Below, piece after piece: positions 1-64,000 of a stretch of DNA of 64,000 bases (the first letter of the stretch is position 1; each line of letters starts with the position of its first letter). A program made the translations under genes and the position numbers. The stretch spans positions 8,850-72,849 of the forward strand of contig NZ_BDHH01000011.1 in assembly GCF_001748365.1 (NCBI RefSeq), in the 5' to 3' direction. This stretch comes from Fusibacter sp. 3D3. Its GTDB lineage: Bacteria > Bacillota > Clostridia > Peptostreptococcales > Acidaminobacteraceae. The notes under the pieces were generated by a model. That model saw only the letters and a program-made list of their open reading frames with translations, did not search any database and was not told the origin of the DNA.

Positions 1-1001
<1,001 letters not shown>

Positions 1002-1695
1002 AATCCTTAGCGCTCATAAATGAGCTAACTTCCATTTTCGACCCAAAGGTCTATTTGGCTTTTGTTTTTCCGTTTGTCTCCACTTCCACCTAAGCTTCCA
1101 TTTTGACTTTATCACTTTGTTTCTATTAAGCAACTTCCTCTGCCAAGATTGCTCTCAGTAGTTTCCATAAGCTCAAAGAATTGCGTGTTTTAATTCATTT
1201 GCGCTATTCAATTTTCAAGGTCCTGTTTTGCTGTTTACACACTATTTACTTTGTTTTAATTCAGAATTAACAATGTGTGACAGCTATATCAGTATAGCAG
1301 TTATGTTTAATCATGTCAATATCTTTTTTACTCTTTTCTTAGAGTATTTTTCAATATTATATTCTAATGATATTATCATTTAGATTTCTACATTCTTTTA
1401 CAAAACTATATATGATAACTTGCTTTATTATCTCCCAACAAGTTTATTAGGCGACTTGACTATAATACCTCATATTCAAATCGAAGTCAACGGTTTATTT
1501 TAAATTATTTTTATTAGAGAACAGTAATTTATCTAAATATCTAATTTTCAACATTTGAAGATATAAAGATGATATATGCAAAGACTAATATACTCTTAAT
1601 ATCAAAAGAAATAAGGAGATTTATGCAGTTAATAAATAATAAATATGTGCCTAGCGATCATCAACTCTACACTGGATAACTATGAGTTAATATAA
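1002..1695. other. rRNA leader and upstream spacer without a gene
   Basis: The part from 1002 to about 1284 is the transcribed rRNA leader on the minus strand. From 1320 to 1695 the DNA is A+T rich and I see no reading frame with a ribosome site and no recognisable RNA. It ends at the left end of an IS3-type fragment near 1696. Confidence 0.6.
1291..1319 (-). promoter_or_regulatory. Candidate rRNA operon promoter
   Basis: On the minus strand a perfect -35 box TTGACA (complement of 1314-1319) is followed by exactly 17 bp and a -10 box TATACT (complement of 1291-1296). Transcription would start near 1284 and give a leader of about 280 nt before the mature 16S end, which is normal for rRNA operons. 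The boxes are seen directly; activity is inferred. The upstream flank (1320-1400) is A+T rich, as expected for an UP element. Confidence 0.8.
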
Positions 1696-1925
1696 TGTAC
1701 ACATAGGGTTGGACACAAAAAATCAAATTTAAGTTATAATACAGTTATGAGTAGAAAAAGAAGAACATGGACCCCTCAGGAGAAAGTAGAAATAGTGCTA
1801 GAAATCCTTCGAGAAGAAAACACATTATCTGAATTATCAAGAAAATATGAAATTGCACAGCCAATCCTCAGTCGCTGGAAAATAGAGTTCTTATCAAATA
1901 TGTCAGTGGTCTTCGATAAGAAAGC
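1696..1925 (+). mobile_element. Left-end fragment of an IS3-family insertion sequence
   Basis: A TGTACA-type terminus at 1696, followed by GGGTTGGACAC, resembles the left ends of the IS150 group of the IS3 family. It is followed by a -10-like TATAAT at 1735-1740 and the N-terminal part of an orfA transposase gene at 1747. The element is cut off near 1920, where an IS110-type element starts. I found no orfB (DDE integrase) and no right end on the far side of the IS110 element, so only about 230 bp remain. The precise cut point is inferred from where the protein similarity stops. Confidence 0.6.
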
Positions 1926-1941
1926 TTCCTGTATAATTTAA
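1747..1941 (+). pseudogene. Truncated IS3-family OrfA (helix-turn-helix protein)
   Basis: The frame encodes the N-terminal HTH domain of an IS3 OrfA: a basic start, then the helix-turn-helix around LSELSRKYEIAQPILSRWK, then the NMSVVFDKK segment typical of OrfA proteins. After that the frame reads only a few unrelated residues before a stop, whereas intact OrfA proteins are about 90-110 aa with a leucine zipper. The break coincides with the left edge of the neighbouring IS110 element, so the gene was most likely disrupted by it. It would bind IS ends as part of an OrfAB transposase if intact; the remnant should have no transposition activity. Confidence 0.75.
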
Positions 1942-2042
1942 ATAGGTCAAGCGATTGACAAAGAAAAATACCTCAAGTAAATTAAGATTATTACTGACCA
2001 GACCGTTAGTAAAAAATCAAAAAAATACGAGAGGTATCTAAG

Positions 2043-3470
2043 ATGAATTTTAAAGGCAAAAAGAAAAAAAATCAAGTTATAGCAGCAAATATTTTTGAAC
2101 AACAAGAAATTTTAAAAAAAATGGAAGCCATAAAAAATAATCTTAAAGCATCTACATGGCATGAATTGGAAACAAAAGGCAAGTTTGATAAAAACGAAAA
2201 ATTGACTTTTATCAGTGATGATATGCTTGTTTTAGGATGCGATATCGGCAGCGAAACACACTATATAAGAGCGATTGATACCCGAGGCAGAGAACTCAGT
2301 AAATCCGCATTTCCATTTAGCAACACACAAGAGGGTTTTGAAAGTGCTAAAGACTGGGCAGTTGAGATAGCTGCGGCGAATGACAAAAAACAGATTGTAT
2401 TAGGTCTGGAGCCAACAGGACACTATTGGTTCTGCCTAGCGACATGGATGATATCCAATGGAATCAGCGTTGTTCAGGTTAATCCATATGCGGTGAAGCA
2501 AACAAAAGAACTAGAGGATAATAGCCAGCTTAAGGATGACATAAAGGATCCGAAACTTATTGCAAATCTTGTAAAGGATGGCAACTTTGGAATGCCATAT
2601 CTTCCAGAAAAACTGTATGCGGACCTTCGTCGTCTGTCAATGTTCAGGGAACAGTTGAACGAGGATAGAATCCGATTTCTCAATAGGCTTCATCGCGAAA
2701 TGAAGATATATTTTCCAGAGTATAAGGACGCACTGGGAAAGTTTGACGGCACATTCAGCCTAGAACTTCTAAAAACAGCACCATTTCCAGAGGACCTTGT
2801 TTCACTTGGCACTGATGGCATAAGACAGATTTGGCATGATGCTAAGCTTAGAGGACGCGGCTATAGCAGAGCTGAGGAGATTATGAAATATGCCCTCAAA
2901 AGTGTTGGCATGAAGGATGGCACTGATGCCAGTAGAATGGCTGTAAAGTGGTTTGTCGAAAGAATTATAGAACTAGACGAACAACTTTCAGAGGTAGAGG
3001 AACAACTGAATCAAAAATGCATGGAAATTCCACACGCTGAGAACATCCTTGAAATATCAGGGATAGGAAGTAATACACTTTCTGGAATATTGGCAGAGAT
3101 GGGCGATATATCGCGGTTTGATGATGTAAAGGAAATACAAAAGCTGAGTGGCTTAGGACTTGTGGCGTGTAGCTCAGGTAAGCACAAAGGGAGAACCAAG
3201 ATTAGTCATAGAGGACGCAAACGGCTGAGATATTGGTTATTCCAGGCTGCTAAGTGTGTAGTGGTCCATTCGGATGAGTTCAAAGAACTTCATGCGTACT
3301 ATACGACGAGGCTTGAGAATCCACTTAAAAAGATGCAGTCGCTGATAGCCATTGCTTGCAAGGTACTTCGTGTGATATACACAATGCTTACAAACGGCAC
3401 GGTGTATGACCCTAAGAAGTTGAAAGCGGATATAAAGAGACCGACTAAACTGAAAGCAGTTGCTGCATAA
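2043..3470 (+). CDS. IS110-family transposase (DEDD recombinase)
   Basis: The 475-residue protein has the two IS110 domains. The N-terminal RuvC-like DEDD domain starts near residue 62 with the first acidic residue in VLGCDIGSETHY, followed by LGLEPTGHYW near residue 120 and the KDDIKDPKLIANLV segment near 165. The C-terminal transposase_20 domain carries EISGIGSNTLSGILAEMG near 340 and the GRTKISHRGRKRLRYWLFQA stretch near 382, with the conserved serine context near the GLVACSSG region. The N-terminus is some 50 residues longer than in many IS110 transposases. The start ATG follows an AGAGGTATCTAAG ribosome site. The family uses an RNA-guided recombination mechanism (bridge or seek RNA). The gene appears intact, so the copy may be active. 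Confidence 0.92.
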   Translation: MNFKGKKKKNQVIAANIFEQQEILKKMEAIKNNLKASTWHELETKGKFDKNEKLTFISDDMLVLGCDIGSETHYIRAIDTRGRELSKSAFPFSNTQEGFESAKDWAVEIAAANDKKQIVLGLEPTGHYWFCLATWMISNGISVVQVNPYAVKQTKELEDNSQLKDDIKDPKLIANLVKDGNFGMPYLPEKLYADLRRLSMFREQLNEDRIRFLNRLHREMKIYFPEYKDALGKFDGTFSLELLKTAPFPEDLVSLGTDGIRQIWHDAKLRGRGYSRAEEIMKYALKSVGMKDGTDASRMAVKWFVERIIELDEQLSEVEEQLNQKCMEIPHAENILEISGIGSNTLSGILAEMGDISRFDDVKEIQKLSGLGLVACSSGKHKGRTKISHRGRKRLRYWLFQAAKCVVVHSDEFKELHAYYTTRLENPLKKMQSLIAIACKVLRVIYTMLTNGTVYDPKKLKADIKRPTKLKAVAA

Positions 3471-3497
3471 CAGAAACAAGAAAATAGTATTGTCAAT

Positions 3498-3546
3498 CCA
3501 GACCCTTGCTGGGATTCAGAAAATCTGGATTCGAGCAGGGTTCTGG
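3498..3546 (+). ncRNA. Long stem-loop in the IS110 3' non-coding region, candidate bridge/seek RNA
   Basis: Starting 28 nt after the transposase stop, a 23-nt arm (3498-3520) pairs imperfectly with 3524-3546 around a 3-nt loop; about 18 of 23 positions pair. It is followed by several hundred bases without a credible gene. In the IS1111 subgroup of IS110 elements the guide RNA is encoded downstream of the transposase, so this structured tail is the natural candidate. There is no T-run after the stem, which argues against a plain terminator. The RNA limits and the target- and donor-binding loops cannot be assigned from one copy. Confidence 0.4.
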
Positions 3547-4013
3547 AAAGCAACCCGATTGAGATGAAGTCGCTATAAGTGCTTTATCAGCAATATGACT
3601 AACTGAGAGAATCAAGGTATAGCGTCCACTGAATATCAGATCCTTGAAGATCAAATTGGTCAGTAAAATCAAAATCTAAAAAACAAGAGCTGTAGCTGGC
3701 AGTAGTTATTTCCTTAGGGCAAGACCCTGTTAGAAAGCTTAGCCGGCACTCAGTGTATGAACAGGTGGGACGAAGGAAGTTGGGACATGATCCCATTAGA
3801 CACGGAAGGTTCACCATCATAGCTAAACAGAGGAATCACGGCCTTTATAGAGTATTACAAGCGGATGCTTATTAAGCTGTACCCATTTTAGCTATTCAGT
3901 ACATGATATCATGACTGTTCTACACTTTTAGCTCTGGTTAGCGAGGTAACTATTTAAACCAAAGCCTTAAAAATCAATGATTTTAGGCTTGACAATATAG
4001 GAAGGATGATGTT
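3547..4013 (+). other. Non-coding tail of the IS110 element and serA leader
   Basis: No reading frame in this stretch has both a ribosome site and recognisable similarity; a minus-strand frame at 3599-3820 looks like chance. Most of it is probably IS110 3' non-coding DNA. Near its end a hairpin at 3962-3990 (AAGCCT and AGGCTT arms extended by A/T pairs) lies just upstream of the serA ribosome site AGGAAGGATG. There is no T-run after that hairpin, and no T-box or other known leader motif was recognised. Confidence 0.5.
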
Positions 4014-5594
4014 ATGAAGATCTTAGTTACAGAAAACATTGCCGATGAAGGCATCGCGTTTTTAAAAGCACAAAATATGGATGTCACTGTCAATTACACC
4101 CTTACCCGAGAAGCCTTATTGTCCTCCATCTCAGAATATGATGCTCTGATCGTCAGAAGCGTCACAAAAGTAAATGAGGAACTCTACGCTCATGCTAAGA
4201 ATCTCAAAGTTGTTGGTCGTGCAGGTAATGGCGTTGACAATATCGAACTCGCTGGTGCAACCGAACGCGGCATCATCGTGGTAAATACGCCCGATGCCAA
4301 TACCGTATCTGCCGCTGAACATACGATCGCTTTGATGCTTTCTATGGCGCGGAATATTCCAAGAGCCAATCAGCATATTAAATCAAAGCAATGGGATCGC
4401 ACACTCTTTAGGGGGGTAGAACTCAAAGGGAAAACACTTGGCATCATAGGCCTTGGCAGAATTGGAACAATGGTTGCCACAAGAATGCAAGCTTTCGGTA
4501 TGGCTGTGGTTGCTTACGACCCCTATATTCGTTCAGATAAATTTGAAAAATTAGGTGTTGAAAAAATGGAGCAGTTGTCGGACTTGTTGGTTAAATCCGA
4601 TTTTATTTCTGTTCATACCCCAAAGACAAAGGAGACCATTGGCATCATCAATGCTGAATCCTTTAAACTCGTTAAAAGAGGGGTGCGTGTGGTCAACTGT
4701 GCACGTGGTGGCATTATAGATGAAGCGGCTTTATATGATGCGCTCACTCAAGGGATAGTTGCAGGGGCTGCAATAGACGTGCTTAAAGACGAACCCCATC
4801 CCATTTCGCCTTTACTCGATCTTGAATCTACTGTGATCACACCTCACCTTGGAGCAGATACTTTTGAAGCTCAAAAAAACGTTGGCGAATCTGTTGCCAT
4901 TGAAGTCTTTGAGGCATTAAAAGGAAAACTCGTGGCCAATGCTGTGAATTTACCAACACTTTCACAACAAGAATTAGAGCATATGAAACCCTATTTAACC
5001 TTGCTCGAAAGAATGGGAAAAATATACCATCAGATTCATCACGATGCTGTTGAACGCATTGTTTTTACCTATAAAGGAGATTTTACACACCGCAATACGG
5101 ATCCCTTTGTACTGGCATTTATCAAGGGGCTTTACGAAACTGTATTAGATACCCCTGTGACGTATGTCAACGCCAAGTTGATCGCAGAAAATAGGGGCGT
5201 CACCGTTTCAGAAAGCAGAGTTAGTACGACAGACGACTTCAATAGTTCTATCAAGATTGAAATTCACTCCAAAAATCAAACCTTTGAAATGGAAGGTGCT
5301 CTTTTTGGCAAAAATGACCCGCGAATTGTTTCCATCAACAGTTATCCTATGGATATCACGCCTAAAGGCAACATGCTTATGATCGAAAACAATGATAGTC
5401 CTGGCATGATCGGTACAATCGGTTTGCTTTTAGGTCAAAATAATATCAACATCTCAACGATGAATGTCAGCCTTTCCAAAACACATAAGCCTGCGCTTAT
5501 GCTACTGACAATAGATCTCCCCGTGCAAGACGATGTTCTGCGCCAGATACAAAATCAAAAGGGCATTTTAAAGGCTTGGGCACTTAAAATATAA
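4014..5594 (+). CDS. serA: D-3-phosphoglycerate dehydrogenase
   Basis: This cytoplasmic enzyme oxidises 3-phosphoglycerate with NAD to 3-phosphohydroxypyruvate, the first step of serine synthesis. At 526 residues it has the long bacterial architecture: a substrate/NAD domain pair with RAGNGVDNIELA near 76, the nucleotide-binding GLGRIGTMVATRM near 148, the VNCARGGIIDEAAL arginine motif near 228 and the catalytic ITPHLGADTFEAQ histidine near 280. An intervening ASB domain follows, then a C-terminal ACT domain from about residue 452 (MLMIENNDSPGMIGTIG) that in this family binds serine for feedback control. The next gene starts about 20 bp downstream, so the two probably form an operon. No serB or serC lies beside it. 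Confidence 0.96.
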   Translation: MKILVTENIADEGIAFLKAQNMDVTVNYTLTREALLSSISEYDALIVRSVTKVNEELYAHAKNLKVVGRAGNGVDNIELAGATERGIIVVNTPDANTVSAAEHTIALMLSMARNIPRANQHIKSKQWDRTLFRGVELKGKTLGIIGLGRIGTMVATRMQAFGMAVVAYDPYIRSDKFEKLGVEKMEQLSDLLVKSDFISVHTPKTKETIGIINAESFKLVKRGVRVVNCARGGIIDEAALYDALTQGIVAGAAIDVLKDEPHPISPLLDLESTVITPHLGADTFEAQKNVGESVAIEVFEALKGKLVANAVNLPTLSQQELEHMKPYLTLLERMGKIYHQIHHDAVERIVFTYKGDFTHRNTDPFVLAFIKGLYETVLDTPVTYVNAKLIAENRGVTVSESRVSTTDDFNSSIKIEIHSKNQTFEMEGALFGKNDPRIVSINSYPMDITPKGNMLMIENNDSPGMIGTIGLLLGQNNINISTMNVSLSKTHKPALMLLTIDLPVQDDVLRQIQNQKGILKAWALKI

Positions 5595-5616
5595 AAATGT
5601 GGAGGCGTATTTGGAT

Positions 5617-6702
5617 ATGAAAAGAATTGCTGTAATCCCTGGAGACGGTATTGGAAAAGAAGTCACTGCAGAGGGGATAAAAGTTTTACAACATTATTTG
5701 GCACTACGCAATCTTAAGGAAGCCGATCTCACACATTATCCTTGGGGATGTGAATACTATCATGAAAAAGGCGAAATGATGCCTGTGGATGCACTTGATA
5801 CGCTTCAATCATATGACGCTATATTGCTTGGGGCTGTGGGATACCCCGGTGTTCCAGACCATGTTTCATTAAGGGATTTACTGCTCAAAATTCGTCAAGG
5901 CTTTGATCAATCGGTAAACCTTAGACCGATTAAATTACTCAAAGGGGCACCATGTCCTTTAAAAAACAAAAAACCTGAAGACATTGATTTCGTCGTCATT
6001 AGAGAAAATGTCGAAGGCGAGTATTCAGGTGATGGTCACTTTGAAAACATGGATACTGAAGAAGCCACAGCTTATCAAACGGGTGTCTTCACTAAAAAGA
6101 ATACCGATCGCATTATGAAATATGCGTTTGACTTAGCTCAAAAAAGAAATAAATTCAATAAAGTAACCAGCACTACAAAATCAAACGCACTCAATTACAG
6201 CATGGTCTTCTGGGATGAACGTTTCAAATCCATTGCAGCACAATACCCAGATATTAAAACTGAAGTCAATCATGTGGATGCGATTAGTATGTACTTTATT
6301 CAACGCCCTGAAACATTTGATGTCGTTGTAGCTTCTAATTTATTCGGTGATATTATTACAGACCTAGGTGCAGCCCTTCAAGGGGGGCTTGGATTCGCAG
6401 CTAGTGCCAATCTCAACATAGAGGGTACCTATCCTTCGATGTTCGAACCAGTACATGGCTCTGCACCTCAAATCGCAGGACAGCAGATCGCCAATCCCAT
6501 GGCGATGATTTGGACCGTAAAAATGATGCTGGATCATCTCTATCCTGAATTGTCTCATGAGGTCATCGTTGAAGCACTTGAAGAAATTCTTGTAGAAGAA
6601 AAACATCTTACAAAAGATTTAGGTGGCCATGCCACGACATCGGAAGTTGGAACTGCGATTTGCAATAGGCTTTCTACACTGGTCACACTTCATCTAGGTT
6701 AA
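5617..6702 (+). CDS. Tartrate/D-malate-type decarboxylating dehydrogenase
   Basis: This is an NAD-dependent beta-decarboxylating dehydrogenase of the isocitrate/isopropylmalate family. The N-terminus has IPGDGIGKEVTAEG; substrate-loop and metal residues appear in SLRDLLLKIRQGFDQ, DFVVIRENVEGEYSG and ASNLFGDIITDLGAALQGGLG; the EPVHGSAP loop binds the cofactor. WGCEYYHEKGEMMP and VNLRPIKLLKG resemble the tartrate dehydrogenase/D-malic enzyme subgroup (TtuC, DmlA) more than LeuB, but isopropylmalate dehydrogenase activity cannot be excluded. The frame opens with a GTG at 5599 that lies across the GGAGG ribosome site at 5601-5605, so the ATG at 5617 is preferred (361 aa). It follows serA closely and is probably co-transcribed; both are oxidations of 2-hydroxyacids. 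Confidence 0.85.
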   Translation: MKRIAVIPGDGIGKEVTAEGIKVLQHYLALRNLKEADLTHYPWGCEYYHEKGEMMPVDALDTLQSYDAILLGAVGYPGVPDHVSLRDLLLKIRQGFDQSVNLRPIKLLKGAPCPLKNKKPEDIDFVVIRENVEGEYSGDGHFENMDTEEATAYQTGVFTKKNTDRIMKYAFDLAQKRNKFNKVTSTTKSNALNYSMVFWDERFKSIAAQYPDIKTEVNHVDAISMYFIQRPETFDVVVASNLFGDIITDLGAALQGGLGFAASANLNIEGTYPSMFEPVHGSAPQIAGQQIANPMAMIWTVKMMLDHLYPELSHEVIVEALEEILVEEKHLTKDLGGHATTSEVGTAICNRLSTLVTLHLG

Positions 6703-6706
6703 TCAA

Positions 6707-6750
6707 AAAGAGATGCATCTAGGGTTAATCCAACATAGATGCATCTCTTT
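6707..6750. terminator. Bidirectional intrinsic terminator
   Basis: Perfect 15-bp arms (6707-6721 and 6736-6750, AAAGAGATGCATCTA and its complement) with T-runs on both strands separate the serA operon from the convergent SEDS gene. Confidence 0.85.
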
Positions 6751-6769
6751 ATTATAGCGTGAAAGTTTT

Positions 6770-8134
6770 TTATTTTTTCCCAAAGTCAATGATTAATTTG
6801 CCCTCCTGTAAAGTGATAAAGCGTTCTCTTTTAGCTAAGCTAGAGTTTTTATCTTTCACAACATCACCTGTTCTGAACACCGAAAGCATAATGCCCACAA
6901 GTGTTAAATTGATAACCATTGCTATATTGCCATAGGCTATAAAGGGGAAGGTCATCGGTGAAATCAACTGAAATCCAAAACTCCACAACACAGAACCGAG
7001 CACCTGAATGGTGTAAGTTGTCATAATCGACAGGGATACCATTAACCCCAAAATACTCTTTTGCCTAATAGACTTTTTAAAACCCTTAAAGATAAAGAAC
7101 GCCAAGATACTCATAATGCCTATAAAAGTGATCCATCCATAATTATAGATGAGATACGTAAGCAAAAATGCTCCACTTACATCTGGAATTTGAAAATCAG
7201 AAGTCCCTAAACCAGTGGCGATATGACCATGACCAATAAATTTGGCATTTGAGAGCATACGTTTCACCCCATCAGAGATATAACTGCCTCCTAGAGTGCT
7301 CCTTGAAGGCATAAACACGCTTTCAAATCTTGTCCAAAAAACGATAGAGCGACTTGAAATCCAAACGATTAGGGGCAATGCCATCATAGAAAAAACGAGT
7401 ACATAACCTCTCTTATTTTCCAGTCCAAACCAGTTTTTATAGACTGCAATTCCTAAAAGAATCCCTGCAACCACACCTAAATTAAAGAATCCAGACGCTG
7501 ATGGTATGAGCATCGTTATAAAACTTAAAATCATAAAGGATAGGCCCGTTAAAACGATACCCAAATAGCCTTTACTTCTTGTGGCATATAAGATTGCTAC
7601 AAATCCAATCGGAAAAAGTAACGGCATAAAAGTGGCGTAGTAAGCTCTACCGTTAAGAACTGGTGAGATGTTAATAATCACGATCGATAAACCCACTATG
7701 CCTCCAAATATAAACTTTGGATACTTTCCAATCAAAGTAAAATCCGAAAAATAGGCAACACCCATAAAGGCTAATCCCATGATCATACTGATTATTTCAA
7801 AAATCATTCTGGAGCGACTTAATGTAATTGGAAGCCAAAAGTGTCTGACTAGGACGCCCATTAGCACAATCGCCATGGTTAACAAGAGCAGCCCCCACTG
7901 TGGTCTAGGTCTATGTGTTCTATCCAGTTGAGTGCCTATTATCATCGGATCCCCCATCTGAAGAATTGCATTTTCTGTCGCCTCCATTTCTGCCATGCCT
8001 TCCGCCATATAAGCATCTCTTTGATCTTTGATGTGATTTTCAATTTCGCTTATGATGTTGCCATGCGCGCTTTGCCATCTTATTTGCTCACAAACAAATT
8101 TCGAATATTCTTGAATTTTATCAAATGGTTGCAT
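6770..8134 (-). CDS. SEDS-family (FtsW/RodA/SpoVE-like) membrane protein with HAAS-type prefix
   Basis: The 454-residue protein starts with a soluble helical segment of about 75 residues (IISEIENHIKDQRDAYMAEGM, then ATENAILQMGDP) typical of HAAS/permease-prefix domains. About ten predicted membrane helices follow. The C-terminal half has the SEDS pattern, including the stretch ending in FIAYGNIAMVINLTLVGIML, comparable with the FtsW terminal signature but with N in place of the usual GG. SEDS proteins polymerise peptidoglycan glycan strands or handle lipid-linked precursors. The gene overlaps the padR stop by 14 bp, so it is translationally coupled to and presumably controlled by that regulator. 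This makes a stress- or condition-dependent envelope role likely rather than the housekeeping FtsW role. Confidence 0.8.
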   Translation of the reverse strand: MQPFDKIQEYSKFVCEQIRWQSAHGNIISEIENHIKDQRDAYMAEGMAEMEATENAILQMGDPMIIGTQLDRTHRPRPQWGLLLLTMAIVLMGVLVRHFWLPITLSRSRMIFEIISMIMGLAFMGVAYFSDFTLIGKYPKFIFGGIVGLSIVIINISPVLNGRAYYATFMPLLFPIGFVAILYATRSKGYLGIVLTGLSFMILSFITMLIPSASGFFNLGVVAGILLGIAVYKNWFGLENKRGYVLVFSMMALPLIVWISSRSIVFWTRFESVFMPSRSTLGGSYISDGVKRMLSNAKFIGHGHIATGLGTSDFQIPDVSGAFLLTYLIYNYGWITFIGIMSILAFFIFKGFKKSIRQKSILGLMVSLSIMTTYTIQVLGSVLWSFGFQLISPMTFPFIAYGNIAMVINLTLVGIMLSVFRTGDVVKDKNSSLAKRERFITLQEGKLIIDFGKK

Positions 8135-8468
8135 AACTCAATCCTCCATTTAAAACCTGATTCACGGCACCTACATATTTCTTCCATTCTTCATTTTTAG
8201 CCACAAGAAGCTTCTTGCCTTTACTCGTAATGTGGTAATACTTCCTTATCCTCTCGCCTTCTGCCCGTTCTTCATAGGCCTCTACCATACCTTCATTTTC
8301 GAGCCCATGCAAAATAGGATACAGTGTCCCTGCCTTTAAATTGAACATCTCATTGGATCGTTTCGAAAGTGTTTCAATCATCTGATAGCCATACAGGTCT
8401 TGCTCTTCAAGTAATTTTAAAATGAGTAGAGTTGTATTGCCCGTAAGTACACTTTTTTCTGTTGCCAT
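8121..8468 (-). CDS. PadR-family transcriptional regulator
   Basis: The 115-residue winged-helix protein shows the PadR N-terminal domain: TLLILKLLEEQDLYGYQMIETLSKRS, then FNLKAGTLYPILHGLENEGMVEAYEE for the recognition helix and wing, and YYHITSKGKKLL. The C-terminus is short, as in small PadR subfamily-2 proteins that are often paired with a HAAS-domain membrane protein. Its ribosome site is AGGGAGG. It is the first gene of a two-gene operon with the SEDS protein, and an inverted repeat covers its promoter, which suggests autoregulation. Confidence 0.93.
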   Translation of the reverse strand: MATEKSVLTGNTTLLILKLLEEQDLYGYQMIETLSKRSNEMFNLKAGTLYPILHGLENEGMVEAYEERAEGERIRKYYHITSKGKKLLVAKNEEWKKYVGAVNQVLNGGLSYATI

Positions 8469-8480
8469 CTTGACCTCCCT

Positions 8481-8530
8481 ATATATAGATTATCTATATA
8501 TATGATATATCGATAATCTATATATGTCAA
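8481..8530 (-). promoter_or_regulatory. padR promoter with overlapping inverted-repeat operator
   Basis: On the minus strand TTGACA (complement of 8525-8530), a 17-bp spacer and TATCAT (complement of 8502-8507) form a good sigma-A promoter. A perfect 14-bp inverted repeat, ATATATAGATTATC at 8481-8494 with its complement at 8512-8525, spans the spacer and the transcription start. The position over the core promoter suggests repression by PadR itself. The repeat is seen; the binding protein is inferred. Confidence 0.75.
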
Positions 8531-8782
8531 TAAAATTAATTTAAAGTATAAAAAAAGTACCCATTACAAACGGATTTAGGGTTAAAAAGTTTGTATAATA
8601 TTTCGCTTATATATTGTAATTCTTGTTTTTTTTGTTTACTATTGTAATACACACACCAATAATTTTTAGATCGTTGCGAAATAAAAACCAAAGTTATCCA
8701 CAAGCAAAATTGAAATATCTAAAAAAGTTCAAAAAAAAAGCGCAACAGAATAAAGACTTACTCAATTTCGCAGTAAGTTATT
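8531..8782. other. A+T-rich spacer with a single DnaA-box-like site
   Basis: No gene is visible between padR and the transposase. A perfect TTATCCACA lies at 8694-8702, isolated from others. TTGCGAAA at 8674-8681 matches TTTCGCAA at 10328-10335 in inverted orientation and is a weak candidate pair of ends for the enclosed insertion sequence; no target duplication was found. Confidence 0.35.
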
Positions 8783-10207
8783 CTATGCAACCATAGTTTT
8801 TATAGACAAATGACCAATGTTTAATTTACTTTTATGAATGATAATGAAAGCAATCAATTGTGTGATGCCAGCTAAAAAGATGTTTGATTTCAGGGTTAAG
8901 GTTTTATTGACTTTGGAAATATTGATTTGCATAAAGGATTTAAGTTGTGCGATGGTTCTTTCACAAACCGTTCTTATTTTGTAAAGATTGATCCATTCAT
9001 TACTATTTCGAGGCATAGCAGCATTGAATCTGAAATTATGGTGAACAGTGATGTTTTTAATTCTTCCATATGGTGAATTGGTACAAGGATTATCACAATC
9101 AAGAATAACGGATTTTACTGAATCAGACATTGTAAGAGATCTTTTAGGGCAAATAAACTGAATACGATCTGCTCTATTGGCTCCTTTAATCACCCCAGCA
9201 TAGGTCATTGGTAACTCAGGATCGTTGGGACAAGTAGGGATACCGTCTTCATTAAACAGGGGTTGAGGCAGCGTAGAATTATTTCGAGGATTAAGGTTGA
9301 TGATAGGTATGATGCCTTTTTTGTAAAGATACGCATAATTATCAACTGCATCAAAGCCTGAATCCCCAAGAAAGTAGTTGAATTTAGAATCTGGGTGTAA
9401 ATCGAAAAACGTTTCAAGTGAAGGGATAAGAGATTTAGCATCATATTCATCTTTGATTTCTTGAGGCGTAAGGTTAAGCTGTAGCGTATTGTCGGCATTA
9501 TAAAAATTAATATCTCGAATTAATCCAAACCCGTTGGTAGCGAGGATGACCTTTTGATAGTATCCGAAATGCCCATTAAGATAAGTCAGTTTAGCTTCAG
9601 GGTTAGAAGAACTTTGTTTTGGCATCTTTGATTGGGCATATTTTTCTACATCAAAGGTCTTGTCGTACTTATGAGATTTAGCGTAAGTTTTAACGGTTTT
9701 AAGAATAGATTGATAGAATTTAGGGTTATTTTCCTTAACGTATAACTCGAAACCAGTTGTATCGGTAATGAGTATTTTGGCGAGGCGATCATCTGCATCT
9801 ATTGCAAAATCAGAGGTAAAATCAACAAGATGATGAAACATTTCGAGGATTTGGTCATAAAAGAGAGTCTTGAACCTAGAAAACTGAGAGGGATGAGGTG
9901 CTCTGGAAAAGCCTAGAAATTTTCTAAAATCACTTGAAATGTTGATGATAAAAATGAGAGTGGAAATGGTAGGTAGACCGAGCAAGTTGTAAAAGATAAA
10001 TGCTTTGAGCATACCTTCAAGTGGAAAATCTCTGTTTTTTCCAACATTAGAGTAGTAAACACTGTAGAAAGATTTTGGAATAACATCATCTGTGTCAATA
10101 AACTGGTTAAAAAGAGAAAAAAGTTGATCTGATTTGTATGAAGTGAGTTCATCAAACTCAGCATCAAGATCAAACAGGGAAACCTGATTAGAAGCAGAAA
10201 TTAGCAT
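8783..10207 (-). CDS. DDE-type transposase (IS1182/IS5-like superfamily)
   Basis: The 474-residue protein has an N-terminal helical domain (KNRDFPLEGMLKAFIFYNLL) and an RNase-H-like catalytic domain. Candidate acidic residues are the D of ILITDTTGFE near 145, the D of YFLGDSGFDA near 280 and the E of RTVCERTIAQLK near 431. A cysteine-bearing insert (IQFICPKRSL, ILDCDNPC) precedes the last motif. This layout matches transposase DDE-domain proteins of the IS1182/IS5/ISNCY groups; the exact family is not certain. The start has an AAGGAAGG ribosome site and no frameshift is seen, so the gene looks intact. It separates the padR operon from the thioredoxin reductase operon. Confidence 0.85.
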   Translation of the reverse strand: MLISASNQVSLFDLDAEFDELTSYKSDQLFSLFNQFIDTDDVIPKSFYSVYYSNVGKNRDFPLEGMLKAFIFYNLLGLPTISTLIFIINISSDFRKFLGFSRAPHPSQFSRFKTLFYDQILEMFHHLVDFTSDFAIDADDRLAKILITDTTGFELYVKENNPKFYQSILKTVKTYAKSHKYDKTFDVEKYAQSKMPKQSSSNPEAKLTYLNGHFGYYQKVILATNGFGLIRDINFYNADNTLQLNLTPQEIKDEYDAKSLIPSLETFFDLHPDSKFNYFLGDSGFDAVDNYAYLYKKGIIPIINLNPRNNSTLPQPLFNEDGIPTCPNDPELPMTYAGVIKGANRADRIQFICPKRSLTMSDSVKSVILDCDNPCTNSPYGRIKNITVHHNFRFNAAMPRNSNEWINLYKIRTVCERTIAQLKSFMQINISKVNKTLTLKSNIFLAGITQLIAFIIIHKSKLNIGHLSIKTMVA

Positions 10208-10368
10208 TATTACCTTCCTTTCTTTTGAGTATGAGTTATCAACAGGAACACACCTTATTTATACCCAAAATGGAGGGTAATATGCTATTTCTATAAATAA
10301 AAGCAAGTATTTTCAATGCTTACAGAGTTTCGCAAGAAACTAATAAATGGATACAAAGGAGAAAAACG

Positions 10369-11346
10369 ATGATGGATTTTAATTTAAATTTGGATTTTAG
10401 CAGTCAGAAAAAGAGCGAATCGGTCCGAGAGAATAGCCTTTATGATTTGTTGATTATTGGATCAGGGCCTGCAGGCTTGAATGCAGCACTCTATGCAAAG
10501 CGAAAAGGGCTTGAGGTCGCTATTCTATCCGTGAAAATGGGAGGACAGGTGCTCGATACGTCTTCTGTTGAAAACTATTTGGGCATTCAAGGTGCCACAG
10601 GAGAGAGCTTGGTGCATGATTTTATAAGTCATGTCAACACATTGGCTGTACCGATCATCAAAGATGAAAGTGTAAAATCAATCGAAAAGATTGAGGATCA
10701 ATTCCAACTCACATTGGGGAACGGCGCTGTATACAAGTCAAAAGCACTCATAGTTGCCACAGGCAGTAAACCGAGACAGCTCGGCGTTAAAGGTGAAGCT
10801 GAATACAGCGGAAGAGGCGTTGCCTACTGCGCAATCTGTGATGGCCCTTTGTTCGAAGGCAGAGATGTCATCATAGCTGGAGGTGGAAACTCTGCGGTTG
10901 AAGCTGCAATCGATCTCTCTAAAATCGCTAAAACGGTTACGTTGGTACATCGGAGTCAGCTTAGAGCGGATCAAATCGTTATTGATAAGCTCAATTCAGC
11001 AGAAAATGTGAAGATTCATCTTGAAACTCAAATTACAGAAGTCGTAGGTGAAAATTTAGTGACGGGTGTGAATGCAGTGGATAAAAAAACGAATGAAACA
11101 TTGTTCATTCCAGCAGAAGGGGTATTTGTTGAAATTGGATACCTTCCCAACAATGAACTTGTAAAGGACCTCGTCTCTTTAAATGAAAGCGGTGAAATTA
11201 TCGTCAATGCGCAGAATGAAACCAGCTTAAAAGGTCTTTATGCAGCTGGGGATGTGACGGATACACCTTATAAACAGATCGTTATAGCAGCAAGTGAAGG
11301 TGCAAAAGCAGCACTGTCGGCGAATGATTATATAAACCATTTATAA
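10369..11346 (+). CDS. trxB: Thioredoxin reductase-like FAD/NAD(P)H disulfide oxidoreductase
   Basis: A 325-residue flavoprotein of the low-molecular-weight thioredoxin reductase family. After a leader of about 25 polar residues it has the FAD-binding GSGPAGLNAALYAKRKG, the redox-active CAICDGP motif near 156 (CxxC with Ile where CATC is usual), the NAD(P)H-binding GGGNSAVEAAIDL near 172 and the C-terminal FAD motif GLYAAGDVTDTPYKQ near 286. It transfers electrons from NAD(P)H to a disulfide partner, here most likely the double-thioredoxin protein encoded 26 bp downstream. The pair resembles a split AhpF, whose N-terminal domain is such a protein. The start follows AAAGGAG. The N-terminal extension is unusual for plain TrxB. 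Confidence 0.92.
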   Translation: MMDFNLNLDFSSQKKSESVRENSLYDLLIIGSGPAGLNAALYAKRKGLEVAILSVKMGGQVLDTSSVENYLGIQGATGESLVHDFISHVNTLAVPIIKDESVKSIEKIEDQFQLTLGNGAVYKSKALIVATGSKPRQLGVKGEAEYSGRGVAYCAICDGPLFEGRDVIIAGGGNSAVEAAIDLSKIAKTVTLVHRSQLRADQIVIDKLNSAENVKIHLETQITEVVGENLVTGVNAVDKKTNETLFIPAEGVFVEIGYLPNNELVKDLVSLNESGEIIVNAQNETSLKGLYAAGDVTDTPYKQIVIAASEGAKAALSANDYINHL

Positions 11347-11372
11347 GCACAAGGCGTGCAAAGGAGGATAAC

Positions 11373-12020
11373 ATGGCAATATTAAACGCACAATTAAGGG
11401 CACAATTAGGTGAAGTTTTTTCTGAAATGAAAAAAGAGGTAACATTAGCGGTATTTACTAAAGAGGGTGAATGCAACACTTGTACTGAAACGGTAGCATT
11501 TATGGAAGAAATTGAGTCGTTAAATGATAAAATTCATTTGAAAAAATTCGATTTAAACGCAGATGCTGAAAAAGCTAAAGCTTTTGAAGTTTCTATGGTG
11601 CCAAGCATCGTCCTTTTAAATGATCAAGAAGATTATCTAGGCATCAAATTTAATGGTATTCCAGCAGGACATGAAATCAACTCATTTATTCCTGGTATTT
11701 TAGAAGTTGCTGGCGTTGGAGAGGCGTTGCCAGAATCATTATCATCAGAGCTTGCAACACTTACAAAGCCAGTTAACATTAAAGTATTTGTCACTTTAAG
11801 CTGTCCTCACTGTGCAGGAGCAGTTCAAAAAGCACATAAATTAGCGCTTGAAAGTCCATTTATTAATGCTGAAATGGTGGAAGCACAAACTTTCGGTGAA
11901 CTATCGAATAAATTCAATGTTTCTAGTGTCCCTAAAATTGTCATTAATGATCAATATGAGTTTGTAGGCAATCAGCCACTGGATGTATTTTTAGAAGAAA
12001 TTAGAAAAACACAATCCTGA
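11373..12020 (+). CDS. PDO/AhpF-N-like protein with two thioredoxin folds
   Basis: The 215-residue protein contains two thioredoxin-like domains. The first, about residues 1-115, has GECNTCTETVAF (CxxC near 33-36) and the cis-Pro loop SMVPSIV. The second, about 120-215, has TLSCPHCAGAVQKAH (CxxC near 147-150) and SVPKIVIN. This is the architecture of archaeal/bacterial protein disulfide oxidoreductases and of the N-terminal domain of AhpF; unlike AhpF, both CxxC motifs are intact here. It should accept electrons from the adjacent reductase and pass them to peroxiredoxins or other thiol proteins. The ribosome site is AAAGGAGG. No ahpC lies beside it. Confidence 0.88.
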   Translation: MAILNAQLRAQLGEVFSEMKKEVTLAVFTKEGECNTCTETVAFMEEIESLNDKIHLKKFDLNADAEKAKAFEVSMVPSIVLLNDQEDYLGIKFNGIPAGHEINSFIPGILEVAGVGEALPESLSSELATLTKPVNIKVFVTLSCPHCAGAVQKAHKLALESPFINAEMVEAQTFGELSNKFNVSSVPKIVINDQYEFVGNQPLDVFLEEIRKTQS

Positions 12021-12071
12021 GAAATTTGAAACGACTACTCTCGGGTTATTTAAGATTAAAGGCGCTATTAG

Positions 12072-12102
12072 GGAAATATCAGTTGAGGTATTTCCTTTTT
12101 TT
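12072..12102 (+). terminator. Intrinsic terminator after the reductase operon
   Basis: GGAAATA (12072-12078) pairs with TATTTCC (12089-12095), followed by a run of seven T. It ends the trxB operon. Confidence 0.7.
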
Positions 12103-12128
12103 ATGCTATGATAAATGAAAGGTCATTA

Positions 12129-12165
12129 GAGGGTTTGTGCAAAACTGGCTTTTGACACTCTAACC
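12129..12165 (+). repeat. Copy 1 of a dispersed intergenic hairpin motif
   Basis: CTTTTGACACTCTAAC at 12149-12164 recurs with at most one change at 20183, 41679 and 61335. Here the upstream GGGTTTGTGCAAAA can fold imperfectly onto it. It lies between the terminator of the reductase operon and the MATE gene. Confidence 0.55.
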
Positions 12166-12191
12166 TGAGAAGTTATTAACGGAGGACTTGA

Positions 12192-13535
12192 ATGGAAAAG
12201 AATAAAATGGGCTATATGCCCATACCAAAGTTGATATTAACGATGTCCTTACCTGCAATCTTTTCCATGATGACGCAAGCACTTTATAATATTGTGGACA
12301 GTATTTTTGTAGCACAGATTGGTGAGGCGGCCATTACAGCGTTGTCTTTGGCGTTTCCAGTTCAGCTCGTTATTGTGGCTTGTTTTGTGGGGATGGGTGT
12401 TGGCATCAATTCATTGATTTCAAGAAGTCTTGGTGCCAAAAATTATGAGCAAGCGGCTTTGGCGGCAGAACACGGTTTCTTTATTGCGATTATATTATAC
12501 GGATGGATTGCGGTAATCGGTATTTTTGTGATGCCTTCGTTTGTGAGGCTGTTCACGGATGATCCAATGATTATACAGTATACGATTCAGTACCTTGAAA
12601 TCATCATGATCTTTGCCTTTGGCCGCATTTTAGCACAAGCTGGCATCAGTATCCTGCAGGGTTCTGGAGAAATGGTTATTCCGATGTTTTCGCAGCTCAT
12701 CGGCGCTGTAGGCAATATCATTTTAGATCCTATTATGATTTTTGGTCTTTTTGGATTTCCGGCGCTAGGTGTAAGAGGCGCTGCAATTGCAACTGTTACG
12801 GCACAAATAATGTCAATGATCTTCGTATTCTTGATGGTTTTTAAATTTAAGAAGGTGGTAAAGTTTAACCCCTTATCTTTTAGAGTGAACCAAGAAATTC
12901 TTAAGAAAATCTTAGTGGTAGGGTTACCTGCTGCGATTATGCAAGCGGTGGCTTCGGTGATGCTAACGGGTTTAAATCTAATCCTAGCTGGATTTACGAC
13001 AACTGCTGTGGCTGTTTTGGGCATTTACTATAAGCTTCAGTCCTTTATATTTATGCCGATTTTCGGTCTTTCTCAAGGAATGATGCCAATTATAGGGTTT
13101 AATTATGGTGCGAAGTCAAAGGAACGCTTGTTAAAAGCGCTTAAGATGGGCCTTGTTATGGCAGTTATCTATATGACACTTGGATTAGTTGTTTTTCAGA
13201 TTTTTCCCAAACAACTTATTTTGTGGTTTAATGGCACAGATGAGATGCTTGAAATTGGCATTAAAGCGTTTAAGATCATCAGTTTGGGTTATCCTCTTGC
13301 TGCAATCTCCATCGTTTTAAGTACTGGATTTCAAGGGATGGGTGAAGCACATTTAAGCATGATGGTCTCCATTTTTAGACAGATTATATTACTGTTACCG
13401 ATTGCATGGCTTTTAGGGACATTTGGATCGCTAGACGTCATTTGGTTTGCGTTTATTGTCTCTGAAATAGGTGGCATTATAATGGTTTTATTCTTCTTTA
13501 AGCGCTTGTATCAGAGAAAAATAGAAAAGTTATAG
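12192..13535 (+). CDS. MATE-family multidrug/cation antiporter
   Basis: The 447-residue protein has about twelve hydrophobic helices in two homologous halves. The N-terminal half opens with MPIPKLILTMSLPAIFSMMTQALYN in the MATE pattern and continues with NIVDSIFVAQIGEAAITALS. FGLSQGMMPIIGFNYGAKSK near 290 is the equivalent in the second half. MATE proteins export drugs or organic cations in exchange for sodium ions or protons. The start has a CGGAGG ribosome site. It stands alone, with a convergent gene 14 bp after its end and a short inverted repeat (GTTATAGC/GCTATAAC, 13529-13549) across the junction. Substrate cannot be predicted. Confidence 0.93.
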   Translation: MEKNKMGYMPIPKLILTMSLPAIFSMMTQALYNIVDSIFVAQIGEAAITALSLAFPVQLVIVACFVGMGVGINSLISRSLGAKNYEQAALAAEHGFFIAIILYGWIAVIGIFVMPSFVRLFTDDPMIIQYTIQYLEIIMIFAFGRILAQAGISILQGSGEMVIPMFSQLIGAVGNIILDPIMIFGLFGFPALGVRGAAIATVTAQIMSMIFVFLMVFKFKKVVKFNPLSFRVNQEILKKILVVGLPAAIMQAVASVMLTGLNLILAGFTTTAVAVLGIYYKLQSFIFMPIFGLSQGMMPIIGFNYGAKSKERLLKALKMGLVMAVIYMTLGLVVFQIFPKQLILWFNGTDEMLEIGIKAFKIISLGYPLAAISIVLSTGFQGMGEAHLSMMVSIFRQIILLLPIAWLLGTFGSLDVIWFAFIVSEIGGIIMVLFFFKRLYQRKIEKL

Positions 13536-13549
13536 CAAAAGGCTATAAC

Positions 13550-14128
13550 CTAAAATTCAAAAGTGGATTGCTTAAGGGTAATGCCATCTCTTAAACCGTT
13601 GATAAAGCCTTCATAGAGAATGCTCTTATTATCTATTTCAAACAAATCTATCGTTTGGACTAGACCTGGAACCTTATCAAAAGTTACGATACCGTGTTTC
13701 TTGAGCATGGCATAGACAAATTGAGAACAAAAGTAGTGATAATTTCGATCCAAGGGTCTGTTTAACAAGATGCCAAAGAGCCCTAAAAAATTGTAGCGAT
13801 ATAAATCCTTGTGGGTTACAAAGCGCTCCACATCTTTTAACAAGCCCTCGTATTGAAGCTCGGTCACATTGACTTCAAAGATAAGACATTCGCTCTTTCT
13901 ATATTTCTTAAAAACACCATCGTATATGTTTTCTCGGACGAAACCGCCTGAAAATGGATTGTTTGGATTTGATCTGCCAAAAGAATACATGGATGTAAAT
14001 GAGGCATCAAAACTGATGGATGTATGAACGTATTTAGTAGCTGAAAAATACTTTAACGTACGTGCTAACCATGTACCTGTCTTGGTAAACACAATATAGA
14101 TTGTTTTTTGATTTTCTGATAGATTCAT
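13550..14128 (-). CDS. Permuted papain-like (YiiX/NlpC-P60 superfamily) protein
   Basis: The 192-residue soluble protein has the circularly permuted papain-like arrangement, with the histidine first (KYVHTSISFD, near residue 34) and the presumed nucleophile later (YHYFCSQFVYAML, Cys near 134). This is the pattern of the YiiX/YebB-type amidase group. Members are linked to cleavage of amide bonds in lipids, proteins or cell wall, but most are uncharacterised. There is no signal peptide, so it is probably cytoplasmic. The start follows AGGGAGATC. It is convergent with the MATE gene and monocistronic. The family assignment rests on these two motifs and spacing, so the function is open. Confidence 0.65.
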   Translation of the reverse strand: MNLSENQKTIYIVFTKTGTWLARTLKYFSATKYVHTSISFDASFTSMYSFGRSNPNNPFSGGFVRENIYDGVFKKYRKSECLIFEVNVTELQYEGLLKDVERFVTHKDLYRYNFLGLFGILLNRPLDRNYHYFCSQFVYAMLKKHGIVTFDKVPGLVQTIDLFEIDNKSILYEGFINGLRDGITLKQSTFEF

Positions 14129-14317
14129 GTGATCTCCCTAAATAGCATATATGTTTATGTAAACTTTATATAGCTATTATAACTTAATTCATACGACTAT
14201 TATAATACATGAAAGGCACAATGGGTACTTAAAGATTCGATTTTGTATAAAATTGTTATTTTCACTAAAATGAATGGGTATATATGAAAAAACGCGTATG
14301 TGAGAGAAGGTGAAAAA

Positions 14318-15226
14318 ATGCTAAGCGATATGAATTACAAATTTATTTTGGATCAACTTTTTGATGGGGTTTACATCGTGGATAAAGAGAAGCGCATTGT
14401 ATATTGGAATGAAGGTGCCAAGCGAATTTCAGGTTTTAAAAGTGAAGAGGTTGTTGGCCGGTACTGTCATGACAATATTCTCAATCATGTGGATGAATAT
14501 GGCATTAATTTGTGTCTAAATGGATGCCCGCTACATCAGACCCTTAATGATGGCAATAAGCGTGAACTCACTGTTTACCTACAGCACAGAAGAGGCCATA
14601 GGATACCTGTGAAAATCAAGAGTTTTCCGATTTATGAAAACGATGAAGTCATAGCTTCTGTTGAGGTGTTCACAGAGAATTTTGAGCGCACGAAAAAACC
14701 AAAGTCTATGTTGGTTCTGGACAAAGGTGCCTTGAAAGGGGTCTTAACAGATGAGCTCACAGATTTGCCGAATAAGAGGATGATTGACCATTATTTGAAT
14801 TCAAAAATGAATGATTACAGAGAACTTGGTATACCTTTCGGTATTGTCATGATTGATATAGACAGTTTTGAAGAATTTAATAACACCTATGGTGAAGCGC
14901 TATGTGATCGTGTTATTCAAATGTTGGGAAGAACTTATAGCAAAGCTTTTAGAATGGCTGACCTCGTTGGAAGGTGGCGAGAGGATGAGTTTATATTTGT
15001 GTTCTCGGGTATTAAACATGAGGCGCTTAAAATGCTTGCTGAAAAGATTAGGATGATCTCTGAGAATTCTTCTCTACGTGGAGAAACTTTTAAAGATATT
15101 GAAGTGACAGTGTCTGTTGGGGCAACATTGGTACAGCAAGATGATACTGCTCTTAAGTTGACAGAAAGGTGCTACGAGCGCGTTAAGAGAAGTAAAGGGA
15201 AGGGTGGCAATAATATCACTGCTTAA
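14318..15226 (+). CDS. PAS-GGDEF protein with degenerate active-site motif
   Basis: A 302-residue cytoplasmic protein: a PAS domain at about 1-115 (FDGVYIVDKEKRIVYWNEGA, then SGFKSEEVVGR and a CxxxxC segment NLCLNGCPLH) followed by a GGDEF domain at about 145-300 (DELTDLPNKRMIDHYL, FGIVMIDIDSFEEFNNTYGE). GGDEF enzymes make cyclic di-GMP from two GTP. Here the signature loop reads REDEF (GRWREDEFIFVF), lacking both glycines, so catalysis is doubtful and a GTP-sensing or regulatory role is possible. The frame could open at GTG 14300, but GAGAAGGTG lies just before the ATG at 14318, which is chosen. It is convergent with, and about 350 bp from, a GGDEF-EAL gene. Confidence 0.85.
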   Translation: MLSDMNYKFILDQLFDGVYIVDKEKRIVYWNEGAKRISGFKSEEVVGRYCHDNILNHVDEYGINLCLNGCPLHQTLNDGNKRELTVYLQHRRGHRIPVKIKSFPIYENDEVIASVEVFTENFERTKKPKSMLVLDKGALKGVLTDELTDLPNKRMIDHYLNSKMNDYRELGIPFGIVMIDIDSFEEFNNTYGEALCDRVIQMLGRTYSKAFRMADLVGRWREDEFIFVFSGIKHEALKMLAEKIRMISENSSLRGETFKDIEVTVSVGATLVQQDDTALKLTERCYERVKRSKGKGGNNITA

Positions 15227-15315
15227 TCATCACCACACACAATGAGGGTGAAAATTGATCAGAGATCACACTTTTTTAGAGTCTTCGATCGGCAAATTGC
15301 TCTAGGTTATCACAT

Positions 15316-15470
15316 TCAATTAAATTCTTTTTTTGCAATGGCGACTATGGGGTAAGTTTTAGTGATATCTACCGTGGTGTCCAATTCAGTCAAACCTTCA
15401 CTGAATAAGATTCCAAGTAAAGAAATATCTAAGCCAGATTTTGACTGTGTTTCATTTATAAGCAGAGCAT
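15316..15470 (-). pseudogene. Possible gene remnant, unidentified
   Basis: Between two cyclic-di-GMP genes, a 50-codon minus-strand frame without any start codon encodes a protein-like segment ending in KTYPIVAIAKKEFN. Its composition (alternating hydrophobic runs such as LDISLLGILFSEGL) looks like a real C-terminal domain end rather than chance. I do not recognise the family. No upstream part exists: the frame is closed by a stop near 15476, and the rest of the spacer has no gene. It may be the tail of a decayed gene. Confidence 0.3.
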
Positions 15471-15485
15471 ATCAAGTGGTTCATT

Positions 15486-15532
15486 AAAAAGCACCTCATT
15501 CCTAAAGAAAACTTTAAAAATGAGGTGTTTTT
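15486..15532. terminator. Bidirectional intrinsic terminator
   Basis: GCACCTCATT (15491-15500) pairs with AATGAGGTGT (15519-15528), flanked by A- and T-runs, so it can stop transcription from both directions. It lies just after the end of the GGDEF-EAL gene on the minus strand. Confidence 0.75.
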
Positions 15533-15572
15533 AGTTTATCATATAACCGTATTTATAAGTTCATCCCTTTCT

Positions 15573-17630
15573 TTAGAGATCCTTTTTAGGCATTAAATAG
15601 ACTTCTTCAAAATCGACTTTACTAATCGGGCGACTAAAGAGGTAGCCTTGTGCAAAATCACAATTAAACTTTTTTAATATTTCCATGTGTTCTAATTTTT
15701 CGACGCCCTCTGCGATTACTTTTAGGCCTATTCGATGTGCCATATAGATAATAGATTCTGTTATGGCACCGGTTTTATCATCTTGCCCGAGTGAATAGAC
15801 AAATGATTTATCAAGTTTCAAGTAGTCAATTGGCAATTTTTTAAGATAGCTTAGTGATGAATAATTAGTCCCAAAATCATCAAGTGCGACTTCAAATTTA
15901 AGCGCTCTTAAGGCTTCTAACTTAGCGATAGTGGTGATGCTATCATCAATAGCAACATTTTCAGTGATTTCAAAGACGATTTTTTTAGGTTCAATATTGT
16001 GAGCTGTAACAATTTCAGTGATACGGGGCAAAAACGATTCGCTCAGTATTTGAATACCAGATAAATTGATCGATACTTTTCCAAAATTATAATCCTGTTC
16101 TTCCCACTCGCGCATATGCCGACAGACTTCTTCGATAACCCAATCACCAAGTTCGAGGATAAACCCTGTTTTTTCTGCAATCCCAATAAATTGATCTGGC
16201 GGAATCATGCCTTTGTCAGGACTATTCCATCTAAGGAGTGCCTCTGACCCAATCAATACATGGGTCCTCATATTAAACTGGGGCTGATAATACAGCTCAA
16301 ATTCATGCGCATTAAGTGCATTTTTCATGTTGCTCTGAAGTTCGACGTACTCGAGTATTTCATCGTGAAGCAAGTCTCTAAAGACAGTAGTTTGATTTTT
16401 ACCATTGTTTTTTGACGCATACATGGCAGTGTCTGCTTTCTGAAATAGCGTTTCAAAGGTCTGACCATGATCTGGGGTGTAGGAAATGCCGATGCTACAA
16501 GAGAGATGGAACTCTCTTCCGATAAGTGTCCAAGGGGTTCTGATGATCTTGAGAATTTCTTCAGATAACGTAACGAGAGCCTCTTTTGTATCAAAGTCCA
16601 CGACAATAAAACCGAATTCATCACCACTCATTCTGGAAAGCATATGATAATGATGTTTTAAATTTTGAAATTTGGATGCCATTTGTTTTAAAAGCAGATC
16701 GCCTTGAGTATGTCCAACGAGATCGTTAATCATTTTAAAATTGTCAATATCCAAATAGATGAGACCTACTTGATGTTCTTTGACAATCAAACGGTTGACA
16801 ACTTCATCAAGTCGTGCACGATTAGGCAGGTCGGTGATGTGATCATAATAGGCGAGATACTCTATCCGATCTTGAATTTTTTTGGAGTCGGTGATATCTT
16901 TAAGAGCACCTACCATTTTAAGCGCATTGCCATCGGCATCCCAAACGGCTTTGCCGGTGTTCTGCACCCAAATGTACTTATCTGCTCTTGTTTTTAGACG
17001 AAATTGAGTGTCATATCGATCTATGCTTTGGTCGAGATAATCACGAATTTGACTCAAAACAACACTCTTTTCATTAGGATGTAAGATGTTTTCAAATTCA
17101 TCGAGTGTAAAATGAGGCGTATCATGAATTTCATAACCTAAAATCTCGAAGAATTTATTGGAGACAATAAAAATACCAGAGGTGATATCCCAGTCCCAAA
17201 TCCCATCGTTTACACCTTCGAGCAGAAGTTGATAGCGTTCTTGACTGGTTTTTAGCTCTAACTCATTCATCTTAAGCTCTTGTAGATTATTGGAGAGCGT
17301 TGCTTCTGTCTTTTGAAGGGCTTTGAATTGTGTGTTCAATTTTTGAGCGAGATTGTAGTCCGCTTTAATACGCTGATAAATGAGGCTAAAAAGTAAAAGT
17401 GCAGTGACAACGATGTAAAGCCAGCCTTTATAGATGCTTATTCTATAAAACTGATCTTGACTGGTACTCATAAAAAGCAAGATTTTATCTGACAACAAAA
17501 TCCATAATGTTCCAAAAACAGTATATGTCATTGTGATTTTAAGCGAAGCCCAAAGTGGCGTGACTTTAAGAGGAGTATCTCTTTTTTTTAAAAGATGAAA
17601 TTGTTTGTTTTTAGGTGTTTTTTTAGGCAT
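15573..17630 (-). CDS. Membrane-anchored PAS-GGDEF-EAL protein
   Basis: The 685-residue protein has two N-terminal membrane helices (TVFGTLWILLSDKILLF near 35 and YIVVTALLLFSLIYQ near 72), a coiled-coil linker to about 125, a PAS/PAC domain at about 130-255 (GVNDGIWDWDITSG), a GGDEF domain at about 265-425 (YYDHITDLPNRARL, signature loop SGDEF) and an EAL domain from about 440. The EAL domain carries EALLRW, the metal-binding glutamates in FEITENVAI, and DFGTNYSSLSYLKKLPIDYLKLD, so cyclic-di-GMP phosphodiesterase activity is likely. The GGDEF loop starts with Ser instead of Gly, so synthase activity is less certain. It is transcribed alone, toward the neighbouring PAS-GGDEF gene. Confidence 0.92.
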   Translation of the reverse strand: MPKKTPKNKQFHLLKKRDTPLKVTPLWASLKITMTYTVFGTLWILLSDKILLFMSTSQDQFYRISIYKGWLYIVVTALLLFSLIYQRIKADYNLAQKLNTQFKALQKTEATLSNNLQELKMNELELKTSQERYQLLLEGVNDGIWDWDITSGIFIVSNKFFEILGYEIHDTPHFTLDEFENILHPNEKSVVLSQIRDYLDQSIDRYDTQFRLKTRADKYIWVQNTGKAVWDADGNALKMVGALKDITDSKKIQDRIEYLAYYDHITDLPNRARLDEVVNRLIVKEHQVGLIYLDIDNFKMINDLVGHTQGDLLLKQMASKFQNLKHHYHMLSRMSGDEFGFIVVDFDTKEALVTLSEEILKIIRTPWTLIGREFHLSCSIGISYTPDHGQTFETLFQKADTAMYASKNNGKNQTTVFRDLLHDEILEYVELQSNMKNALNAHEFELYYQPQFNMRTHVLIGSEALLRWNSPDKGMIPPDQFIGIAEKTGFILELGDWVIEEVCRHMREWEEQDYNFGKVSINLSGIQILSESFLPRITEIVTAHNIEPKKIVFEITENVAIDDSITTIAKLEALRALKFEVALDDFGTNYSSLSYLKKLPIDYLKLDKSFVYSLGQDDKTGAITESIIYMAHRIGLKVIAEGVEKLEHMEILKKFNCDFAQGYLFSRPISKVDFEEVYLMPKKDL

Positions 17631-17765
17631 TTAGACCTCTCTTCGATTCTATTTCTTGAAATATATGGACTATATACCCGATCTAAATCTTAAAAAACAG
17701 TCGTATTTTTAGAGGGGTGTTGTTATTTGTATCATAACAGATTAGACTAAGGTTGAGGCGAAAAA

Positions 17766-18836
17766 ATGGACAAAAAATTATTAGAATGGTATCAAAAAAA
17801 CAAAAGAGAAATGCCGTGGAGAGAAACACATGATCCCTATTTTATCTGGCTTTCGGAAATTATGCTTCAACAAACACAGGTGATTACTGTAATCGATTAC
17901 TATAACCGGTTTATCAAAAAATTCGGTGATGTCAAGCGTTTGGCCGAAGCTGATGAGCAAGAAGTGCTTAAACACTGGGAAGGTCTTGGGTACTACAGTA
18001 GGGCAAGAAATTTGCATAAGTGCGCTCAGGTTATCGTATCGCATTATGAGGGTAAATTTCCGAGAGACTATAAGCAATTATTAGAGCTGCCAGGGATTGG
18101 CCCTTATACCGCTGGGGCAATTTTAAGCATTGCGTACAATGAAAGAGTTCCTGCGGTGGATGGGAATGTTATGCGCGTTTATTCTAGATATTTTAAGATG
18201 AATTGTGACATATCCGATCCCAAGAGCCGAGCTTTTTTTGAATCCAAAGTGATGGCAAACATGCCTGATGACGCAAGACATTTCAATCAAGCGCTCATGG
18301 AACTCGGGGCAATCATTTGCACGCCGAAAACGCCAAAATGTGAAACATGCCCCATTGCATCCGAATGTTTAGCGAAAGAATCCAATTCACAATTAGATTA
18401 TCCGATCAAGACGCAAAAAATAGAGAAAAGGCACGAAAATGTCTCTGTACTTTTATTTGTAAATCAGGGCAAAGTGATGATAGAAAAGCGAAATGATGCA
18501 TTATTACTCAAAGGTCTTTGGGGATTTCCCACTTATGGTGTCCAGATGACTTCTAAAACCGAAAAGAGTGAAGTGATATCAGAGGACACTTTAATGGATT
18601 GGATTCATAAAAACTACGATTTTGAAGGGCAAATAATGACAAAAATACCCGTGAGAAAGCATGTCTTCACACATTTAGTGTGGCATATGACAATGATTAT
18701 CGTCAAAATAGAATCGCCTAAATCGATGGATTATCCTGAAGTGAAATGGGTAGTGCCAACGCATCTTGAAGCGTTTCCGCTTCCCACTGCGTTTAAGAAA
18801 AATTTATCTGAGGAGATCTTAGAAATGCTCGTTTAG
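17766..18836 (+). CDS. mutY: A/G-specific adenine DNA glycosylase
   Basis: A 356-residue base-excision repair enzyme that removes adenine mispaired with 8-oxoguanine. The N-terminal domain has LSEIMLQQTQVITVIDYY with the catalytic Glu, the helix-hairpin-helix LPGIGPYTAGAIL near 110 and the catalytic Asp in AVDGNVMRVYSR. The [4Fe-4S] cluster cysteines follow in CTPKTPKCETCPIASEC (near 190-206). The C-terminal third is the Nudix-like 8-oxoG recognition domain (LLLKGLWGFPTYG near 250). Length is standard. It is divergent from the GGDEF-EAL gene and fits the oxidative-damage theme of the next genes. Confidence 0.95.
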   Translation: MDKKLLEWYQKNKREMPWRETHDPYFIWLSEIMLQQTQVITVIDYYNRFIKKFGDVKRLAEADEQEVLKHWEGLGYYSRARNLHKCAQVIVSHYEGKFPRDYKQLLELPGIGPYTAGAILSIAYNERVPAVDGNVMRVYSRYFKMNCDISDPKSRAFFESKVMANMPDDARHFNQALMELGAIICTPKTPKCETCPIASECLAKESNSQLDYPIKTQKIEKRHENVSVLLFVNQGKVMIEKRNDALLLKGLWGFPTYGVQMTSKTEKSEVISEDTLMDWIHKNYDFEGQIMTKIPVRKHVFTHLVWHMTMIIVKIESPKSMDYPEVKWVVPTHLEAFPLPTAFKKNLSEEILEMLV

Positions 18837-18909
18837 TGACTAATTCATGATAAGTTGGGTATAAATAGCTTGATACAAACCACTAGAATTATGAAAAGAG
18901 GTGAGCAAA

Positions 18910-19257
18910 TTGAAAGAAATTGTCATGTTTACAAGTAATACTTGTCCACATTGTAGATCTGCTAAGGCTTATTTAGACGAAAAAGGCTATAAGTATATAG
19001 AAAAAAATGTTCAATTGGACCAGTTTGCACGACAGGAAATGATGTCTAGAAAAATGATGGGTGTCCCTGCATTTATCATTGGGAATGAAAGCGTTGTTGG
19101 TCTTGACCGTTTTAAACTCGAAGCTTTAATTGATTACACGGTGGAAGTCTGTCCACATTGTAATCATAGAACAAGGGTGCCAAAAGGCAAAGGTAAAGTC
19201 AAAGTTATTTGTAAAAAATGTACAAATGATTTTGTGGTTCAAACCCGAAATATGTAA
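18910..19257 (+). CDS. Glutaredoxin-like protein fused to a C-terminal zinc ribbon
   Basis: About 116 residues. The first 75 form a glutaredoxin/NrdH-type fold with the active site TSNTCPHCRSAKAYLDEKGY and the cis-Pro segment MMGVPAFIIGNESVVGLDR. The remainder is a small zinc-ribbon-like module with two CxxC knuckles, VCPHCNHRTRVP and VICKKCTNDF, separated by a basic KGKGKVKV stretch. The frame can also be read from GTG 18901, but that codon is part of the AAAAGAGGTG ribosome site, so TTG 18910 is the likelier start. The fusion suggests a redox protein delivered to nucleic acid or to a metalloprotein partner; this is inference. It follows mutY by about 70 bp and may be co-transcribed with it. 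Confidence 0.82.
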   Translation: MKEIVMFTSNTCPHCRSAKAYLDEKGYKYIEKNVQLDQFARQEMMSRKMMGVPAFIIGNESVVGLDRFKLEALIDYTVEVCPHCNHRTRVPKGKGKVKVICKKCTNDFVVQTRNM

Positions 19258-19284
19258 CTTTAATTAAAGGAGACGACTGTAATT

Positions 19285-20163
19285 ATGAAAGCGTTGCTAC
19301 TGTACAATCCAAGGGCAGGCCTTAAAGGATTTCACAATCAACTGGATTATATAATCGATCAGTTTCAACAGCGCGACTTATTTGTGGTGCCTTATAGGCT
19401 CAATCAAACTAAGCGGTTAGAGGTTTTTCTCAGCGAAGAGATTGAAGCGCAATACGATCGCGTTATAATTGCAGGTGGTGACGGTACGATACATCAAGTC
19501 ATCAATGTGCTCATAAACCTCAATTGGACAAGACCGATTGCTATTTTTCCTGTGGGTACAGCGAATGACTTTGCCCAAATGTTTGAAATACCAAAGACGA
19601 TAGAGGGCATGGTTGAGAATGCACTCTCTCAAAATAGTGTTCCATGCGATGTTGGTGTTGCCAACGATCGTTATTTCATCAATGTGGCGAGTTTTGGCTA
19701 TTTGGTGGATATCAGTCAAAAGGTTAATGAGCAGGTTAAAAATATCATTGGTGTGTTGGCGTATTATCTTAAAGGGATTGAAGAATTCCCCAAATTAAAA
19801 CCGTTTGAAGTCACTATTTTTACAGATGAGACGGTGTACGAAGAACCTATTTATTTTGCGCTGGTCATGAATGGCAAGTCTGCTGGCGGTTTTAGGAAAA
19901 TCTCGCCCACTTCTAAGATCGATGATGGCGTTTTAGATGTTTTATTGTTTAAGAAATGTCCTGTTTTAGAAATAATGCCACTCTTAATACAAGTATGGAA
20001 TGGCGAGCATCCAGAAAGCCCGTATATTGAGTACTTTGCAACAAAAAAACTAAAGATTATGTGTGATGAATCGATTTGCTCAGACCTTGATGGTGAGGCT
20101 GGTATTGGCTTTCCTATGGAGATCAGCGTTTTATCCAATCGGTTAAATATCATCAAAGGCTAG
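19285..20163 (+). CDS. Diacylglycerol/lipid kinase (DagK/YegS/BmrU family)
   Basis: The 292-residue protein has the DAGK catalytic domain at the N-terminus: NPRAGLKG near residue 8, the nucleotide loop AGGDGTIHQVINVL near 60 and FPVGTANDFAQMF near 90. The C-terminal beta-sandwich includes ALVMNGKSAGGFRKISPTSKIDDGVLDVLL near 195-225 and the LDGEAGIG segment near 272. Such enzymes phosphorylate diacylglycerol (or related lipids) at the inner membrane face and recycle it for phospholipid synthesis. The ribosome site is AAAGGAG. The gene follows the glutaredoxin fusion by 27 bp. In Gram-positives, diacylglycerol is released by lipoteichoic-acid synthesis, and an LTA-synthase-like gene is present at 41.9 kb. 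Confidence 0.9.
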   Translation: MKALLLYNPRAGLKGFHNQLDYIIDQFQQRDLFVVPYRLNQTKRLEVFLSEEIEAQYDRVIIAGGDGTIHQVINVLINLNWTRPIAIFPVGTANDFAQMFEIPKTIEGMVENALSQNSVPCDVGVANDRYFINVASFGYLVDISQKVNEQVKNIIGVLAYYLKGIEEFPKLKPFEVTIFTDETVYEEPIYFALVMNGKSAGGFRKISPTSKIDDGVLDVLLFKKCPVLEIMPLLIQVWNGEHPESPYIEYFATKKLKIMCDESICSDLDGEAGIGFPMEISVLSNRLNIIKG

Positions 20164-20202
20164 AGCGTTACTCAACTTTTCACTTTTGACACTCTAACGC
20201 TC
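20163..20202 (+). repeat. Copy 2 of the dispersed motif, within a GAGCGTT hairpin
   Basis: Immediately after the lipid kinase stop, GAGCGTT (20163-20169) pairs with AACGCTC (20196-20202), and the enclosed CTTTTGACACTCTAAC (20183-20198) is identical to copy 1. It could act as a terminator but has no T-run. Confidence 0.5.
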
Positions 20203-20314
20203 CCTTCGATTTAACAAAAAGTTTATACTTCTTCTCTAGATTAGAGATTCATTATAAGTTATGATGTAATGAATAAGAATTGAGTACCATGTGAGAGAAG
20301 ACGGAGGCAATTTT

Positions 20315-20731
20315 ATGTTAGCATGGAAGAGAGAGTTTGAGTTTGGCATACCGGTGATAGACGATCAACATAGACGATTAATTGAGATCGGTGGGAACTT
20401 ATTTGAACTTGTAAATGATGATACAAGAGATGACTATTTTGATGAAATCGTTGCGATGTTAAGAGAACTAGAGGCCTATACAGTAAACCATTTTGAGGAA
20501 GAGGAAGCGCTGTTTGATGCTGTAGATTACATGGGATCAATGGCCCATAAGTTTGAACATAAAATATTTGTAAAGAAGTTGGAGGATTTTATGTCGGACT
20601 TAGATGCTGTGGATTCTAATCAAAAGGAAACACTGTTAAATCTTTTGAATTTTATTGCGGATTGGCTTGTATTACACATTGTAAAAACGGATCGTGAATA
20701 TGTGCCTTTATTGTTTGCTGCTCGAAAGTAG
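20315..20731 (+). CDS. Bacteriohemerythrin
   Basis: A 138-residue four-helix protein with the diiron ligands of the hemerythrin family: His in VIDDQHRRLIEIGG near 20, HFEEEEALFDA near 58-62, HKFEHKIFVKKL near 77-81, and the C-terminal LVLHIVKTDREYV near 116-121. It binds O2 reversibly and in anaerobes is thought to scavenge or deliver oxygen. An upstream GTG in frame precedes the GACGGAGG ribosome site, so the ATG at 20315 is used. It is monocistronic and sits between lipid kinase and gnd. Confidence 0.93.
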   Translation: MLAWKREFEFGIPVIDDQHRRLIEIGGNLFELVNDDTRDDYFDEIVAMLRELEAYTVNHFEEEEALFDAVDYMGSMAHKFEHKIFVKKLEDFMSDLDAVDSNQKETLLNLLNFIADWLVLHIVKTDREYVPLLFAARK

Positions 20732-20863
20732 ACAGTAAGAGGAGACTGTGATGATAAACTTTAGGGTTTGTTATTAAAGGGCTCCTTTTTTTTATTTTTT
20801 CTTTTTAAAGCACAATAATTGGGTAATGAGTATTTAAACGAAATTTATGAAAAGAGGTATGAT

Positions 20864-21763
20864 ATGAAAGTAGGGTTAATAGGTCTTGGCAAAATGGGCT
20901 ATGCACTTGCGCTTAATATGAGAGATCAAGGTGTAGACGTCCATGTGTATAACCGGTCCAAAGAAAAGGTGGATCACATTAAAGAAGAAGGGATTCATGG
21001 CTTTTACGATCTTAATGCGCTGGTGTCGCATTTGGATGAATCCAGAAAAGTAATTTGGTTAATGGTGCCCGCTGGAGAAACAGTGGATACATTAATTGAC
21101 GAGCTCATTCCAATGCTCAAACAATCAGATATCATCATTGATGGTGGCAATTCCAATTACAAAGATACAAAAAGGCGATACACAAAATTAAATGAACTCG
21201 GCATTGATTATATCGACGTTGGCACAAGTGGCGGTATTTCTGGTGCACGCTTTGGAGCCTGTCTTATGGTGGGTGGCGATCCAGAACCTGTGGAGTATAT
21301 CAGTGGTGTATTACAGACGCTTGCCGTTAAAGATGGCTATGGCTATTTTGGACCTTCTGGCAGTGGACATTATGTGAAAATGGTTCACAATGGAATAGAG
21401 TATGGTATGATGCAAGCTATCGGTGAAGGTTTTGATATACTAAAGGCGTCTGAATACGATTTTGACTTTGAATTAACTTCAAAAGTCTGGAGTAACGGTT
21501 CGATCATAGAGGGACTTTTAATGCGATTGATGCATGAAGCCTTTATGGAAAGTGAGACTCTTGAAGGGATTAAGGGGATCGTAGATGCATCTGGCGAAGC
21601 GGATTGGACGGTGGAAGAAGCGTTGCGATTAAAAGTGTCAGCCCCTGTGATCACACAGTCATTGTATACGCGCTTTAAGTCAAAGGATGAGGATCGGTTT
21701 AGTGAAAAATCCATTGCGGCACTTAGAAATCAGTTTGGCGGACATAAAATATATAAAGAATAG
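20864..21763 (+). CDS. gnd: 6-phosphogluconate dehydrogenase, short (GndA/YqeC) type
   Basis: A 299-residue enzyme that oxidatively decarboxylates 6-phosphogluconate to ribulose 5-phosphate. It has the N-terminal Rossmann loop GLIGLGKMGYALALNM, the IDGGNSNYKDTKRR segment near 103, the substrate motif DVGTSGGISGARFGACLMVGGD near 126 and KMVHNGIEYGMMQAIGEG near 172 with the catalytic lysine. Its length matches the short, often NAD-preferring type rather than the 470-residue enzyme. AAAGAGGTATGAT precedes the ATG at 20864; an upstream in-frame start lacks a ribosome site. zwf follows after 9 bp, forming a two-gene oxidative pentose phosphate operon. Confidence 0.95.
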   Translation: MKVGLIGLGKMGYALALNMRDQGVDVHVYNRSKEKVDHIKEEGIHGFYDLNALVSHLDESRKVIWLMVPAGETVDTLIDELIPMLKQSDIIIDGGNSNYKDTKRRYTKLNELGIDYIDVGTSGGISGARFGACLMVGGDPEPVEYISGVLQTLAVKDGYGYFGPSGSGHYVKMVHNGIEYGMMQAIGEGFDILKASEYDFDFELTSKVWSNGSIIEGLLMRLMHEAFMESETLEGIKGIVDASGEADWTVEEALRLKVSAPVITQSLYTRFKSKDEDRFSEKSIAALRNQFGGHKIYKE

Positions 21764-21772
21764 GGTGGTTGG

Positions 21773-23140
21773 ATGATCTTTACAATATTCGGAGCAACGG
21801 GTGATTTAACGACGAAGAAATTAATACCAGCACTTTATAAACTGTATGAAGATGATCAAATGCCCAACCACTTTTTGGTAAACATGATTGGTAGGCAGAC
21901 ACATGAAGAAGATCTCTTTATTCAACGTATATGGGAGCAGATAGAGGGCAATTTTCCAAATTGGAATCATTTTAAATCGCATCTGCGCTATATCAAAATG
22001 GACTTTACAGAACATTATGCTTATGAGGCGTTTGCAGAACATATGAGGACTATAGAAGATTACGACTCTCAAGAACGTGTCTATTACTTGGCTACAGCCC
22101 CTCGCTTTTTTCCTGTGATTGCAAATGCACTTGTTGTCAACGCTCTTGTGGTTAAGGGCAATATGAGGGATAAAATTATTTTTGAAAAGCCCTTTGGGGA
22201 AAATCTTGAAACAGCTAAGGCATACAATCAACTTCTGCTTGGGTTGATAGAAGAGAGTCAAATCTATCGTATAGATCATTATTTGGGAAAAGAAATGCTT
22301 CAGAATGTTTTGATGGTCAGATTTGCAAATAAAATTTTTGAGAGTATCTGGAATCGGGATAATATTGAGCATGTTACCATTTATGCTTTTGAACAAGAAA
22401 CTGTAAAGCAAAGGGGTGGCTATTATGATCGCTCGGGTGCGCTGCGAGATATGGTTCAAAATCATTTGTTTCAGACCTTAGCGCTTGTTGCAATGGATCC
22501 GCCTAATGGGCTCAATGACAGGCTTATCAAGGATGAAAAAGTTAAGGTGCTTGAAAAATTAGAATTTTCAAGTCCTATAATTTTTGGCCAATATAAGGGC
22601 TATCTCTCTGAAAAGGGGATTCCAAGTGACTCAAAGACAGAGACCTTTGTGGGCCTTAAGATGTTCATCAATACACAGAGGTGGTCGAGAACACCCTTTT
22701 ATCTTGTAACGGGCAAAAAAATGAAGCATAAGCGTGCTGCTGTCGTGATCACATTTAAAGAATCCAATTGCTTTTTTGAGAGTGGTCAACCCGAAAAAAA
22801 TACATTGACAATAGAAATTGCACCAAGAGAGGGATTGGCACTTACCTTTAACGGCAAAGCGCCTGGGCTTCAATCGTATGTGATGCCCATGAAGATGGAC
22901 TACTGTCATCTTTGTAATGTGATCGGCAACACACCAGAAGCTTATGAGAAATTGATTTTAGATGTGATTCATGATGATGCTTCTCTCTTTACAAGATGGG
23001 ATGAAATTGAGAGTTCTTGGAAGACAATAGATCAGCTTGAACAGCTTAAAGATTATGAACCTTTATACATCTATGAAAATGAAGCAGAAATGCTTGAGAA
23101 GTTGAAGTCTGAATGGGGTCAATTTTTGACCTATTTATAG
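21773..23140 (+). CDS. zwf: Glucose-6-phosphate 1-dehydrogenase
   Basis: A 455-residue enzyme that oxidises glucose 6-phosphate to 6-phosphogluconolactone with production of NAD(P)H. The N-terminus has the dinucleotide motif FGATGDLTTKKLIPALY, and IYRIDHYLGKEMLQNVLMVR near 164 contains the signature active-site His and Lys. IIFEKPFGENLETA near 134 and YYDRSGALRDMVQNHLFQ near 215 are also conserved. Length is slightly below the usual 480-500. It is the second gene of the gnd-zwf operon. A lactonase gene is not next to it. The pair can supply reducing power to the thiol systems encoded nearby. Confidence 0.95.
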   Translation: MIFTIFGATGDLTTKKLIPALYKLYEDDQMPNHFLVNMIGRQTHEEDLFIQRIWEQIEGNFPNWNHFKSHLRYIKMDFTEHYAYEAFAEHMRTIEDYDSQERVYYLATAPRFFPVIANALVVNALVVKGNMRDKIIFEKPFGENLETAKAYNQLLLGLIEESQIYRIDHYLGKEMLQNVLMVRFANKIFESIWNRDNIEHVTIYAFEQETVKQRGGYYDRSGALRDMVQNHLFQTLALVAMDPPNGLNDRLIKDEKVKVLEKLEFSSPIIFGQYKGYLSEKGIPSDSKTETFVGLKMFINTQRWSRTPFYLVTGKKMKHKRAAVVITFKESNCFFESGQPEKNTLTIEIAPREGLALTFNGKAPGLQSYVMPMKMDYCHLCNVIGNTPEAYEKLILDVIHDDASLFTRWDEIESSWKTIDQLEQLKDYEPLYIYENEAEMLEKLKSEWGQFLTYL

Positions 23141-23186
23141 AATACACGGATGGGGGGTGCTCCCCTAAATACAGAAAGGAATTCCA

Positions 23187-23825
23187 ATGAAAATAAATAA
23201 GTGGCTTGATGTAACAATGACGATAGAACCGAGCATGATGGTTTATAAGAATTTAGAGGCGAAAAAACCTGCGATTACGACAAGAGCTAATTACGAGACG
23301 CATGAACATTATGAAAGCAGTATTGCCATGGATTTGCACACTGGAACGCATATTGACATGCCTCTCCATATGATTAAAGATGGCGCTACATCAGATACTT
23401 TCAGCCTTGAGGCTGTCAATGGCAAATGTTTTGTGATCGATTTAACTCAAATTGAAGAGAATCATATTGAAAAATCACATTTATTGCCTTATGAAGCTCA
23501 GATCAATGCGGGTGAAATTATCATATTAAAAACAAAGAATTGTCTTAAAGCGGAATTTGATTTTGAGTTTGTTTTTTTAGCAGAAAGTGGTGCACAATAT
23601 TTGTTGGAGAGAGGGATCAAATCGGTAGGCATTGATGCACTTGGCATTGAAAGAAGTCAGCCTGAGCATCCAACACATAAGATTCTCCTCGGCAATCATA
23701 TTTATATCATTGAAGGTCTTGCACTGGCAGAAATCAAGGCAGGACCATATAAAATGTTGTGTTTACCACTCAAAATTGCAAATGTCGAGGGATTACCTGC
23801 AAGAGCATTATTAAAGCCAATGTAG
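23187..23825 (+). CDS. Metal-dependent cyclase-family hydrolase (kynurenine formamidase-like)
   Basis: The 212-residue protein carries the family signature HTGTHIDMPLHM near 50-61, where His and Asp bind zinc or manganese, and a further conserved GIDALGIERSQPEHPTHKILL segment near 150 with the EGL strand after it. The fold is that of arylformamidase (KynB) and related amidohydrolases of the cyclase superfamily. No tryptophan-degradation genes are near, so kynurenine formamidase activity is not supported; the substrate is unknown. The ribosome site is AGAAAGGA. It lies 46 bp after zwf and could be read through from it. Confidence 0.85.
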   Translation: MKINKWLDVTMTIEPSMMVYKNLEAKKPAITTRANYETHEHYESSIAMDLHTGTHIDMPLHMIKDGATSDTFSLEAVNGKCFVIDLTQIEENHIEKSHLLPYEAQINAGEIIILKTKNCLKAEFDFEFVFLAESGAQYLLERGIKSVGIDALGIERSQPEHPTHKILLGNHIYIIEGLALAEIKAGPYKMLCLPLKIANVEGLPARALLKPM

Positions 23826-23848
23826 CGAAGCGGACTGAGCATACGCTT
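23823..23848 (-). repeat. Fragment of a dispersed palindromic repeat
   Basis: Reading on the minus strand, 26 bases match the first 26 bases of the repeats at 49932 and 60377 with one difference. The fragment begins at the stop codon of the cyclase-family gene, and the rest of the repeat is missing. It suggests a truncated copy of a small mobile repeat. Confidence 0.6.
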
Positions 23849-23897
23849 GGATCCCCTCTTAGAACTATAAAATTTTTACAATAAAAGGGAGAATGAT

Positions 23898-24371
23898 ATG
23901 AAAAGAATCGTACTGGCAGGAGGGTGTTTTTGGGGGATGGAGGCCTACTTTGAACGCCTTGATGGCGTTATTGAAACTGAAGTGGGCTATGCAAATGGTG
24001 AAACCAAAGCGCCAACCTATAATGAAGTTTGTAGTAATACCACGGGGCATGCTGAAGTTCTAGACATCCACTATGATCCAGAAGCGGTAAGTTTAGAAAC
24101 TTTGTTAGCTCATTTTTGGAAAGTGATTGATCCAACACTTTTAAACCGTCAAGGTGGTGATATTGGTTCTCAATACAGAACGGGTATCTATTTTACGGAC
24201 TCATCAGATTTACAAGTCATTGAGTCTTCTAAAAGTGAAGCGCAAAAGCAATACGATAAGTCGATTGTGACAGAAGTTTTGCCGCTTGACTATTATTATC
24301 CAGCAGAAGCGTATCATCAAATGTACTTGAAGAAAAATCCGGGTGGATATTGTCATATCAAACTGGATTAG
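23898..24371 (+). CDS. msrA: Peptide methionine-S-sulfoxide reductase
   Basis: A 157-residue enzyme that reduces the S epimer of methionine sulfoxide in proteins, using thioredoxin. The catalytic Cys10 is in [46 protein letters not shown] and [12 protein letters not shown] are all conserved; a probable resolving Cys is in GGYCHIKLD at the end. Length is normal for a stand-alone MsrA. The ribosome site is AAAGGGAG. It belongs to the window's repair and redox gene set. Confidence 0.96.
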
Positions 24372-24403
24372 AGCATATAGGATAGTGATTCTATATAAGT
24401 TTT

Positions 24404-24451
24404 AAAAAGGCGTAGACAAACCGAATTTAAGGGATTGTACGACGCCTTTTT
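24404..24451. terminator. Bidirectional intrinsic terminator
   Basis: AAAAAGGCGT (24404-24413) and its complement (24442-24451) form a perfect 10-bp stem with A/T tracts on both sides, between the convergent msrA and sdaAA genes. Confidence 0.8.
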
Positions 24452-24498
24452 AAATATTCAAAAAAATATCATGACGCTATTATTTTGAAATACACTAC

Positions 24499-25377
24499 TT
24501 ATTTTGAAAACAGATCCGTTGCAATTTGAACGCCAGTTTTAGTAGTTGCAAGTCCTCCAAGGGCAGTTTCTCTAAGTGAGGGCGGCATGGCTTTTCCCAC
24601 GCGATACATCGCCTCCACCACTTCGTCGAATGGAATGATGCTCTTAATACCTGCAAGAGACATTTCAGCACATAGAAGTGCATTTGCAGCACCCATGCCA
24701 TTGCGTTTGGCACAGGGACTTTCAACTAATCCAGCAATTGGATCGCATACGAGCCCAAGAAGATTTTTAAAACACATTGCTGAAGCATTAAAGACTTGTT
24801 CTACACTGCCTCCCATCATATGAACCACAGCACCAGATGCCATAGCGGATGCAGTCCCAACTTCGGCTTGACATCCGCCCTCTGCGCCCGAGATTGTAGC
24901 ATTTCTAGCGACGATACTGCCCACCATATTAGCGGCAAGTAGGCCTTTTATAAGCTGAGCTTCAGTGAGTTCAAAGCGTTCTTTTGTCGTCATTAAAACA
25001 GCGGGCAACACACCACATGAGCCTGCCGTTGGAGAAGCGACTACCTTGCCCATGGAAGCGTTGACTTCCATAGTGCTCAAAGCATAGGCGACTGCCTTTG
25101 CAATCGTTTCACCGCAGACAGTCTTCTCGGTTTCATAACGTCTTTTCATTTGGATACTATCATTGCCAATGATTTTACCATGAATGTGATTATCCACATC
25201 GTTAATACCTGAATCAATTGCATTTTCCATAACTTTTAAAACTGATTTAAGATAGCTTTCGATATATTCAGGTGTCTTCTCCGTTTTTTTTGTTTCATAA
25301 GCAAGTGAAAGTGCATCTAAACTTACGCCGTTGTTGTGACAATAAGTGATGACGTCTAAAGCACTAGACAGTTTCAT
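24499..25377 (-). CDS. sdaAA: L-serine dehydratase, iron-sulfur-dependent, alpha subunit
   Basis: The 292-residue catalytic subunit of the two-subunit L-serine deaminase converts serine to pyruvate and ammonia with a [4Fe-4S] cluster. Conserved stretches include GKVVASPTAGSCGVLPAVL near 110, ISGAEGGCQAEVGTASAMA near 163 and the cysteines of MCFKNLLGLVCDPIAGLVESPCAKRN, given here as MCFKNLLGLVCDP near 197 and VESPCAKRNGMG near 215. It follows sdaAB by 8 bp, so the subunits are co-expressed. In anaerobes this enzyme feeds serine into pyruvate metabolism. Confidence 0.96.
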   Translation of the reverse strand: MKLSSALDVITYCHNNGVSLDALSLAYETKKTEKTPEYIESYLKSVLKVMENAIDSGINDVDNHIHGKIIGNDSIQMKRRYETEKTVCGETIAKAVAYALSTMEVNASMGKVVASPTAGSCGVLPAVLMTTKERFELTEAQLIKGLLAANMVGSIVARNATISGAEGGCQAEVGTASAMASGAVVHMMGGSVEQVFNASAMCFKNLLGLVCDPIAGLVESPCAKRNGMGAANALLCAEMSLAGIKSIIPFDEVVEAMYRVGKAMPPSLRETALGGLATTKTGVQIATDLFSK

Positions 25378-25385
25378 AGGGCCTC

Positions 25386-26060
25386 CTATTCGTATATTTT
25401 CTGAATGACATTGACAGAAATCATGCCATCGATTCGAGTGAGTTCATCCACAACATTTTTGGGGATTTTTTCGTCTGCTTCTATAATCCCGATAGCTTTT
25501 TTGCCTTTTTCTTCTCGATAGAGTTTCATAAAGGCAATGTTGATCCGATTCTCTGAAAGTGTGGTAGATATCCTTGCGAGCATACCTGAGCTATCCTTGT
25601 GATGCGTTACAAGGGTGTTGAATTCACCTGTAAACTGAACATCAATACCATTGATAGACCTTATGATCATCTTACCACCACCGATTGAAATACCTGAAAT
25701 CTCCCATGTCTCTAACATATTGGTTTTCGCGCGTATTAAGACAGTATTGGGATGTTCAGAATCTTCATCCGATGAAATAAATTCGTATTTTAAACTCCGA
25801 TTATCTGCAATTTTAAAGGCCTCAACAAGACGTTCATCATCAGGCTTAAATCCTAGGAGGCCCCCTAAAAGTGCCACATCAGTGCCATGACCTTTATAGG
25901 TTTTTGAGAAAGAACCATAGAGTATAAAAGTGACTTCAGTGATGGGAGATTTGATAATCTTCTGCGCAGCGTATCCGATTCGACAAGCGCCTGCGGTATG
26001 TGAGCTGGAAGGTCCAATCATAATGGGCCCAATAATATCAAAAATATTATAATCTTTCAA
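25386..26060 (-). CDS. sdaAB: L-serine dehydratase, iron-sulfur-dependent, beta subunit
   Basis: The 224-residue subunit has the SDH beta domain, with the signature DIIGPIMIGPSSSHTAGACRIGYAA near 9-33 (here split: IIGPIMIGPSSSHTAG then ACRIG) and KTYKGHGTDVALLGGLLG near 54. A C-terminal ACT domain from about residue 148 (NTLVTHHKDSSGMLARI) is expected to bind serine. It is the first gene of the sdaAB-sdaAA operon. The ribosome site is AGGAGG upstream of the ATG. It diverges from the DAK2-DegV gene, with about 190 bp of A+T-rich promoter region between them. Confidence 0.96.
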   Translation of the reverse strand: MKDYNIFDIIGPIMIGPSSSHTAGACRIGYAAQKIIKSPITEVTFILYGSFSKTYKGHGTDVALLGGLLGFKPDDERLVEAFKIADNRSLKYEFISSDEDSEHPNTVLIRAKTNMLETWEISGISIGGGKMIIRSINGIDVQFTGEFNTLVTHHKDSSGMLARISTTLSENRINIAFMKLYREEKGKKAIGIIEADEKIPKNVVDELTRIDGMISVNVIQKIYE

Positions 26061-26253
26061 TGAAAACCTCCTGTAGAATTTTTAAAGAGTCACTCTCTTT
26101 TTTTATAATTAAATCTATAATAACAAAAAAAGGATAGAAATGCGATGTGATCTTATAAATATTCTTTAGTAATGCGTTAGAGAATGGGTATAAATGAGTA
26201 ATATAGCAAAAAGACATGATAAATGATATTTAGGATAAGTTGAAAGGTTTCTT

Positions 26254-28047
26254 ATGAATAAGCAGACATTAGATGGGAATCAATTTTATAAATTATTTAG
26301 ATCAGGTGTTGGAACAGTGGTTGCTCAAAAAGAAATATTGAATTCTACAAATGTATTTCCAGTAATGGATGGAGATACAGGCACAAATTTGATGATGACA
26401 CTGACTTCAATTTTGGACGAAACAAAGATTTCAAGTGATTTCAGCGTGGTTATAAATTCTATATCTGATGCTGCAATTGAAAATGCAAGAGGAAATTCTG
26501 GTGCAATATTTGCAAGTTTTTTAAATGGTTTCTCAAAATCATGTGGACATCTAAAAGAATTGACAATGGAAGCGTTCGGTTTAGGTGTCGTAAAGGCTTC
26601 TAATGAAGCTTATGAGTCTGTGTCGCACCCTGTTGAAGGGACGATGCTTACCGTTATTAGAGTTTGGGCAGATTTCATAAATAAAGAATATAAGTTCTTT
26701 GCATCGTTTAGTGATCTTTTTAATGAAGCCTATGAAAAAGCTTTGATCACGTTAGAAGAAACACCATTACATCTAGAGATTTTAAATAAATATCATGTTG
26801 TAGATTCTGGGGCAAAGGGTTTTGTTTACTTTTTGGAGGGCATTAACTCAGTTTCAGACGAGACTTTTTTAAAAGAAAATAATAATTTTGAAATAGGTGA
26901 TTTTAAAAAACTGAGTATAGTGCATAATGAAACTGAAGCATTTTCAGCAGAAAATCGATATTGCTGTGAATTTACTTTAAAGGGAAAATTTGAAGGGCGG
27001 AAAACGTTAGGAAGTTTTGGAGATGAAATCGTAATTACTGGAAATCAGCGTGTTACTAAGGTGCATATTCATTCTAATAATCCCATTGGCATCACAGAAT
27101 TTTTTATAAAAGAAAGTCACTTTATTTCTAAGGCCAAAGTGGACGATATGTTGCTTCAAGTTCAAGTGCGCAATCATCAAAAGTCTAAAATTGGTATTTT
27201 AACAGATTCAATTTGTGATTTACCACCAGCTTTATTTGAAAAATATCAAATTCATATGATTGCACTCAACGTGCATTCAAACAATCAAACTTATTTGGAT
27301 AAGCAGACGCTCAATTTTGATATTTTATCTCGTCTCTTAGAATCCAATTCATACCCGCAAAGCAGTCAGGCAGATGTTGGGCAGATTAAATTAAAATTAG
27401 ATTGGATGCTTATGTATTATGAGAGTATCATTGTAGTATCAGTTTCCTCTAGGCTTAGTGGTATGTTTGAAAGTTATAAGAAAGCCATAAGAGTCGCTAA
27501 AAATAATGGAAAAAATATAACGTTGATTGACAGTAAATTGAATTCAGGCGCTCAAGGACTTTTGGTCTTAAGAGCAGCAGAGTTAACATTGACAAATTTT
27601 ACACATGAGGACATCGTTCAAGCGTTGAATCAGATTGCAAAAAAAACACGTATTTTTGTCAGTCTCGATACTTTTAAGTATGCAGTAAAAAGTGGAAGAG
27701 TTCCTAATATAGTCGGGAAATTTGGAATGTTTTTAAATTTAAAACCGATTATGACCCTAGATGATATGGGAAGTGGAACGGCCTTTGGAATTGCACTTTC
27801 AACCAAGGGTATCAATAAAAAAATTGAAAAATTGGTAAAGTATATTTTTGTTAATGAAGGTATTGTTGATTATGCAATTGTACATGCAGCAAATTTTGAA
27901 ATGGCAACACAATATAGCGAGAGATTCATTGAAATTTTAGGAGTTTCACCAAAATTTGTTTCTGAAATTTCTTCAATAACTGCGATACATGCGGGTAAAG
28001 GTGCTGTTGCAATTGCCTTTATCAAGGGGGATAACTGTAAAGAGTGA
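26254..28047 (+). CDS. DAK2-domain/DegV fusion protein (fatty-acid kinase-like)
   Basis: A 597-residue fusion. Residues 1-200 form a DAK2/DhaL-type ATP-binding domain with VFPVMDGDTGTNLMM near 36 (aspartates for Mg-ATP) and ARGNSGAIFASFL near 79. A linker with a central domain (ENRYCCEFTLKGKFEGR) runs to about 305. Residues 310-597 form a DegV/FakB domain with KIGILTDSICDLPP, SSQADVGQIK, SVSSRLSGMFESYKKA and SGRVPNIVGKFGMFLNLKPI. In the FakA/FakB system the DAK2 protein phosphorylates fatty acids presented by DegV proteins; here kinase and carrier are one chain. Function as a self-contained fatty-acid kinase is inferred. The next gene, a DUF1295 membrane protein, starts 12 bp later. Confidence 0.88.
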   Translation: MNKQTLDGNQFYKLFRSGVGTVVAQKEILNSTNVFPVMDGDTGTNLMMTLTSILDETKISSDFSVVINSISDAAIENARGNSGAIFASFLNGFSKSCGHLKELTMEAFGLGVVKASNEAYESVSHPVEGTMLTVIRVWADFINKEYKFFASFSDLFNEAYEKALITLEETPLHLEILNKYHVVDSGAKGFVYFLEGINSVSDETFLKENNNFEIGDFKKLSIVHNETEAFSAENRYCCEFTLKGKFEGRKTLGSFGDEIVITGNQRVTKVHIHSNNPIGITEFFIKESHFISKAKVDDMLLQVQVRNHQKSKIGILTDSICDLPPALFEKYQIHMIALNVHSNNQTYLDKQTLNFDILSRLLESNSYPQSSQADVGQIKLKLDWMLMYYESIIVVSVSSRLSGMFESYKKAIRVAKNNGKNITLIDSKLNSGAQGLLVLRAAELTLTNFTHEDIVQALNQIAKKTRIFVSLDTFKYAVKSGRVPNIVGKFGMFLNLKPIMTLDDMGSGTAFGIALSTKGINKKIEKLVKYIFVNEGIVDYAIVHAANFEMATQYSERFIEILGVSPKFVSEISSITAIHAGKGAVAIAFIKGDNCKE

Positions 28048-28059
28048 GGAGGTTGTATT

Positions 28060-28827
28060 ATGTTTTTAACCGCATTTGTATTTATTATGAGCTATTTTAT
28101 TTTATTTTTTATGGCATCCATACGTCTTAAAAATAATTCGATTGTAGATTTCGGTTGGGGACTCGGTTTTGTCCTGACCAATTTTTATTTAATTATTATA
28201 AAGGGCAATATTTCTATTGGTGTAGGCATTGTAACTCTTTGCATCACCTTATGGGGGGGACGTTTGTTTTTACATATCTTCAAGAGAAATTGGGGAAAAC
28301 CTGAAGATTTTAGATATGCGACATGGCGAAAAGAATGGGGAAAATGGGTTATTCCCAGAAGCTTTTTTCAAGTTTTTATGCTTCAAGGCATTATAATGTT
28401 CATCATTATGCTTCCTGTAATTTCAATTTATCAATATGAAACAGAGCCTATTGGAATCTTAATGGGAACAGGAATTTGTATTTGGATTATAGGCTTTTAT
28501 TTTGAAGTTGTAGGGGATTATCAGTTGAGTCAATTTAAGAAAAATAGTTTAAATAAAGGCAAAATTATGAGTACAGGTTTATGGCGTTACACGAGGCATC
28601 CCAATTATTTTGGAGAGGCAACTATGTGGTGGGGGCTATTTATAGTGGGATCATCCTATGGCAATCCAATGTGGACGATAATAAGTCCTATAAGCATCAC
28701 TTTGTTGCTGTTGTTTGTATCGGGTGTTCCAATGCTTGAAAAGGAAATGAAACATAAGGATGGTTATGAGGAATATGCCCATAAAACAGCCCTTTTTGTA
28801 CCCTTTCCCCCCAAAAAAAATGATTAA
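28060..28827 (+). CDS. DUF1295/steroid-reductase-like integral membrane protein
   Basis: The 255-residue protein has about six membrane helices. The C-terminal segment GLWRYTRHPNYFGEATMWWG near 182 is the conserved cofactor-binding signature of DUF1295 proteins and the related isoprenylcysteine methyltransferase/steroid 5-alpha-reductase superfamily. NWGKPEDFRYATWRKEWGKW near 86 is also typical. Bacterial DUF1295 proteins are uncharacterised membrane enzymes that probably act on lipids. It is translationally close (12 bp) to the DAK2-DegV fusion, which supports a lipid-related role for both. The ribosome site is GAGGAGG. Confidence 0.87.
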   Translation: MFLTAFVFIMSYFILFFMASIRLKNNSIVDFGWGLGFVLTNFYLIIIKGNISIGVGIVTLCITLWGGRLFLHIFKRNWGKPEDFRYATWRKEWGKWVIPRSFFQVFMLQGIIMFIIMLPVISIYQYETEPIGILMGTGICIWIIGFYFEVVGDYQLSQFKKNSLNKGKIMSTGLWRYTRHPNYFGEATMWWGLFIVGSSYGNPMWTIISPISITLLLLFVSGVPMLEKEMKHKDGYEEYAHKTALFVPFPPKKND

Positions 28828-28915
28828 ATTAAATTAAATTAAATTTATATTAGGTTATAATGTTTATTATGGATGCTGTATTGAGTGTAGGGATACGCAC
28901 ACGAGGAGGGGGCAT

Positions 28916-30694
28916 ATGAAGAAAATAAGAACAAAACTGGTTTCGATGGTTCTCGTTAACATGTTGCTTATAGCGGTGATTGTTGGGGGAACAGCAGTCT
29001 TTTTTATCTATTCAAGCAATATGGGGCGATTAGATCAACTGGAAAGTAAAATGAGAGAGAATTACGATCTGAACATTAAGAGCCAAGTTGAAATTGTGAT
29101 TTCAGCGTTAGACGGCATCCAGAATCAGATTACTGAAAAAACCATCACCTTGGCTGAGGGGAAGAAGATTGCAGCCGATGTGATTCGAAGTGCAAAGTAC
29201 GGTGAAAGCGGTTACTTTTGGGCGGATTCAAGTGATGGTGTAAATGTGGTGTTACTTGGCAATAAAGATGTTGAAGGCAAGAGTAGAATTGATCTCGAAG
29301 ACAAATTAGGCAATAAAATTATTCAGAACATGATAGCTGTTGTCAAAGCGGATGGAGAAGGCTTCACGGATTACTACTTCGCAAAACCTGGAAGCGAGGA
29401 AGCGCTTCCTAAACGCGCCTTTGTGAAGTATTATGAACCCTTTGATTGGATCGTTGGAACTGGAAATTACATTGATGATATCGATGCCTTTATTTTGTAT
29501 GAAAAAGAGATCGTTGCAAAAGATATCAATCGTGTCATTTTACTATTGGGCATATTTATCATTATGGGCTTGGGCATTGGATTCATCGTTTCTTTTATCA
29601 CGAGTAATTCGATTTCAAAACCGATTTTATCACTTGCAGAACTTGTGGATAAAACGTCTAACCTCAATATTAAAGATGACGATGGGTATGATTATTTGAT
29701 AAAATACAAAGACGAGCGGGGGATTATAGCGCGTTCTATTGCAAATTTGAGAACAGTTCTTCGAGATTTGATTAAAGAAATGCATGCGGATTCAATCCAG
29801 CTGACTGGTGCTTACAATGAACTCAACAGCATTGTCACACAAGGGAGAGAAGGCATTGATGCGGTGACTCAAACTGTGGCAGATTTTGCAAAAGGCGCCA
29901 CAGAGCAAGCAGAGGATGCCCAAAAGGCGGCTTCTAATATGAACAGTCTTGCGAATGAGATCAATCAAAGTGTTAAAAGTGCACAGCAGCTTAGAAGTTA
30001 TACCGGTGAGGTGACAGAAAATAATGCATCTGGTGTTAAACTTATTAAGGAACTGGATGAGAAATTTAAAGGGACAAAAGAGGCCAATGCAAGCTTAAAT
30101 GAGAATGTCGGAACGCTGACGGTAAAGTCATCTTCTATTGTTCAAATTACCAATACGATTCAAAAAATTGCAGAGCAGACCAATCTTTTGGCACTTAATG
30201 CAGCGATTGAGGCAGCAAGAGCGGGTGAAGCTGGAAGAGGATTTGCAGTTGTCGCCGATGAAATTAGAAAACTTGCTGAAGAAACATCCAAATCCACACT
30301 TCAGATCGATCAAATCATTCAAGAAATTCTTGGCGAAATCGATGAAACTGAAACCAATATGAAACATGCTAATCAGGCGATTGAAATTTCAGGCGAAGTG
30401 CTTTATAAGGTTCAATCTTCCTTTGATGCGATTGAAAAATCAATGGTGGATACGATTCATCAACTGGATAATATCACAGCAAGTGTTCAAAATGTGGATC
30501 AAAATAAAGATAAAGCGATTGAATCCATTGATGGCATATCGGCTGTTACGGAGGAAAATGCTGCAGCTTCTGAAGAAATATATGCGACGATGGATACTCA
30601 AGCAGAGCTCATGCGCAATATTCAAGATAATGCATCAGATGTTGGCAAGATTGCAAACACATTGACAGAAATCATCCAGAGATTTACTGTATAA
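28916..30694 (+). CDS. Methyl-accepting chemotaxis protein, single-Cache type
   Basis: A 592-residue receptor. A membrane helix near 10-32 is followed by an extracytoplasmic sCache_2 domain (about 45-195) with [17 protein letters not shown] and [21 protein letters not shown], a second helix near 205-225, a HAMP segment and the signalling coiled coil. The hairpin tip has [20 protein letters not shown] then [17 protein letters not shown] near 420-450, which contacts CheA/CheW. sCache_2 domains usually sense small carboxylates. It stands alone, with a ribosome site GAGGAGGGGG. No che genes are in the window. Confidence 0.95.
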
Positions 30695-30740
30695 TGCATT
30701 TTAGACAGTTCTATATTGAGAAAACCGAATAAAATCTAAA

Positions 30741-30784
30741 AAAGCACCCTTATTCGCAAGATAACATACGAATAAGGGTGCTTT
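30741..30784. terminator. Bidirectional intrinsic terminator
   Basis: A perfect 16-bp stem (30741-30756 with 30769-30784) flanked by A and T tracts separates the convergent MCP and ABC-F genes. Confidence 0.88.
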
Positions 30785-30794
30785 ATTAATAAAT

Positions 30795-32351
30795 CTATAC
30801 GATTTTAGTGGTCCATTCTTCTAAATTCCAGACGTCTGTAACAATATCTCTGTAGAATTCCGGTTCATGGCTAATGAGTACCACAGAGCCTTTATATTTT
30901 TGTAGTGCACGTTTGAGTTCTGCTTTCGCATCAACATCCAGATGATTAGTGGGCTCATCTAGAATAAGGAAGTTAGTTTCGCGGTTAATTAACTTGCAAA
31001 GTCTTACTTTGGCTTGTTCACCACCGCTTAAGACCACAATCTTGCTCTCGATGTGTTGGTTTGTTAAGCCACATTTTGCAAGTGCAGCTCTTACTTCATA
31101 TTGAGTGAGGGCGGGAAAAGATTCCCAAACTTCTTCGATACAGGTTTTGTAATTGGCATCTTTAATTTCTTGTTCAAAATAGCCAATGTGGAGAAATTCT
31201 CCAAGCTCAACTTGTCCAGAAAGACCTTTGATTTCACCGATGATGCTTTTAAGAAGCGTTGTTTTACCAAGTCCGTTAGCACCTGTAATGGCAATTTTTT
31301 GTCCACGTTCCATCATGAGGTTTAATGGACTACAGAGTGGATCATCATAACCAATGACAAGATCAGTTACTCTGAAGAGCATTTTACCACTGGTACGTGC
31401 TGTTTTAAAATGAAATTCTGGTTTAGGTTTTTCTTTTGCAAGCTCTATAACGTCCATTTTATCCAATTTTTTCTGTCTAGACATCGCCATGTTTCGTGTG
31501 GACACACGTGCTTTGTTACGAGCCACAAAATCTTCAAGATCTGAAATCTCTTGTTGTTGTTGTTTATATGCAGATTCAAGTTGTTTCTTTTTAACTTCAA
31601 AAATACGTATGAAGTTATCGTAATCTCCAACATAGCGATTAAGTTCTTGATTGTGCATGTGATAAACAAGATTGATAACACTGTTTAAAAAAGAAACATC
31701 ATGCGAGATGAGAATAAACGCATTTTCATATTCTTGAAGATAACGTTTAAGCCATTCAATATGCTCTTCATCCAAATAGTTTGTTGGCTCATCCAGTAAT
31801 AAAATATCTGGTTTTTCAAGTAAGAGCTTCGCCAAAAGAATCTTTGTGCGTTGACCACCACTTAAGCTTTCAACGGTCTTATCGAGACCAATATCGAGTA
31901 GCCCTAAGCCTCTTGCAATATCATTTACTTTTGCATCAATCACATAAAAGTCGTTATGATTTAAAATATCCTGTATTGTACCCACTTCTTCCATGAGTTG
32001 ATTGAGCTCATCTTCATCAACGTCACCCATCTTCAAGTACATGTCATTCATTTCTGTTTCTAAATCAAATAAATATTTGAAGGCATTGTCTAATACATTT
32101 TTAATGGTCATGCCCTTTTCAAGGACAGTATGTTGATCTAAGTAACCAACACGTACGCGTTTAGACCATTCAATTGTGCCTTCATCCGGTTCAAGTTTAT
32201 GGGTGATAATATTCATAAAAGTGGATTTTCCTTCACCGTTGGCGCCAATGAGTCCGATATGCTCCCCCATTAAGAGTCTAAAAGATACCTTATTAAAGAT
32301 TGCTCGATCGCCAAAGCCATGGCTTAAATGCTTTACTGTTAAAATACTCAT
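30795..32351 (-). CDS. ABC-F family ATPase
   Basis: A soluble protein of 518 residues with two ABC ATPase domains and no membrane segments. Domain 1 has Walker A GANGEGKSTFM near 37, signature LSGGQRTKILLAKLLL near 155 and Walker B ILLLDEPTNYLD. Domain 2 has GANGLGKTTLL, VLSGGEQAKVRLCKLI and FLILDEPTNHLD. A charged linker helix between the domains (about 235-310) interacts with the ribosome in this family. ABC-F proteins act on translating ribosomes, as translation factors or antibiotic-protection proteins; resistance cannot be inferred here. The frame extends upstream to 32525, but AAAGGATTTTGT directly precedes the ATG at 32351, and the upstream part would overlap the divergent Nudix gene. 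Confidence 0.92.
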   Translation of the reverse strand: MSILTVKHLSHGFGDRAIFNKVSFRLLMGEHIGLIGANGEGKSTFMNIITHKLEPDEGTIEWSKRVRVGYLDQHTVLEKGMTIKNVLDNAFKYLFDLETEMNDMYLKMGDVDEDELNQLMEEVGTIQDILNHNDFYVIDAKVNDIARGLGLLDIGLDKTVESLSGGQRTKILLAKLLLEKPDILLLDEPTNYLDEEHIEWLKRYLQEYENAFILISHDVSFLNSVINLVYHMHNQELNRYVGDYDNFIRIFEVKKKQLESAYKQQQQEISDLEDFVARNKARVSTRNMAMSRQKKLDKMDVIELAKEKPKPEFHFKTARTSGKMLFRVTDLVIGYDDPLCSPLNLMMERGQKIAITGANGLGKTTLLKSIIGEIKGLSGQVELGEFLHIGYFEQEIKDANYKTCIEEVWESFPALTQYEVRAALAKCGLTNQHIESKIVVLSGGEQAKVRLCKLINRETNFLILDEPTNHLDVDAKAELKRALQKYKGSVVLISHEPEFYRDIVTDVWNLEEWTTKIV

Positions 32352-32466
32352 ACAAAATCCTTTCTTTAAGTCCCAATAGTCCTTTGATATTATATAATAA
32401 AAGCAGTTAGAAAAGCAAAAATAATTCGTAAATTTTACAAATGATATTAAAAGAGAGGCTGAGTAT

Positions 32467-33048
32467 ATGAAAGTAAAAAAGATAACACAATTGGATTCTT
32501 TAAAATATTTAAAAGGATATGGCATAGATTACATCACAAAAGAAGGTAATTTAGCGTATTGGGAACTCGTATCAAGAGCTGGGCTAGAGCGACTTGAATC
32601 GGAAATTTTTGAAGGTAAAATTTATACAGATGGCGCCATGATTGTGGCATCTGATGAAAACAGAAAAAAACTTGTCATGATCAGGGAATACAGAGTATCT
32701 GCAGGTAAATACGTCTATATGTTCCCAGCGGGTCTTATAGATGCTGGGGAAAATATCGAAGAAGCGAGCATAAGAGAATTTAAAGAAGAGACGGGGCTAA
32801 TGTTCAAACCCGTAAGCATCTCAGTACCGAGATACGTTTCAGTGGGGATTGTGAACGAACGCGTGAATGTGGCATATGGATACTATTTTGGCACGCCGAG
32901 TACCACGTACCAAACGGAACATGAAGAAGCGGATATTGTAATAGTGGACTGTATGGAAGCCAAGCGCATTTTAGAAACGGAAGAAATTAGCATTAGGTCA
33001 GCCTTGATTTTAGAGCATTTCTTTAAATTAAATGCATTTATAGATTAA
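32467..33048 (+). CDS. Nudix hydrolase, ADP-ribose pyrophosphatase-like
   Basis: The 193-residue protein carries a complete Nudix box (GLIDAGENIEEASIREF then KEETGL, near 98-120) with the REF..EE metal ligands. Its placement after a long N-terminal beta region resembles ADP-ribose and nucleoside-diphosphate-sugar pyrophosphatases. It would hydrolyse a nucleoside diphosphate derivative with Mg. The start ATG follows AGAGAGGCTGAG. It is divergent from the ABC-F gene and precedes the DEAD-box gene by 200 bp. Confidence 0.88.
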   Translation: MKVKKITQLDSLKYLKGYGIDYITKEGNLAYWELVSRAGLERLESEIFEGKIYTDGAMIVASDENRKKLVMIREYRVSAGKYVYMFPAGLIDAGENIEEASIREFKEETGLMFKPVSISVPRYVSVGIVNERVNVAYGYYFGTPSTTYQTEHEEADIVIVDCMEAKRILETEEISIRSALILEHFFKLNAFID

Positions 33049-33143
33049 AAAAATAATGGCATATTGGCCATAAGTGTGATATAATAACTCGTTGATGAAA
33101 TCATCGGATTTCGTAACCCGTTAATAATACTCAAATGATTATT

Positions 33144-33167
33144 AAAGATGTGCGAAGGCGCATCTTT
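33144..33167 (+). promoter_or_regulatory. Terminator-like hairpin in the leader of the DEAD-box helicase gene
   Basis: AAAGATGTGC (33144-33153) pairs with GCGCATCTTT (33158-33167) around a GAAG loop with one G-T pair, followed by T. It lies about 85 bp upstream of the helicase start in a 200-bp leader that also holds a smaller GAAATC/GATTTC hairpin. It could terminate the Nudix transcript or act as a leader attenuator or cold-responsive element; this is not resolved by sequence. Confidence 0.45.
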
Positions 33168-33250
33168 TAGACATTTGTTAGCAGAAAATCTTTCTGGATC
33201 GTAAGGCATCCAGAATTCTGTGGATGTACGATTGAGAAAGGAACAAATAA

Positions 33251-35110
33251 ATGAATAAAATTCAATTCAGTGAACTGAAAGTCTCAGAAGAAATTTTGAG
33301 AGCCGTTGAAGCTATGGGATTCGAGGAAACAACTCCTATACAGACAATGGCAATTCCCGTAGCGTTAGAGGGTAGAGATTTAGTAGGTCAAGCGCAAACT
33401 GGTACAGGTAAAACAGCAGCATTTGCAATTCCGATGCTTGAAGCGATTGATGAATCTAATCGCGGCGTTCAAGCTCTTGTACTCTGTCCAACGCGTGAAC
33501 TTGCTGTACAAATTTCTGAGGAAGTAAGCAAAATTGCAAAGTTTAAAAAAGGCGTTAGTATCATGCCCATTTATGGTGGACAGGATATAGAAAGACAGAT
33601 CAGAGGTCTTAGAAAAGGTGTTCACATCGTTATCGGAACGCCGGGTAGAGTCTTAGATCATCTTAGAAGAAAAACACTTAAATTTGCAGATTTAAAAATG
33701 CTCATTTTAGATGAAGCAGATGAAATGCTCAATATGGGCTTTAGAGAAGATATCGAACTCGTACTGGGTGATGTGGATCATGAAATCCAAACAATGTTGT
33801 TCTCAGCAACAATGCCAAGAGAGATCATGAACATTATTAATAAATACCAAAAAAATCCAGAAATTTTAAAAGTAGCACATAAAGAATTGACAACTCCAAA
33901 TATCAAACAAGTCTATCTTGAAATGAAAGATAAAGATAAACTTGAGATTTTGAGCCGACTTGTGGATATTTATGATTATAAGCTTTCTATTGTATTTTGT
34001 AATACCAAGAAACGTGTGGATGAAGTCACAGATATGCTTCAAGCAAGAGGCTATCAATGTGACAAGATTCACGGCGATATGAAGCAGACCCTTAGAATGA
34101 ATGTCATCAACAAATTCAAACGTGGCGATATTGATCTTTTAATAGCAACAGATGTTGCGGCAAGAGGTCTTGATGTTGAAGGTGTTGAAGCGGTATTTAA
34201 CTATGATATGCCAACCCATGAAGAATATTATGTGCATAGAATTGGAAGAACTGGAAGAGCCGGTAAAGATGGTGTTTCTTTTACTTTTGTAACGAACAGA
34301 GAGTATCATTTGCTTAGAAGTATTAAGCAATATACAAAATCAGATATCGTGCATCATCCAATTCCAAAGATTACAGATATCGAAGCCATGAAACGTGAAC
34401 TGTTCCTTGGAAAAGTTAAAGAACGTATTCAAGAAGGTATTGACGCTAAATTCATTAAAATCATTGAAGAATTTTCAGATGAAGCTTTTTCACCAATTGA
34501 AATTGCAGCTGCTTTACTCCAAATGGAACTTGAAATGGAAAAAGCGAAGGAAATTGATTCTATAGATAATGAAAAGAAAGTCAGAAATACTAACCCAAGA
34601 TCAGATTCAAGATCAGATTCAAGATCAGATTCAAGATCAGATTCAAGATCAGATTCAAGGTCGGGTTCTAAAAATAAAAGTAGAAATTCAGGATCAATGA
34701 TTCGTATGCATATCAATGTGGGCAATAATCATCACGTACGCCCAAGAGACATTGTTGGCGCCATTGCAAATGAAGCGGATATTGATGGCAGCTTAATCGG
34801 TAGTGTAGATATTTACGATTCGTTCTCTTTTGTTGAAATTCCAGAAAGTCATGCAGATAGAGTTCTCGAAAGAATGGATCAAAGACAGATCAAAGGGAAA
34901 CCCATTTCAATTGAGCGCGCTAAAGGCAGAACAAACGATAGAGGCAAGGAACGCAGCAAAGATCGTGGCAAGGACTCTAGAGGCTTCAGAGGAAAAGAAG
35001 ATTCTGAGGGTTTTAAAGCGAAGAAAAGCCAAAAAGAAAAATCATACAATGAGAGTAATGCTGAAGGCGATAAAAAAAGAGTTCGCGTTAAAAAAACTGT
35101 AAAAATTTAA
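33251..35110 (+). CDS. DEAD-box RNA helicase with DbpA-type RNA-binding domain
   Basis: The 619-residue protein has the full helicase core: the Q motif (FEETTPIQTMAIP near 25), AQTGTGKTAAF near 47, PTRELA, GTPGRVLDHL, LDEADEMLNMGF, SATMP and, in the second RecA domain, HRIGRTGRAGKDG near 331. A dimerisation region, a short RSDS repeat (residues 450-473), a DbpA-like RNA-binding domain (about 482-555, IRMHINVGNNHHVRP) and a basic, disordered tail rich in K, R, G and D follow. The layout matches CshA/DeaD proteins that act in ribosome assembly, cold adaptation and RNA decay. The ribosome site is GAAAGGA. Confidence 0.94.
   Translation: MNKIQFSELKVSEEILRAVEAMGFEETTPIQTMAIPVALEGRDLVGQAQTGTGKTAAFAIPMLEAIDESNRGVQALVLCPTRELAVQISEEVSKIAKFKKGVSIMPIYGGQDIERQIRGLRKGVHIVIGTPGRVLDHLRRKTLKFADLKMLILDEADEMLNMGFREDIELVLGDVDHEIQTMLFSATMPREIMNIINKYQKNPEILKVAHKELTTPNIKQVYLEMKDKDKLEILSRLVDIYDYKLSIVFCNTKKRVDEVTDMLQARGYQCDKIHGDMKQTLRMNVINKFKRGDIDLLIATDVAARGLDVEGVEAVFNYDMPTHEEYYVHRIGRTGRAGKDGVSFTFVTNREYHLLRSIKQYTKSDIVHHPIPKITDIEAMKRELFLGKVKERIQEGIDAKFIKIIEEFSDEAFSPIEIAAALLQMELEMEKAKEIDSIDNEKKVRNTNPRSDSRSDSRSDSRSDSRSDSRSGSKNKSRNSGSMIRMHINVGNNHHVRPRDIVGAIANEADIDGSLIGSVDIYDSFSFVEIPESHADRVLERMDQRQIKGKPISIERAKGRTNDRGKERSKDRGKDSRGFRGKEDSEGFKAKKSQKEKSYNESNAEGDKKRVRVKKTVKI
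34597..34668 (+). repeat. 12-bp tandem repeat encoding RSDS units
   Basis: Five perfect copies of AAGATCAGATTC and a sixth diverged copy lie in frame in the DEAD-box gene and encode (RSDS)5-RSGS. Because the unit is a multiple of three, copy-number change would alter linker length without a frameshift. Confidence 0.95.
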
Positions 35111-35134
35111 CAAGAATCGAATTTGAAATGAATG

Positions 35135-35172
35135 AGTCTAGTGTATCCTAAAAATACACTGGACTTTTTGTT
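35135..35172 (+). terminator. Intrinsic terminator of the DEAD-box gene
   Basis: AGTCTAGTGTAT (35135-35146) pairs with ATACACTGGACT (35154-35165) with one G-T pair, followed by a long T-run. Confidence 0.88.
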
Positions 35173-35251
35173 TTTTTTGAATCAAAGTCGGTATATATAG
35201 GACATGAGATACAATGGGTTAATTTATTCAATACGACAAGGGGTGAGTCAT

Positions 35252-37351
35252 ATGAAAAAAATATCTACTAGAATTATCCTCTCAATTATGTTGACATCAG
35301 TTATTTTAGTATTAATTATGGGGTCGGTAAGCTTTTTTAGTGTGAAATCAATTCTTATTAATGATGCAGAGCAAAATTTATTAGGGGTTGTGGATAAGAA
35401 TGCAAGTGAAATTGAGAGATCCATTAATGACATTATTACCGTAACCAATCAAATATCAAATATTGTCGTCAGTAACATGGATTTTAATAAGGTTCGGGGT
35501 GACGAAACTGAAATGAAAAGTTTTAAGAGTAGTATTGAGACTGTTCTGGTAGGCGCGATTGGTTCTCTTTCGGCGCAAAGCGGTTGGATTATATTTGATG
35601 ATGCTGTTATCAAAAATCCTGGGATAGTTTCATTTGCAAGAGCAGATGATGGCGTTTATAAGAAGGATGAAGAATACAATGTTAGAGAATCAGGATATGG
35701 CGAGGATGCGTGGTTTAAAGGGGCAATCGATAATGGGAGCAACTGGACAGCGCCTTATTACTGGGAGCCGTGGGACGCTATGGTAATATCTTATAGTCAA
35801 AGTGTTAAAAAAGAAGGGCAAATCATAGGTGTTGCAGGAACAGAATATTTTTTTGATATTCTTAAAGATCGATTAAGCCAAATCAAAATTTATGATACGG
35901 GTTATGTCACATTAATGGATAAAGATTTTAACTTCCTCTATCATCCAGATGAAAAAGCGACGAATTTGAGAGCGCTAGCTGATGGCGAGCTCAGTTACCT
36001 TGCAGATGAAATTCAAAAAGGTGACACCACTGGATTGTTAAATTACAACTATCAAGGTAAACAGAAAATTATGTCGTATTATAAACTTAGCAACGGTTGG
36101 TATTTAACTGCGAATCCAGTTTTAACTGAAATTTATGCAGATCTAAACCAATTGACGTTAATTTTCTTTGTTATTGGCATCGTAGCGATTGCAGGTGCTG
36201 CTTTGATTGCTGTATTTATTGGTAAAAAACTTGCCAGATCCATTGAGCAGTTTAGAGCCGCATTTGAAATTGGTTCAAGCGGTGATTTGACGGCTAGAAT
36301 TCACATCCAGAGTAAAGATGAATTTGGTATTATGGGTGAACATTATAATGACTTTATTGAGAAAACACATCAAGTGGTTTCAGAAATTGGAAACGTCATT
36401 CTGAGAGCAGAAGAAAGTAATGATCGCATATACAAAGGAATGGATAATGTAATTCATGGTGAAGACAGCATTTATAAGAACGAAATCAAGAGGCCAATCA
36501 CACTTGGAATTGATCAGCTTCAAAGACGATTAAGTGAAGTCTTAGATAATGTCAAGAGTCAAGCTGCAGGGACGGAAGAGTCTTTAGCGGGTCTTGAAGA
36601 AATATTGGCTTCCACAAAAGATTCGTTTTATAAGACAGAAGCGGCGCTGGAACACTCTGAAAAGACAAGTCAAATTGCGACTTCAAGTTACTCAAGTGTC
36701 GAAGCAATGAATAGCAATATGAGTATGATTGATGCCAATGTTGTCAATGCCAATAATCAGATATTAGAGCTTTCAAAACTATCAAAAGACATTGGGGGTA
36801 TTTTGATTACAATCAATTCTATTTCTGAACAAACGAACTTGCTTGCATTAAATGCTGCTATTGAAGCCGCAAGAGCAGGTGAAGCTGGAAAAGGATTTGC
36901 TGTGGTTGCAGATGAAATCCGTAAACTTGCAGAGCAAACCAGCTCAGAAACAGATAAGATTAAAGCCATTATCGAGAGCATACAGCAAGAAGTTGAAGTG
37001 GTTCAAAAAGCCAATGAAAAGGTAAGTGTAAGCGTTCAAGAAGGTATTTCGATTTCAGATCAAGTGAAGTCTAGTATCAATGAGATTTTAGAAAAAGCGA
37101 AAGCGAACTTGGAACATATTAAAGCAGTTTCTTTAACTTCTAAAGAACAAATAGAAGCTTCAGAGGAAATTACGAAAGCTGTAAGTGATATTGCACATAA
37201 TTCTGTGGAGATTGAACACCTGATCAATGATTCTTACAAGTCTTTTGAAGGGATTGCAAAATCTCTTAACGAAAATACAGCAGATATTGACGCTTTGACT
37301 GCTGATATGGAAAAACTGGCAGAAGAAATTAAATTCTTCAAGGTTGAATAA
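35252..37351 (+). CDS. Methyl-accepting chemotaxis protein, double-Cache type
   Basis: A 699-residue receptor. The N-terminal helix ([19 protein letters not shown]) anchors it; the extracytoplasmic part of about 260 residues has dCache features, including [20 protein letters not shown] and [12 protein letters not shown], then [20 protein letters not shown] in the membrane-proximal module. A second helix near residue 300, a HAMP segment and the cytoplasmic coiled coil follow, with the CheW-contact tip [20 protein letters not shown] near 522 and [20 protein letters not shown]. dCache_1 domains commonly bind amino acids. The frame can extend 16 codons upstream, but AGGGGTGAGTC directly precedes ATG 35252. 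It is monocistronic. Confidence 0.94.
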
Positions 37352-37467
37352 AAATAGCAGTTTAAAATCTTACCAGCTTTTAGTTTCTTTTTAATCTTTC
37401 TAGTGAGGGATCTTAATCTTAAACCGATATAATGAGACCAGAAATTAAGATTAAGAGGAGGCAACAT

Positions 37468-37887
37468 ATGAGTTTATCACTAGAAAAAATTGATTTGTTA
37501 ATGGAGCGTGCAAATGTTTCTTATAAAGAGGCAAAAGAGACGCTTGAAGAAACTGACGGTGATTTGTTAGAAGCGCTAATACGATTAGAAAAGGCAGAAA
37601 AAATTCTAGAGCCTGAAAAATCTGCTTCTGAGAAGAACAGGGAAACAAAAGAGGCGATCAAATCTAAGAGTAAGTCATTTTTTAATGATCTGAAAGAAAC
37701 GCGATTTAAAATTAAAAATGAAGAAAAGAATGTGTTAGATGTGTCCTTATTGACGGCATCCGTGGCAACTTTAGTCACAATGCCAGTTTCAATTTTCGTT
37801 TTGGCAGTACCGTATTTATTTGGACATAAAATTGTGATTGGAAAAGAGCAATCAGAAGCAAAAAAAGATTTTGAGACAGAAAAGTAA
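37468..37887 (+). CDS. DUF4342/UBA-like small protein
   Basis: A 139-residue protein with an N-terminal UBA/TS-N-like three-helix domain (LEKIDLLMERANVSYKEAKE, then LEETDGDLLEALIRLE) followed by a charged linker and a hydrophobic C-terminal segment (LLTASVATLVTMPVSIFVLAV) that may be a membrane hairpin. This matches DUF4342 proteins of Firmicutes, whose function is unknown. The ATG at 37468 has an AGAGGAGGC ribosome site; the frame continues upstream without another good start. Confidence 0.8.
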   Translation: MSLSLEKIDLLMERANVSYKEAKETLEETDGDLLEALIRLEKAEKILEPEKSASEKNRETKEAIKSKSKSFFNDLKETRFKIKNEEKNVLDVSLLTASVATLVTMPVSIFVLAVPYLFGHKIVIGKEQSEAKKDFETEK

Positions 37888-37909
37888 TAAGACTGTCGAG
37901 AAATAAACA

Positions 37910-38034
37910 GCCCATAAAAAATCGGTATACAGAAATGTATCCCGATTTTTTATGGGCTTATGAATCAAAAAAAGAAAGATTCCTCAAATAATTTCGGTTG
38001 TTGAAACGACTTTTATTGAGGAATCTTTCTTTTT
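37910..38034. terminator. Two consecutive long hairpins, both A/T-flanked
   Basis: The first stem pairs 37910-37930 with 37937-37957 (21-nt arms, one bulged or mismatched position). The second pairs 37969-37987 with 38016-38034 (19 bp, perfect, ending in T5). Each would terminate transcription; together they occupy the 320-bp spacer between the DUF4342 and DUF1904 genes. After them a TATAAT at about 38144-38149 may serve the DUF1904 gene. Confidence 0.75.
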
Positions 38035-38210
38035 GATCTGAAATTTAGTTAAATGATACTCAACAAATTTCAATGCAGATATTTGTTTAATTTAAACACA
38101 AAAATAATATTGTAATGGTATTTTCCTTGTATCGCAAAAAGATTATAATAGATGTAAGCTCAGTAAATTTAAAAATGTAAACGAGCAGATCATTATAGGA
38201 GAAAAAGACG

Positions 38211-38540
38211 ATGCCACATATTATCATTAAAGGTGCTTCAGAAGAACATGTGAAAGAAATTAGCAAGACACTTGTAAAGCCAATGGCTGAAATTATTAAA
38301 TGTCCAGAAGATCATATTACGATTGAATATCTCCCAACAGTATTTTATCAAAACGGTGTTGCTGGGCAAGGGGCTTATCCCTTTGTAAGCATTCAATGGT
38401 TTAAGAGAGATGAGACGACCTGTAAACAGGTTTCAGAATTGTTTAATGCGTTTTTTATTCAAAAAAAATACGCTGAGAATGCCGTTATCTTCACGGACTT
38501 AATCCCAACGTACTACTTTGAAAATGGTCAGCATTTTTAA
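38211..38540 (+). CDS. DUF1904 (tautomerase-like) protein
   Basis: The 109-residue protein begins MPHIIIKGASEEHVKEISKT with a proline directly after the initiator Met, as in the 4-oxalocrotonate tautomerase/MIF fold to which DUF1904 is related. The central ITIEYLPTVFYQNG and FVSIQWFKRD strands fit that fold. No reaction has been assigned to DUF1904. The ribosome site is TAGGAG. The stop codon overlaps the convergent methyltransferase gene by 4 bp. Confidence 0.83.
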   Translation: MPHIIIKGASEEHVKEISKTLVKPMAEIIKCPEDHITIEYLPTVFYQNGVAGQGAYPFVSIQWFKRDETTCKQVSELFNAFFIQKKYAENAVIFTDLIPTYYFENGQHF

Positions 38541-39766
38541 GTGCTGAGCGTTTTAGATTTTTTAATCACTTTAATAAAGGCAACTTTCAAATAATTGCTT
38601 TCTGGATAAGCGTGGTTTGTTCTGAAATCTTTGGGTAACTGATGGATTTCCAGAATTTCAAATCGCGCTTTTCCTAAATTAAATGCCTTGCCAATCATTT
38701 GCTGAAATTTTTCTAAATCGATGGTGCTCGAATTATTAGAAGCAACAATAATGCCATTGTTTGTGGTGATCTTTATGGTTTCTGCAAGTAAGACCGGGTA
38801 ATCTTTTTCTGCAGAGAAAACAAAATCTTTAGACTTTGCAAAACTTGGTGGATCGAGGATAACCATATCAAATTTGAGTTCCTTCTTCGCACAATAATTG
38901 AAATAATTAAAAACGTCTTCAACGATAATAACATTATCATCGAGATTTAAATTATTGAGTTTGAAGTTTTCTTGAGTACGTTCAAGACTTCTATTGGCAA
39001 GGTCAACACTTGTTGTGTTTCGTGCGCCACCTTTAGCTGCAAATACGGAAAAAGCACCCGTATATGAAAATAAATTTAGAATATTTTTGCCTTTAGAATA
39101 ATTATTTCGGATGGTTCTACGCACTTCACGCTGATCGAGGAAAATACCAACCATGGAGCCGTCATTGAAATAAACCGCAAATTGTTCACCATTCTCTTTA
39201 AGCAGGATTGGAAAATCAACTTCTTTTCCTGCAATAAAACCATGATTTTCTTCAATCATTTCATTATCAAATCTCATTTTTTCATAAATGGCATCGTATT
39301 CAACAATTTCTTTTAGGCCTTTGACAATGCTGTCTTTAAAGCTATAGATACCTTGGCTGTACCAGTTGATTAGATAGGAGCCGTTAAAGAAATCTATGGT
39401 TAAACCACCGATACCATCGCCTTCCCCATTGAAAACTCTAAAAGCATTTGTTTTGGGATTATTATAGAGTTTTATACGCTTTTCAATGGCATTGTAAAGT
39501 TTCTTTTTAAAGAAGAGTTCATCTATCTTCTCTTTTTCAATACGGCTAAGTACCCAGCCAATGCCTTTGTTTTGGATGCCATAGTAAGCAGTTGCAATGA
39601 AATGGCCTCTTTCATCCGTTAATTTAAGAAGTGTGCCTTCTTGAATCGTCGAATCTTCAAAAATATGATTGCCCATAATGGCTTCTTTAAAGAGCAGTGG
39701 GTACTGATCTTTGTATTTATCTAAATGGCGTTGGTGGATCTTGAGTTCCAGAAATCTATACTTCAT
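38537..39766 (-). CDS. RlmI/RlmK-family class I SAM-dependent rRNA methyltransferase
   Basis: A 409-residue enzyme with an N-terminal PUA domain (about 1-80), a central EEHUD-like domain (VFNGEGDGIGGLTIDFFNGSY) and a Rossmann methyltransferase domain. SAM motif I is ILNLFSYTGAFSVFAAKGGA near 225, an acidic residue is in TTSVDLANRSLE, and motif IV is MVILDPPSFAKSKDF near 300. This is the family that makes m5C1962 in 23S rRNA (RlmI); exact target is inferred. The frame could start ten codons upstream, but TAGGAGGCAAT directly precedes the ATG ending at 39766. It is divergent from sulP. Confidence 0.9.
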   Translation of the reverse strand: MKYRFLELKIHQRHLDKYKDQYPLLFKEAIMGNHIFEDSTIQEGTLLKLTDERGHFIATAYYGIQNKGIGWVLSRIEKEKIDELFFKKKLYNAIEKRIKLYNNPKTNAFRVFNGEGDGIGGLTIDFFNGSYLINWYSQGIYSFKDSIVKGLKEIVEYDAIYEKMRFDNEMIEENHGFIAGKEVDFPILLKENGEQFAVYFNDGSMVGIFLDQREVRRTIRNNYSKGKNILNLFSYTGAFSVFAAKGGARNTTSVDLANRSLERTQENFKLNNLNLDDNVIIVEDVFNYFNYCAKKELKFDMVILDPPSFAKSKDFVFSAEKDYPVLLAETIKITTNNGIIVASNNSSTIDLEKFQQMIGKAFNLGKARFEILEIHQLPKDFRTNHAYPESNYLKVAFIKVIKKSKTLST

Positions 39767-39961
39767 ATTGCCTCCTAAGCTAACTATACCGAACATCCTA
39801 CCATTATATTATACACCATCCGAATACACAATAAAAAAAACTTGCCTTTTTTAACGCATAGAGTGGTAGTATATGACAAAAATAATCCATTTTTGAGTGT
39901 AAATATTGTATACAAAGTACACCGTTAGTGCTAAAATGAGGATGTATTATAGGAGGCGCAT

Positions 39962-41602
39962 ATGTCTACATTTAAACCCAAGTTATTTACGACTTTAAAA
40001 GGGTATACTAAGGAACAGTTTTTCAGTGATGCCACTGCGGGCGTGATAGTTGCAATTATTGCATTACCACTTTCTATAGCACTTGGCATATCTTCAGGTG
40101 TAACACCTGAAAGAGGACTTTTTACAGCCATCATAGCAGGATTCATCATTTCTTTACTCGGTGGGAGCCGCGTTATTATAGGCGGGCCAACGGGAGCCTT
40201 TATGGTAATCGTCTATGGCATTGTGGTGCAGTATGGTATTGATGGATTAATTTTGGCCACGATGATGGCAGGTGTTATGTTGATCTTAATGGGTGTTTTA
40301 AAGCTAGGCAGTTTGATTAAATTCATGCCTTATCCCATTACGACGGGATTTACAAGTGGTATTGCAGTTGTGATTTTTTCGTCACAAATAAAAGATTTTT
40401 TTGGACTTTCAATAGAAGAAGTCCCGACCGAATTTGTTGAAAAATGGCGTGTTTATTTTGAAAATTTTAATACGTTTCATAAGGAGAGTGCACTCATTGG
40501 CATCATTGCACTGCTCATTATTATATTTTGGCCAAAGGTCAACAAGAAGATTCCTGGCTCATTAATCGCATTAATTGTGACGACTTTAATGGTCACTTTT
40601 GGACATTTAGATGTGCCTACGATTGGTTCCAAATTTGGAGAGCTTTCTTCCAGCTTTCCAGCGCCACATTTTCCAGAAATATCTTTAGAAAGATTGCAAA
40701 TGCTTCTCAAACCTGCGTTCACCATTGCCATGCTTGGCGCAATTGAGTCACTTCTTGCCTGTGTGGTTTCAGATGGTATGATCGGTGGGAAACACAGGTC
40801 AAATATGGAGCTTGTAGCACAAGGGGTTGCCAATATTGCATCAGGATTGTTTGGTGGCATTCCCGCTACAGGTGCAATCGCAAGAACTGCTGCTAATATA
40901 AAAAACGGGGGCAGAACACCAGTCGCGGGTATGGTTCATGCAGTTGTACTATTATTGATTGTCCTCATTTTTATGCCACTGGCTCAGATGATTCCACTAG
41001 CATCACTTTCAGCTATTCTCATAATTGTTGCTTATAATATGAGTGAATGGCGCGAGTTTGCAGGTCTTTTAGGAGCGCCTAAGAGTGATGTCATCGTGCT
41101 TTTAGTGACGTTTTTCTTAACGATAGTAGTTGATTTAGTAGTTGCAATTGAATTTGGCATTGTACTCGCTGCTTTCTTATTCGTTAAGAGAATGTCAGAT
41201 GTGGCAGAGGTTAATCATCTCTTGTATGAAGCGGGTGAGGAAAATGATTTAACAGCGGAGGAACTCACTGAACAAACTAAGCATATTACTATTTATGAAA
41301 TCAATGGGCCCTTTTTCTTTGGAATCGCAGATAAGTTTATCAATACACTTGATGAAGTACAGTACAGCACTCATTTTCTGATCATCCGAATGCGCAATGT
41401 ACCTGCAATGGATGCCACGGCCTATCATGGTATTAAACGGCTTGAAAAGCTTTGTAAGGCACATAAAATTAAACTCTTATTTTCTGGGGTCAATGAACAG
41501 CCCTATAAACTCATGAAACAAGATGGCTTTGTGGATCGCATAGGAGAGACTTCTTTTTTTGATTCAATACACGATGCTAAAGCGTATGCTGAAAAAAATT
41601 AG
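39962..41602 (+). CDS. SulP-family anion transporter with STAS domain
   Basis: The 546-residue protein has the SLC26/SulP membrane domain (about residues 15-410, some 12-14 helices) with GVIVAIIALPLSIALGISSGVTPERGL near 28 (shown in part: ALPLSIALGISSGVTPERGL), GGPTGAFMVIV near 74 and the ATGAIARTAANIKNGGRTPVAG segment near 303 split by the conserved glycine. A C-terminal STAS domain (about 435-546) contains ITIYEINGPFFFG and MRNVPAMDATAYHGI. Members carry sulfate, bicarbonate or dicarboxylates. No carbonic anhydrase or sulfate genes are adjacent, so the substrate is open. The ribosome site is AGGAGGC. Confidence 0.93.
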   Translation: MSTFKPKLFTTLKGYTKEQFFSDATAGVIVAIIALPLSIALGISSGVTPERGLFTAIIAGFIISLLGGSRVIIGGPTGAFMVIVYGIVVQYGIDGLILATMMAGVMLILMGVLKLGSLIKFMPYPITTGFTSGIAVVIFSSQIKDFFGLSIEEVPTEFVEKWRVYFENFNTFHKESALIGIIALLIIIFWPKVNKKIPGSLIALIVTTLMVTFGHLDVPTIGSKFGELSSSFPAPHFPEISLERLQMLLKPAFTIAMLGAIESLLACVVSDGMIGGKHRSNMELVAQGVANIASGLFGGIPATGAIARTAANIKNGGRTPVAGMVHAVVLLLIVLIFMPLAQMIPLASLSAILIIVAYNMSEWREFAGLLGAPKSDVIVLLVTFFLTIVVDLVVAIEFGIVLAAFLFVKRMSDVAEVNHLLYEAGEENDLTAEELTEQTKHITIYEINGPFFFGIADKFINTLDEVQYSTHFLIIRMRNVPAMDATAYHGIKRLEKLCKAHKIKLLFSGVNEQPYKLMKQDGFVDRIGETSFFDSIHDAKAYAEKN

Positions 41603-41659
41603 CGGAAATTAAACTCGGTGCAGGTGCATGAGTTCAATGAGAGCATAAACAGATGGAAG

Positions 41660-41694
41660 AGGGTTCGTGCGAAACGGGCTTTTGACACTTTAAC
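41660..41694 (+). repeat. Copy 3 of the dispersed intergenic motif
   Basis: CTTTTGACACTTTAAC at 41679-41694 differs from copy 1 by one base, and the preceding GGGTTCGTGCGAAA parallels the left arm of copy 1. It lies downstream of sulP. Confidence 0.55.
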
Positions 41695-41710
41695 CACAAA
41701 GAGCATCATA

Positions 41711-41750
41711 AAATTTTTCAGAGTGCGTATAACACTCTGAAATTTTTTTT
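41711..41750 (+). terminator. Intrinsic terminator after sulP
   Basis: TTTCAGAGTG (41716-41725) pairs with CACTCTGAAA (41733-41742), extended by A/T pairs, with a run of T to 41750. Confidence 0.85.
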
Positions 41751-41883
41751 TGAAAAAAAAGAGTCTCTTTAAAGAGATCTTAAAATTTCTTTAGAATAGT
41801 GAAAGGCGCTTGTACAGCATTTCAAAAAGGTATATAATTAGCTTCGAATTAAATCCATGTAAAAGGGATGTTAAATCAAATAA

Positions 41884-43980
41884 ATGTTTTTAAAAATGAA
41901 GGGTATTATGATAGAGAGATATAAAGAAAAATGGAAACAACATAAATGGACCGTACTGAGGCTCATTGGAATTTACTTGAGTATTATTTTTATTGACGAA
42001 TGGATGCTTAGAAAAAGTTTGTTCAAAACAATGCACTGGTTTATCTTTGATTTTGATCTTGTTTTAATGAATCTTGCAACCGTTATGCTTATTGCTTCAA
42101 CTTTACTCATGGTGACAAAACGACTCTTTGTGACTACAGTGGTTATGAGCAATTTTTTGCTCGTTTTGGGGGCGATAAACAGCAGTAAATATGCGCTTAG
42201 AAACGTTCCGCTTGACATTGAAGATGCATTTTTAGTAAAAGAGGTATTGGCATTAATGCCACAGATGGCCAATTTTCAATCTTTGATTATCCTAGGCATC
42301 TTGGTAGTTGCAATGGGTATACTCAGCTTTTTGCTGTTTAAAATTTTGAAGGTAAGAAAGATTAGTCAACATAGAGTGGTATTTGCAACGCTTATAGTGA
42401 TATCAGTTGCGGTATTGGGAATAGGGCAAATGGCTTATAACAGTAACCTTGATATCATGAAGACGGGTTTTCTATATCATTTGTCCAATCACACAAGAAT
42501 TAAGCTTCCTTTTGATAAAGCGGCACTCAAAGAGGCGGATGCACAAATCAGAGCAGATATAGAAACGTATGAGAATAACGATGCGACGCTGAGTTCTTAT
42601 GAAAAGCCCAATGTGATTATCATCCAAAGTGAAGCCTTTTGGGATATTAATAAAATGGGACTTGAAATGAGTGAGAATCCGATTCAGTATTTTGATGACT
42701 TGAAGACGGAGAGTATCCATGGAGATATGTATGTGCCAGTCATTGGAGGCGGAACCTCAAATACGGAGTTTGAGATTTTAACAGGGATGACACTCAAAAA
42801 TTTTTCAAGCGATTGGTTTATGGTTTATCCCAACGCAATAAAATCACCCATTCCCTCTTTGGCGACAATTTTTAGACACAGCGGCTATAGAGCTATTGCC
42901 ATTCACCCTTATATGTCTTGGTATTACAATCGCGTGGAAGTCTACAAAGACATGGGATTTGATGAATTTAAGTCTATCGAGTATATGGATCATCTAGAAC
43001 TCATCGGAGGCTATACTTCTGATAAATATACTACAGATGAGATTATTAAGGCGATTGAAGAGAATGCAGAACCTGTTTTTAATATGACTATAACCATGCA
43101 GAATCATGGTCCCTATGGGAATTTTAGATTTGAAGAGGATCAAATTGATGTACAGGTCAAAACAAAACTGAGCAATGACAGTAACTATTTCTTAAAGAAT
43201 TATGTCCAAGGGCTTTATCATTCGGATATTGAATTGAAACGCTTGGTAAAATATCTAAAAGAAAGTGATGAACCGACAGTGATTTTATTTTACGGGGATC
43301 ACTTGCCGATGCTTGGGGATGATTATCTGGCGTACAGAGAATCTGGATATATTGGCTATGAAAGTAGCAGTGAGCTTCAACAAGGGCTTGAGATGATGTC
43401 GGTACCCTATGTGTTGTGGTCCAATTATAGTCAAGTGGAAGAAGCAAAAGCGCCGATGAATGCCTCTTTTATGTCTGCGTTTTTACTTGAAAAATTAGGG
43501 GTTGAGATGCCTAATTATATGAAGGTTGTCTCCACTATTTCAAAGGAGATGCCTTTAATTCTAAGAACGTATGCTGTAAATGCCAATGGCGAAAAAATAA
43601 ACCCTTCAGAGGATGTCTATAAAGTAGCACTCGCTAAATATCATTTGCTTTATAAAAACTGGACCTCTAAAAAGTATGATTTAAATTATAGCGCTTGGAT
43701 TGACGAGACGAATGAATCCTATAATCAAGCACTCAATAATATTAAGATTGAAAATGCAGAATCAAGCGATCAAAGGACCATTATAACAGGCCAAAATTTT
43801 TATCAAACCATGACGCTATATATTAACAACACAGCAGTTGCATTTGATTTTATTGGAGAGCATGAAGTGATTGTGGAAAAGCAAATACAAAAAGATGATC
43901 TTTTGAAAATGGAGCTCTTAACGGACGATGGGAAGTTAATTGCAAAATCTAATGATTATCAAGTGGATCCCTTAAATTAA
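41884..43980 (+). CDS. LTA synthase-like sulfatase-domain membrane protein
   Basis: A 698-residue protein with about five N-terminal membrane helices (to roughly 195) and a large extracellular sulfatase/phosphoglycerol transferase domain. The domain has NVIIIQSEAFWDIN near 242 (metal Glu), the nucleophile region IGGGTSNTEFEILTGMTL near 287 with the catalytic Thr, MQNHGPYGNF near 405 and FYGDHLPMLGDD near 470 with metal-binding Asp and His. It should transfer glycerol phosphate or a similar group to cell-surface polymers. A C-terminal extension of about 170 residues after the catalytic core looks like an extra beta domain and is longer than in LtaS. The start could also be Met9 at 41908; ribosome sites are weak for both. 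Confidence 0.88.
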   Translation: MFLKMKGIMIERYKEKWKQHKWTVLRLIGIYLSIIFIDEWMLRKSLFKTMHWFIFDFDLVLMNLATVMLIASTLLMVTKRLFVTTVVMSNFLLVLGAINSSKYALRNVPLDIEDAFLVKEVLALMPQMANFQSLIILGILVVAMGILSFLLFKILKVRKISQHRVVFATLIVISVAVLGIGQMAYNSNLDIMKTGFLYHLSNHTRIKLPFDKAALKEADAQIRADIETYENNDATLSSYEKPNVIIIQSEAFWDINKMGLEMSENPIQYFDDLKTESIHGDMYVPVIGGGTSNTEFEILTGMTLKNFSSDWFMVYPNAIKSPIPSLATIFRHSGYRAIAIHPYMSWYYNRVEVYKDMGFDEFKSIEYMDHLELIGGYTSDKYTTDEIIKAIEENAEPVFNMTITMQNHGPYGNFRFEEDQIDVQVKTKLSNDSNYFLKNYVQGLYHSDIELKRLVKYLKESDEPTVILFYGDHLPMLGDDYLAYRESGYIGYESSSELQQGLEMMSVPYVLWSNYSQVEEAKAPMNASFMSAFLLEKLGVEMPNYMKVVSTISKEMPLILRTYAVNANGEKINPSEDVYKVALAKYHLLYKNWTSKKYDLNYSAWIDETNESYNQALNNIKIENAESSDQRTIITGQNFYQTMTLYINNTAVAFDFIGEHEVIVEKQIQKDDLLKMELLTDDGKLIAKSNDYQVDPLN

Positions 43981-44002
43981 AAAATGTTGATACACCTATT
44001 TG

Positions 44003-44026
44003 AGAGCACTTTAGTGCTCTTTTTTT
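44003..44026 (+). terminator. Intrinsic terminator
   Basis: AGAGCACT/AGTGCTCT (44003-44010 and 44013-44020) with a T7 tail ends the LTA-synthase-like gene. Confidence 0.88.
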
Positions 44027-44063
44027 GATATAATGATTAAAAGAGAGGCAAAAAGGAGGGGAA

Positions 44064-44798
44064 ATGAATAAATCATCGGAGCCTTTATTTCAAATGGAAA
44101 CGCTTCAAAGTGGCATTTTTAAGAGCCGTCCCAATCGCTATTTATCAGAGGTAATGATTAATGGGCGCATGGAGCAGGTACATGTTCACGATCCAGGACG
44201 TCTTAAAGAGTTGTTGTTTGAGAACAACGCGTGCTTAATCAAATCCGTGGTGAGTGAGACCCGTAAGACAAAATGGGATATGGTGTTTGCAAGAAAGGGT
44301 GATGAATGGATTTTAATTCATTCTGCTTATCATAGATATCTTGCAGAGGCAGTCCTGAAAAGAAATATTGCGCCTTTTGGAATCCTTAAAGCGATCAAAG
44401 CTGAAGTAAAGGTTGGAAAGTCAAGGCTGGATTTTAGGGTTAAAAACGAAGCAGGCGAAACCATTTGGATAGAAGTTAAGGGGTGTTCACTTTCTGAAGA
44501 GGGCATCGCAAAATTTCCAGATGCGCCTACAGATAGAGGTCGGCGTCACTTGGAAGAATTGATGGCTTTATTGTCAGAGTCAGAGCCCAATACGAGATGT
44601 GCGGTTTTGATTCTTGTGTTAAGTGAAGCCACTCTATTTGAGCCCAATAGAGAGACGGATCCAAAGTTTTATAATATATTCTATGAAGCATTAAACAGCG
44701 GTGTGGAGATTTATCCGTGTAAAATTTTGTATGATCATGAGGTTAATGCATTCACATTTAGAGAAATTTTGCCAATCAAGGAGAAGAGAAATGAGTAG
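44064..44798 (+). CDS. sfsA: SfsA family protein (sugar fermentation stimulation protein homologue)
   Basis: The 244-residue protein has the SfsA layout: an N-terminal OB-like domain (FKSRPNRYLSEVMINGRMEQ, VHVHDPGRLKELLFENN) and a nuclease-like C-terminal domain with SRLDFRVKNEAGETIWIEVKGCSL near 125 (the D..E.K residues of the PD-(D/E)XK type) and FPDAPTDRGRRHLEEL. E. coli SfsA binds DNA non-specifically; the biochemical role is unsettled. The ribosome site is AAGGAGGGG. The end overlaps the start of the lysO N-terminal gene by 8 bp. Confidence 0.94.
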   Translation: MNKSSEPLFQMETLQSGIFKSRPNRYLSEVMINGRMEQVHVHDPGRLKELLFENNACLIKSVVSETRKTKWDMVFARKGDEWILIHSAYHRYLAEAVLKRNIAPFGILKAIKAEVKVGKSRLDFRVKNEAGETIWIEVKGCSLSEEGIAKFPDAPTDRGRRHLEELMALLSESEPNTRCAVLILVLSEATLFEPNRETDPKFYNIFYEALNSGVEIYPCKILYDHEVNAFTFREILPIKEKRNE

Positions 44799-45093
44799 TA
44801 TAGTGTTGTATTTATTATTGCTTATAGTAGGTGGCTTTTTAAGCTACAGAGGCGTCGTTTCACAAAAGTTGTTTGATAAACTGGAACACATCCAGTTAAT
44901 TTGTCTCTTTATTCTACTTTTCACCATGGGACTCAGAATTGGAATGGATGATCGTGTGATCAATGCCTTTTTAAAGCTGGGTGTTCATGCCACCTTTTTT
45001 GCGCTTGTCTCTGTGGTTTTCAGTGTTCTGATGGTGTGGATTTTAAGGAAGACTTTGTTAAAAATTTTGACAAAGAAAGCGGTGAGATCATGA
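44791..45093 (+). CDS. lysO: LysO-family exporter, N-terminal half as separate subunit
   Basis: A 100-residue membrane protein with about three helices (IVLYLLLLIVGGFLSY, IQLICLFILLFTMGLRIG, and FFALVSVVFSVLMVWIL). MGLRIGMDDRVINAFLKLG is typical of the N-terminal part of DUF340/LysO. The frame extends upstream, but GGAGAAGAGA precedes ATG 44791, which overlaps the sfsA stop. It overlaps the next gene by 4 bp (ATGA), so translation is coupled and the two chains probably assemble. LysO exports L-lysine and toxic analogues in E. coli, where it is one chain of about 300 residues. Confidence 0.85.
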   Translation: MSSIVLYLLLLIVGGFLSYRGVVSQKLFDKLEHIQLICLFILLFTMGLRIGMDDRVINAFLKLGVHATFFALVSVVFSVLMVWILRKTLLKILTKKAVRS

Positions 45094-45689
45094 CATTAAA
45101 GATTATTGGCGTTGTTATCTTAGGGGTGGTCATAGGGTTGTTCATTCCCGAATCTTATTACGGTTGGACAGACTATATGTTAAATATAGGCCTATGTCTT
45201 TTGCTCTTTTTCGTGGGGATAGATATTGGTAAAAACAAAGCGCTTTTTCAGGATATTAAAAAGTCAGGACCACTTTTTATATTAGTGCCAATGGGTGTAG
45301 CTGCTGGCAGTATATTGGGGTCGATTTTACTCGGATTTATTTTAGGGTATCCAGCCAATGAAGCGGGTGCAATTGGTGCCGGATTTGGTTGGTATTCTTT
45401 GTCGGCCATCATTATTGCACCCTACAGCTCTGAACTTTCAGTTCTGTCGTTCTTAACCAATGTGATCAGGGAGATACTGGCGATTATGTGCATTCCCTTT
45501 ATTGCGAAACACATCGGGTTTATAGAAGCGATTGCCCCTTCTGGTGCAACTGCAATGGATACAACATTACCCATTGTCTCTAAAAACACAAATGCTGAAA
45601 CCGCTATTTTATCTTTCACAACAGGTTTGATTTTGTCCATGTTGGTGCCGGTACTGGTTCCTTTTATATTGAATTTAGGTGCTGTTTAG
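45090..45689 (+). CDS. lysO: LysO-family exporter, C-terminal half as separate subunit
   Basis: A 199-residue protein with about six helices, corresponding to the rest of LysO: LLFFVGIDIGKNKALFQDIK near 48, GAGFGWYSLSAIIIAPYSS near 115 and the SGATAMDTTLPIVSK segment near 165, all conserved in the family. It starts at the ATG of the ATGA overlap with the upstream half. Combined length of both chains equals full-length LysO. The split is not a sequencing frameshift in appearance, because both halves have plausible starts and stops in an ATGA arrangement. Confidence 0.88.
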   Translation: MTLKIIGVVILGVVIGLFIPESYYGWTDYMLNIGLCLLLFFVGIDIGKNKALFQDIKKSGPLFILVPMGVAAGSILGSILLGFILGYPANEAGAIGAGFGWYSLSAIIIAPYSSELSVLSFLTNVIREILAIMCIPFIAKHIGFIEAIAPSGATAMDTTLPIVSKNTNAETAILSFTTGLILSMLVPVLVPFILNLGAV

Positions 45690-45703
45690 ATGTAACTTAA
45701 AAT

Positions 45704-45745
45704 AAGGGTAATCTCAACGAATCGTCGTTAAATGAGATTACCCTT
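45704..45745. terminator. Bidirectional intrinsic terminator
   Basis: AAGGGTAATCTCA (45704-45716) and its complement (45733-45745) form a perfect 13-bp stem between the convergent lysO and tpx genes. Confidence 0.8.
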
Positions 45746-45776
45746 CATTTAATATATTAATGAGGTTACAGATGCA

Positions 45777-46280
45777 TTAAACTAATGTTTTTACGAATTC
45801 AAGGGCTTTGTCATAATCAGGATGCGTGCCCACTTCTTTAACGTACTCCACATATCTGACTGTCTCGTTTTGATCGACGATCACGATGCCCCTTGCGAGC
45901 AAGCGAATTTCATCTATTGCAAAACCGTATTTCATACCGAAATCAAGCGCTCTATGATCCGAGACAACGATTGAATTCTCAATAGCGTTAGCCACGCAGA
46001 ATCTTTGTTGTGCAAAGGGCAAATCCACACTGATGGTGAGGACTACAACCTCTGGATGCTTAGTGGCTTCTTCGTTAAAAGAGATGGTTTGAAATTCACA
46101 AATTTTTGTATCCACGGAAGGAACAACACTAATGATCTTCAGTTTGCCTTTTAGATCTGAAAAATTGAAAGGTGTCATATCCTTGTTAACAGCTGAAAAT
46201 TCAGGTGCTTTATCATTGACTTTAATCTCGTTTCCCAACAATTTGATTGGGTTTCCACCCATTGTTATATTTTCTCTCAT
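45777..46280 (-). CDS. tpx: Thiol peroxidase (atypical 2-Cys peroxiredoxin)
   Basis: A 167-residue peroxiredoxin of the Tpx group that reduces hydrogen peroxide and alkyl hydroperoxides with electrons from thioredoxin. The peroxidatic Cys61 is in VVPSVDTKICEFQT, and the resolving Cys95 is in LPFAQQRFCVANAIEN; this spacing is diagnostic for Tpx. GNEIKVNDKAPEF near 16 is the usual N-terminal segment. The ribosome site is GGAGGCAAAAC. It is monocistronic. Electrons could come from the reductase/PDO system at 10.4-12.0 kb. Confidence 0.95.
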   Translation of the reverse strand: MRENITMGGNPIKLLGNEIKVNDKAPEFSAVNKDMTPFNFSDLKGKLKIISVVPSVDTKICEFQTISFNEEATKHPEVVVLTISVDLPFAQQRFCVANAIENSIVVSDHRALDFGMKYGFAIDEIRLLARGIVIVDQNETVRYVEYVKEVGTHPDYDKALEFVKTLV

Positions 46281-46432
46281 GTTTTGCCTCCAAGTAAGTT
46301 TTTTATTATACGACGTGTGTTATATTAATGCCATTTTATATTTGTTTTAAACACATATAGAAGATAATTTACAATTTATTAAAATGTTGAAATGTCAGAA
46401 ATTTGAGTGTATCATTAATACAGGTTCTCTGC

Positions 46433-46536
46433 TGTGGATTAAAATGTGAGCAGAAGTGGATAATTGTGGACTAAAAGTGTAAAATCATAAAGTTATCCAC
46501 AAAAAATGTGTGTAAACGGGTTAAAAGTGTGGATAA
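46433..46536. promoter_or_regulatory. Cluster of five DnaA-box-like sites
   Basis: Within 104 bp there are two perfect DnaA boxes, TTATCCACA at 46493-46501 and TGTGGATAA at 46528-46536 (opposite orientations), plus TGTGGATTA at 46433-46441 and AGTGGATAA at 46455-46463 (one mismatch each) and TGTGGACTA at 46465-46473 (two mismatches). The cluster is A+T rich. No dnaA, dnaN, parAB, rpmH or rep gene is near, so this is not an obvious oriC. It may be a DnaA-titrating or reactivating locus, or bring the downstream flavoprotein operon under DnaA control. Confidence 0.6.
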
Positions 46537-46559
46537 GAATGCATATAAAGGAGGATAAC

Positions 46560-47039
46560 ATGTTTAAAGAAATGAGAAGAAAAGAAAAACAAATGTCTGA
46601 GGAACGCATTATAGAAATCCTTAAAACCGGTGAATATGGTGTTCTCAGTGTACTTGATATATCTGGATATCCTTATGGTGTCCCTATGAACTATGTTTAT
46701 GAAAATGAAAAAATATACATTCATTGTGCAAAAGCAGGTGCAAAACTTGAAGCGATATTAAAACAGCCTAAAGTGAGCTTTAATATCGTCAAAACACACG
46801 GTGTCATCGCAGAGCGCTTCACAAGTTTTTATGAAAGTGTAACGGTGTTTGGAAACGCTTTTCTTGTAACAGGTGAAGGGACAATTTCGCCCCTTAAAAT
46901 GTTTATCGATAAGTATGCTTTGGATTTTACTGAAAGTGGTTATAAATATGCAGAAGGCAGTTTTGAAAAAACGATGATTATAGAAATTAAACCAGAAAAT
47001 ATTACTGGGAAAGCAAGTAATATGCCCAAAGAGGATTAA
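46560..47039 (+). CDS. Pyridoxamine 5'-phosphate oxidase-family flavoprotein (NimA-like)
   Basis: A 159-residue split-barrel protein. MRRKEKQMSEERIIEIL at the start and GEYGVLSVLDISGYPYGVPMN near 30, IYIHCAKAGAKLEAILKQPKV near 60 (given in part as IYIHCAKAGAKLEAIL) and the AFLVTGEG turn near 102 match small FMN- or heme-binding proteins annotated as PPOX or 5-nitroimidazole-resistance-type. Whether it reduces nitro compounds or has another redox role cannot be told. AAAGGAGGATAAC precedes ATG 46560; the upstream in-frame codons run through the DnaA-box cluster and are not used. It is the first gene of a probable four-gene operon ending in dapF. Confidence 0.85.
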   Translation: MFKEMRRKEKQMSEERIIEILKTGEYGVLSVLDISGYPYGVPMNYVYENEKIYIHCAKAGAKLEAILKQPKVSFNIVKTHGVIAERFTSFYESVTVFGNAFLVTGEGTISPLKMFIDKYALDFTESGYKYAEGSFEKTMIIEIKPENITGKASNMPKED

Positions 47040-47050
47040 GAGGAGTTTAT

Positions 47051-47863
47051 ATGTCTGATTTAAATCAAATTTTAGATAATGCAATAAGCCCAGAATATAT
47101 TGAAGTGATTCAAATTTCAAAAGTTGTAGGAGAGCTTCAAAGGGAAAGTTTTCGGACGGCTTCTTTCAAAATTGAGACGAAAAGCAGTGCAGTGGATCTC
47201 GTTACAGAAGTAGATCTGATGTGTGATCGATTTATAGTGGATCAGCTTCAACGTCTATTTCCATTGGATCAGATTCTTTCTGAGGAACAAGGACTCTATA
47301 TTCCAGAAGGCGAAAAAAGTGGTTATCAGTGGATTATTGATCCTCTAGATGGGACGACAAATTACAGTATTGGACACCCTATATTTGCAGTTTCAATTGC
47401 ACGATGGCATGAAACGGAAGCTGTTTTTGGTGTAGTTTATGTACCGATGTTAGATGAACTTTTCTATGCAGAAAAAGGGTGCGGTGCTTATCTTAATGGT
47501 GAAAGAATTCATGGCTCTGCTTGTAATCAATTAGACAGAGCTGTTATTGGAACTGGATTTCCATATAATCGTGCTACAGCCCGTAATAATAATGGTGAAA
47601 ATGTTCAAAAGATGATTCCTTTAACCAAGGGGGTTAGAAGATTGGGAGCCGCGGCATATGATCTTTGCTTGGTTGCCATGGGAGTCTTAGATGCTTTTTG
47701 GGAATTGCGTCTTGCAAAGTGGGATTTGGCAGCAGGTATGCTCATCATTAAAGAAGCTGGGGGCACATTTTACTTTAAAGAAGAAGAACAGAAGTATAAT
47801 GTTATTGCAGGTAATGACAGATTGGTATCTGCGATTAAAGAGATTGTAGACTTGGAGAATTGA
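47051..47863 (+). CDS. Inositol monophosphatase family phosphatase
   Basis: A 270-residue enzyme with the metal-binding motifs of the family: VDLVTEVDLMCDRFI near 50, LSEEQG near 80, the signature WIIDPLDGTTNYSIGHP near 97 and the second signature KWDLAAGMLIIKEAGG near 224. It dephosphorylates inositol phosphates or related sugar phosphates (some members act on PAP or fructose bisphosphate). The N-terminus is about 15 residues longer than in SuhB. The ribosome site is AAGAGGAG. It follows the NimA-like gene by 11 bp. Confidence 0.92.
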   Translation: MSDLNQILDNAISPEYIEVIQISKVVGELQRESFRTASFKIETKSSAVDLVTEVDLMCDRFIVDQLQRLFPLDQILSEEQGLYIPEGEKSGYQWIIDPLDGTTNYSIGHPIFAVSIARWHETEAVFGVVYVPMLDELFYAEKGCGAYLNGERIHGSACNQLDRAVIGTGFPYNRATARNNNGENVQKMIPLTKGVRRLGAAAYDLCLVAMGVLDAFWELRLAKWDLAAGMLIIKEAGGTFYFKEEEQKYNVIAGNDRLVSAIKEIVDLEN

Positions 47864-47886
47864 TATCATAAATGAGGTGATCACAA

Positions 47887-48744
47887 GTGAATCAAAAATT
47901 TAATTTAGGTGTCATCCAAATGAAGGTCAGTGAGTCTAAAGCGGATTCTGTTCATAAAGCGATTGAGAATATTGCCTATATGGCAGATAAAGGTGCACAT
48001 ATTGTTGTTTTGCCCGAGATGTTTAACTGTCCATATGAAACACACCGTTTTCCAGCATATGCAGAAGTAGAGGGTGGGGACACTTATCAAAAAATGTCTG
48101 AAATTGCTAAAAAGAAAAAAATCTATCTTATTGCGGGATCGATCCCAGAATTAGAGGTGGCATCCGAAGGCGATAGAATTTATAACACGACTTACATTTT
48201 TGGACCAAATGGCAATCCAATTGGCAAGCATAGAAAAATGCATCTTTTTGAAATTGATATTATTAATGGGCAGTACTTTAGTGAGGCAGAAACTCTAACC
48301 GCCGGAAAATCTGTAACTGTTGTGGAAACTGAATTTGGCAAGATCGGTGTGGCTATATGTTTCGATATTAGGTTTCCAGAACTTGCAAGACTTATGGCGG
48401 AGCAAGGTGCTGAGATGCTTATTTATCCAGCAGCTTTTAATATGACCACTGGGCCAGCGCATTGGGAACTTTTATTCAGATCAAGAGCCATTGACCAACA
48501 AGTGTTTACTGTGGGATGTGCACCAGCACGGGATTATGAGTCAAACTATATCTCATATGGCAATTCTATCGTCGTCAATCCCTGGGGGGAAGTCATCGGC
48601 CGCTTAAGCGATGAAGAGGGCTATCTCTTTGGCGAAATTGACTTAGATGAAGTGAGCCACATTAGAACTCAACTACCTCTGACTCAATCTATCCGAAGAG
48701 ATACTTATGAGCTCAAAATGATTTTAAAGGAGGACTACGCGTGA
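47887..48744 (+). CDS. Carbon-nitrogen hydrolase (nitrilase superfamily, omega-amidase-like)
   Basis: A 285-residue amidase with the Glu-Lys-Cys triad: Glu in VVLPEMFNCPYE near 44, Lys in GKHRKMHLFEIDI near 118 and Cys in GVAICFDIRFPELAR near 160. The fit to omega-amidase (Nit2/YafV) is good through FNCPYETHRFPAYAE. Omega-amidases hydrolyse alpha-ketoglutaramate and alpha-ketosuccinamate left by transamination. Translation begins at a GTG with an AATGAGGTG ribosome site. The stop overlaps the dapF start (GTGA), so the two are coupled. Confidence 0.92.
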   Translation: MNQKFNLGVIQMKVSESKADSVHKAIENIAYMADKGAHIVVLPEMFNCPYETHRFPAYAEVEGGDTYQKMSEIAKKKKIYLIAGSIPELEVASEGDRIYNTTYIFGPNGNPIGKHRKMHLFEIDIINGQYFSEAETLTAGKSVTVVETEFGKIGVAICFDIRFPELARLMAEQGAEMLIYPAAFNMTTGPAHWELLFRSRAIDQQVFTVGCAPARDYESNYISYGNSIVVNPWGEVIGRLSDEEGYLFGEIDLDEVSHIRTQLPLTQSIRRDTYELKMILKEDYA

Positions 48745-49706
48745 AGTTTTTTAAGATGCAAGGCACTGGAAATGATTTTATCATTATTGATGAACGCAAA
48801 GAGCCTAAAAAATTTGAAGGCCTTTACGAAGGGGAACAAGTAACGCGTCATCAAATCACCGAAAAACTCTGTGCCCTTTTTGGAACGGATGGCGTGATGT
48901 TTGTACTAGAGAGTGAATCTTCAGATGTGAAAATGCGTATTTTCAATGCGGATGGTACAGAGGCCATGATGTGCGGCAATGGCTTAAGATGCTTTGGCAG
49001 ATATGTTTTAGACGACATGGGCATAGATGCAATAAAGGTCGAAACCGCTCAGGCAGAGTACTCGGTTAAGCGTGTCTCAGATTTCAATCCGCATTTAGAG
49101 GGCTATGAAATCTTATTAAACAACGTTATAGCCTTTGGGAAGACTGAGCAATCCAAAGCTCTTGAAACTCAGTTTAGCTCAAAGTATTCATATGATTTCG
49201 AATTTTTTACGATTTCTAACTTGCATGTGGTGAGTATACAAGAAAAAGCAATTCCAAATGACACTGTGCTTCTCGAAATCGGGGGCTATGCAAACAGTTC
49301 GGATTCTCCATTTGAGCTGGGTGTCAATGTAAACTTTTGCACGGTTCTCGATGAAGATAAACTTTATGTGAGGACTTTTGAAAGAGGCGTTGGTATTACG
49401 AAATCTTGTGGTACGGGTATGACTTCAAGTGTAACGCGATATGCAAGAGATCAAAACAGGTTTCAGAGATGGATAGAAGTTTTTAACGATGGCGGTATGA
49501 TTCTGTGTCAGGTTGAAGCCGTGAGTAAAAATGCTTATCATGCGAGATTTGTAGGGAATGCATCACATGAATTTTCATTTGAAGCAGAGCCTGAAGAGTT
49601 AAGTACACTTACAATGTCGTCTGTTAAGATTGTAGATGCAACTCATGAAGTTAATCAGTATCAATTGTTTCTAGAATGGGCTAAAAATCAAATAGCGGGT
49701 TTGTAA
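48741..49706 (+). CDS. dapF: Diaminopimelate epimerase
   Basis: The enzyme interconverts LL- and meso-diaminopimelate for lysine and peptidoglycan synthesis. It has both active-site cysteines, in MMCGNGLRCFGRYV near 75-81 and in ITKSCGTGMTSSV near 227, with FKMQGTGNDFIIID at the N-terminus. At 321 residues it is some 40 longer than the usual 275-280, with a C-terminal extension after the second half-domain (from about 285, containing VNQYQLFLEWAKNQI). The GTG start overlaps the upstream amidase stop. No other dap gene is near. Confidence 0.94.
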   Translation: MKFFKMQGTGNDFIIIDERKEPKKFEGLYEGEQVTRHQITEKLCALFGTDGVMFVLESESSDVKMRIFNADGTEAMMCGNGLRCFGRYVLDDMGIDAIKVETAQAEYSVKRVSDFNPHLEGYEILLNNVIAFGKTEQSKALETQFSSKYSYDFEFFTISNLHVVSIQEKAIPNDTVLLEIGGYANSSDSPFELGVNVNFCTVLDEDKLYVRTFERGVGITKSCGTGMTSSVTRYARDQNRFQRWIEVFNDGGMILCQVEAVSKNAYHARFVGNASHEFSFEAEPEELSTLTMSSVKIVDATHEVNQYQLFLEWAKNQIAGL

Positions 49707-49829
49707 GCCGTGTATTAAAGGCATTGTCATGCACAATATCCCGAACCTAATGTCAATGGTACTGAGTATAAAAAAAGCGATAATAATAAGCCAAGACCAG
49801 TTCATGTGGTTTTTAATGTTTGTTATCAT
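49671..49829 (-). pseudogene. N-terminal fragment of a NapH-like 4Fe-4S membrane protein
   Basis: A minus-strand frame starting at ATG 49829, behind AGGAGGCACTTTC, encodes a short protein with one strong helix (WSWLIIIAFFILS) and the segment IDIRFGILCMTMPLIHGL. This resembles the N-terminus of clostridial membrane proteins that continue with a CxxYCPRG iron-sulfur motif. That motif is absent: the similarity ends at about 49700, exactly where the dapF gene ends on the other strand. It is probably a remnant left when the rest was lost. The identification comes from memory of the family pattern and is tentative. Confidence 0.4.
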
Positions 49830-49931
49830 AATAATGAAAGTGCCTCCTAAAAAAATAGCCCCTACCAAAAGGGGAATAAAATGTATTTTAGCGCATGCAA
49901 TTGTAATCTGTCAATGGATATCAAAAAATTA

Positions 49932-50064
49932 TCAAAGCGTATACTCAGTCCGCTTCGCTACCTTCGTAACACTTGCACAATCCTATCGGATTGCATTCAG
50001 CGGGCGTTTCTGAATTAGGCATATGAACCCCCACTTTGAGAAGTGGGGGACATCTCCTCAAGGG
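49932..50064. repeat. Dispersed palindromic repeat, copy A (shortened)
   Basis: About 133 bp nearly identical to 60377-60520. It contains an AATCC/GGATT hairpin near 49979-49993, a shortened version of the GTGGGCG palindrome, and a strong CCCCCACTT/AAGTGGGGG hairpin at 50028-50049. It ends at the stop codon of the HAD phosphatase gene and could serve as its terminator. The CCCCC/GGGGG hairpin resembles terminal hairpins of IS200/IS605-type elements. The rest of the 49707-50064 spacer holds the NapH-like fragment. Confidence 0.8.
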
Positions 50065-50808
50065 TTATAAAAATAAATCACTTTCTGATATGATTTCAAC
50101 ATCTGCATCTAATTTATAGATCACATCTTTACGCTCAATAATGATGGTTGCTGTTTCTTTGAGTTTAGGGGAATGTTTGATATTGAGCAGAAGCTCCTTT
50201 GCAGGATTGATGGCAATAGGATGTCCGACGAGTGTTAACATAGATAAGTCACCGTTGGTATCACCGTAAGCGTAACTTTGGGTGAGGTCAATATCATATT
50301 CTTTAACAAAGGCATCAATGGCTTTATTTTTGCTTACAGAATCCCACATAGGAACCACTTCACCTGTAAATCTCCCTTCTTCATCCACGAGATAATCCGT
50401 GCCTCTAAAACCATCAATTTGATATTTTTGAGCCATTTTCCCCACAAGAAAAGAAGGACTACCCGAGATGAAAAAGACTTTGTGGCCTTGTTGTTGATGC
50501 CATAAGATGCGATTGCGTGTATACTTATAAACAATATCGCCGTTTAAGGTGATGACTTGGTTAGAAATAAATTCGAGGTCAGCGGCACGTCTTCCTTTAA
50601 GGGCTTCATAGTAGATGTCCACAAGTTCTAACATATAATCCTCGTATTCGCCGACGCGTTTGCGCCATTCCACAAAGGCATCTTTGACACTTGTATGCCA
50701 TAAACCAGGATCTACGACTTCGTATTTCACAAGTTTTTTAAAGTGCTCTATCATCAACGAGTTGCGATAGAGCGTACCATCTATGTCTAAAAATGCTGCA
50801 ATATTCAT
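50065..50808 (-). CDS. HAD-superfamily phosphatase, subfamily IB (SerB-like)
   Basis: A 247-residue hydrolase with HAD motif I FLDIDGTLYRNSL near 7 (nucleophile DxD), motif II FFISGSPSFLVGKMA near 114, and motif III/IV with the conserved Lys (SKNKAIDAFVKEY) and YGDTNGDLSMLTLVG near 190. This is the HAD-IB group that includes phosphoserine phosphatase and CicA-like proteins. As serA is in the window without serB, a phosphoserine phosphatase role is possible but not shown. The ribosome site is AAAGGACG. It is monocistronic on the minus strand. Confidence 0.87.
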   Translation of the reverse strand: MNIAAFLDIDGTLYRNSLMIEHFKKLVKYEVVDPGLWHTSVKDAFVEWRKRVGEYEDYMLELVDIYYEALKGRRAADLEFISNQVITLNGDIVYKYTRNRILWHQQQGHKVFFISGSPSFLVGKMAQKYQIDGFRGTDYLVDEEGRFTGEVVPMWDSVSKNKAIDAFVKEYDIDLTQSYAYGDTNGDLSMLTLVGHPIAINPAKELLLNIKHSPKLKETATIIIERKDVIYKLDADVEIISESDLFL

Positions 50809-50987
50809 AATTTACGTCCTTTCAATAACGGTTCATTAATTTATATTCCAATATACGCTTTTTTATTCAAAAAGTCCACCCTAATTGTTGAAAATATCTG
50901 GTGTAAGCATTGATTTTTAAACCTGTATGTGATAATCTATGACGGGCAGTATTGTTAATGGAAACTAAAATTAGGGAGGAAACATTC

Positions 50988-51593
50988 GTGAATCAAAACG
51001 AAAGAAAAATCTTTACAGCAGACCCGTCAGCTTTGGGGTTGTTTGGACTTGCAATGATCACATTTGTTGCATCGACACAGAAATTGGGCTGGACTACGGG
51101 CACTTCATTTATCATTCCTTGGGCTATATTTTTAGGTGCTTGTGCACAAATATATGCTTGTGTAAACGATGCAAAAAAAGGAAATGTATTCGGAGCAACT
51201 GCATTTGGAGCTTACAGCTTCTTTTGGCTTGCAGTGGCAATGTCTTGGATGATAACAAATGGTGTTTTTGGTGAAGCAATGGCTAAAAGTGCTGATCCGA
51301 AACAATTGGGTTTTGCGTTTTTAGGATATTTGATTTTCTCGGTTTTCATGACGATAGGCTCTTTAGAAACAAATAAAGTCTTGATGATTATTTTTATTCT
51401 CATTGATTTCTTATTTTTAGGATTAAGTATGAGTATCATTTGGGGGATTGAAATAGGTCATGAAATCGCTGCTTGGAGTGAGTTTTTTATTGCTTTAGTT
51501 GGTTTTTATGGGTCAGGTGCAAATGTATTAAACCATACATTTGGAAGAGAATTCTTACCAGTGGGCAAACCACTTGGAATTTTTAAGAAATAA
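50988..51593 (+). CDS. Acetate uptake transporter family protein (SatP/GPR1/FUN34)
   Basis: The 201-residue protein has about six membrane helices and the AceTr N-terminal signature region as DPSALGLFGLAMITFVAST (NPAPLGL in canonical members), plus FGATAFGAYSFFWLAVA near 73 and FLGLSMSIIWG in the later helices. Members carry acetate or succinate across the membrane. Translation most likely begins at GTG 50988 after AGGGAGGAAAC; an earlier in-frame TTG lacks a ribosome site. It is transcribed alone and ends at a strong terminator. Confidence 0.85.
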   Translation: MNQNERKIFTADPSALGLFGLAMITFVASTQKLGWTTGTSFIIPWAIFLGACAQIYACVNDAKKGNVFGATAFGAYSFFWLAVAMSWMITNGVFGEAMAKSADPKQLGFAFLGYLIFSVFMTIGSLETNKVLMIIFILIDFLFLGLSMSIIWGIEIGHEIAAWSEFFIALVGFYGSGANVLNHTFGREFLPVGKPLGIFKK

Positions 51594-51637
51594 CCCTTAT
51601 AACTTAAAGCGTTGACAGTTAAGTGAATGACAATAGT

Positions 51638-51667
51638 GGACTCAAGGCGCAGCCTTGGGTCCTTTTT
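51638..51667 (+). terminator. Intrinsic terminator
   Basis: GGACTCAAGGC (51638-51648) pairs with GCCTTGGGTCC (51652-51662) with one G-T pair, followed by T5. Confidence 0.9.
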
Positions 51668-51772
51668 AATATCAGATATATCCCTTTAACCTGAACTTAA
51701 TGGTTTTTTAATCAAAAATGATTAAAAACATAAGCAATAAATGGTAAAATTGATTTAAATAAGTACATAGGA

Positions 51773-51820
51773 GTGATAAAAATGGATGCAGTGATAAAAA
51801 TGGATGCAGTAATAAAAATG
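51773..51820 (+). repeat. 18-bp tandem repeat at a start codon
   Basis: GTGATAAAAATGGATGCA occurs twice (51773-51790, 51791-51808) and a third, partial copy GTAATAAAAATG follows (51809-51820). Each unit brings an in-frame ATG, so the protein can begin at three or more positions. Confidence 0.92.
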
Positions 51821-52630
51821 ACCAATTTAAAAATGCGATATAGCGAAAAAGCCGATTATGTTTTAAAAGGCATTGATCTTGAAATAATGCCTGGGCAGAT
51901 TATTGGCTATATTGGACCAAACGGCGCGGGAAAAAGTACGACTGTAAAAATTATGCTCGGCATGATTCAAAGTTATGAAGGTGATGTGGAAATCTTTGGT
52001 GAAAACATTAAACAAAATGCAGTATTGTACAAGCAACGCATTGGCTATGTGCCAGAGGTTGCAGTTATTTATGACAGCTTATCAGGTTATGAATATCTCA
52101 TCTTTATTGGTGAACTCTACAAATTGGATCTTGATCTCGTGGTGTATAAAGCAAAAAAAATGTTCGAATTGTTTGGAATTAAGGAAGCGCTTTACAATCG
52201 TATTTCGTCTTACTCAAAAGGCATGAAACAAAAGTTACTGATTATTTCGAGTCTAATTCATGATCCCGATATTCTCTTTTTTGATGAACCGATTAGTGGG
52301 CTTGATGCGAACAGTGTTATGGTTTTTAAGGAGATGATCAAGTTGCTTTCGGAGCAAGGCAAAACCATCTTTTATTCATCGCACATCATGGAAGTGGTTG
52401 AAAAAATCAGTGATCGGATTATTGTGCTCAATGGTGGCGTTATAGTGGCAGACGGCAACTTTGAGATGCTTAAGGAAAAGAGCAAAGAAGGTTCTCTGCA
52501 AGATATTTTTAACCAACTGACGGGTTTCAATGAACATGAAGTCATTGCGAAGTCTTTAGTGGATACGATTAATCTGGATGCTGTCCATGAACGTGATGCG
52601 TTAGAGCCGATGACACAACAAGAGGTGTGA
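51782..52630 (+). CDS. ABC transporter ATP-binding protein (ABC-2 exporter type)
   Basis: A protein of about 282 residues with Walker A YIGPNGAGKSTTVKIML near 43, the signature SSYSKGMKQKLLI near 140 and Walker B DILFFDEPISGLDA. Residues after about 220 form a C-terminal tail seen in DrrA/EcsA-like ATPases. The N-terminus consists of MDAVIK repeats caused by the 18-bp tandem duplication; the conserved domain begins only after the third Met. AGGAG at 51769-51773 favours ATG 51782. It is directly followed (1 bp) by a large membrane protein, with which it forms an exporter. Confidence 0.92.
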   Translation: MDAVIKMDAVIKMTNLKMRYSEKADYVLKGIDLEIMPGQIIGYIGPNGAGKSTTVKIMLGMIQSYEGDVEIFGENIKQNAVLYKQRIGYVPEVAVIYDSLSGYEYLIFIGELYKLDLDLVVYKAKKMFELFGIKEALYNRISSYSKGMKQKLLIISSLIHDPDILFFDEPISGLDANSVMVFKEMIKLLSEQGKTIFYSSHIMEVVEKISDRIIVLNGGVIVADGNFEMLKEKSKEGSLQDIFNQLTGFNEHEVIAKSLVDTINLDAVHERDALEPMTQQEV

Positions 52631-52631
52631 G

Positions 52632-54293
52632 ATGAAAAAAGATTTTTTGCTAATTAAACTCTTGATGAAATTTAAAGGTGTTTTTAAAAACGCATCAGTC
52701 AATTTTGATGATCTCGTTACCATATTGTCTTTGAAGTTGACTTTAGATAACCGCAAGGCAAGTGCCATGGGTGCTGGTAAGAAACAGAAACTCACAGGGA
52801 TGAAGGCAAATCTATTGATGCAAGGTTTTTTTGGATTTTTTATTGGGATGATTATGTTTGTTCCATTTGATCTCTTTTACAAGATCTCTATCATTACAGC
52901 TATGGACCTCTTTTTTATGGTTTTGTTTATGATTTCTGATTTTTCAAGCGTTCTATTGGATACGAGAGATAAAGATATTATACTGACTAAACCCGTTGGA
53001 CTTGAAACCATGAATGCATCGAGATTGATTCACGTTATTTACTACATGATCAGTTTGTTCCTAGCGCTCAATGTGATTTCTATTGTTATATTGACGATAC
53101 AGTTTGGACCTATGATTGTATTAGGATTTGCCATTATGCTGGTGTTGCTCTCATTGTTTATTGTGTTTGTGACTACAATTCTCTATAGTATTTTACTTGA
53201 ACGCTTCAGTGGTGAAAAACTCAAAGATATCATCAATGTTTTTCAGATCGCCCTTTCAGTAATCACGATGATTTCTTATCAGCTTGTGGGCAGAATATTT
53301 GAATTCGTCAACTTTGAGCTCGTGATCCACATCAAATGGTGGACTTATCTTTTACCACCAGCATGGTATGCCTCAATGTTTAAAGTCCTGGTAGAGGGAG
53401 ACTTCACGAGAGCTTATCTGATCATGGCGGCTTTATCAATAGTGGTACCAGTCGCTGCTGGGAGTGCTTTAATCAAGTGGATTTTACCGAGATACGAAAG
53501 TTATCTTTCAAAACTTCAAATAGAAGATGGGGTCTTTGTGCCTAAAAATTCACTTAAAGAGAAATTTAAGACCTTTATTTACAATTTGATTGCAAGTGAT
53601 CATAAGGAACGTGCTTTTATTAAATTTGCAGACGCAAATCTAAGTCGAGACCGAAAGTTAAAACTGATGATTTTGCCCAATCAAGCACTGGGTTATGTAT
53701 TTCCACTCATTATGATTTTACCTTTTTTAGGAAGAAGCGGTGGTATAGAAGGTGCACTTGCAGGTATGAATGGCTCTTTGATGTATCTAAATGCTTACTG
53801 GGCACTTGTGATGTTTATCTCTAATTTTGAGTTTTTACAATACAGCGAAAAATTTGAAGCTTCTTTTATCTATGATAGCTTTCCGATTGAAGATAAACGC
53901 GTTATATTTTCAGGCGCCATCAAGGCTTATTATATCAAATACATGTTACCAGGAATGCTTTTAATTAATGTGTTTTTTCTGATTTTATGTGGGTGGACCT
54001 CTCTTGTTGGATTGTTGATCATAGATGTCATGAGCTTTTTCATGTTGTTACTCAGATATAAAATGACAGCCCTTGAACTGCCATTTTCTAAAGAGATTAG
54101 TTCAGCAGGGAATAAGAATCCAGCCCCTGTTTTCGGTTTAATGGGATTATGCGCATTGATTGCGGGTGCACAATTTTTATTTGTTAAAAATAATATACTG
54201 ATAGGATTACTGGTACTCGTGGTTATGATAATCATGACGCAGCTTGCGTATGTGACTTTTTTTAAACGTCCTGTGAAATGCGACTCAAATTGA
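52632..54293 (+). CDS. Large ABC exporter permease
   Basis: A 553-residue membrane protein with roughly ten to twelve helices in two clusters separated by a hydrophilic stretch (about 285-345, YESYLSKLQIEDGVFVPKNS). It has no recognisable catalytic motif. The position one base after the ATPase gene, and a size typical of the large putative ABC-2-type permeases in Firmicutes, identify it as the membrane partner. The substrate is unknown. The ribosome site AAGAGGTG lies in the end of the ATPase gene. Confidence 0.82.
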   Translation: MKKDFLLIKLLMKFKGVFKNASVNFDDLVTILSLKLTLDNRKASAMGAGKKQKLTGMKANLLMQGFFGFFIGMIMFVPFDLFYKISIITAMDLFFMVLFMISDFSSVLLDTRDKDIILTKPVGLETMNASRLIHVIYYMISLFLALNVISIVILTIQFGPMIVLGFAIMLVLLSLFIVFVTTILYSILLERFSGEKLKDIINVFQIALSVITMISYQLVGRIFEFVNFELVIHIKWWTYLLPPAWYASMFKVLVEGDFTRAYLIMAALSIVVPVAAGSALIKWILPRYESYLSKLQIEDGVFVPKNSLKEKFKTFIYNLIASDHKERAFIKFADANLSRDRKLKLMILPNQALGYVFPLIMILPFLGRSGGIEGALAGMNGSLMYLNAYWALVMFISNFEFLQYSEKFEASFIYDSFPIEDKRVIFSGAIKAYYIKYMLPGMLLINVFFLILCGWTSLVGLLIIDVMSFFMLLLRYKMTALELPFSKEISSAGNKNPAPVFGLMGLCALIAGAQFLFVKNNILIGLLVLVVMIIMTQLAYVTFFKRPVKCDSN

Positions 54294-54318
54294 GCCTATG
54301 AGGAGCCTATGACAAATA

Positions 54319-54405
54319 AATGCCCCACTAGTAAACCTCTTATTTCGGGTCCAGTCCTCGCGAACTGTGGAAGACCCTGCTTAAGCGGTTTGCCAGTGGG
54401 GCATT
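54319..54405. other. Large intergenic cruciform-like hairpin
   Basis: A 19-nt arm at 54319-54337 pairs with 54387-54405 (17 of 19 positions), and inside it CTTA...GGGTC and GACCC...TAAG form a further stem. There is no T-run on the plus strand. It lies in the spacer between the ABC permease and the convergent gpx gene and could be a terminator, a structured RNA or a small palindromic mobile repeat. Confidence 0.55.
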
Positions 54406-54419
54406 ATGTGTAAAGGGGA

Positions 54420-54971
54420 TTATATTTGAAGCAAACGCTCAATATCATCAATCATATCCAGCGGATCAACTGGAGATTCGAAACGTTTTACAATATTGCC
54501 TTCTTGATCCACTAAGAATTTGGTGAAGTTCCACTTGATGCTGTCGCCGTGTAACATTTCAGGAAACTTTTCTTCGAGTACTTTTTCAAGCATTTTATGG
54601 CTGGCTTGACTATTGTCAAAACCTTTAAAAGGTGCCTTTTCTGTTAAATATTTAAACAACGGATGAGCAGATGAACCTCTTACATCCATTTTTTCAAATA
54701 GGGGAAATGTAACACCGTAGTTCAGTTCACAAAATGATTTCACTTCATCATTTGTCGTGAATTCCTGATCGGCAAATTGATCACAGGGTGCTCCTAATAT
54801 AACGAGTCCTTTTTCTTTGTATTGCTTATAAATTTTCTCAAGATCTTTATACTGTGGTGTAAATCCACATTTACTTGCAGTATTAGCGATAATCATAACT
54901 TGGCCTTTAAATTGGTTTAAATCGACCGCGTTGCCATCGATGTCTTTTACCTTAATATCATATAGTGACAT
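54420..54971 (-). CDS. Glutathione peroxidase-family thiol peroxidase (Cys type)
   Basis: A 183-residue enzyme with the catalytic tetrad of the family: Cys35 in ANTASKCGFTPQYKDL, Gln near 69 in APCDQFADQEF, and Trp and Asn in IKWNFTKFLVD. Cys replaces selenocysteine and the codon is TGT/TGC, not TGA. A second Cys (FCELNYGV near 83) could resolve the reaction with thioredoxin, as is usual for bacterial members. The ATG at 54971 has GAGGAGGAC as ribosome site; an upstream start would lie in the operator region. It is divergent from an OhrR-type regulator that probably controls it. Confidence 0.93.
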   Translation of the reverse strand: MSLYDIKVKDIDGNAVDLNQFKGQVMIIANTASKCGFTPQYKDLEKIYKQYKEKGLVILGAPCDQFADQEFTTNDEVKSFCELNYGVTFPLFEKMDVRGSSAHPLFKYLTEKAPFKGFDNSQASHKMLEKVLEEKFPEMLHGDSIKWNFTKFLVDQEGNIVKRFESPVDPLDMIDDIERLLQI

Positions 54972-54983
54972 AATGTCCTCCTC

Positions 54984-55130
54984 AAAATAAATTGTGCGCA
55001 ATTGAATTGTATAAAATGATTATAAGCGTTTGGCATTCATTTGTCAACTCTCATTTTAAAGCTTTTTAAAATCTTGACAGCCCTTTAAATAGTGCGTATA
55101 ATTAAATTGCACAAAATTAAATTGCGTTTA
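54984..55130. promoter_or_regulatory. gpx-ohrR intergenic control region with AATTGNRCAA-type repeats
   Basis: The 176-bp divergent spacer contains CAATTGAATTG near 54999-55009, an AATTGTGCGCAATTG cluster near 54989-55003, and two direct ATTAAATTGC units near 55100-55125. OhrR proteins bind A+T-rich palindromes with AATT cores, so these are the likely operators for both genes. A TATAAT-type element (GTATAATTAAAT) near 55096 lies between the units. Seen: the repeats. Inferred: OhrR as the binder. Confidence 0.55.
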
Positions 55131-55147
55131 AATAATGAGGTGATCCC

Positions 55148-55591
55148 ATGGACTATGATCAATTAAAATTAAAAAATCAATTGTGTTTTCCACTTTATGC
55201 AGCTTCCAAAATGACCACACGCTTGTATAAGCCTTTGTTAGAACCATTCGAACTCACTTATACACAATACATCACATTGTTATCTCTTTGGGAAAATGAT
55301 GGCATTGCAGTAAATGAGCTTGGAGCAACTTTATATCTGGACTCGGGGACTTTGACGCCTTTACTTAAAAAACTTGAAAAAAGAGGACTGATCACTAAGG
55401 CGAGGTATGTGGCGGATGAGAGGTCTGTTAAGATAAATTTGACAGAAGAAGGCTGGCAATTGAGAGAAAAGGTCAAAGATATCCCCTTAAAACTTGCCAA
55501 GTGTTTAGATTTGCCTATGAGTGATATCATTGCACTTCACAGAATATTGCATCAGATGTTAAAATCACAATTCGAAGAGGCTTGTATGTAA
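55148..55591 (+). CDS. ohrR: OhrR-type organic-peroxide-sensing MarR regulator
   Basis: A 147-residue winged-helix repressor of the MarR family. The N-terminal NQLCFPLYAASK has the peroxide-sensing Cys (residue 13 here, Cys15 in B. subtilis OhrR). The DNA-binding part includes LTYTQYITLLSLWE, LYLDSGTLTPLLKKLEKRGLI and the wing RYVADERSVKINLTEEG. Oxidation of the Cys by organic hydroperoxide releases DNA in this family. There is only one other Cys, near 113, besides the one close to the C-terminus. It is divergent from the glutathione peroxidase gene, which replaces the usual ohr gene as the probable target. Confidence 0.93.
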   Translation: MDYDQLKLKNQLCFPLYAASKMTTRLYKPLLEPFELTYTQYITLLSLWENDGIAVNELGATLYLDSGTLTPLLKKLEKRGLITKARYVADERSVKINLTEEGWQLREKVKDIPLKLAKCLDLPMSDIIALHRILHQMLKSQFEEACM

Positions 55592-55643
55592 AAAGCAGTA
55601 TGCTCTAAAAATGAGTACTGCCATGTGAATAGGGGTAAATAGA

Positions 55644-56285
55644 TCAATAGCCGATGGGCTCACCTACGAGGATAACCTGTATACGATCTTTAACGCGTTG
55701 ATAGCTAGTCGTTACGTAATGACAGCAAATACGACCAGGACTCATGCAGTCTTGACATTCGCCAGTGACAACACAAGGGGTGTTGCAATTGAGTCTTGTA
55801 CAATTTGCTGGCGCGGCTATTTGTCTGTTCCGATGTACAGCATCATCGAGATTTCTGACGAGCTTGTTGATTCCAGCGATGACAATCACTCGATCTGGTC
55901 CATAGGTGAGTGCTGCGACGCGATTACCAGAGCCGTCGACATTGTACAGTTCACCATTTTCAGTAAGTGCATTTGTGCTCATCAAATAGGCGTTTGCAGA
56001 AAAAGCGCTTCTGTGAACTTGTCTTATGGCCTCTGGTGTTAGATTCGGTGCATATCGATCCAGAAACTCATATTCTCCCGAGCGTAAAATCTCAAAAAGA
56101 TCTGTTTCAAATAACGTTTGAGAACCCCCAACTGCGACAATATCACCTGGAGATAGAAGTGACTTAATAAGCGGTTTCAGTTCTGAGATGGACTCAATAT
56201 AATGGGCCTTCATTTGATTCTTTTCGAGATTTTTTAAAGTTCGATTAATTTTGAGAGACATTATTTTGTTGGTGTTTTGATCCAT
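55644..56285 (-). CDS. LUD-domain protein (lactate utilisation/LutC-like, DUF162)
   Basis: A 213-residue protein with the LUD fold: SLLSPGDIVAVGGSQTLFET near 46, LDRYAPNLTPEAIRQVH near 78, and the GSGNRVAALTYGPDRVIVIAGINKLV region near 122 given in part as GPDRVIVIAGINKLV. The C-terminal part has a cysteine cluster, NCTRLNCNTPC, ECQDCMSPGRICC, which could hold an iron-sulfur or zinc site; stand-alone clostridial LUD proteins often have this. Function is unknown, but relatives take part in lactate oxidation. AAGGAGGATCAT precedes ATG at 56285, so the longer frame is not used. Confidence 0.87.
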   Translation of the reverse strand: MDQNTNKIMSLKINRTLKNLEKNQMKAHYIESISELKPLIKSLLSPGDIVAVGGSQTLFETDLFEILRSGEYEFLDRYAPNLTPEAIRQVHRSAFSANAYLMSTNALTENGELYNVDGSGNRVAALTYGPDRVIVIAGINKLVRNLDDAVHRNRQIAAPANCTRLNCNTPCVVTGECQDCMSPGRICCHYVTTSYQRVKDRIQVILVGEPIGY

Positions 56286-56467
56286 ATGATCCTCCTTAAA
56301 ATAAAGTAGTATACGCTTGATACCCCTATTGTAAGCAATTGAGTAAAGAAAAGCAACTGCATAAGTGTTCATAAAAAATTTAAGGTTTATGAGCGATTAC
56401 AAAATAAAAATAGTGTATAATGAGGTTAAGAAAAGGTTCGAAGTCGTATAATAAAGGATGATAACTC

Positions 56468-58795
56468 ATGAAGAAATGTTCTGTATGTAATAAAAATGTT
56501 GCGATGATGCGTACTGCTAAAATAGAAAATGGTAAGACTGAATATATAGATTTATGCCTTGAATGTGCTGAGAAGATGGGCTATCCCGTTATGGATGAAA
56601 TTATGAATCAGATCAATCTCAGCCCCGAAGAGATGGACAATCTGTCTAAGCAAATGAATAAACTCTTTGATAATATTTCTCAGGATGAAGACAATCCGCT
56701 TATGAACTTGATGAATTTTGATCAAGAGGATTTGGAGGCTGATGAAGTCGATGAAGTATATGAAGAGAACGAATTTGAAGAAGCATTTGATGATCATGAT
56801 CATGAAGGCGATCACCATGAAGAGGATGAGTCAGGGCTTAAAGGGGCAGAGCATAAGCGTAGATCAAGTCAAAAAGTAAAAAAAATGAAATTAAAATCGT
56901 TACCTAAATTTGGTACCAATTTGATAGAGAAAGCTCAAAAGGGCGAGATAGATCGTATTATTGGTCGTAATAGAGAAATTGATAGAGTGGTTCAAATATT
57001 AAATAGAAGAAGCAAGAACAATCCTATTTTACTCGGAGAACCAGGTGTGGGTAAAACGGCCATAGCTGAGGGGCTTGCTGTGAGAATTGTGGATAAACAA
57101 GTGCCAGAAAAATTGCTTGAAACAGAAATCTATCTTTTGGATATGACGGCTATCGTCGCAGGGACACAGTTCAGAGGGCAGTTTGAAGGTCGAATGAAGG
57201 CAATTATCAATGAAGCAAATCAACATGGCAACATCATCTTGGTCATTGATGAGGTGCATAATATCATGGGTGCTGGTGAAGTTCACGGTGGTGTAATGAA
57301 TGCAGCAAACATTTTAAAACCTGCGCTTGCACGTGGTGAAGTTCAAATCATAGGTGCAACCACAATGGAAGAGTACAGAAAACATATTGAAAAAGATGCG
57401 GCGCTTGAAAGACGCTTTCAGCCTGTGATCATAGATGAACCGAATGTGTCAGATAGTATCGAAATTCTCATGGGTATTAAGGATTATTACGAGAGTTTTC
57501 ATAAAGTCTTTATTCCTGATGTGGTTATTGAAGCTGCCGTCAAGCTTTCTGAACGCTACATTACAGATCGATTCTTACCAGATAAAGCAATCGATGTCAT
57601 CGATGAAGCGGGGTCAAGAGCCAATCTAAAAAATCATGGATTGGTGGAAGTCAAAGCACTTGAAGATGAATTGTCTAGACTTGAAGATATCAGAGAAGAG
57701 GCCACTGAACGCGGGTTATTTGAAAAGGCAGCTGAGCTCAGAGTGGATGAACTCAAGCTACAGGAAAAGATAGAGCGTATTCAAAAATCTTCAAATGAAG
57801 TCACTTTATCAATTGAAGATGTGGCTTATGTCATAGAAGCTTGGACCAAGATCCCTGTTCAGAAGATTACGGAAGAAGAAGCTGAAAAGCTCATAGAACT
57901 TGAAAATAGATTGCACCGTCGTGTGATTGGCCAAGAGCATGCGATTGAATTAATCGCAAAGGCAATTAGGCGTAATCGTTCTGGTTTTAGAAAGAGAAGA
58001 AAGCCAGCATCATTTGTGTTCGTAGGACCAACAGGTGTAGGCAAAACAGAACTTGCAAGAGCACTTTCAGAAGAACTCTTTGGAACAGAAGATGCAATGA
58101 TTCGAGTGGATATGTCTGAATTTATGGAGAAGCATACGGTTTCAAAATTAATTGGTGCGCCTCCAGGGTATGTGGGCTATGAGCAAGGTGGACAACTCAC
58201 TGAAAAAGTGAGACGCAACCCTTATTCAGTCATCTTACTGGATGAAATTGAGAAAGCACATCCAGATATTTTTAATGTATTGCTGCAAATACTTGAAGAT
58301 GGACGATTGACCGATGGTCAAGGGAGAACTGTTTTCTTTGAAAATACAGTGTTGATTATGACGTCCAATGTAGGGACAAACCTGAAATCGAGTGGCATTG
58401 GCTTTGGAAGTGAATCTGATCTCAAAGCTGAAAATAAAATTCGTGAGATGCTTAAAGAAACTTTCAAACCAGAATTTTTAAATCGAATTGATGATATTGT
58501 TGTGTTTAGAACGCTTAATAAGGAAGAGCTTCGAAAAATTATTGATTTGCAACTTAACGAAGTGAAAGAAGAAGTCAGTGAAAAGCATATGAAACTTGAA
58601 GTCAGTGATGAAGTAAAAGCCCTTATTTTAAGTGAAGGTTTTGATGATAAATATGGTGCTAGACCGCTTAGAAGGACTATTCAAAAACTCATTGAAGATG
58701 AAATTGCAGAACTCTATATCCGTAAGCTCATCAAAGAGGGTATGACCCTAAAAGCGATCTTAGAAAATCAAAAAGTTAAAATTGAACTTTCGTAA
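56468..58795 (+). CDS. clpE: ATP-dependent Clp protease ATP-binding subunit ClpE
   Basis: A 775-residue AAA+ unfoldase. The first 40 residues hold a four-Cys zinc finger (CSVCNKNVA and [10 protein letters not shown]) that distinguishes ClpE from ClpC; no double Clp_N repeat is present, and an acidic, His-rich spacer ([14 protein letters not shown]) follows. AAA domain 1 has [15 protein letters not shown] near 196, a UVR-like coiled coil near 405-440 links to domain 2 with [17 protein letters not shown] near 520, and the C-terminal D2-small domain contains [11 protein letters not shown]. It presumably delivers damaged proteins to ClpP. No CtsR operator was confirmed upstream. The ribosome site is AAAGGATG. 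Confidence 0.95.
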
Positions 58796-58891
58796 ATGAC
58801 GAAGAAGTTTATGAATAAGATCTAAGGTTATTAAAAATCCTTAAGCAACATAATCGTTCAAAATATGAGATACAGATATTACAGTTTACAG

Positions 58892-58973
58892 AAGCTGAAC
58901 CATTCACTTTTGCAGGAGCTCCTCAAGCGTAACGCTGAGGACCGGTCTCCGAAGAAAGTGATTGGATCAGCTT
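58892..58973. other. Large intergenic cruciform-like hairpin with inner stem
   Basis: The 19-nt arm 58892-58910 pairs with 58955-58973 (17 of 19), and an inner hairpin CCTCAAGCG/CGCTGAGG lies at about 58921-58940. It is located between clpE and the convergent dsdA. The plus strand continues CTTTTGTTTA, a weak T-rich tail. Size and architecture resemble the element at 54319. Confidence 0.55.
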
Positions 58974-59005
58974 TTGTTTATATATTAGGTGATTATTTAT
59001 AAACT

Positions 59006-60346
59006 TTAAAGTGTCATAAGATCAGAATCTTGGCCTTTGGCAATATCCGCTTCCATGATCTCTTCAGGCACAAGGTTGCCACCTGTTGCCCAAGAGAGAT
59101 GGGTGCAATGTTCCATTTTATCCAATAGATTATGTTCCTTTAGATAGTTGAAGCCCATTGTATCATAGAAAAGCTTAATCGGACCAATGGCACCTGCTAG
59201 TGCTGAAGGCTCAAGGCCAAGATTTTGAGATGCGGCCATAAGATAAAGCATACGATAAAGTTTTTCGTCTGAAACGGTATAGATGCCGCTTAAAAGGGGA
59301 CTCATGACTTTACCCACAAGTTTTGAAGGTCTGCCAACAGCGAGACCATCTGCTATGGTTTTGTTATCTATACCAATATCATTTACAGAAATATTGTCAT
59401 ATTTTTCTGTGGACATACCTAGGAGCATGCAAGGTGAGTGAGTTGGCTCTGCAAAGAAGATGTGAACAGCATCTCCATATATGAGTTTTAAAGCATAAGC
59501 AATGCCACCAGGAGCGCCACCGACCCCACAAGGTAAGTAAGCAAAGAGTGGATGTTCTTCATCAATAAGGTGTCCGATTTTTTCAAATTGTTCTTTAAGT
59601 CTAAGTGCCGCCACGGCATACCCCGTAAAGAGATCAAGTGAGTTTTCATCATCTATAAAATGACAGTAAGGATCAAGATCAGCCATTTTGCGGCCCTCTT
59701 CAACGGCTTTTGAATAATCAGAATCATAGAGAATTACATTGGCGCCTCTATCTCTTAACATCTGAATTTTCCACGGTTTGGCATCATGTGACATATGAAC
59801 ATTGACTTTAAAGCCTAGAGCACGACTGATGGTACCGATACTGAGCCCAAGGTTACCTGTAGAGCCAACAGCAATAGAGTACTGTGAGAGATGTGCGTTT
59901 ACAGGTTCAGATAAGAATTTTTCATAAGAATCTTCTAAAGTGATTAGACCTGCTTCTAGTGCGAGTTTTTCTGCAAACTTGATGACTTCATATACGCCAC
60001 CTCTGGCTTTAATGGAGCCTGCAATGGGTAAGTGGCTATCTGCTTTTAAAAACCAATCGCCTAAGATGCGACCGCCAATAAAAGTGATGACCGCTTTTTG
60101 ATAATCTTCAATAGAGAGCAGCGGCGATTCGATAATACCGTTTGATGCCTTTGTCTCTTCAAATGCTACTTCAAAAAAAGGTGCAAATCGTCTAAGCCGT
60201 GCATCGGCGTCTTTAATATCACTAAGAGAAGGAAATGGAACCTCCATCTTATCAATCTGTGAAGTTGCTTCCAAAAAAGGTTTGAGGTTTGGATTAATCC
60301 AAAGTGTTTCTGTATAAGATTTAAGCTGATCGATCACATTGACCAT
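59006..60346 (-). CDS. dsdA: D-serine ammonia-lyase (D-serine dehydratase)
   Basis: A 446-residue PLP enzyme that converts D-serine to pyruvate and ammonia. The PLP lysine is in GSIKARGGVYEVIKFAEK near 110-115; phosphate-binding VGSTGNLGLSIG lies near 160, and PCGVGGAPGGIAYALK near 273 is the glycine-rich segment typical of DsdA. Length is typical (440-450). The ribosome site is AAGGAGGCAC. A palindromic repeat (60377-60520) lies in its promoter region. No dsdC or dsdX is next to it. It complements the L-serine dehydratase at 24.5-26 kb. Confidence 0.95.
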   Translation of the reverse strand: MVNVIDQLKSYTETLWINPNLKPFLEATSQIDKMEVPFPSLSDIKDADARLRRFAPFFEVAFEETKASNGIIESPLLSIEDYQKAVITFIGGRILGDWFLKADSHLPIAGSIKARGGVYEVIKFAEKLALEAGLITLEDSYEKFLSEPVNAHLSQYSIAVGSTGNLGLSIGTISRALGFKVNVHMSHDAKPWKIQMLRDRGANVILYDSDYSKAVEEGRKMADLDPYCHFIDDENSLDLFTGYAVAALRLKEQFEKIGHLIDEEHPLFAYLPCGVGGAPGGIAYALKLIYGDAVHIFFAEPTHSPCMLLGMSTEKYDNISVNDIGIDNKTIADGLAVGRPSKLVGKVMSPLLSGIYTVSDEKLYRMLYLMAASQNLGLEPSALAGAIGPIKLFYDTMGFNYLKEHNLLDKMEHCTHLSWATGGNLVPEEIMEADIAKGQDSDLMTL

Positions 60347-60376
60347 AGTAGTGCCTCCTTTTGAACTTGTACTGAA

Positions 60377-60520
60377 TCAAAGCGTATACTCAGTCCGCTT
60401 CGCTACCTTCGTAACACTTGCACAATCCCTATCGGATTGCATTCAGTGGGCGTTTGCACGCCCACTGAATTAGGCATATGAACCCCCACTTAGAGAAGTG
60501 GGGGACATCTCCTCAAGGAT
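60377..60520. repeat. Dispersed palindromic repeat, copy B (full length)
   Basis: A 144-bp element with three hairpins: CAATCC/GGATTG at 60422-60438, a perfect TTCAGTGGGCGT/ACGCCCACTGAA stem near 60442-60469, and CCCCCACTT/AAGTGGGGG at 60483-60504. It matches copy A at 49932 almost throughout (copy A lacks part of the central palindrome) and the 26-bp fragment at 23823. The strong terminal hairpin suggests derivation from an IS200/IS605-type element end. It occupies most of the spacer upstream of dsdA. Confidence 0.85.
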
Positions 60521-60648
60521 TATACCAATCATATCAAAGAATATGTTAAATATAAAGGTAGATTTATCATTTAAATGTCATATTACGGGAAGGTAAATAT
60601 GCTATAATAAAGTCATATAAGGACTTATTTATCAAAAGGAGAGTAGGT

Positions 60649-61182
60649 ATGAGACTGTCAAATTTGCTTCAGCATAAACAAACCATCCTAATGAGCATTA
60701 GTTTGATTTTAGTCGTTGGATTTTTCTTGCCATGGCTCACAATGGACCCGAATTTCAGTATGTTTGCCACTTCTAAGGCAAGTTTTTCGGGTATGAGCCT
60801 TGTCATGGGCATTAATTTTGCAGTGCAGATGATCAGTGCTTTTGGAACGGCTTATAATTTTCCCGCATCAGCGAATGTCATCTATCTGGGCTATTTATTA
60901 TTACTAATCCCTTTGTTAGGTATTGCAGCAATTATTCTCAGCGGGTTAAGACATAAACTGGCCTTTAGATTTCATTTGATTCAATATGCTTTTGCTCTGT
61001 TTGTATTCATGGCGATGGCTATTGTGAGCAATATCAATGCTGAAATGAGAGAACTTGTTGGGAATGTCACCAATACTGGATTTGGATTTTATTTATGTTT
61101 TCTAGCCGCTGTAATAGGGATTGTATATTCTGTTTATGTGATAAAAGAGGGTAAGAAAATAGATTTTACTCAAGAAATATAA
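60649..61182 (+). CDS. Uncharacterised four-helix membrane protein
   Basis: A 177-residue protein with four strong hydrophobic helices (ILMSISLILVVGFFLPWL, VIYLGYLLLLIPLLGIAAII, FHLIQYAFALFVFMAMAIV, FGFYLCFLAAVIGIVYSVYV) and a soluble loop between the first two that contains a conserved-looking SGMSLVMGINFAVQMI. I do not recognise a family. The start ATG has an AAAGGAGAG ribosome site, and a strong terminator follows, so it is a real single-gene unit. It points toward the convergent hydrogenase operon. Confidence 0.75.
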   Translation: MRLSNLLQHKQTILMSISLILVVGFFLPWLTMDPNFSMFATSKASFSGMSLVMGINFAVQMISAFGTAYNFPASANVIYLGYLLLLIPLLGIAAIILSGLRHKLAFRFHLIQYAFALFVFMAMAIVSNINAEMRELVGNVTNTGFGFYLCFLAAVIGIVYSVYVIKEGKKIDFTQEI

Positions 61183-61267
61183 AATATTTTTTGGAAAAGT
61201 GTAAGAATTATTACCTTTCAATGGTTTAGTATGTAAGGCCGCTTGGAATATCTGTTGTTTTTAAATT

Positions 61268-61307
61268 AAAAAAGATGATTTTTGAGTAATCAAAAATCAT
61301 CTTTTTT
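61268..61307. terminator. Bidirectional intrinsic terminator
   Basis: A perfect 17-bp A/T-rich stem (61268-61284 with 61291-61307) with terminal A and T runs lies between the membrane-protein gene and hydA. Confidence 0.82.
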
Positions 61308-61334
61308 AATTTTAGTCAGAAATTATAAGTTGAA

Positions 61335-61350
61335 CTTTTGACACACTAAC
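61335..61350 (+). repeat. Copy 4 of the dispersed intergenic motif
   Basis: CTTTTGACACACTAAC differs by one base from copies 1 and 2. It lies in the spacer between a bidirectional terminator and the end of hydA. Confidence 0.5.
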
Positions 61351-61382
61351 TATTATTAGAGCTATTTAAAACCGAACCCTTA

Positions 61383-63125
61383 CTAAATTTTTTCCTTAGG
61401 CACATAATGCGTATGAAGCAGTTCATGCGCTTTATGACTATTGGGTTTGCCTAGGAAATCATCGTAGAGTTTTTTAATGTAAGGATTCTCATGTGATTTT
61501 CTAAGGACTTTATTTCGATCTTCTTGATAGATTGCAGCTTGTCTTTTCTTGATGATTTCCATATCGCCATGATGGTAGGGTTGACCACCACCACCAATAC
61601 AGCCACCAGGACATGCCATGATTTCGATGGCATCATAATGAGAAGTGCCAGCCTGAATTTCTTCAAGGAGTGTTCTGGCGTTACCTAGACCATGAGCAAT
61701 ACCAATTCGAAGGTTGAGATCGCCAATCTGTACATGACCTTCTCGGATGCCTTCAAATCCCCTAAGTTGTTCAAATTCAACCTTTTCGAGGGTTTCATTC
61801 GTAATCCATTCATAAGCCGTTCTAACCGCGGCTTCAATAACACCACCTGTAGTCCCAAAGATTACTGAAGCACCAGTACTTTCGCCGAGGATAGAGTCAA
61901 AATCACTTTCGGGCAATCCCGCATAGTCCACAGCAGCTTCTTTAAGCATAAGGCCAAGTTCGCGTGTGGTAATGACGATATCTACATTGCTATTTTCGTC
62001 TTTAGTGAGTTCGGGTCTTGCGGCCTCAGCTTTTTTAGCCAAGCATGGCATCACGGAAACCACAACAATATCATCTGGATTCATATTCATTTTCTCAGCA
62101 TAGTAAGTTTTAATGATTGCTCCAAGCATGATTTGAGGCGATTTACAGGTAGATGGAATATCCAATAAATCGGGGAATTGATGCTCGAAAAATTTGACCC
62201 ATGCTGGACAGCAACTTGTAAGCATTGGTAGACGACCGCCATTTTGGATCCTGTGGATCAGTTCGGAAGCTTCTTCCATAATGGTGAGGTCAGCACCAAA
62301 ATCGGTATCAAATATGGCATCAAATCCAAGCCCTCTTAATGAACTTACCATTTTACCTGTGCTAATGGTCCCCGCAGGCATATCAAAAAGTTCTCCGATT
62401 GCCACACGAACGGCAGGTGCCACTTGAACTACCACGTGTTTTTTAGGATCATTTAGCATATCCCAAACTTTATCCGTGTTATTGACTTCGGTGAGAGCAG
62501 CCGTTGGACAGACCGCTACGCACTGACCACAGTAGGTACAAGAAGTATCTACCATGTCTAAATTGAAAGCTGGGCCAACGAAAACATCGAAGCCTCTGTT
62601 CACCGCAGATAGAATACCACAAGTCTGAATGTCATTACACATGGTTTCACAGCGACGGCACATAACACATTTATTAGGGTCTTTTACAAGTGAGAAAGAG
62701 GAAGTGTCTTTAGGATAATTCATCTTTTCACCTTTAAAACGAATTTCACGGATGCCGAGTTCTTGAGCAAGTGCTTGGAGATCACATTCAAGGTTTTTTG
62801 CACATACGAGACAATCATAAGGATGATTGGAGAGTAATAATTCTACAGCCATTCTTCTTGCCGTGATGGAACGAATATTATCAGTTCTAATGACCATACC
62901 ATCCGTACATATTTCAGAGCAAGAGGGCACAAGAGCAGGACGGCCTTCAACTTCAACCATACACACGCGGCATGAAGCGGTTTGATTCACGATACCAAAT
63001 TCATGAAGATTGAGATGACAAAGTGTTGGTATTTTTATGTTAACTTGCTTAGTTGCATCTAAAATGGTCGTGCCTTCAGGAACTTGTAAATCTAAGTTGT
63101 TTATTTTGATATTAAGCATCTTCAA
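61383..63125 (-). CDS. hydA: [FeFe]-hydrogenase catalytic subunit
   Basis: A 580-residue enzyme. From the N-terminus: a [2Fe-2S] plant-type domain (CHLNLHEFG, SCRVCMVEV), the HxxxCxxC domain (HPYDCLVCAKNLECDL near 95), two [4Fe-4S] motifs (CVMCRRCETMC near 152, CTYCGQCVAVC near 196) and the H-cluster domain with TSCCPAWVKFFEH near 305, MPCLAKKAEAARP near 360 and MACPGGCIGGGGQPY near 508. The last three are the signatures L1-L3 that bind the diiron site. It reversibly reduces protons. The NuoF-like gene just upstream indicates the electron-bifurcating HydABC type using NADH and ferredoxin. Translation may begin at TTG 63125 (7 nt after AAGGGGG) or at ATG 63119. Confidence 0.96.
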   Translation of the reverse strand: MKMLNIKINNLDLQVPEGTTILDATKQVNIKIPTLCHLNLHEFGIVNQTASCRVCMVEVEGRPALVPSCSEICTDGMVIRTDNIRSITARRMAVELLLSNHPYDCLVCAKNLECDLQALAQELGIREIRFKGEKMNYPKDTSSFSLVKDPNKCVMCRRCETMCNDIQTCGILSAVNRGFDVFVGPAFNLDMVDTSCTYCGQCVAVCPTAALTEVNNTDKVWDMLNDPKKHVVVQVAPAVRVAIGELFDMPAGTISTGKMVSSLRGLGFDAIFDTDFGADLTIMEEASELIHRIQNGGRLPMLTSCCPAWVKFFEHQFPDLLDIPSTCKSPQIMLGAIIKTYYAEKMNMNPDDIVVVSVMPCLAKKAEAARPELTKDENSNVDIVITTRELGLMLKEAAVDYAGLPESDFDSILGESTGASVIFGTTGGVIEAAVRTAYEWITNETLEKVEFEQLRGFEGIREGHVQIGDLNLRIGIAHGLGNARTLLEEIQAGTSHYDAIEIMACPGGCIGGGGQPYHHGDMEIIKKRQAAIYQEDRNKVLRKSHENPYIKKLYDDFLGKPNSHKAHELLHTHYVPKEKI

Positions 63126-63141
63126 AAGAATACCCCCTTCT

Positions 63142-63711
63142 TTATGGTCGGATTACTGCGTCGAATTTACATGCCGTATAGCATGCGCCACAAGCAATAC
63201 ATTTTTCTGCGTCAATGACATGTTTTTGCTTTGGTTTGCCTTCGATACAATTTACTGGACAAACTCTTGCACAAGCGGTACACCCAATGCATTTATCTGC
63301 ATCGATTTTGTATTTAGCAAGGGCCTTACATGCACCCGCAGGACAACGTTTATCCTGAATATGCGCAAGGTATTCATCGTAGAAGTATTCAAGTGTGCTC
63401 AGTACAGGATTGGGTGCTGTTTGGCCAAGACCACAAAGGGCACTGTCTTTGATCATTTTACCGAGGTTTCGAAGCTTGGTGATGTCTTCCATAGTGCCTT
63501 CACCAATAGTGATTTTATCTAAAATTTCATACATTCTCTTAGTGCCAATCCTGCACGGCGTACATTTGCCACAGGATTCATCCTGAGTAAAGTCTAAATA
63601 GAACTTCGCGATGTTGACCATACAATCGTCTTCGTCCATAACGATCATACCACCAGATCCCATCATGGAACCTATGGCTTTTAAACTTTCGTAATCAATA
63701 GGTGTATCTAA
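63142..63711 (-). pseudogene. hydB: 3' part of hydB (NuoF-like hydrogenase subunit), cut by an insertion sequence
   Basis: The frame encodes the C-terminal about 190 residues of a HydB/NuoF protein: [20 protein letters not shown], then the [4Fe-4S] motif [16 protein letters not shown] and a C-terminal 2x[4Fe-4S] ferredoxin domain ([29 protein letters not shown]). Homology runs upstream of the first Met to about 63711 and stops abruptly where the IS200-type element starts. The FMN- and NADH-binding part is therefore beyond the element, outside the window. The downstream remnant has no ribosome site of its own for ATG 63666, so HydB is probably not made intact. Confidence 0.85.
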
Positions 63712-63783
63712 ATGACAATATTAATCCCCCAGCTATGCTGGGGAGAATAGAGTAAACAGAAGTGTTACGTCGATTATAATAAA

Positions 63784-63838
63784 GCCTCCTATGTTACAAT
63801 GATAATGGTGTCGTAAGCCATATCAAAACATAGGAGGC
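63784..63838 (+). promoter_or_regulatory. Shine-Dalgarno-sequestering stem upstream of tnpA
   Basis: GCCTCCTATGTT (63784-63795) is fully complementary to AACATAGGAGGC (63827-63838), which contains the tnpA ribosome site AGGAGG. In the mRNA this stem would hide the ribosome site, as known for IS200 of enterobacteria, and keep transposase translation low. Confidence 0.8.
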
Positions 63839-63845
63839 GGTCCCA

Positions 63846-64000
63846 ATGGACAATTCAAGTTTATCACACTGTAAGTGGAAATGCCAATACCACATAGTTT
63901 TTATACCTAAGTATAGAAGAAAGGTGATGTTCGGACAAACAAAGGCAGATATAAGAGAAATATTGAAGAAGTTATGTGAATATAAAAAAGTAGAAATAAT
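63846..64000 (+). CDS. tnpA: IS200-type transposase TnpA, N-terminal part
   Basis: The first 51 codons, which run off the window, encode MDNSSLSHCKWKCQYHIVFI, then PKYRRKVMFG and IREILKKLCEYKKVEI. This is the N-terminus of HUH single-strand transposases of the IS200/IS605 family (Y1 transposase). The catalytic HxH and Tyr motifs lie further downstream and are not seen. ATG 63846 follows AGGAGGCGGTCCCA. Confidence 0.93.
   Translation, partial: MDNSSLSHCKWKCQYHIVFIPKYRRKVMFGQTKADIREILKKLCEYKKVEI

What the first reader, a model, noticed from the sequence alone, without database searches (positions are those of the whole stretch)
3471..3960. Structured 3' non-coding tail of an IS110 element: candidate bridge/seek RNA
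The transposase is intact and followed by a 23-nt-arm hairpin and about 400 nt of non-coding DNA, while the 5' side has only about 120 nt. IS1111-type elements encode the RNA guide downstream. This copy has a known insertion target (an IS3 orfA), so guide-target pairing can be tested. The transposase also has an unusually long N-terminus.
Basis: partly seen in the sequence, partly recalled or inferred. Interest (0 to 1): 0.6.

Follow-up and report, generated by a model that had tools for sequence, protein, structure and literature searches.

The report
Guide RNA that targets ribosome-binding sites
The non-coding tail of this jumping gene encodes a two-loop guide RNA that matches both the element's own ends and its insertion sites, and across a large clostridial family those sites are often the ribosome-binding sequence just in front of a gene's start codon, a position where the element's own end restores the sequence it splits.

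Summary
The element is 2,080 bp (1925-4004), and its 3' non-coding tail runs 3471-4004, not to 3960. The tail encodes a bridge/seek-type guide RNA. About 75 relatives share it, with helices supported by covariation (29 pairs changed on both sides versus 15.6 shuffled; 97.9% of cells paired). Two internal loops carry guides in the IS1111-type order. The target loop (RTG 3706-3713, LTG 3730-3737) tracks each element's own flanks (0 of 20,000 permutations reach the observed LTG match). The donor loop (RDG 3775-3781, LDG 3801-3808) co-changes with the element's ends (72 of 73, plus one compensatory CCTCC/GGAGG case). More distant elements found only by covariance model also match. The 23-nt hairpin is conserved but is not the guide. 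The IS3 orfA is not this copy's full target: its left flank is IS3 orfA, its right flank is the serA Shine-Dalgarno; the serA site is empty in a sister species. The target is Shine-Dalgarno-like: 17/28 clade-B, 8/36 clade-A and 8/10 copies in one distant genome sit 4-13 nt before an ORF start. The right end restores the split Shine-Dalgarno. IS900 is an older precedent for translation-start targeting. RNA expression and activity are not shown.

The parts
1923..1924 (+). Core dinucleotide AG at the left junction (shared target/donor base pairs)
   Evidence: Left flanks of the copies end in AG and empty sites carry one AG; the same AG is used in the 229-bp mini-element
1925..1937 (+). Left end of the element, right donor (RD) CTTCC plus the -10 box TATAAT of the junction promoter
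   Evidence: Identical or near-identical in about 75 elements
1925..2042 (+). 5' non-coding region, 118 nt; contains a conserved hairpin (about 1968-2038) that pairs the tnp ribosome-binding site GAGAGG with ACCTC
2043..3470 (+). IS110-family DEDD recombinase, 475 aa, with an N-terminal extension (helix at residues 10-33)
   Evidence: Pfam; AlphaFold pLDDT 81, best PDB match IS621-bridge RNA complex 8wt9, TM-score 0.73 by target length
3471..4004 (+). 3' non-coding tail, 534 nt, carrying the guide RNA
   Evidence: Conserved length, mostly 510-560 nt, in relatives; covarying structure
3497..3547 (+).
   Evidence: 21 pairs, 11 with changes on both sides, 97% of cells paired
3622..3868 (+). Guide domain, closed by helix 3622-3627 with 3863-3868
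   Evidence: 99.4% of cells paired, but mostly invariant
3687..3822 (+). Two-loop guide core modelled as covariance model R1
   Evidence: E 6e-38 in the window; found in further genomes
3706..3713 (+). Right target guide (RTG) UUAUUUCC, complementary to the top strand of core plus right target
   Evidence: RTG versus right flank: 32 of 20,000 permutations as good overall; weak within clade A
3730..3737 (+). [quoted passage not shown]
   Evidence: Perfect 8/8 to the reconstructed serA site CCATTAGAAAG; 0 of 20,000 permutations across elements
3775..3781 (+). Right donor guide (RDG) GGAAGUU, complementary to the left end (core plus CTTCC)
   Evidence: Compensatory CCTCC/GGAGG in L044; ATTCCC/GGGAAU and ATTCCT/AGGAAU in distant elements
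3801..3808 (+). Left donor guide (LDG) CACGGAAG, same sense as the right end ATAGGAAG
   Evidence: Co-changes GGAAG/GGGAG with the right end in 72 of 73 elements
3989..4004 (+). Right end, left donor TTGACAATATAGGAAG with the -35 box TTGACA; joined to the left end gives TTGACA-17 bp-TATAAT
4000..4016 (+). Restored Shine-Dalgarno GGAAGG (4000-4005) followed by the serA start codon ATG (4014-4016)
   Evidence: Sister genome G002 has the empty site CCAGTAGAAAGGATGATGTTATG
1747..1924 (+). Left half of an IS3-family orfA flanking this copy (one half of another insertion site)
   Evidence: Pfam HTH_Tnp_1; uninterrupted copy in L010; right half flanks copy L003

Best explanation
The tail encodes the bridge/seek RNA of an IS110-family element. 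Excision joins the two ends into a circle; the junction forms a TTGACA-17-TATAAT promoter that transcribes tnp and the tail. The recombinase binds the RNA. [quoted passage not shown] In the donor loop, RDG and LDG pair in the same order with the joined element ends. Strand exchange occurs at an AG core. Because LTG spells a Shine-Dalgarno-like sequence (GAAAG or AGGAG) and RTG carries CC, the element often inserts inside ribosome-binding sites, in the direction of the gene. Its right end (GGAAG or GGGAG) plus the first target base then restores the ribosome-binding site at the original distance from the start codon. Shown by sequence: ends, core, structure, guide-flank and guide-end agreement, position before start codons. 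Inferred: transcription, RNA binding, base pairing, catalysis, and that the downstream gene stays translated.
For: Ends and empty sites. Covarying helices (slid controls drop to 34-51% paired). LTG versus own left flank: 202 matches against 125 expected, 0 of 20,000 permutations; also within clade A (0) and within clade B (4 of 20,000). Donor co-changes in 72 of 73, and L044 CCTCC/GGAGG. Elements found by covariance model or too distant to have been used in forming the idea agree: left end ATTCCC or ATTCCT with RDG GGGAAU or AGGAAU; left flanks ACGGAG, TTAGGAG and AAAGGAG with LTG AACGGAG, UUUAGGAG and UAAAGGAG. Start-codon association: clade B 17/28 against 7.2% of control windows (p 4e-13), clade A 8/36 against 5.2% (p 4e-4); genome G154 8/10 against 10.6% (p 6e-7). 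Fold match to the IS621-bridge RNA complex.
Against: No RNA or activity data. RTG agreement is not significant within clade A alone (1,402 of 20,000). Permutations do not correct for relatedness. Clade A, to which the window belongs, is only modestly start-codon-associated, and two of the three reconstructed sites in this genome lie inside genes (MFS transporter, IS3 orfA). A few probably decaying elements break the pattern (L027, L049, L060). Some distant guides have no left flank available to test.
Confidence: 0.88

Rival explanations
1. The tail is a structured RNA with another role (stabiliser, terminator or regulator of tnp mRNA), and the target choice is made by the protein.
For: Much of the conserved structure (stem-loop 3497-3547, helix 3563-3588, the 3' part) lies outside the guide core.
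Against: The variable loop positions follow each element's own insertion flank and ends, including compensatory changes and elements not used to form the idea.
Confidence: 0.06
2. The guide RNA lies in the 5' non-coding region, as in the IS110/IS621 group.
For: The 5' region is also structured and conserved (z -4.2).
Against: It is only 118 nt, and its conserved structure is one hairpin that covers the tnp ribosome-binding site; no two-loop guide structure is seen.
Confidence: 0.02
3. The link to Shine-Dalgarno sites is a passive result of preferring any purine-rich AG-containing DNA, or of selection against insertions inside genes, rather than of an adaptation of the guide to ribosome-binding sites.
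For: Clade A accepts GAAAG sites within genes, and purine-rich hexamers upstream of genes are mostly ribosome-binding sites in clostridia (general knowledge).
Against: The LTG spells the hexamer and changes with it between and within clades (GAAAG, AGGAG, TGGAG, ACGGAG, CCAAAG). This rival mainly concerns why the site is used, not the guide mechanism.
Confidence: 0.25

Closest known systems
IS1111-group insertion sequences with seekRNA (ISEc11, ISPa11, ISKpn4; PMC11187229)
   Same: DEDD transposase; long non-coding region downstream of tnp; top-strand match 5' of bottom-strand match; junction promoter; no target duplication
   Different: Inverted repeat CTTCCTRTAT starts at the junction rather than subterminally; transposase not shown to group with IS1111; tail of about 530 nt with conserved structure beyond a 70-170 nt seekRNA; target is a Shine-Dalgarno-like site
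IS621 and IS110-group bridge RNA (PMC11208160, PMC11208158)
   Same: Two internal loops for target and donor, each pairing with both DNA strands and including a core dinucleotide; recombinase fold (TM-score 0.73 to 8wt9)
   Different: Guide RNA downstream instead of upstream; order of the guide strands reversed; core AG instead of CT; 17-18% sequence identity in the structural alignment
IS900 of Mycobacterium avium subsp. paratuberculosis (Doran et al. 1997, known here from its title in the reference list of PMC8141618)
   Same: IS110-family element reported to target translation initiation signals
   Different: No guide RNA is described for it in what was read here; its relation to this clade was not tested

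Membership tests
IS110 family (DEDD recombinase) | DEDD RuvC-like domain plus Transposase_20 domain | tested here: met
   Pfam hits above curated cut-offs; conserved D67, E123, D166/D169 and S378 region; fold match to IS621
IS110 family (DEDD recombinase) | Bridge RNA with target- and donor-binding internal loops | tested here: met
   Covarying two-loop RNA with guide-flank and guide-end agreement; expression not tested
IS110 family (DEDD recombinase) | Circular intermediate with junction promoter | not testable with these tools
   Ends joined in silico give TTGACA-17-TATAAT with conserved spacing; the circle itself was not seen
IS1111 group | Long non-coding region and guide RNA downstream of tnp | tested here: met
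   Mostly 510-560 nt downstream against about 112-131 nt upstream in relatives
IS1111 group | Top-strand match located 5' of bottom-strand match | tested here: met
   RTG 3706-3713 before LTG 3730-3737; RDG before LDG
IS1111 group | Subterminal inverted repeats of 7-17 bp | tested here: inconclusive
   Inverted repeat CTTCCTGTAT / CTTCCTATAT (9 of 10) begins at the junction core, not subterminally
IS1111 group | Transposase groups with IS1111 transposases | tested here: inconclusive
   Tree places the clade apart from IS4321, IS621, ISEc20 and ISEsa2, on very long branches
IS110 group (IS621-like) | Bridge RNA in the left (upstream) end | tested here: not met
   Guide core lies downstream in every element where it was placed

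The most novel reading that the evidence does not exclude
A large clostridial group of IS110-family elements carries an oversized downstream bridge RNA whose guides encode the Shine-Dalgarno sequence. It turns the ribosome-binding sites of many genes into interchangeable landing sites where the element's own end restores the site. A conserved leader hairpin keeps tnp silent when the host gene's promoter reads through it.
Probability: 0.6. Interest if true: 0.75.

Novelty: new variant of a known kind. Interest (0 to 1): 0.62.

Why it matters
It gives a direct, testable RNA explanation for an IS110-family element that targets translation initiation sites, a behaviour reported for IS900 long before bridge RNAs were known. 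It also shows a low-damage insertion strategy: split a motif found before many genes, restore it with the element's own end, and sit in a transcribed leader. About 75 natural elements with co-varying guides are a ready set for learning the pairing rules of the downstream-type bridge RNA. A recombinase that naturally accepts short, ribosome-binding-site-like targets could interest programmable DNA insertion work.

Tried and rejected
Rfam search of the element: no family matches. The 23-nt hairpin as guide: rejected, because no flank-matching variable loop lies in it, while the loops at 3706-3737 and 3775-3808 do match. Reading the IS3 orfA as this copy's target: rejected after flank matching. 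L003's left flank as the upstream half of the serA site: rejected, it is an MFS gene that continues in frame into L002's right flank. Literature: Siddiquee et al. and Durrant et al. contain no mention of Shine-Dalgarno or start-codon targeting; searches for IS110 with Shine-Dalgarno or ribosome-binding sites found no such guide; only open-licence papers were searchable. The IS1111-versus-IS110 tree was not decisive.

Full report
What is there. The element is a 2,080-bp insertion sequence at 1925-4004. Its ends were read from four full copies and several partial copies in the same genome. All copies with readable ends share CTTCCTGTATAAT on the left and TTGACAATATAGGAAG on the right. Joining the ends gives TTGACA-17 bp-TATAAT, a promoter of the kind known for IS110/IS1111 circles (PMC11187229). 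It encodes a 475-aa DEDD recombinase whose predicted fold best matches the IS621-bridge RNA complexes. The 5' side is 118 nt and the 3' tail 534 nt (3471-4004).

Relatives. One scan of public genomes returned 80 loci at about 47-87% transposase identity. Nearly all with readable ends share those ends and mostly keep 510-560 nt downstream and about 112-131 nt upstream. Two main clades appear. Clade A has the 475-aa type with an N-terminal extension and right end GGAAG. Clade B has about 428 aa, no extension, and right end GGGAG. L056-L058 are a third, smaller group.

Structure. The tail folds far better than shuffled sequence (z -4.7). On 29 clade-A tails, 74 pairs in 11 helices are 97.9% paired, with 29 pairs changed on both sides against 15.6 in shuffles. 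Sliding the partners by 1-3 columns drops pairing to 34-51%. The structure was derived from the same alignment, so the slid controls lean in its favour; the count of both-side changes is the stronger evidence. The guide domain is closed by a helix 3622-3627 with 3863-3868 and holds two stem-flanked internal loops.

Target loop. RTG is UUAUUUCC (3706-3713) and LTG is UUAGAAAG (3730-3737). Across 51 elements the LTG matches the element's own left flank in 202 positions against 125 expected; none of 20,000 re-pairings reaches this. The effect holds within clade A (0) and within clade B (4 of 20,000). The RTG matches the right flank overall (32 of 20,000) and within clade B (215), but not significantly within clade A (1,402). 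These permutations do not remove relatedness. Individual cases of natural re-direction are clear: CCAAAG, TGGAG, AATGGAG and AAAAAG guides sit beside the same flanks.

Donor loop. The variable base of the right end (GGAAG or GGGAG) agrees with LDG in 72 of 73 elements, including L061, a clade-A element with GGGAG on both sides. L044 has left end CCTCC and RDG GGAGG where the others have CTTCC and GGAAG.

Elements not used to form the idea. A covariance model of the two-loop core found copies in further genomes of the same order, with transposases at about 42-49% identity or not compared. Their left ends are ATTCCC where RDG reads GGGAAU, and ATTCCT where it reads AGGAAU. Their left flanks ACGGAG (three copies), TTAGGAG and AAAGGAG match LTGs AACGGAG, UUUAGGAG and UAAAGGAG.

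True target of the window copy. Flanks of the three full copies L001 (window), L002 and L003 are permuted. L002-left joins window-right as the serA ribosome-binding site, CCATTAGAAAG|GATGATGTTATG. L003-left joins L002-right as an MFS gene that reads in frame. Window-left joins L003-right as the IS3 orfA, intact in L010. The sister genome G002 carries the empty serA site CCAGTAGAAAGGATGATGTTATG. The LTG matches the serA site 8 of 8. Recombination between copies and mis-assembly cannot be told apart here; contigs C2, C16 and C37 end inside copies.

Ribosome-binding sites as targets. In clade B 17 of 28 insertions lie 4-13 nt before an ATG-started ORF, against 7.2% of control windows (p 4e-13). 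In clade A it is 8 of 36 against 5.2% (p 4e-4). In genome G154, 8 of 10 copies ending in GAGGGAG precede an ORF start by 6-11 nt, against 10.6% of control windows (p 6e-7), including ORFs that look like selA, rfbD and hlyD (gene names are my reading of the peptides). The right end plus the first target base restores GGAAGG or GGGAGG at the same distance.

Known and new. Downstream guide RNA and the top-before-bottom order are IS1111-type features (PMC11187229). Two loops and core pairing are bridge RNA features (PMC11208160). Neither paper mentions Shine-Dalgarno or start-codon targeting. IS900 was reported to target translation initiation signals (title of Doran et al. 1997, cited in PMC8141618), so the behaviour has a precedent; what is new here is a guide RNA that explains it in a different clade. 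Membership in the IS1111 group stays open: the inverted repeat is flush with the junction and the tree is not decisive.

Limits. All evidence is from sequence and prediction. RNA expression, binding, strand exchange and retained translation are untested.

Noticed in passing
window 1967-2038: The 5' leader folds into a hairpin that pairs the tnp ribosome-binding site GAGAGG with ACCTC; the seven outer pairs are invariant and inner pairs covary across 23 elements of all clades. It may keep tnp untranslated on read-through transcripts.
   Followed up: partly
L009 (G000 C30), about 3554-3782; related copy in L012 (C14): A 229-bp mini-insertion runs from an AG inside the RDG (window 3774-3775) to the normal right end, inside an ISAs1-like transposase gene that reads in frame when it is left out. 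It looks like use of an internal pseudo-donor at the AG core.
   Followed up: partly
L001, L002, L003 flanks: The flanks of three copies are cyclically permuted, by recombination between copies or by assembly error.
   Followed up: partly
L013 (G000 C1) 4053-4105: A 53-bp relic holding only the 3' end of the element.
   Followed up: no
window 2043-2230: The N-terminal extension (predicted helix, residues 10-33) is present in clade A and the L056 group but absent in clade B; role unknown.
   Followed up: partly
L021 4459-4477 and L056 4471-4489: The right end is followed directly by another CTTCCTG-like left end, suggesting tandem or abutted elements.
   Followed up: no
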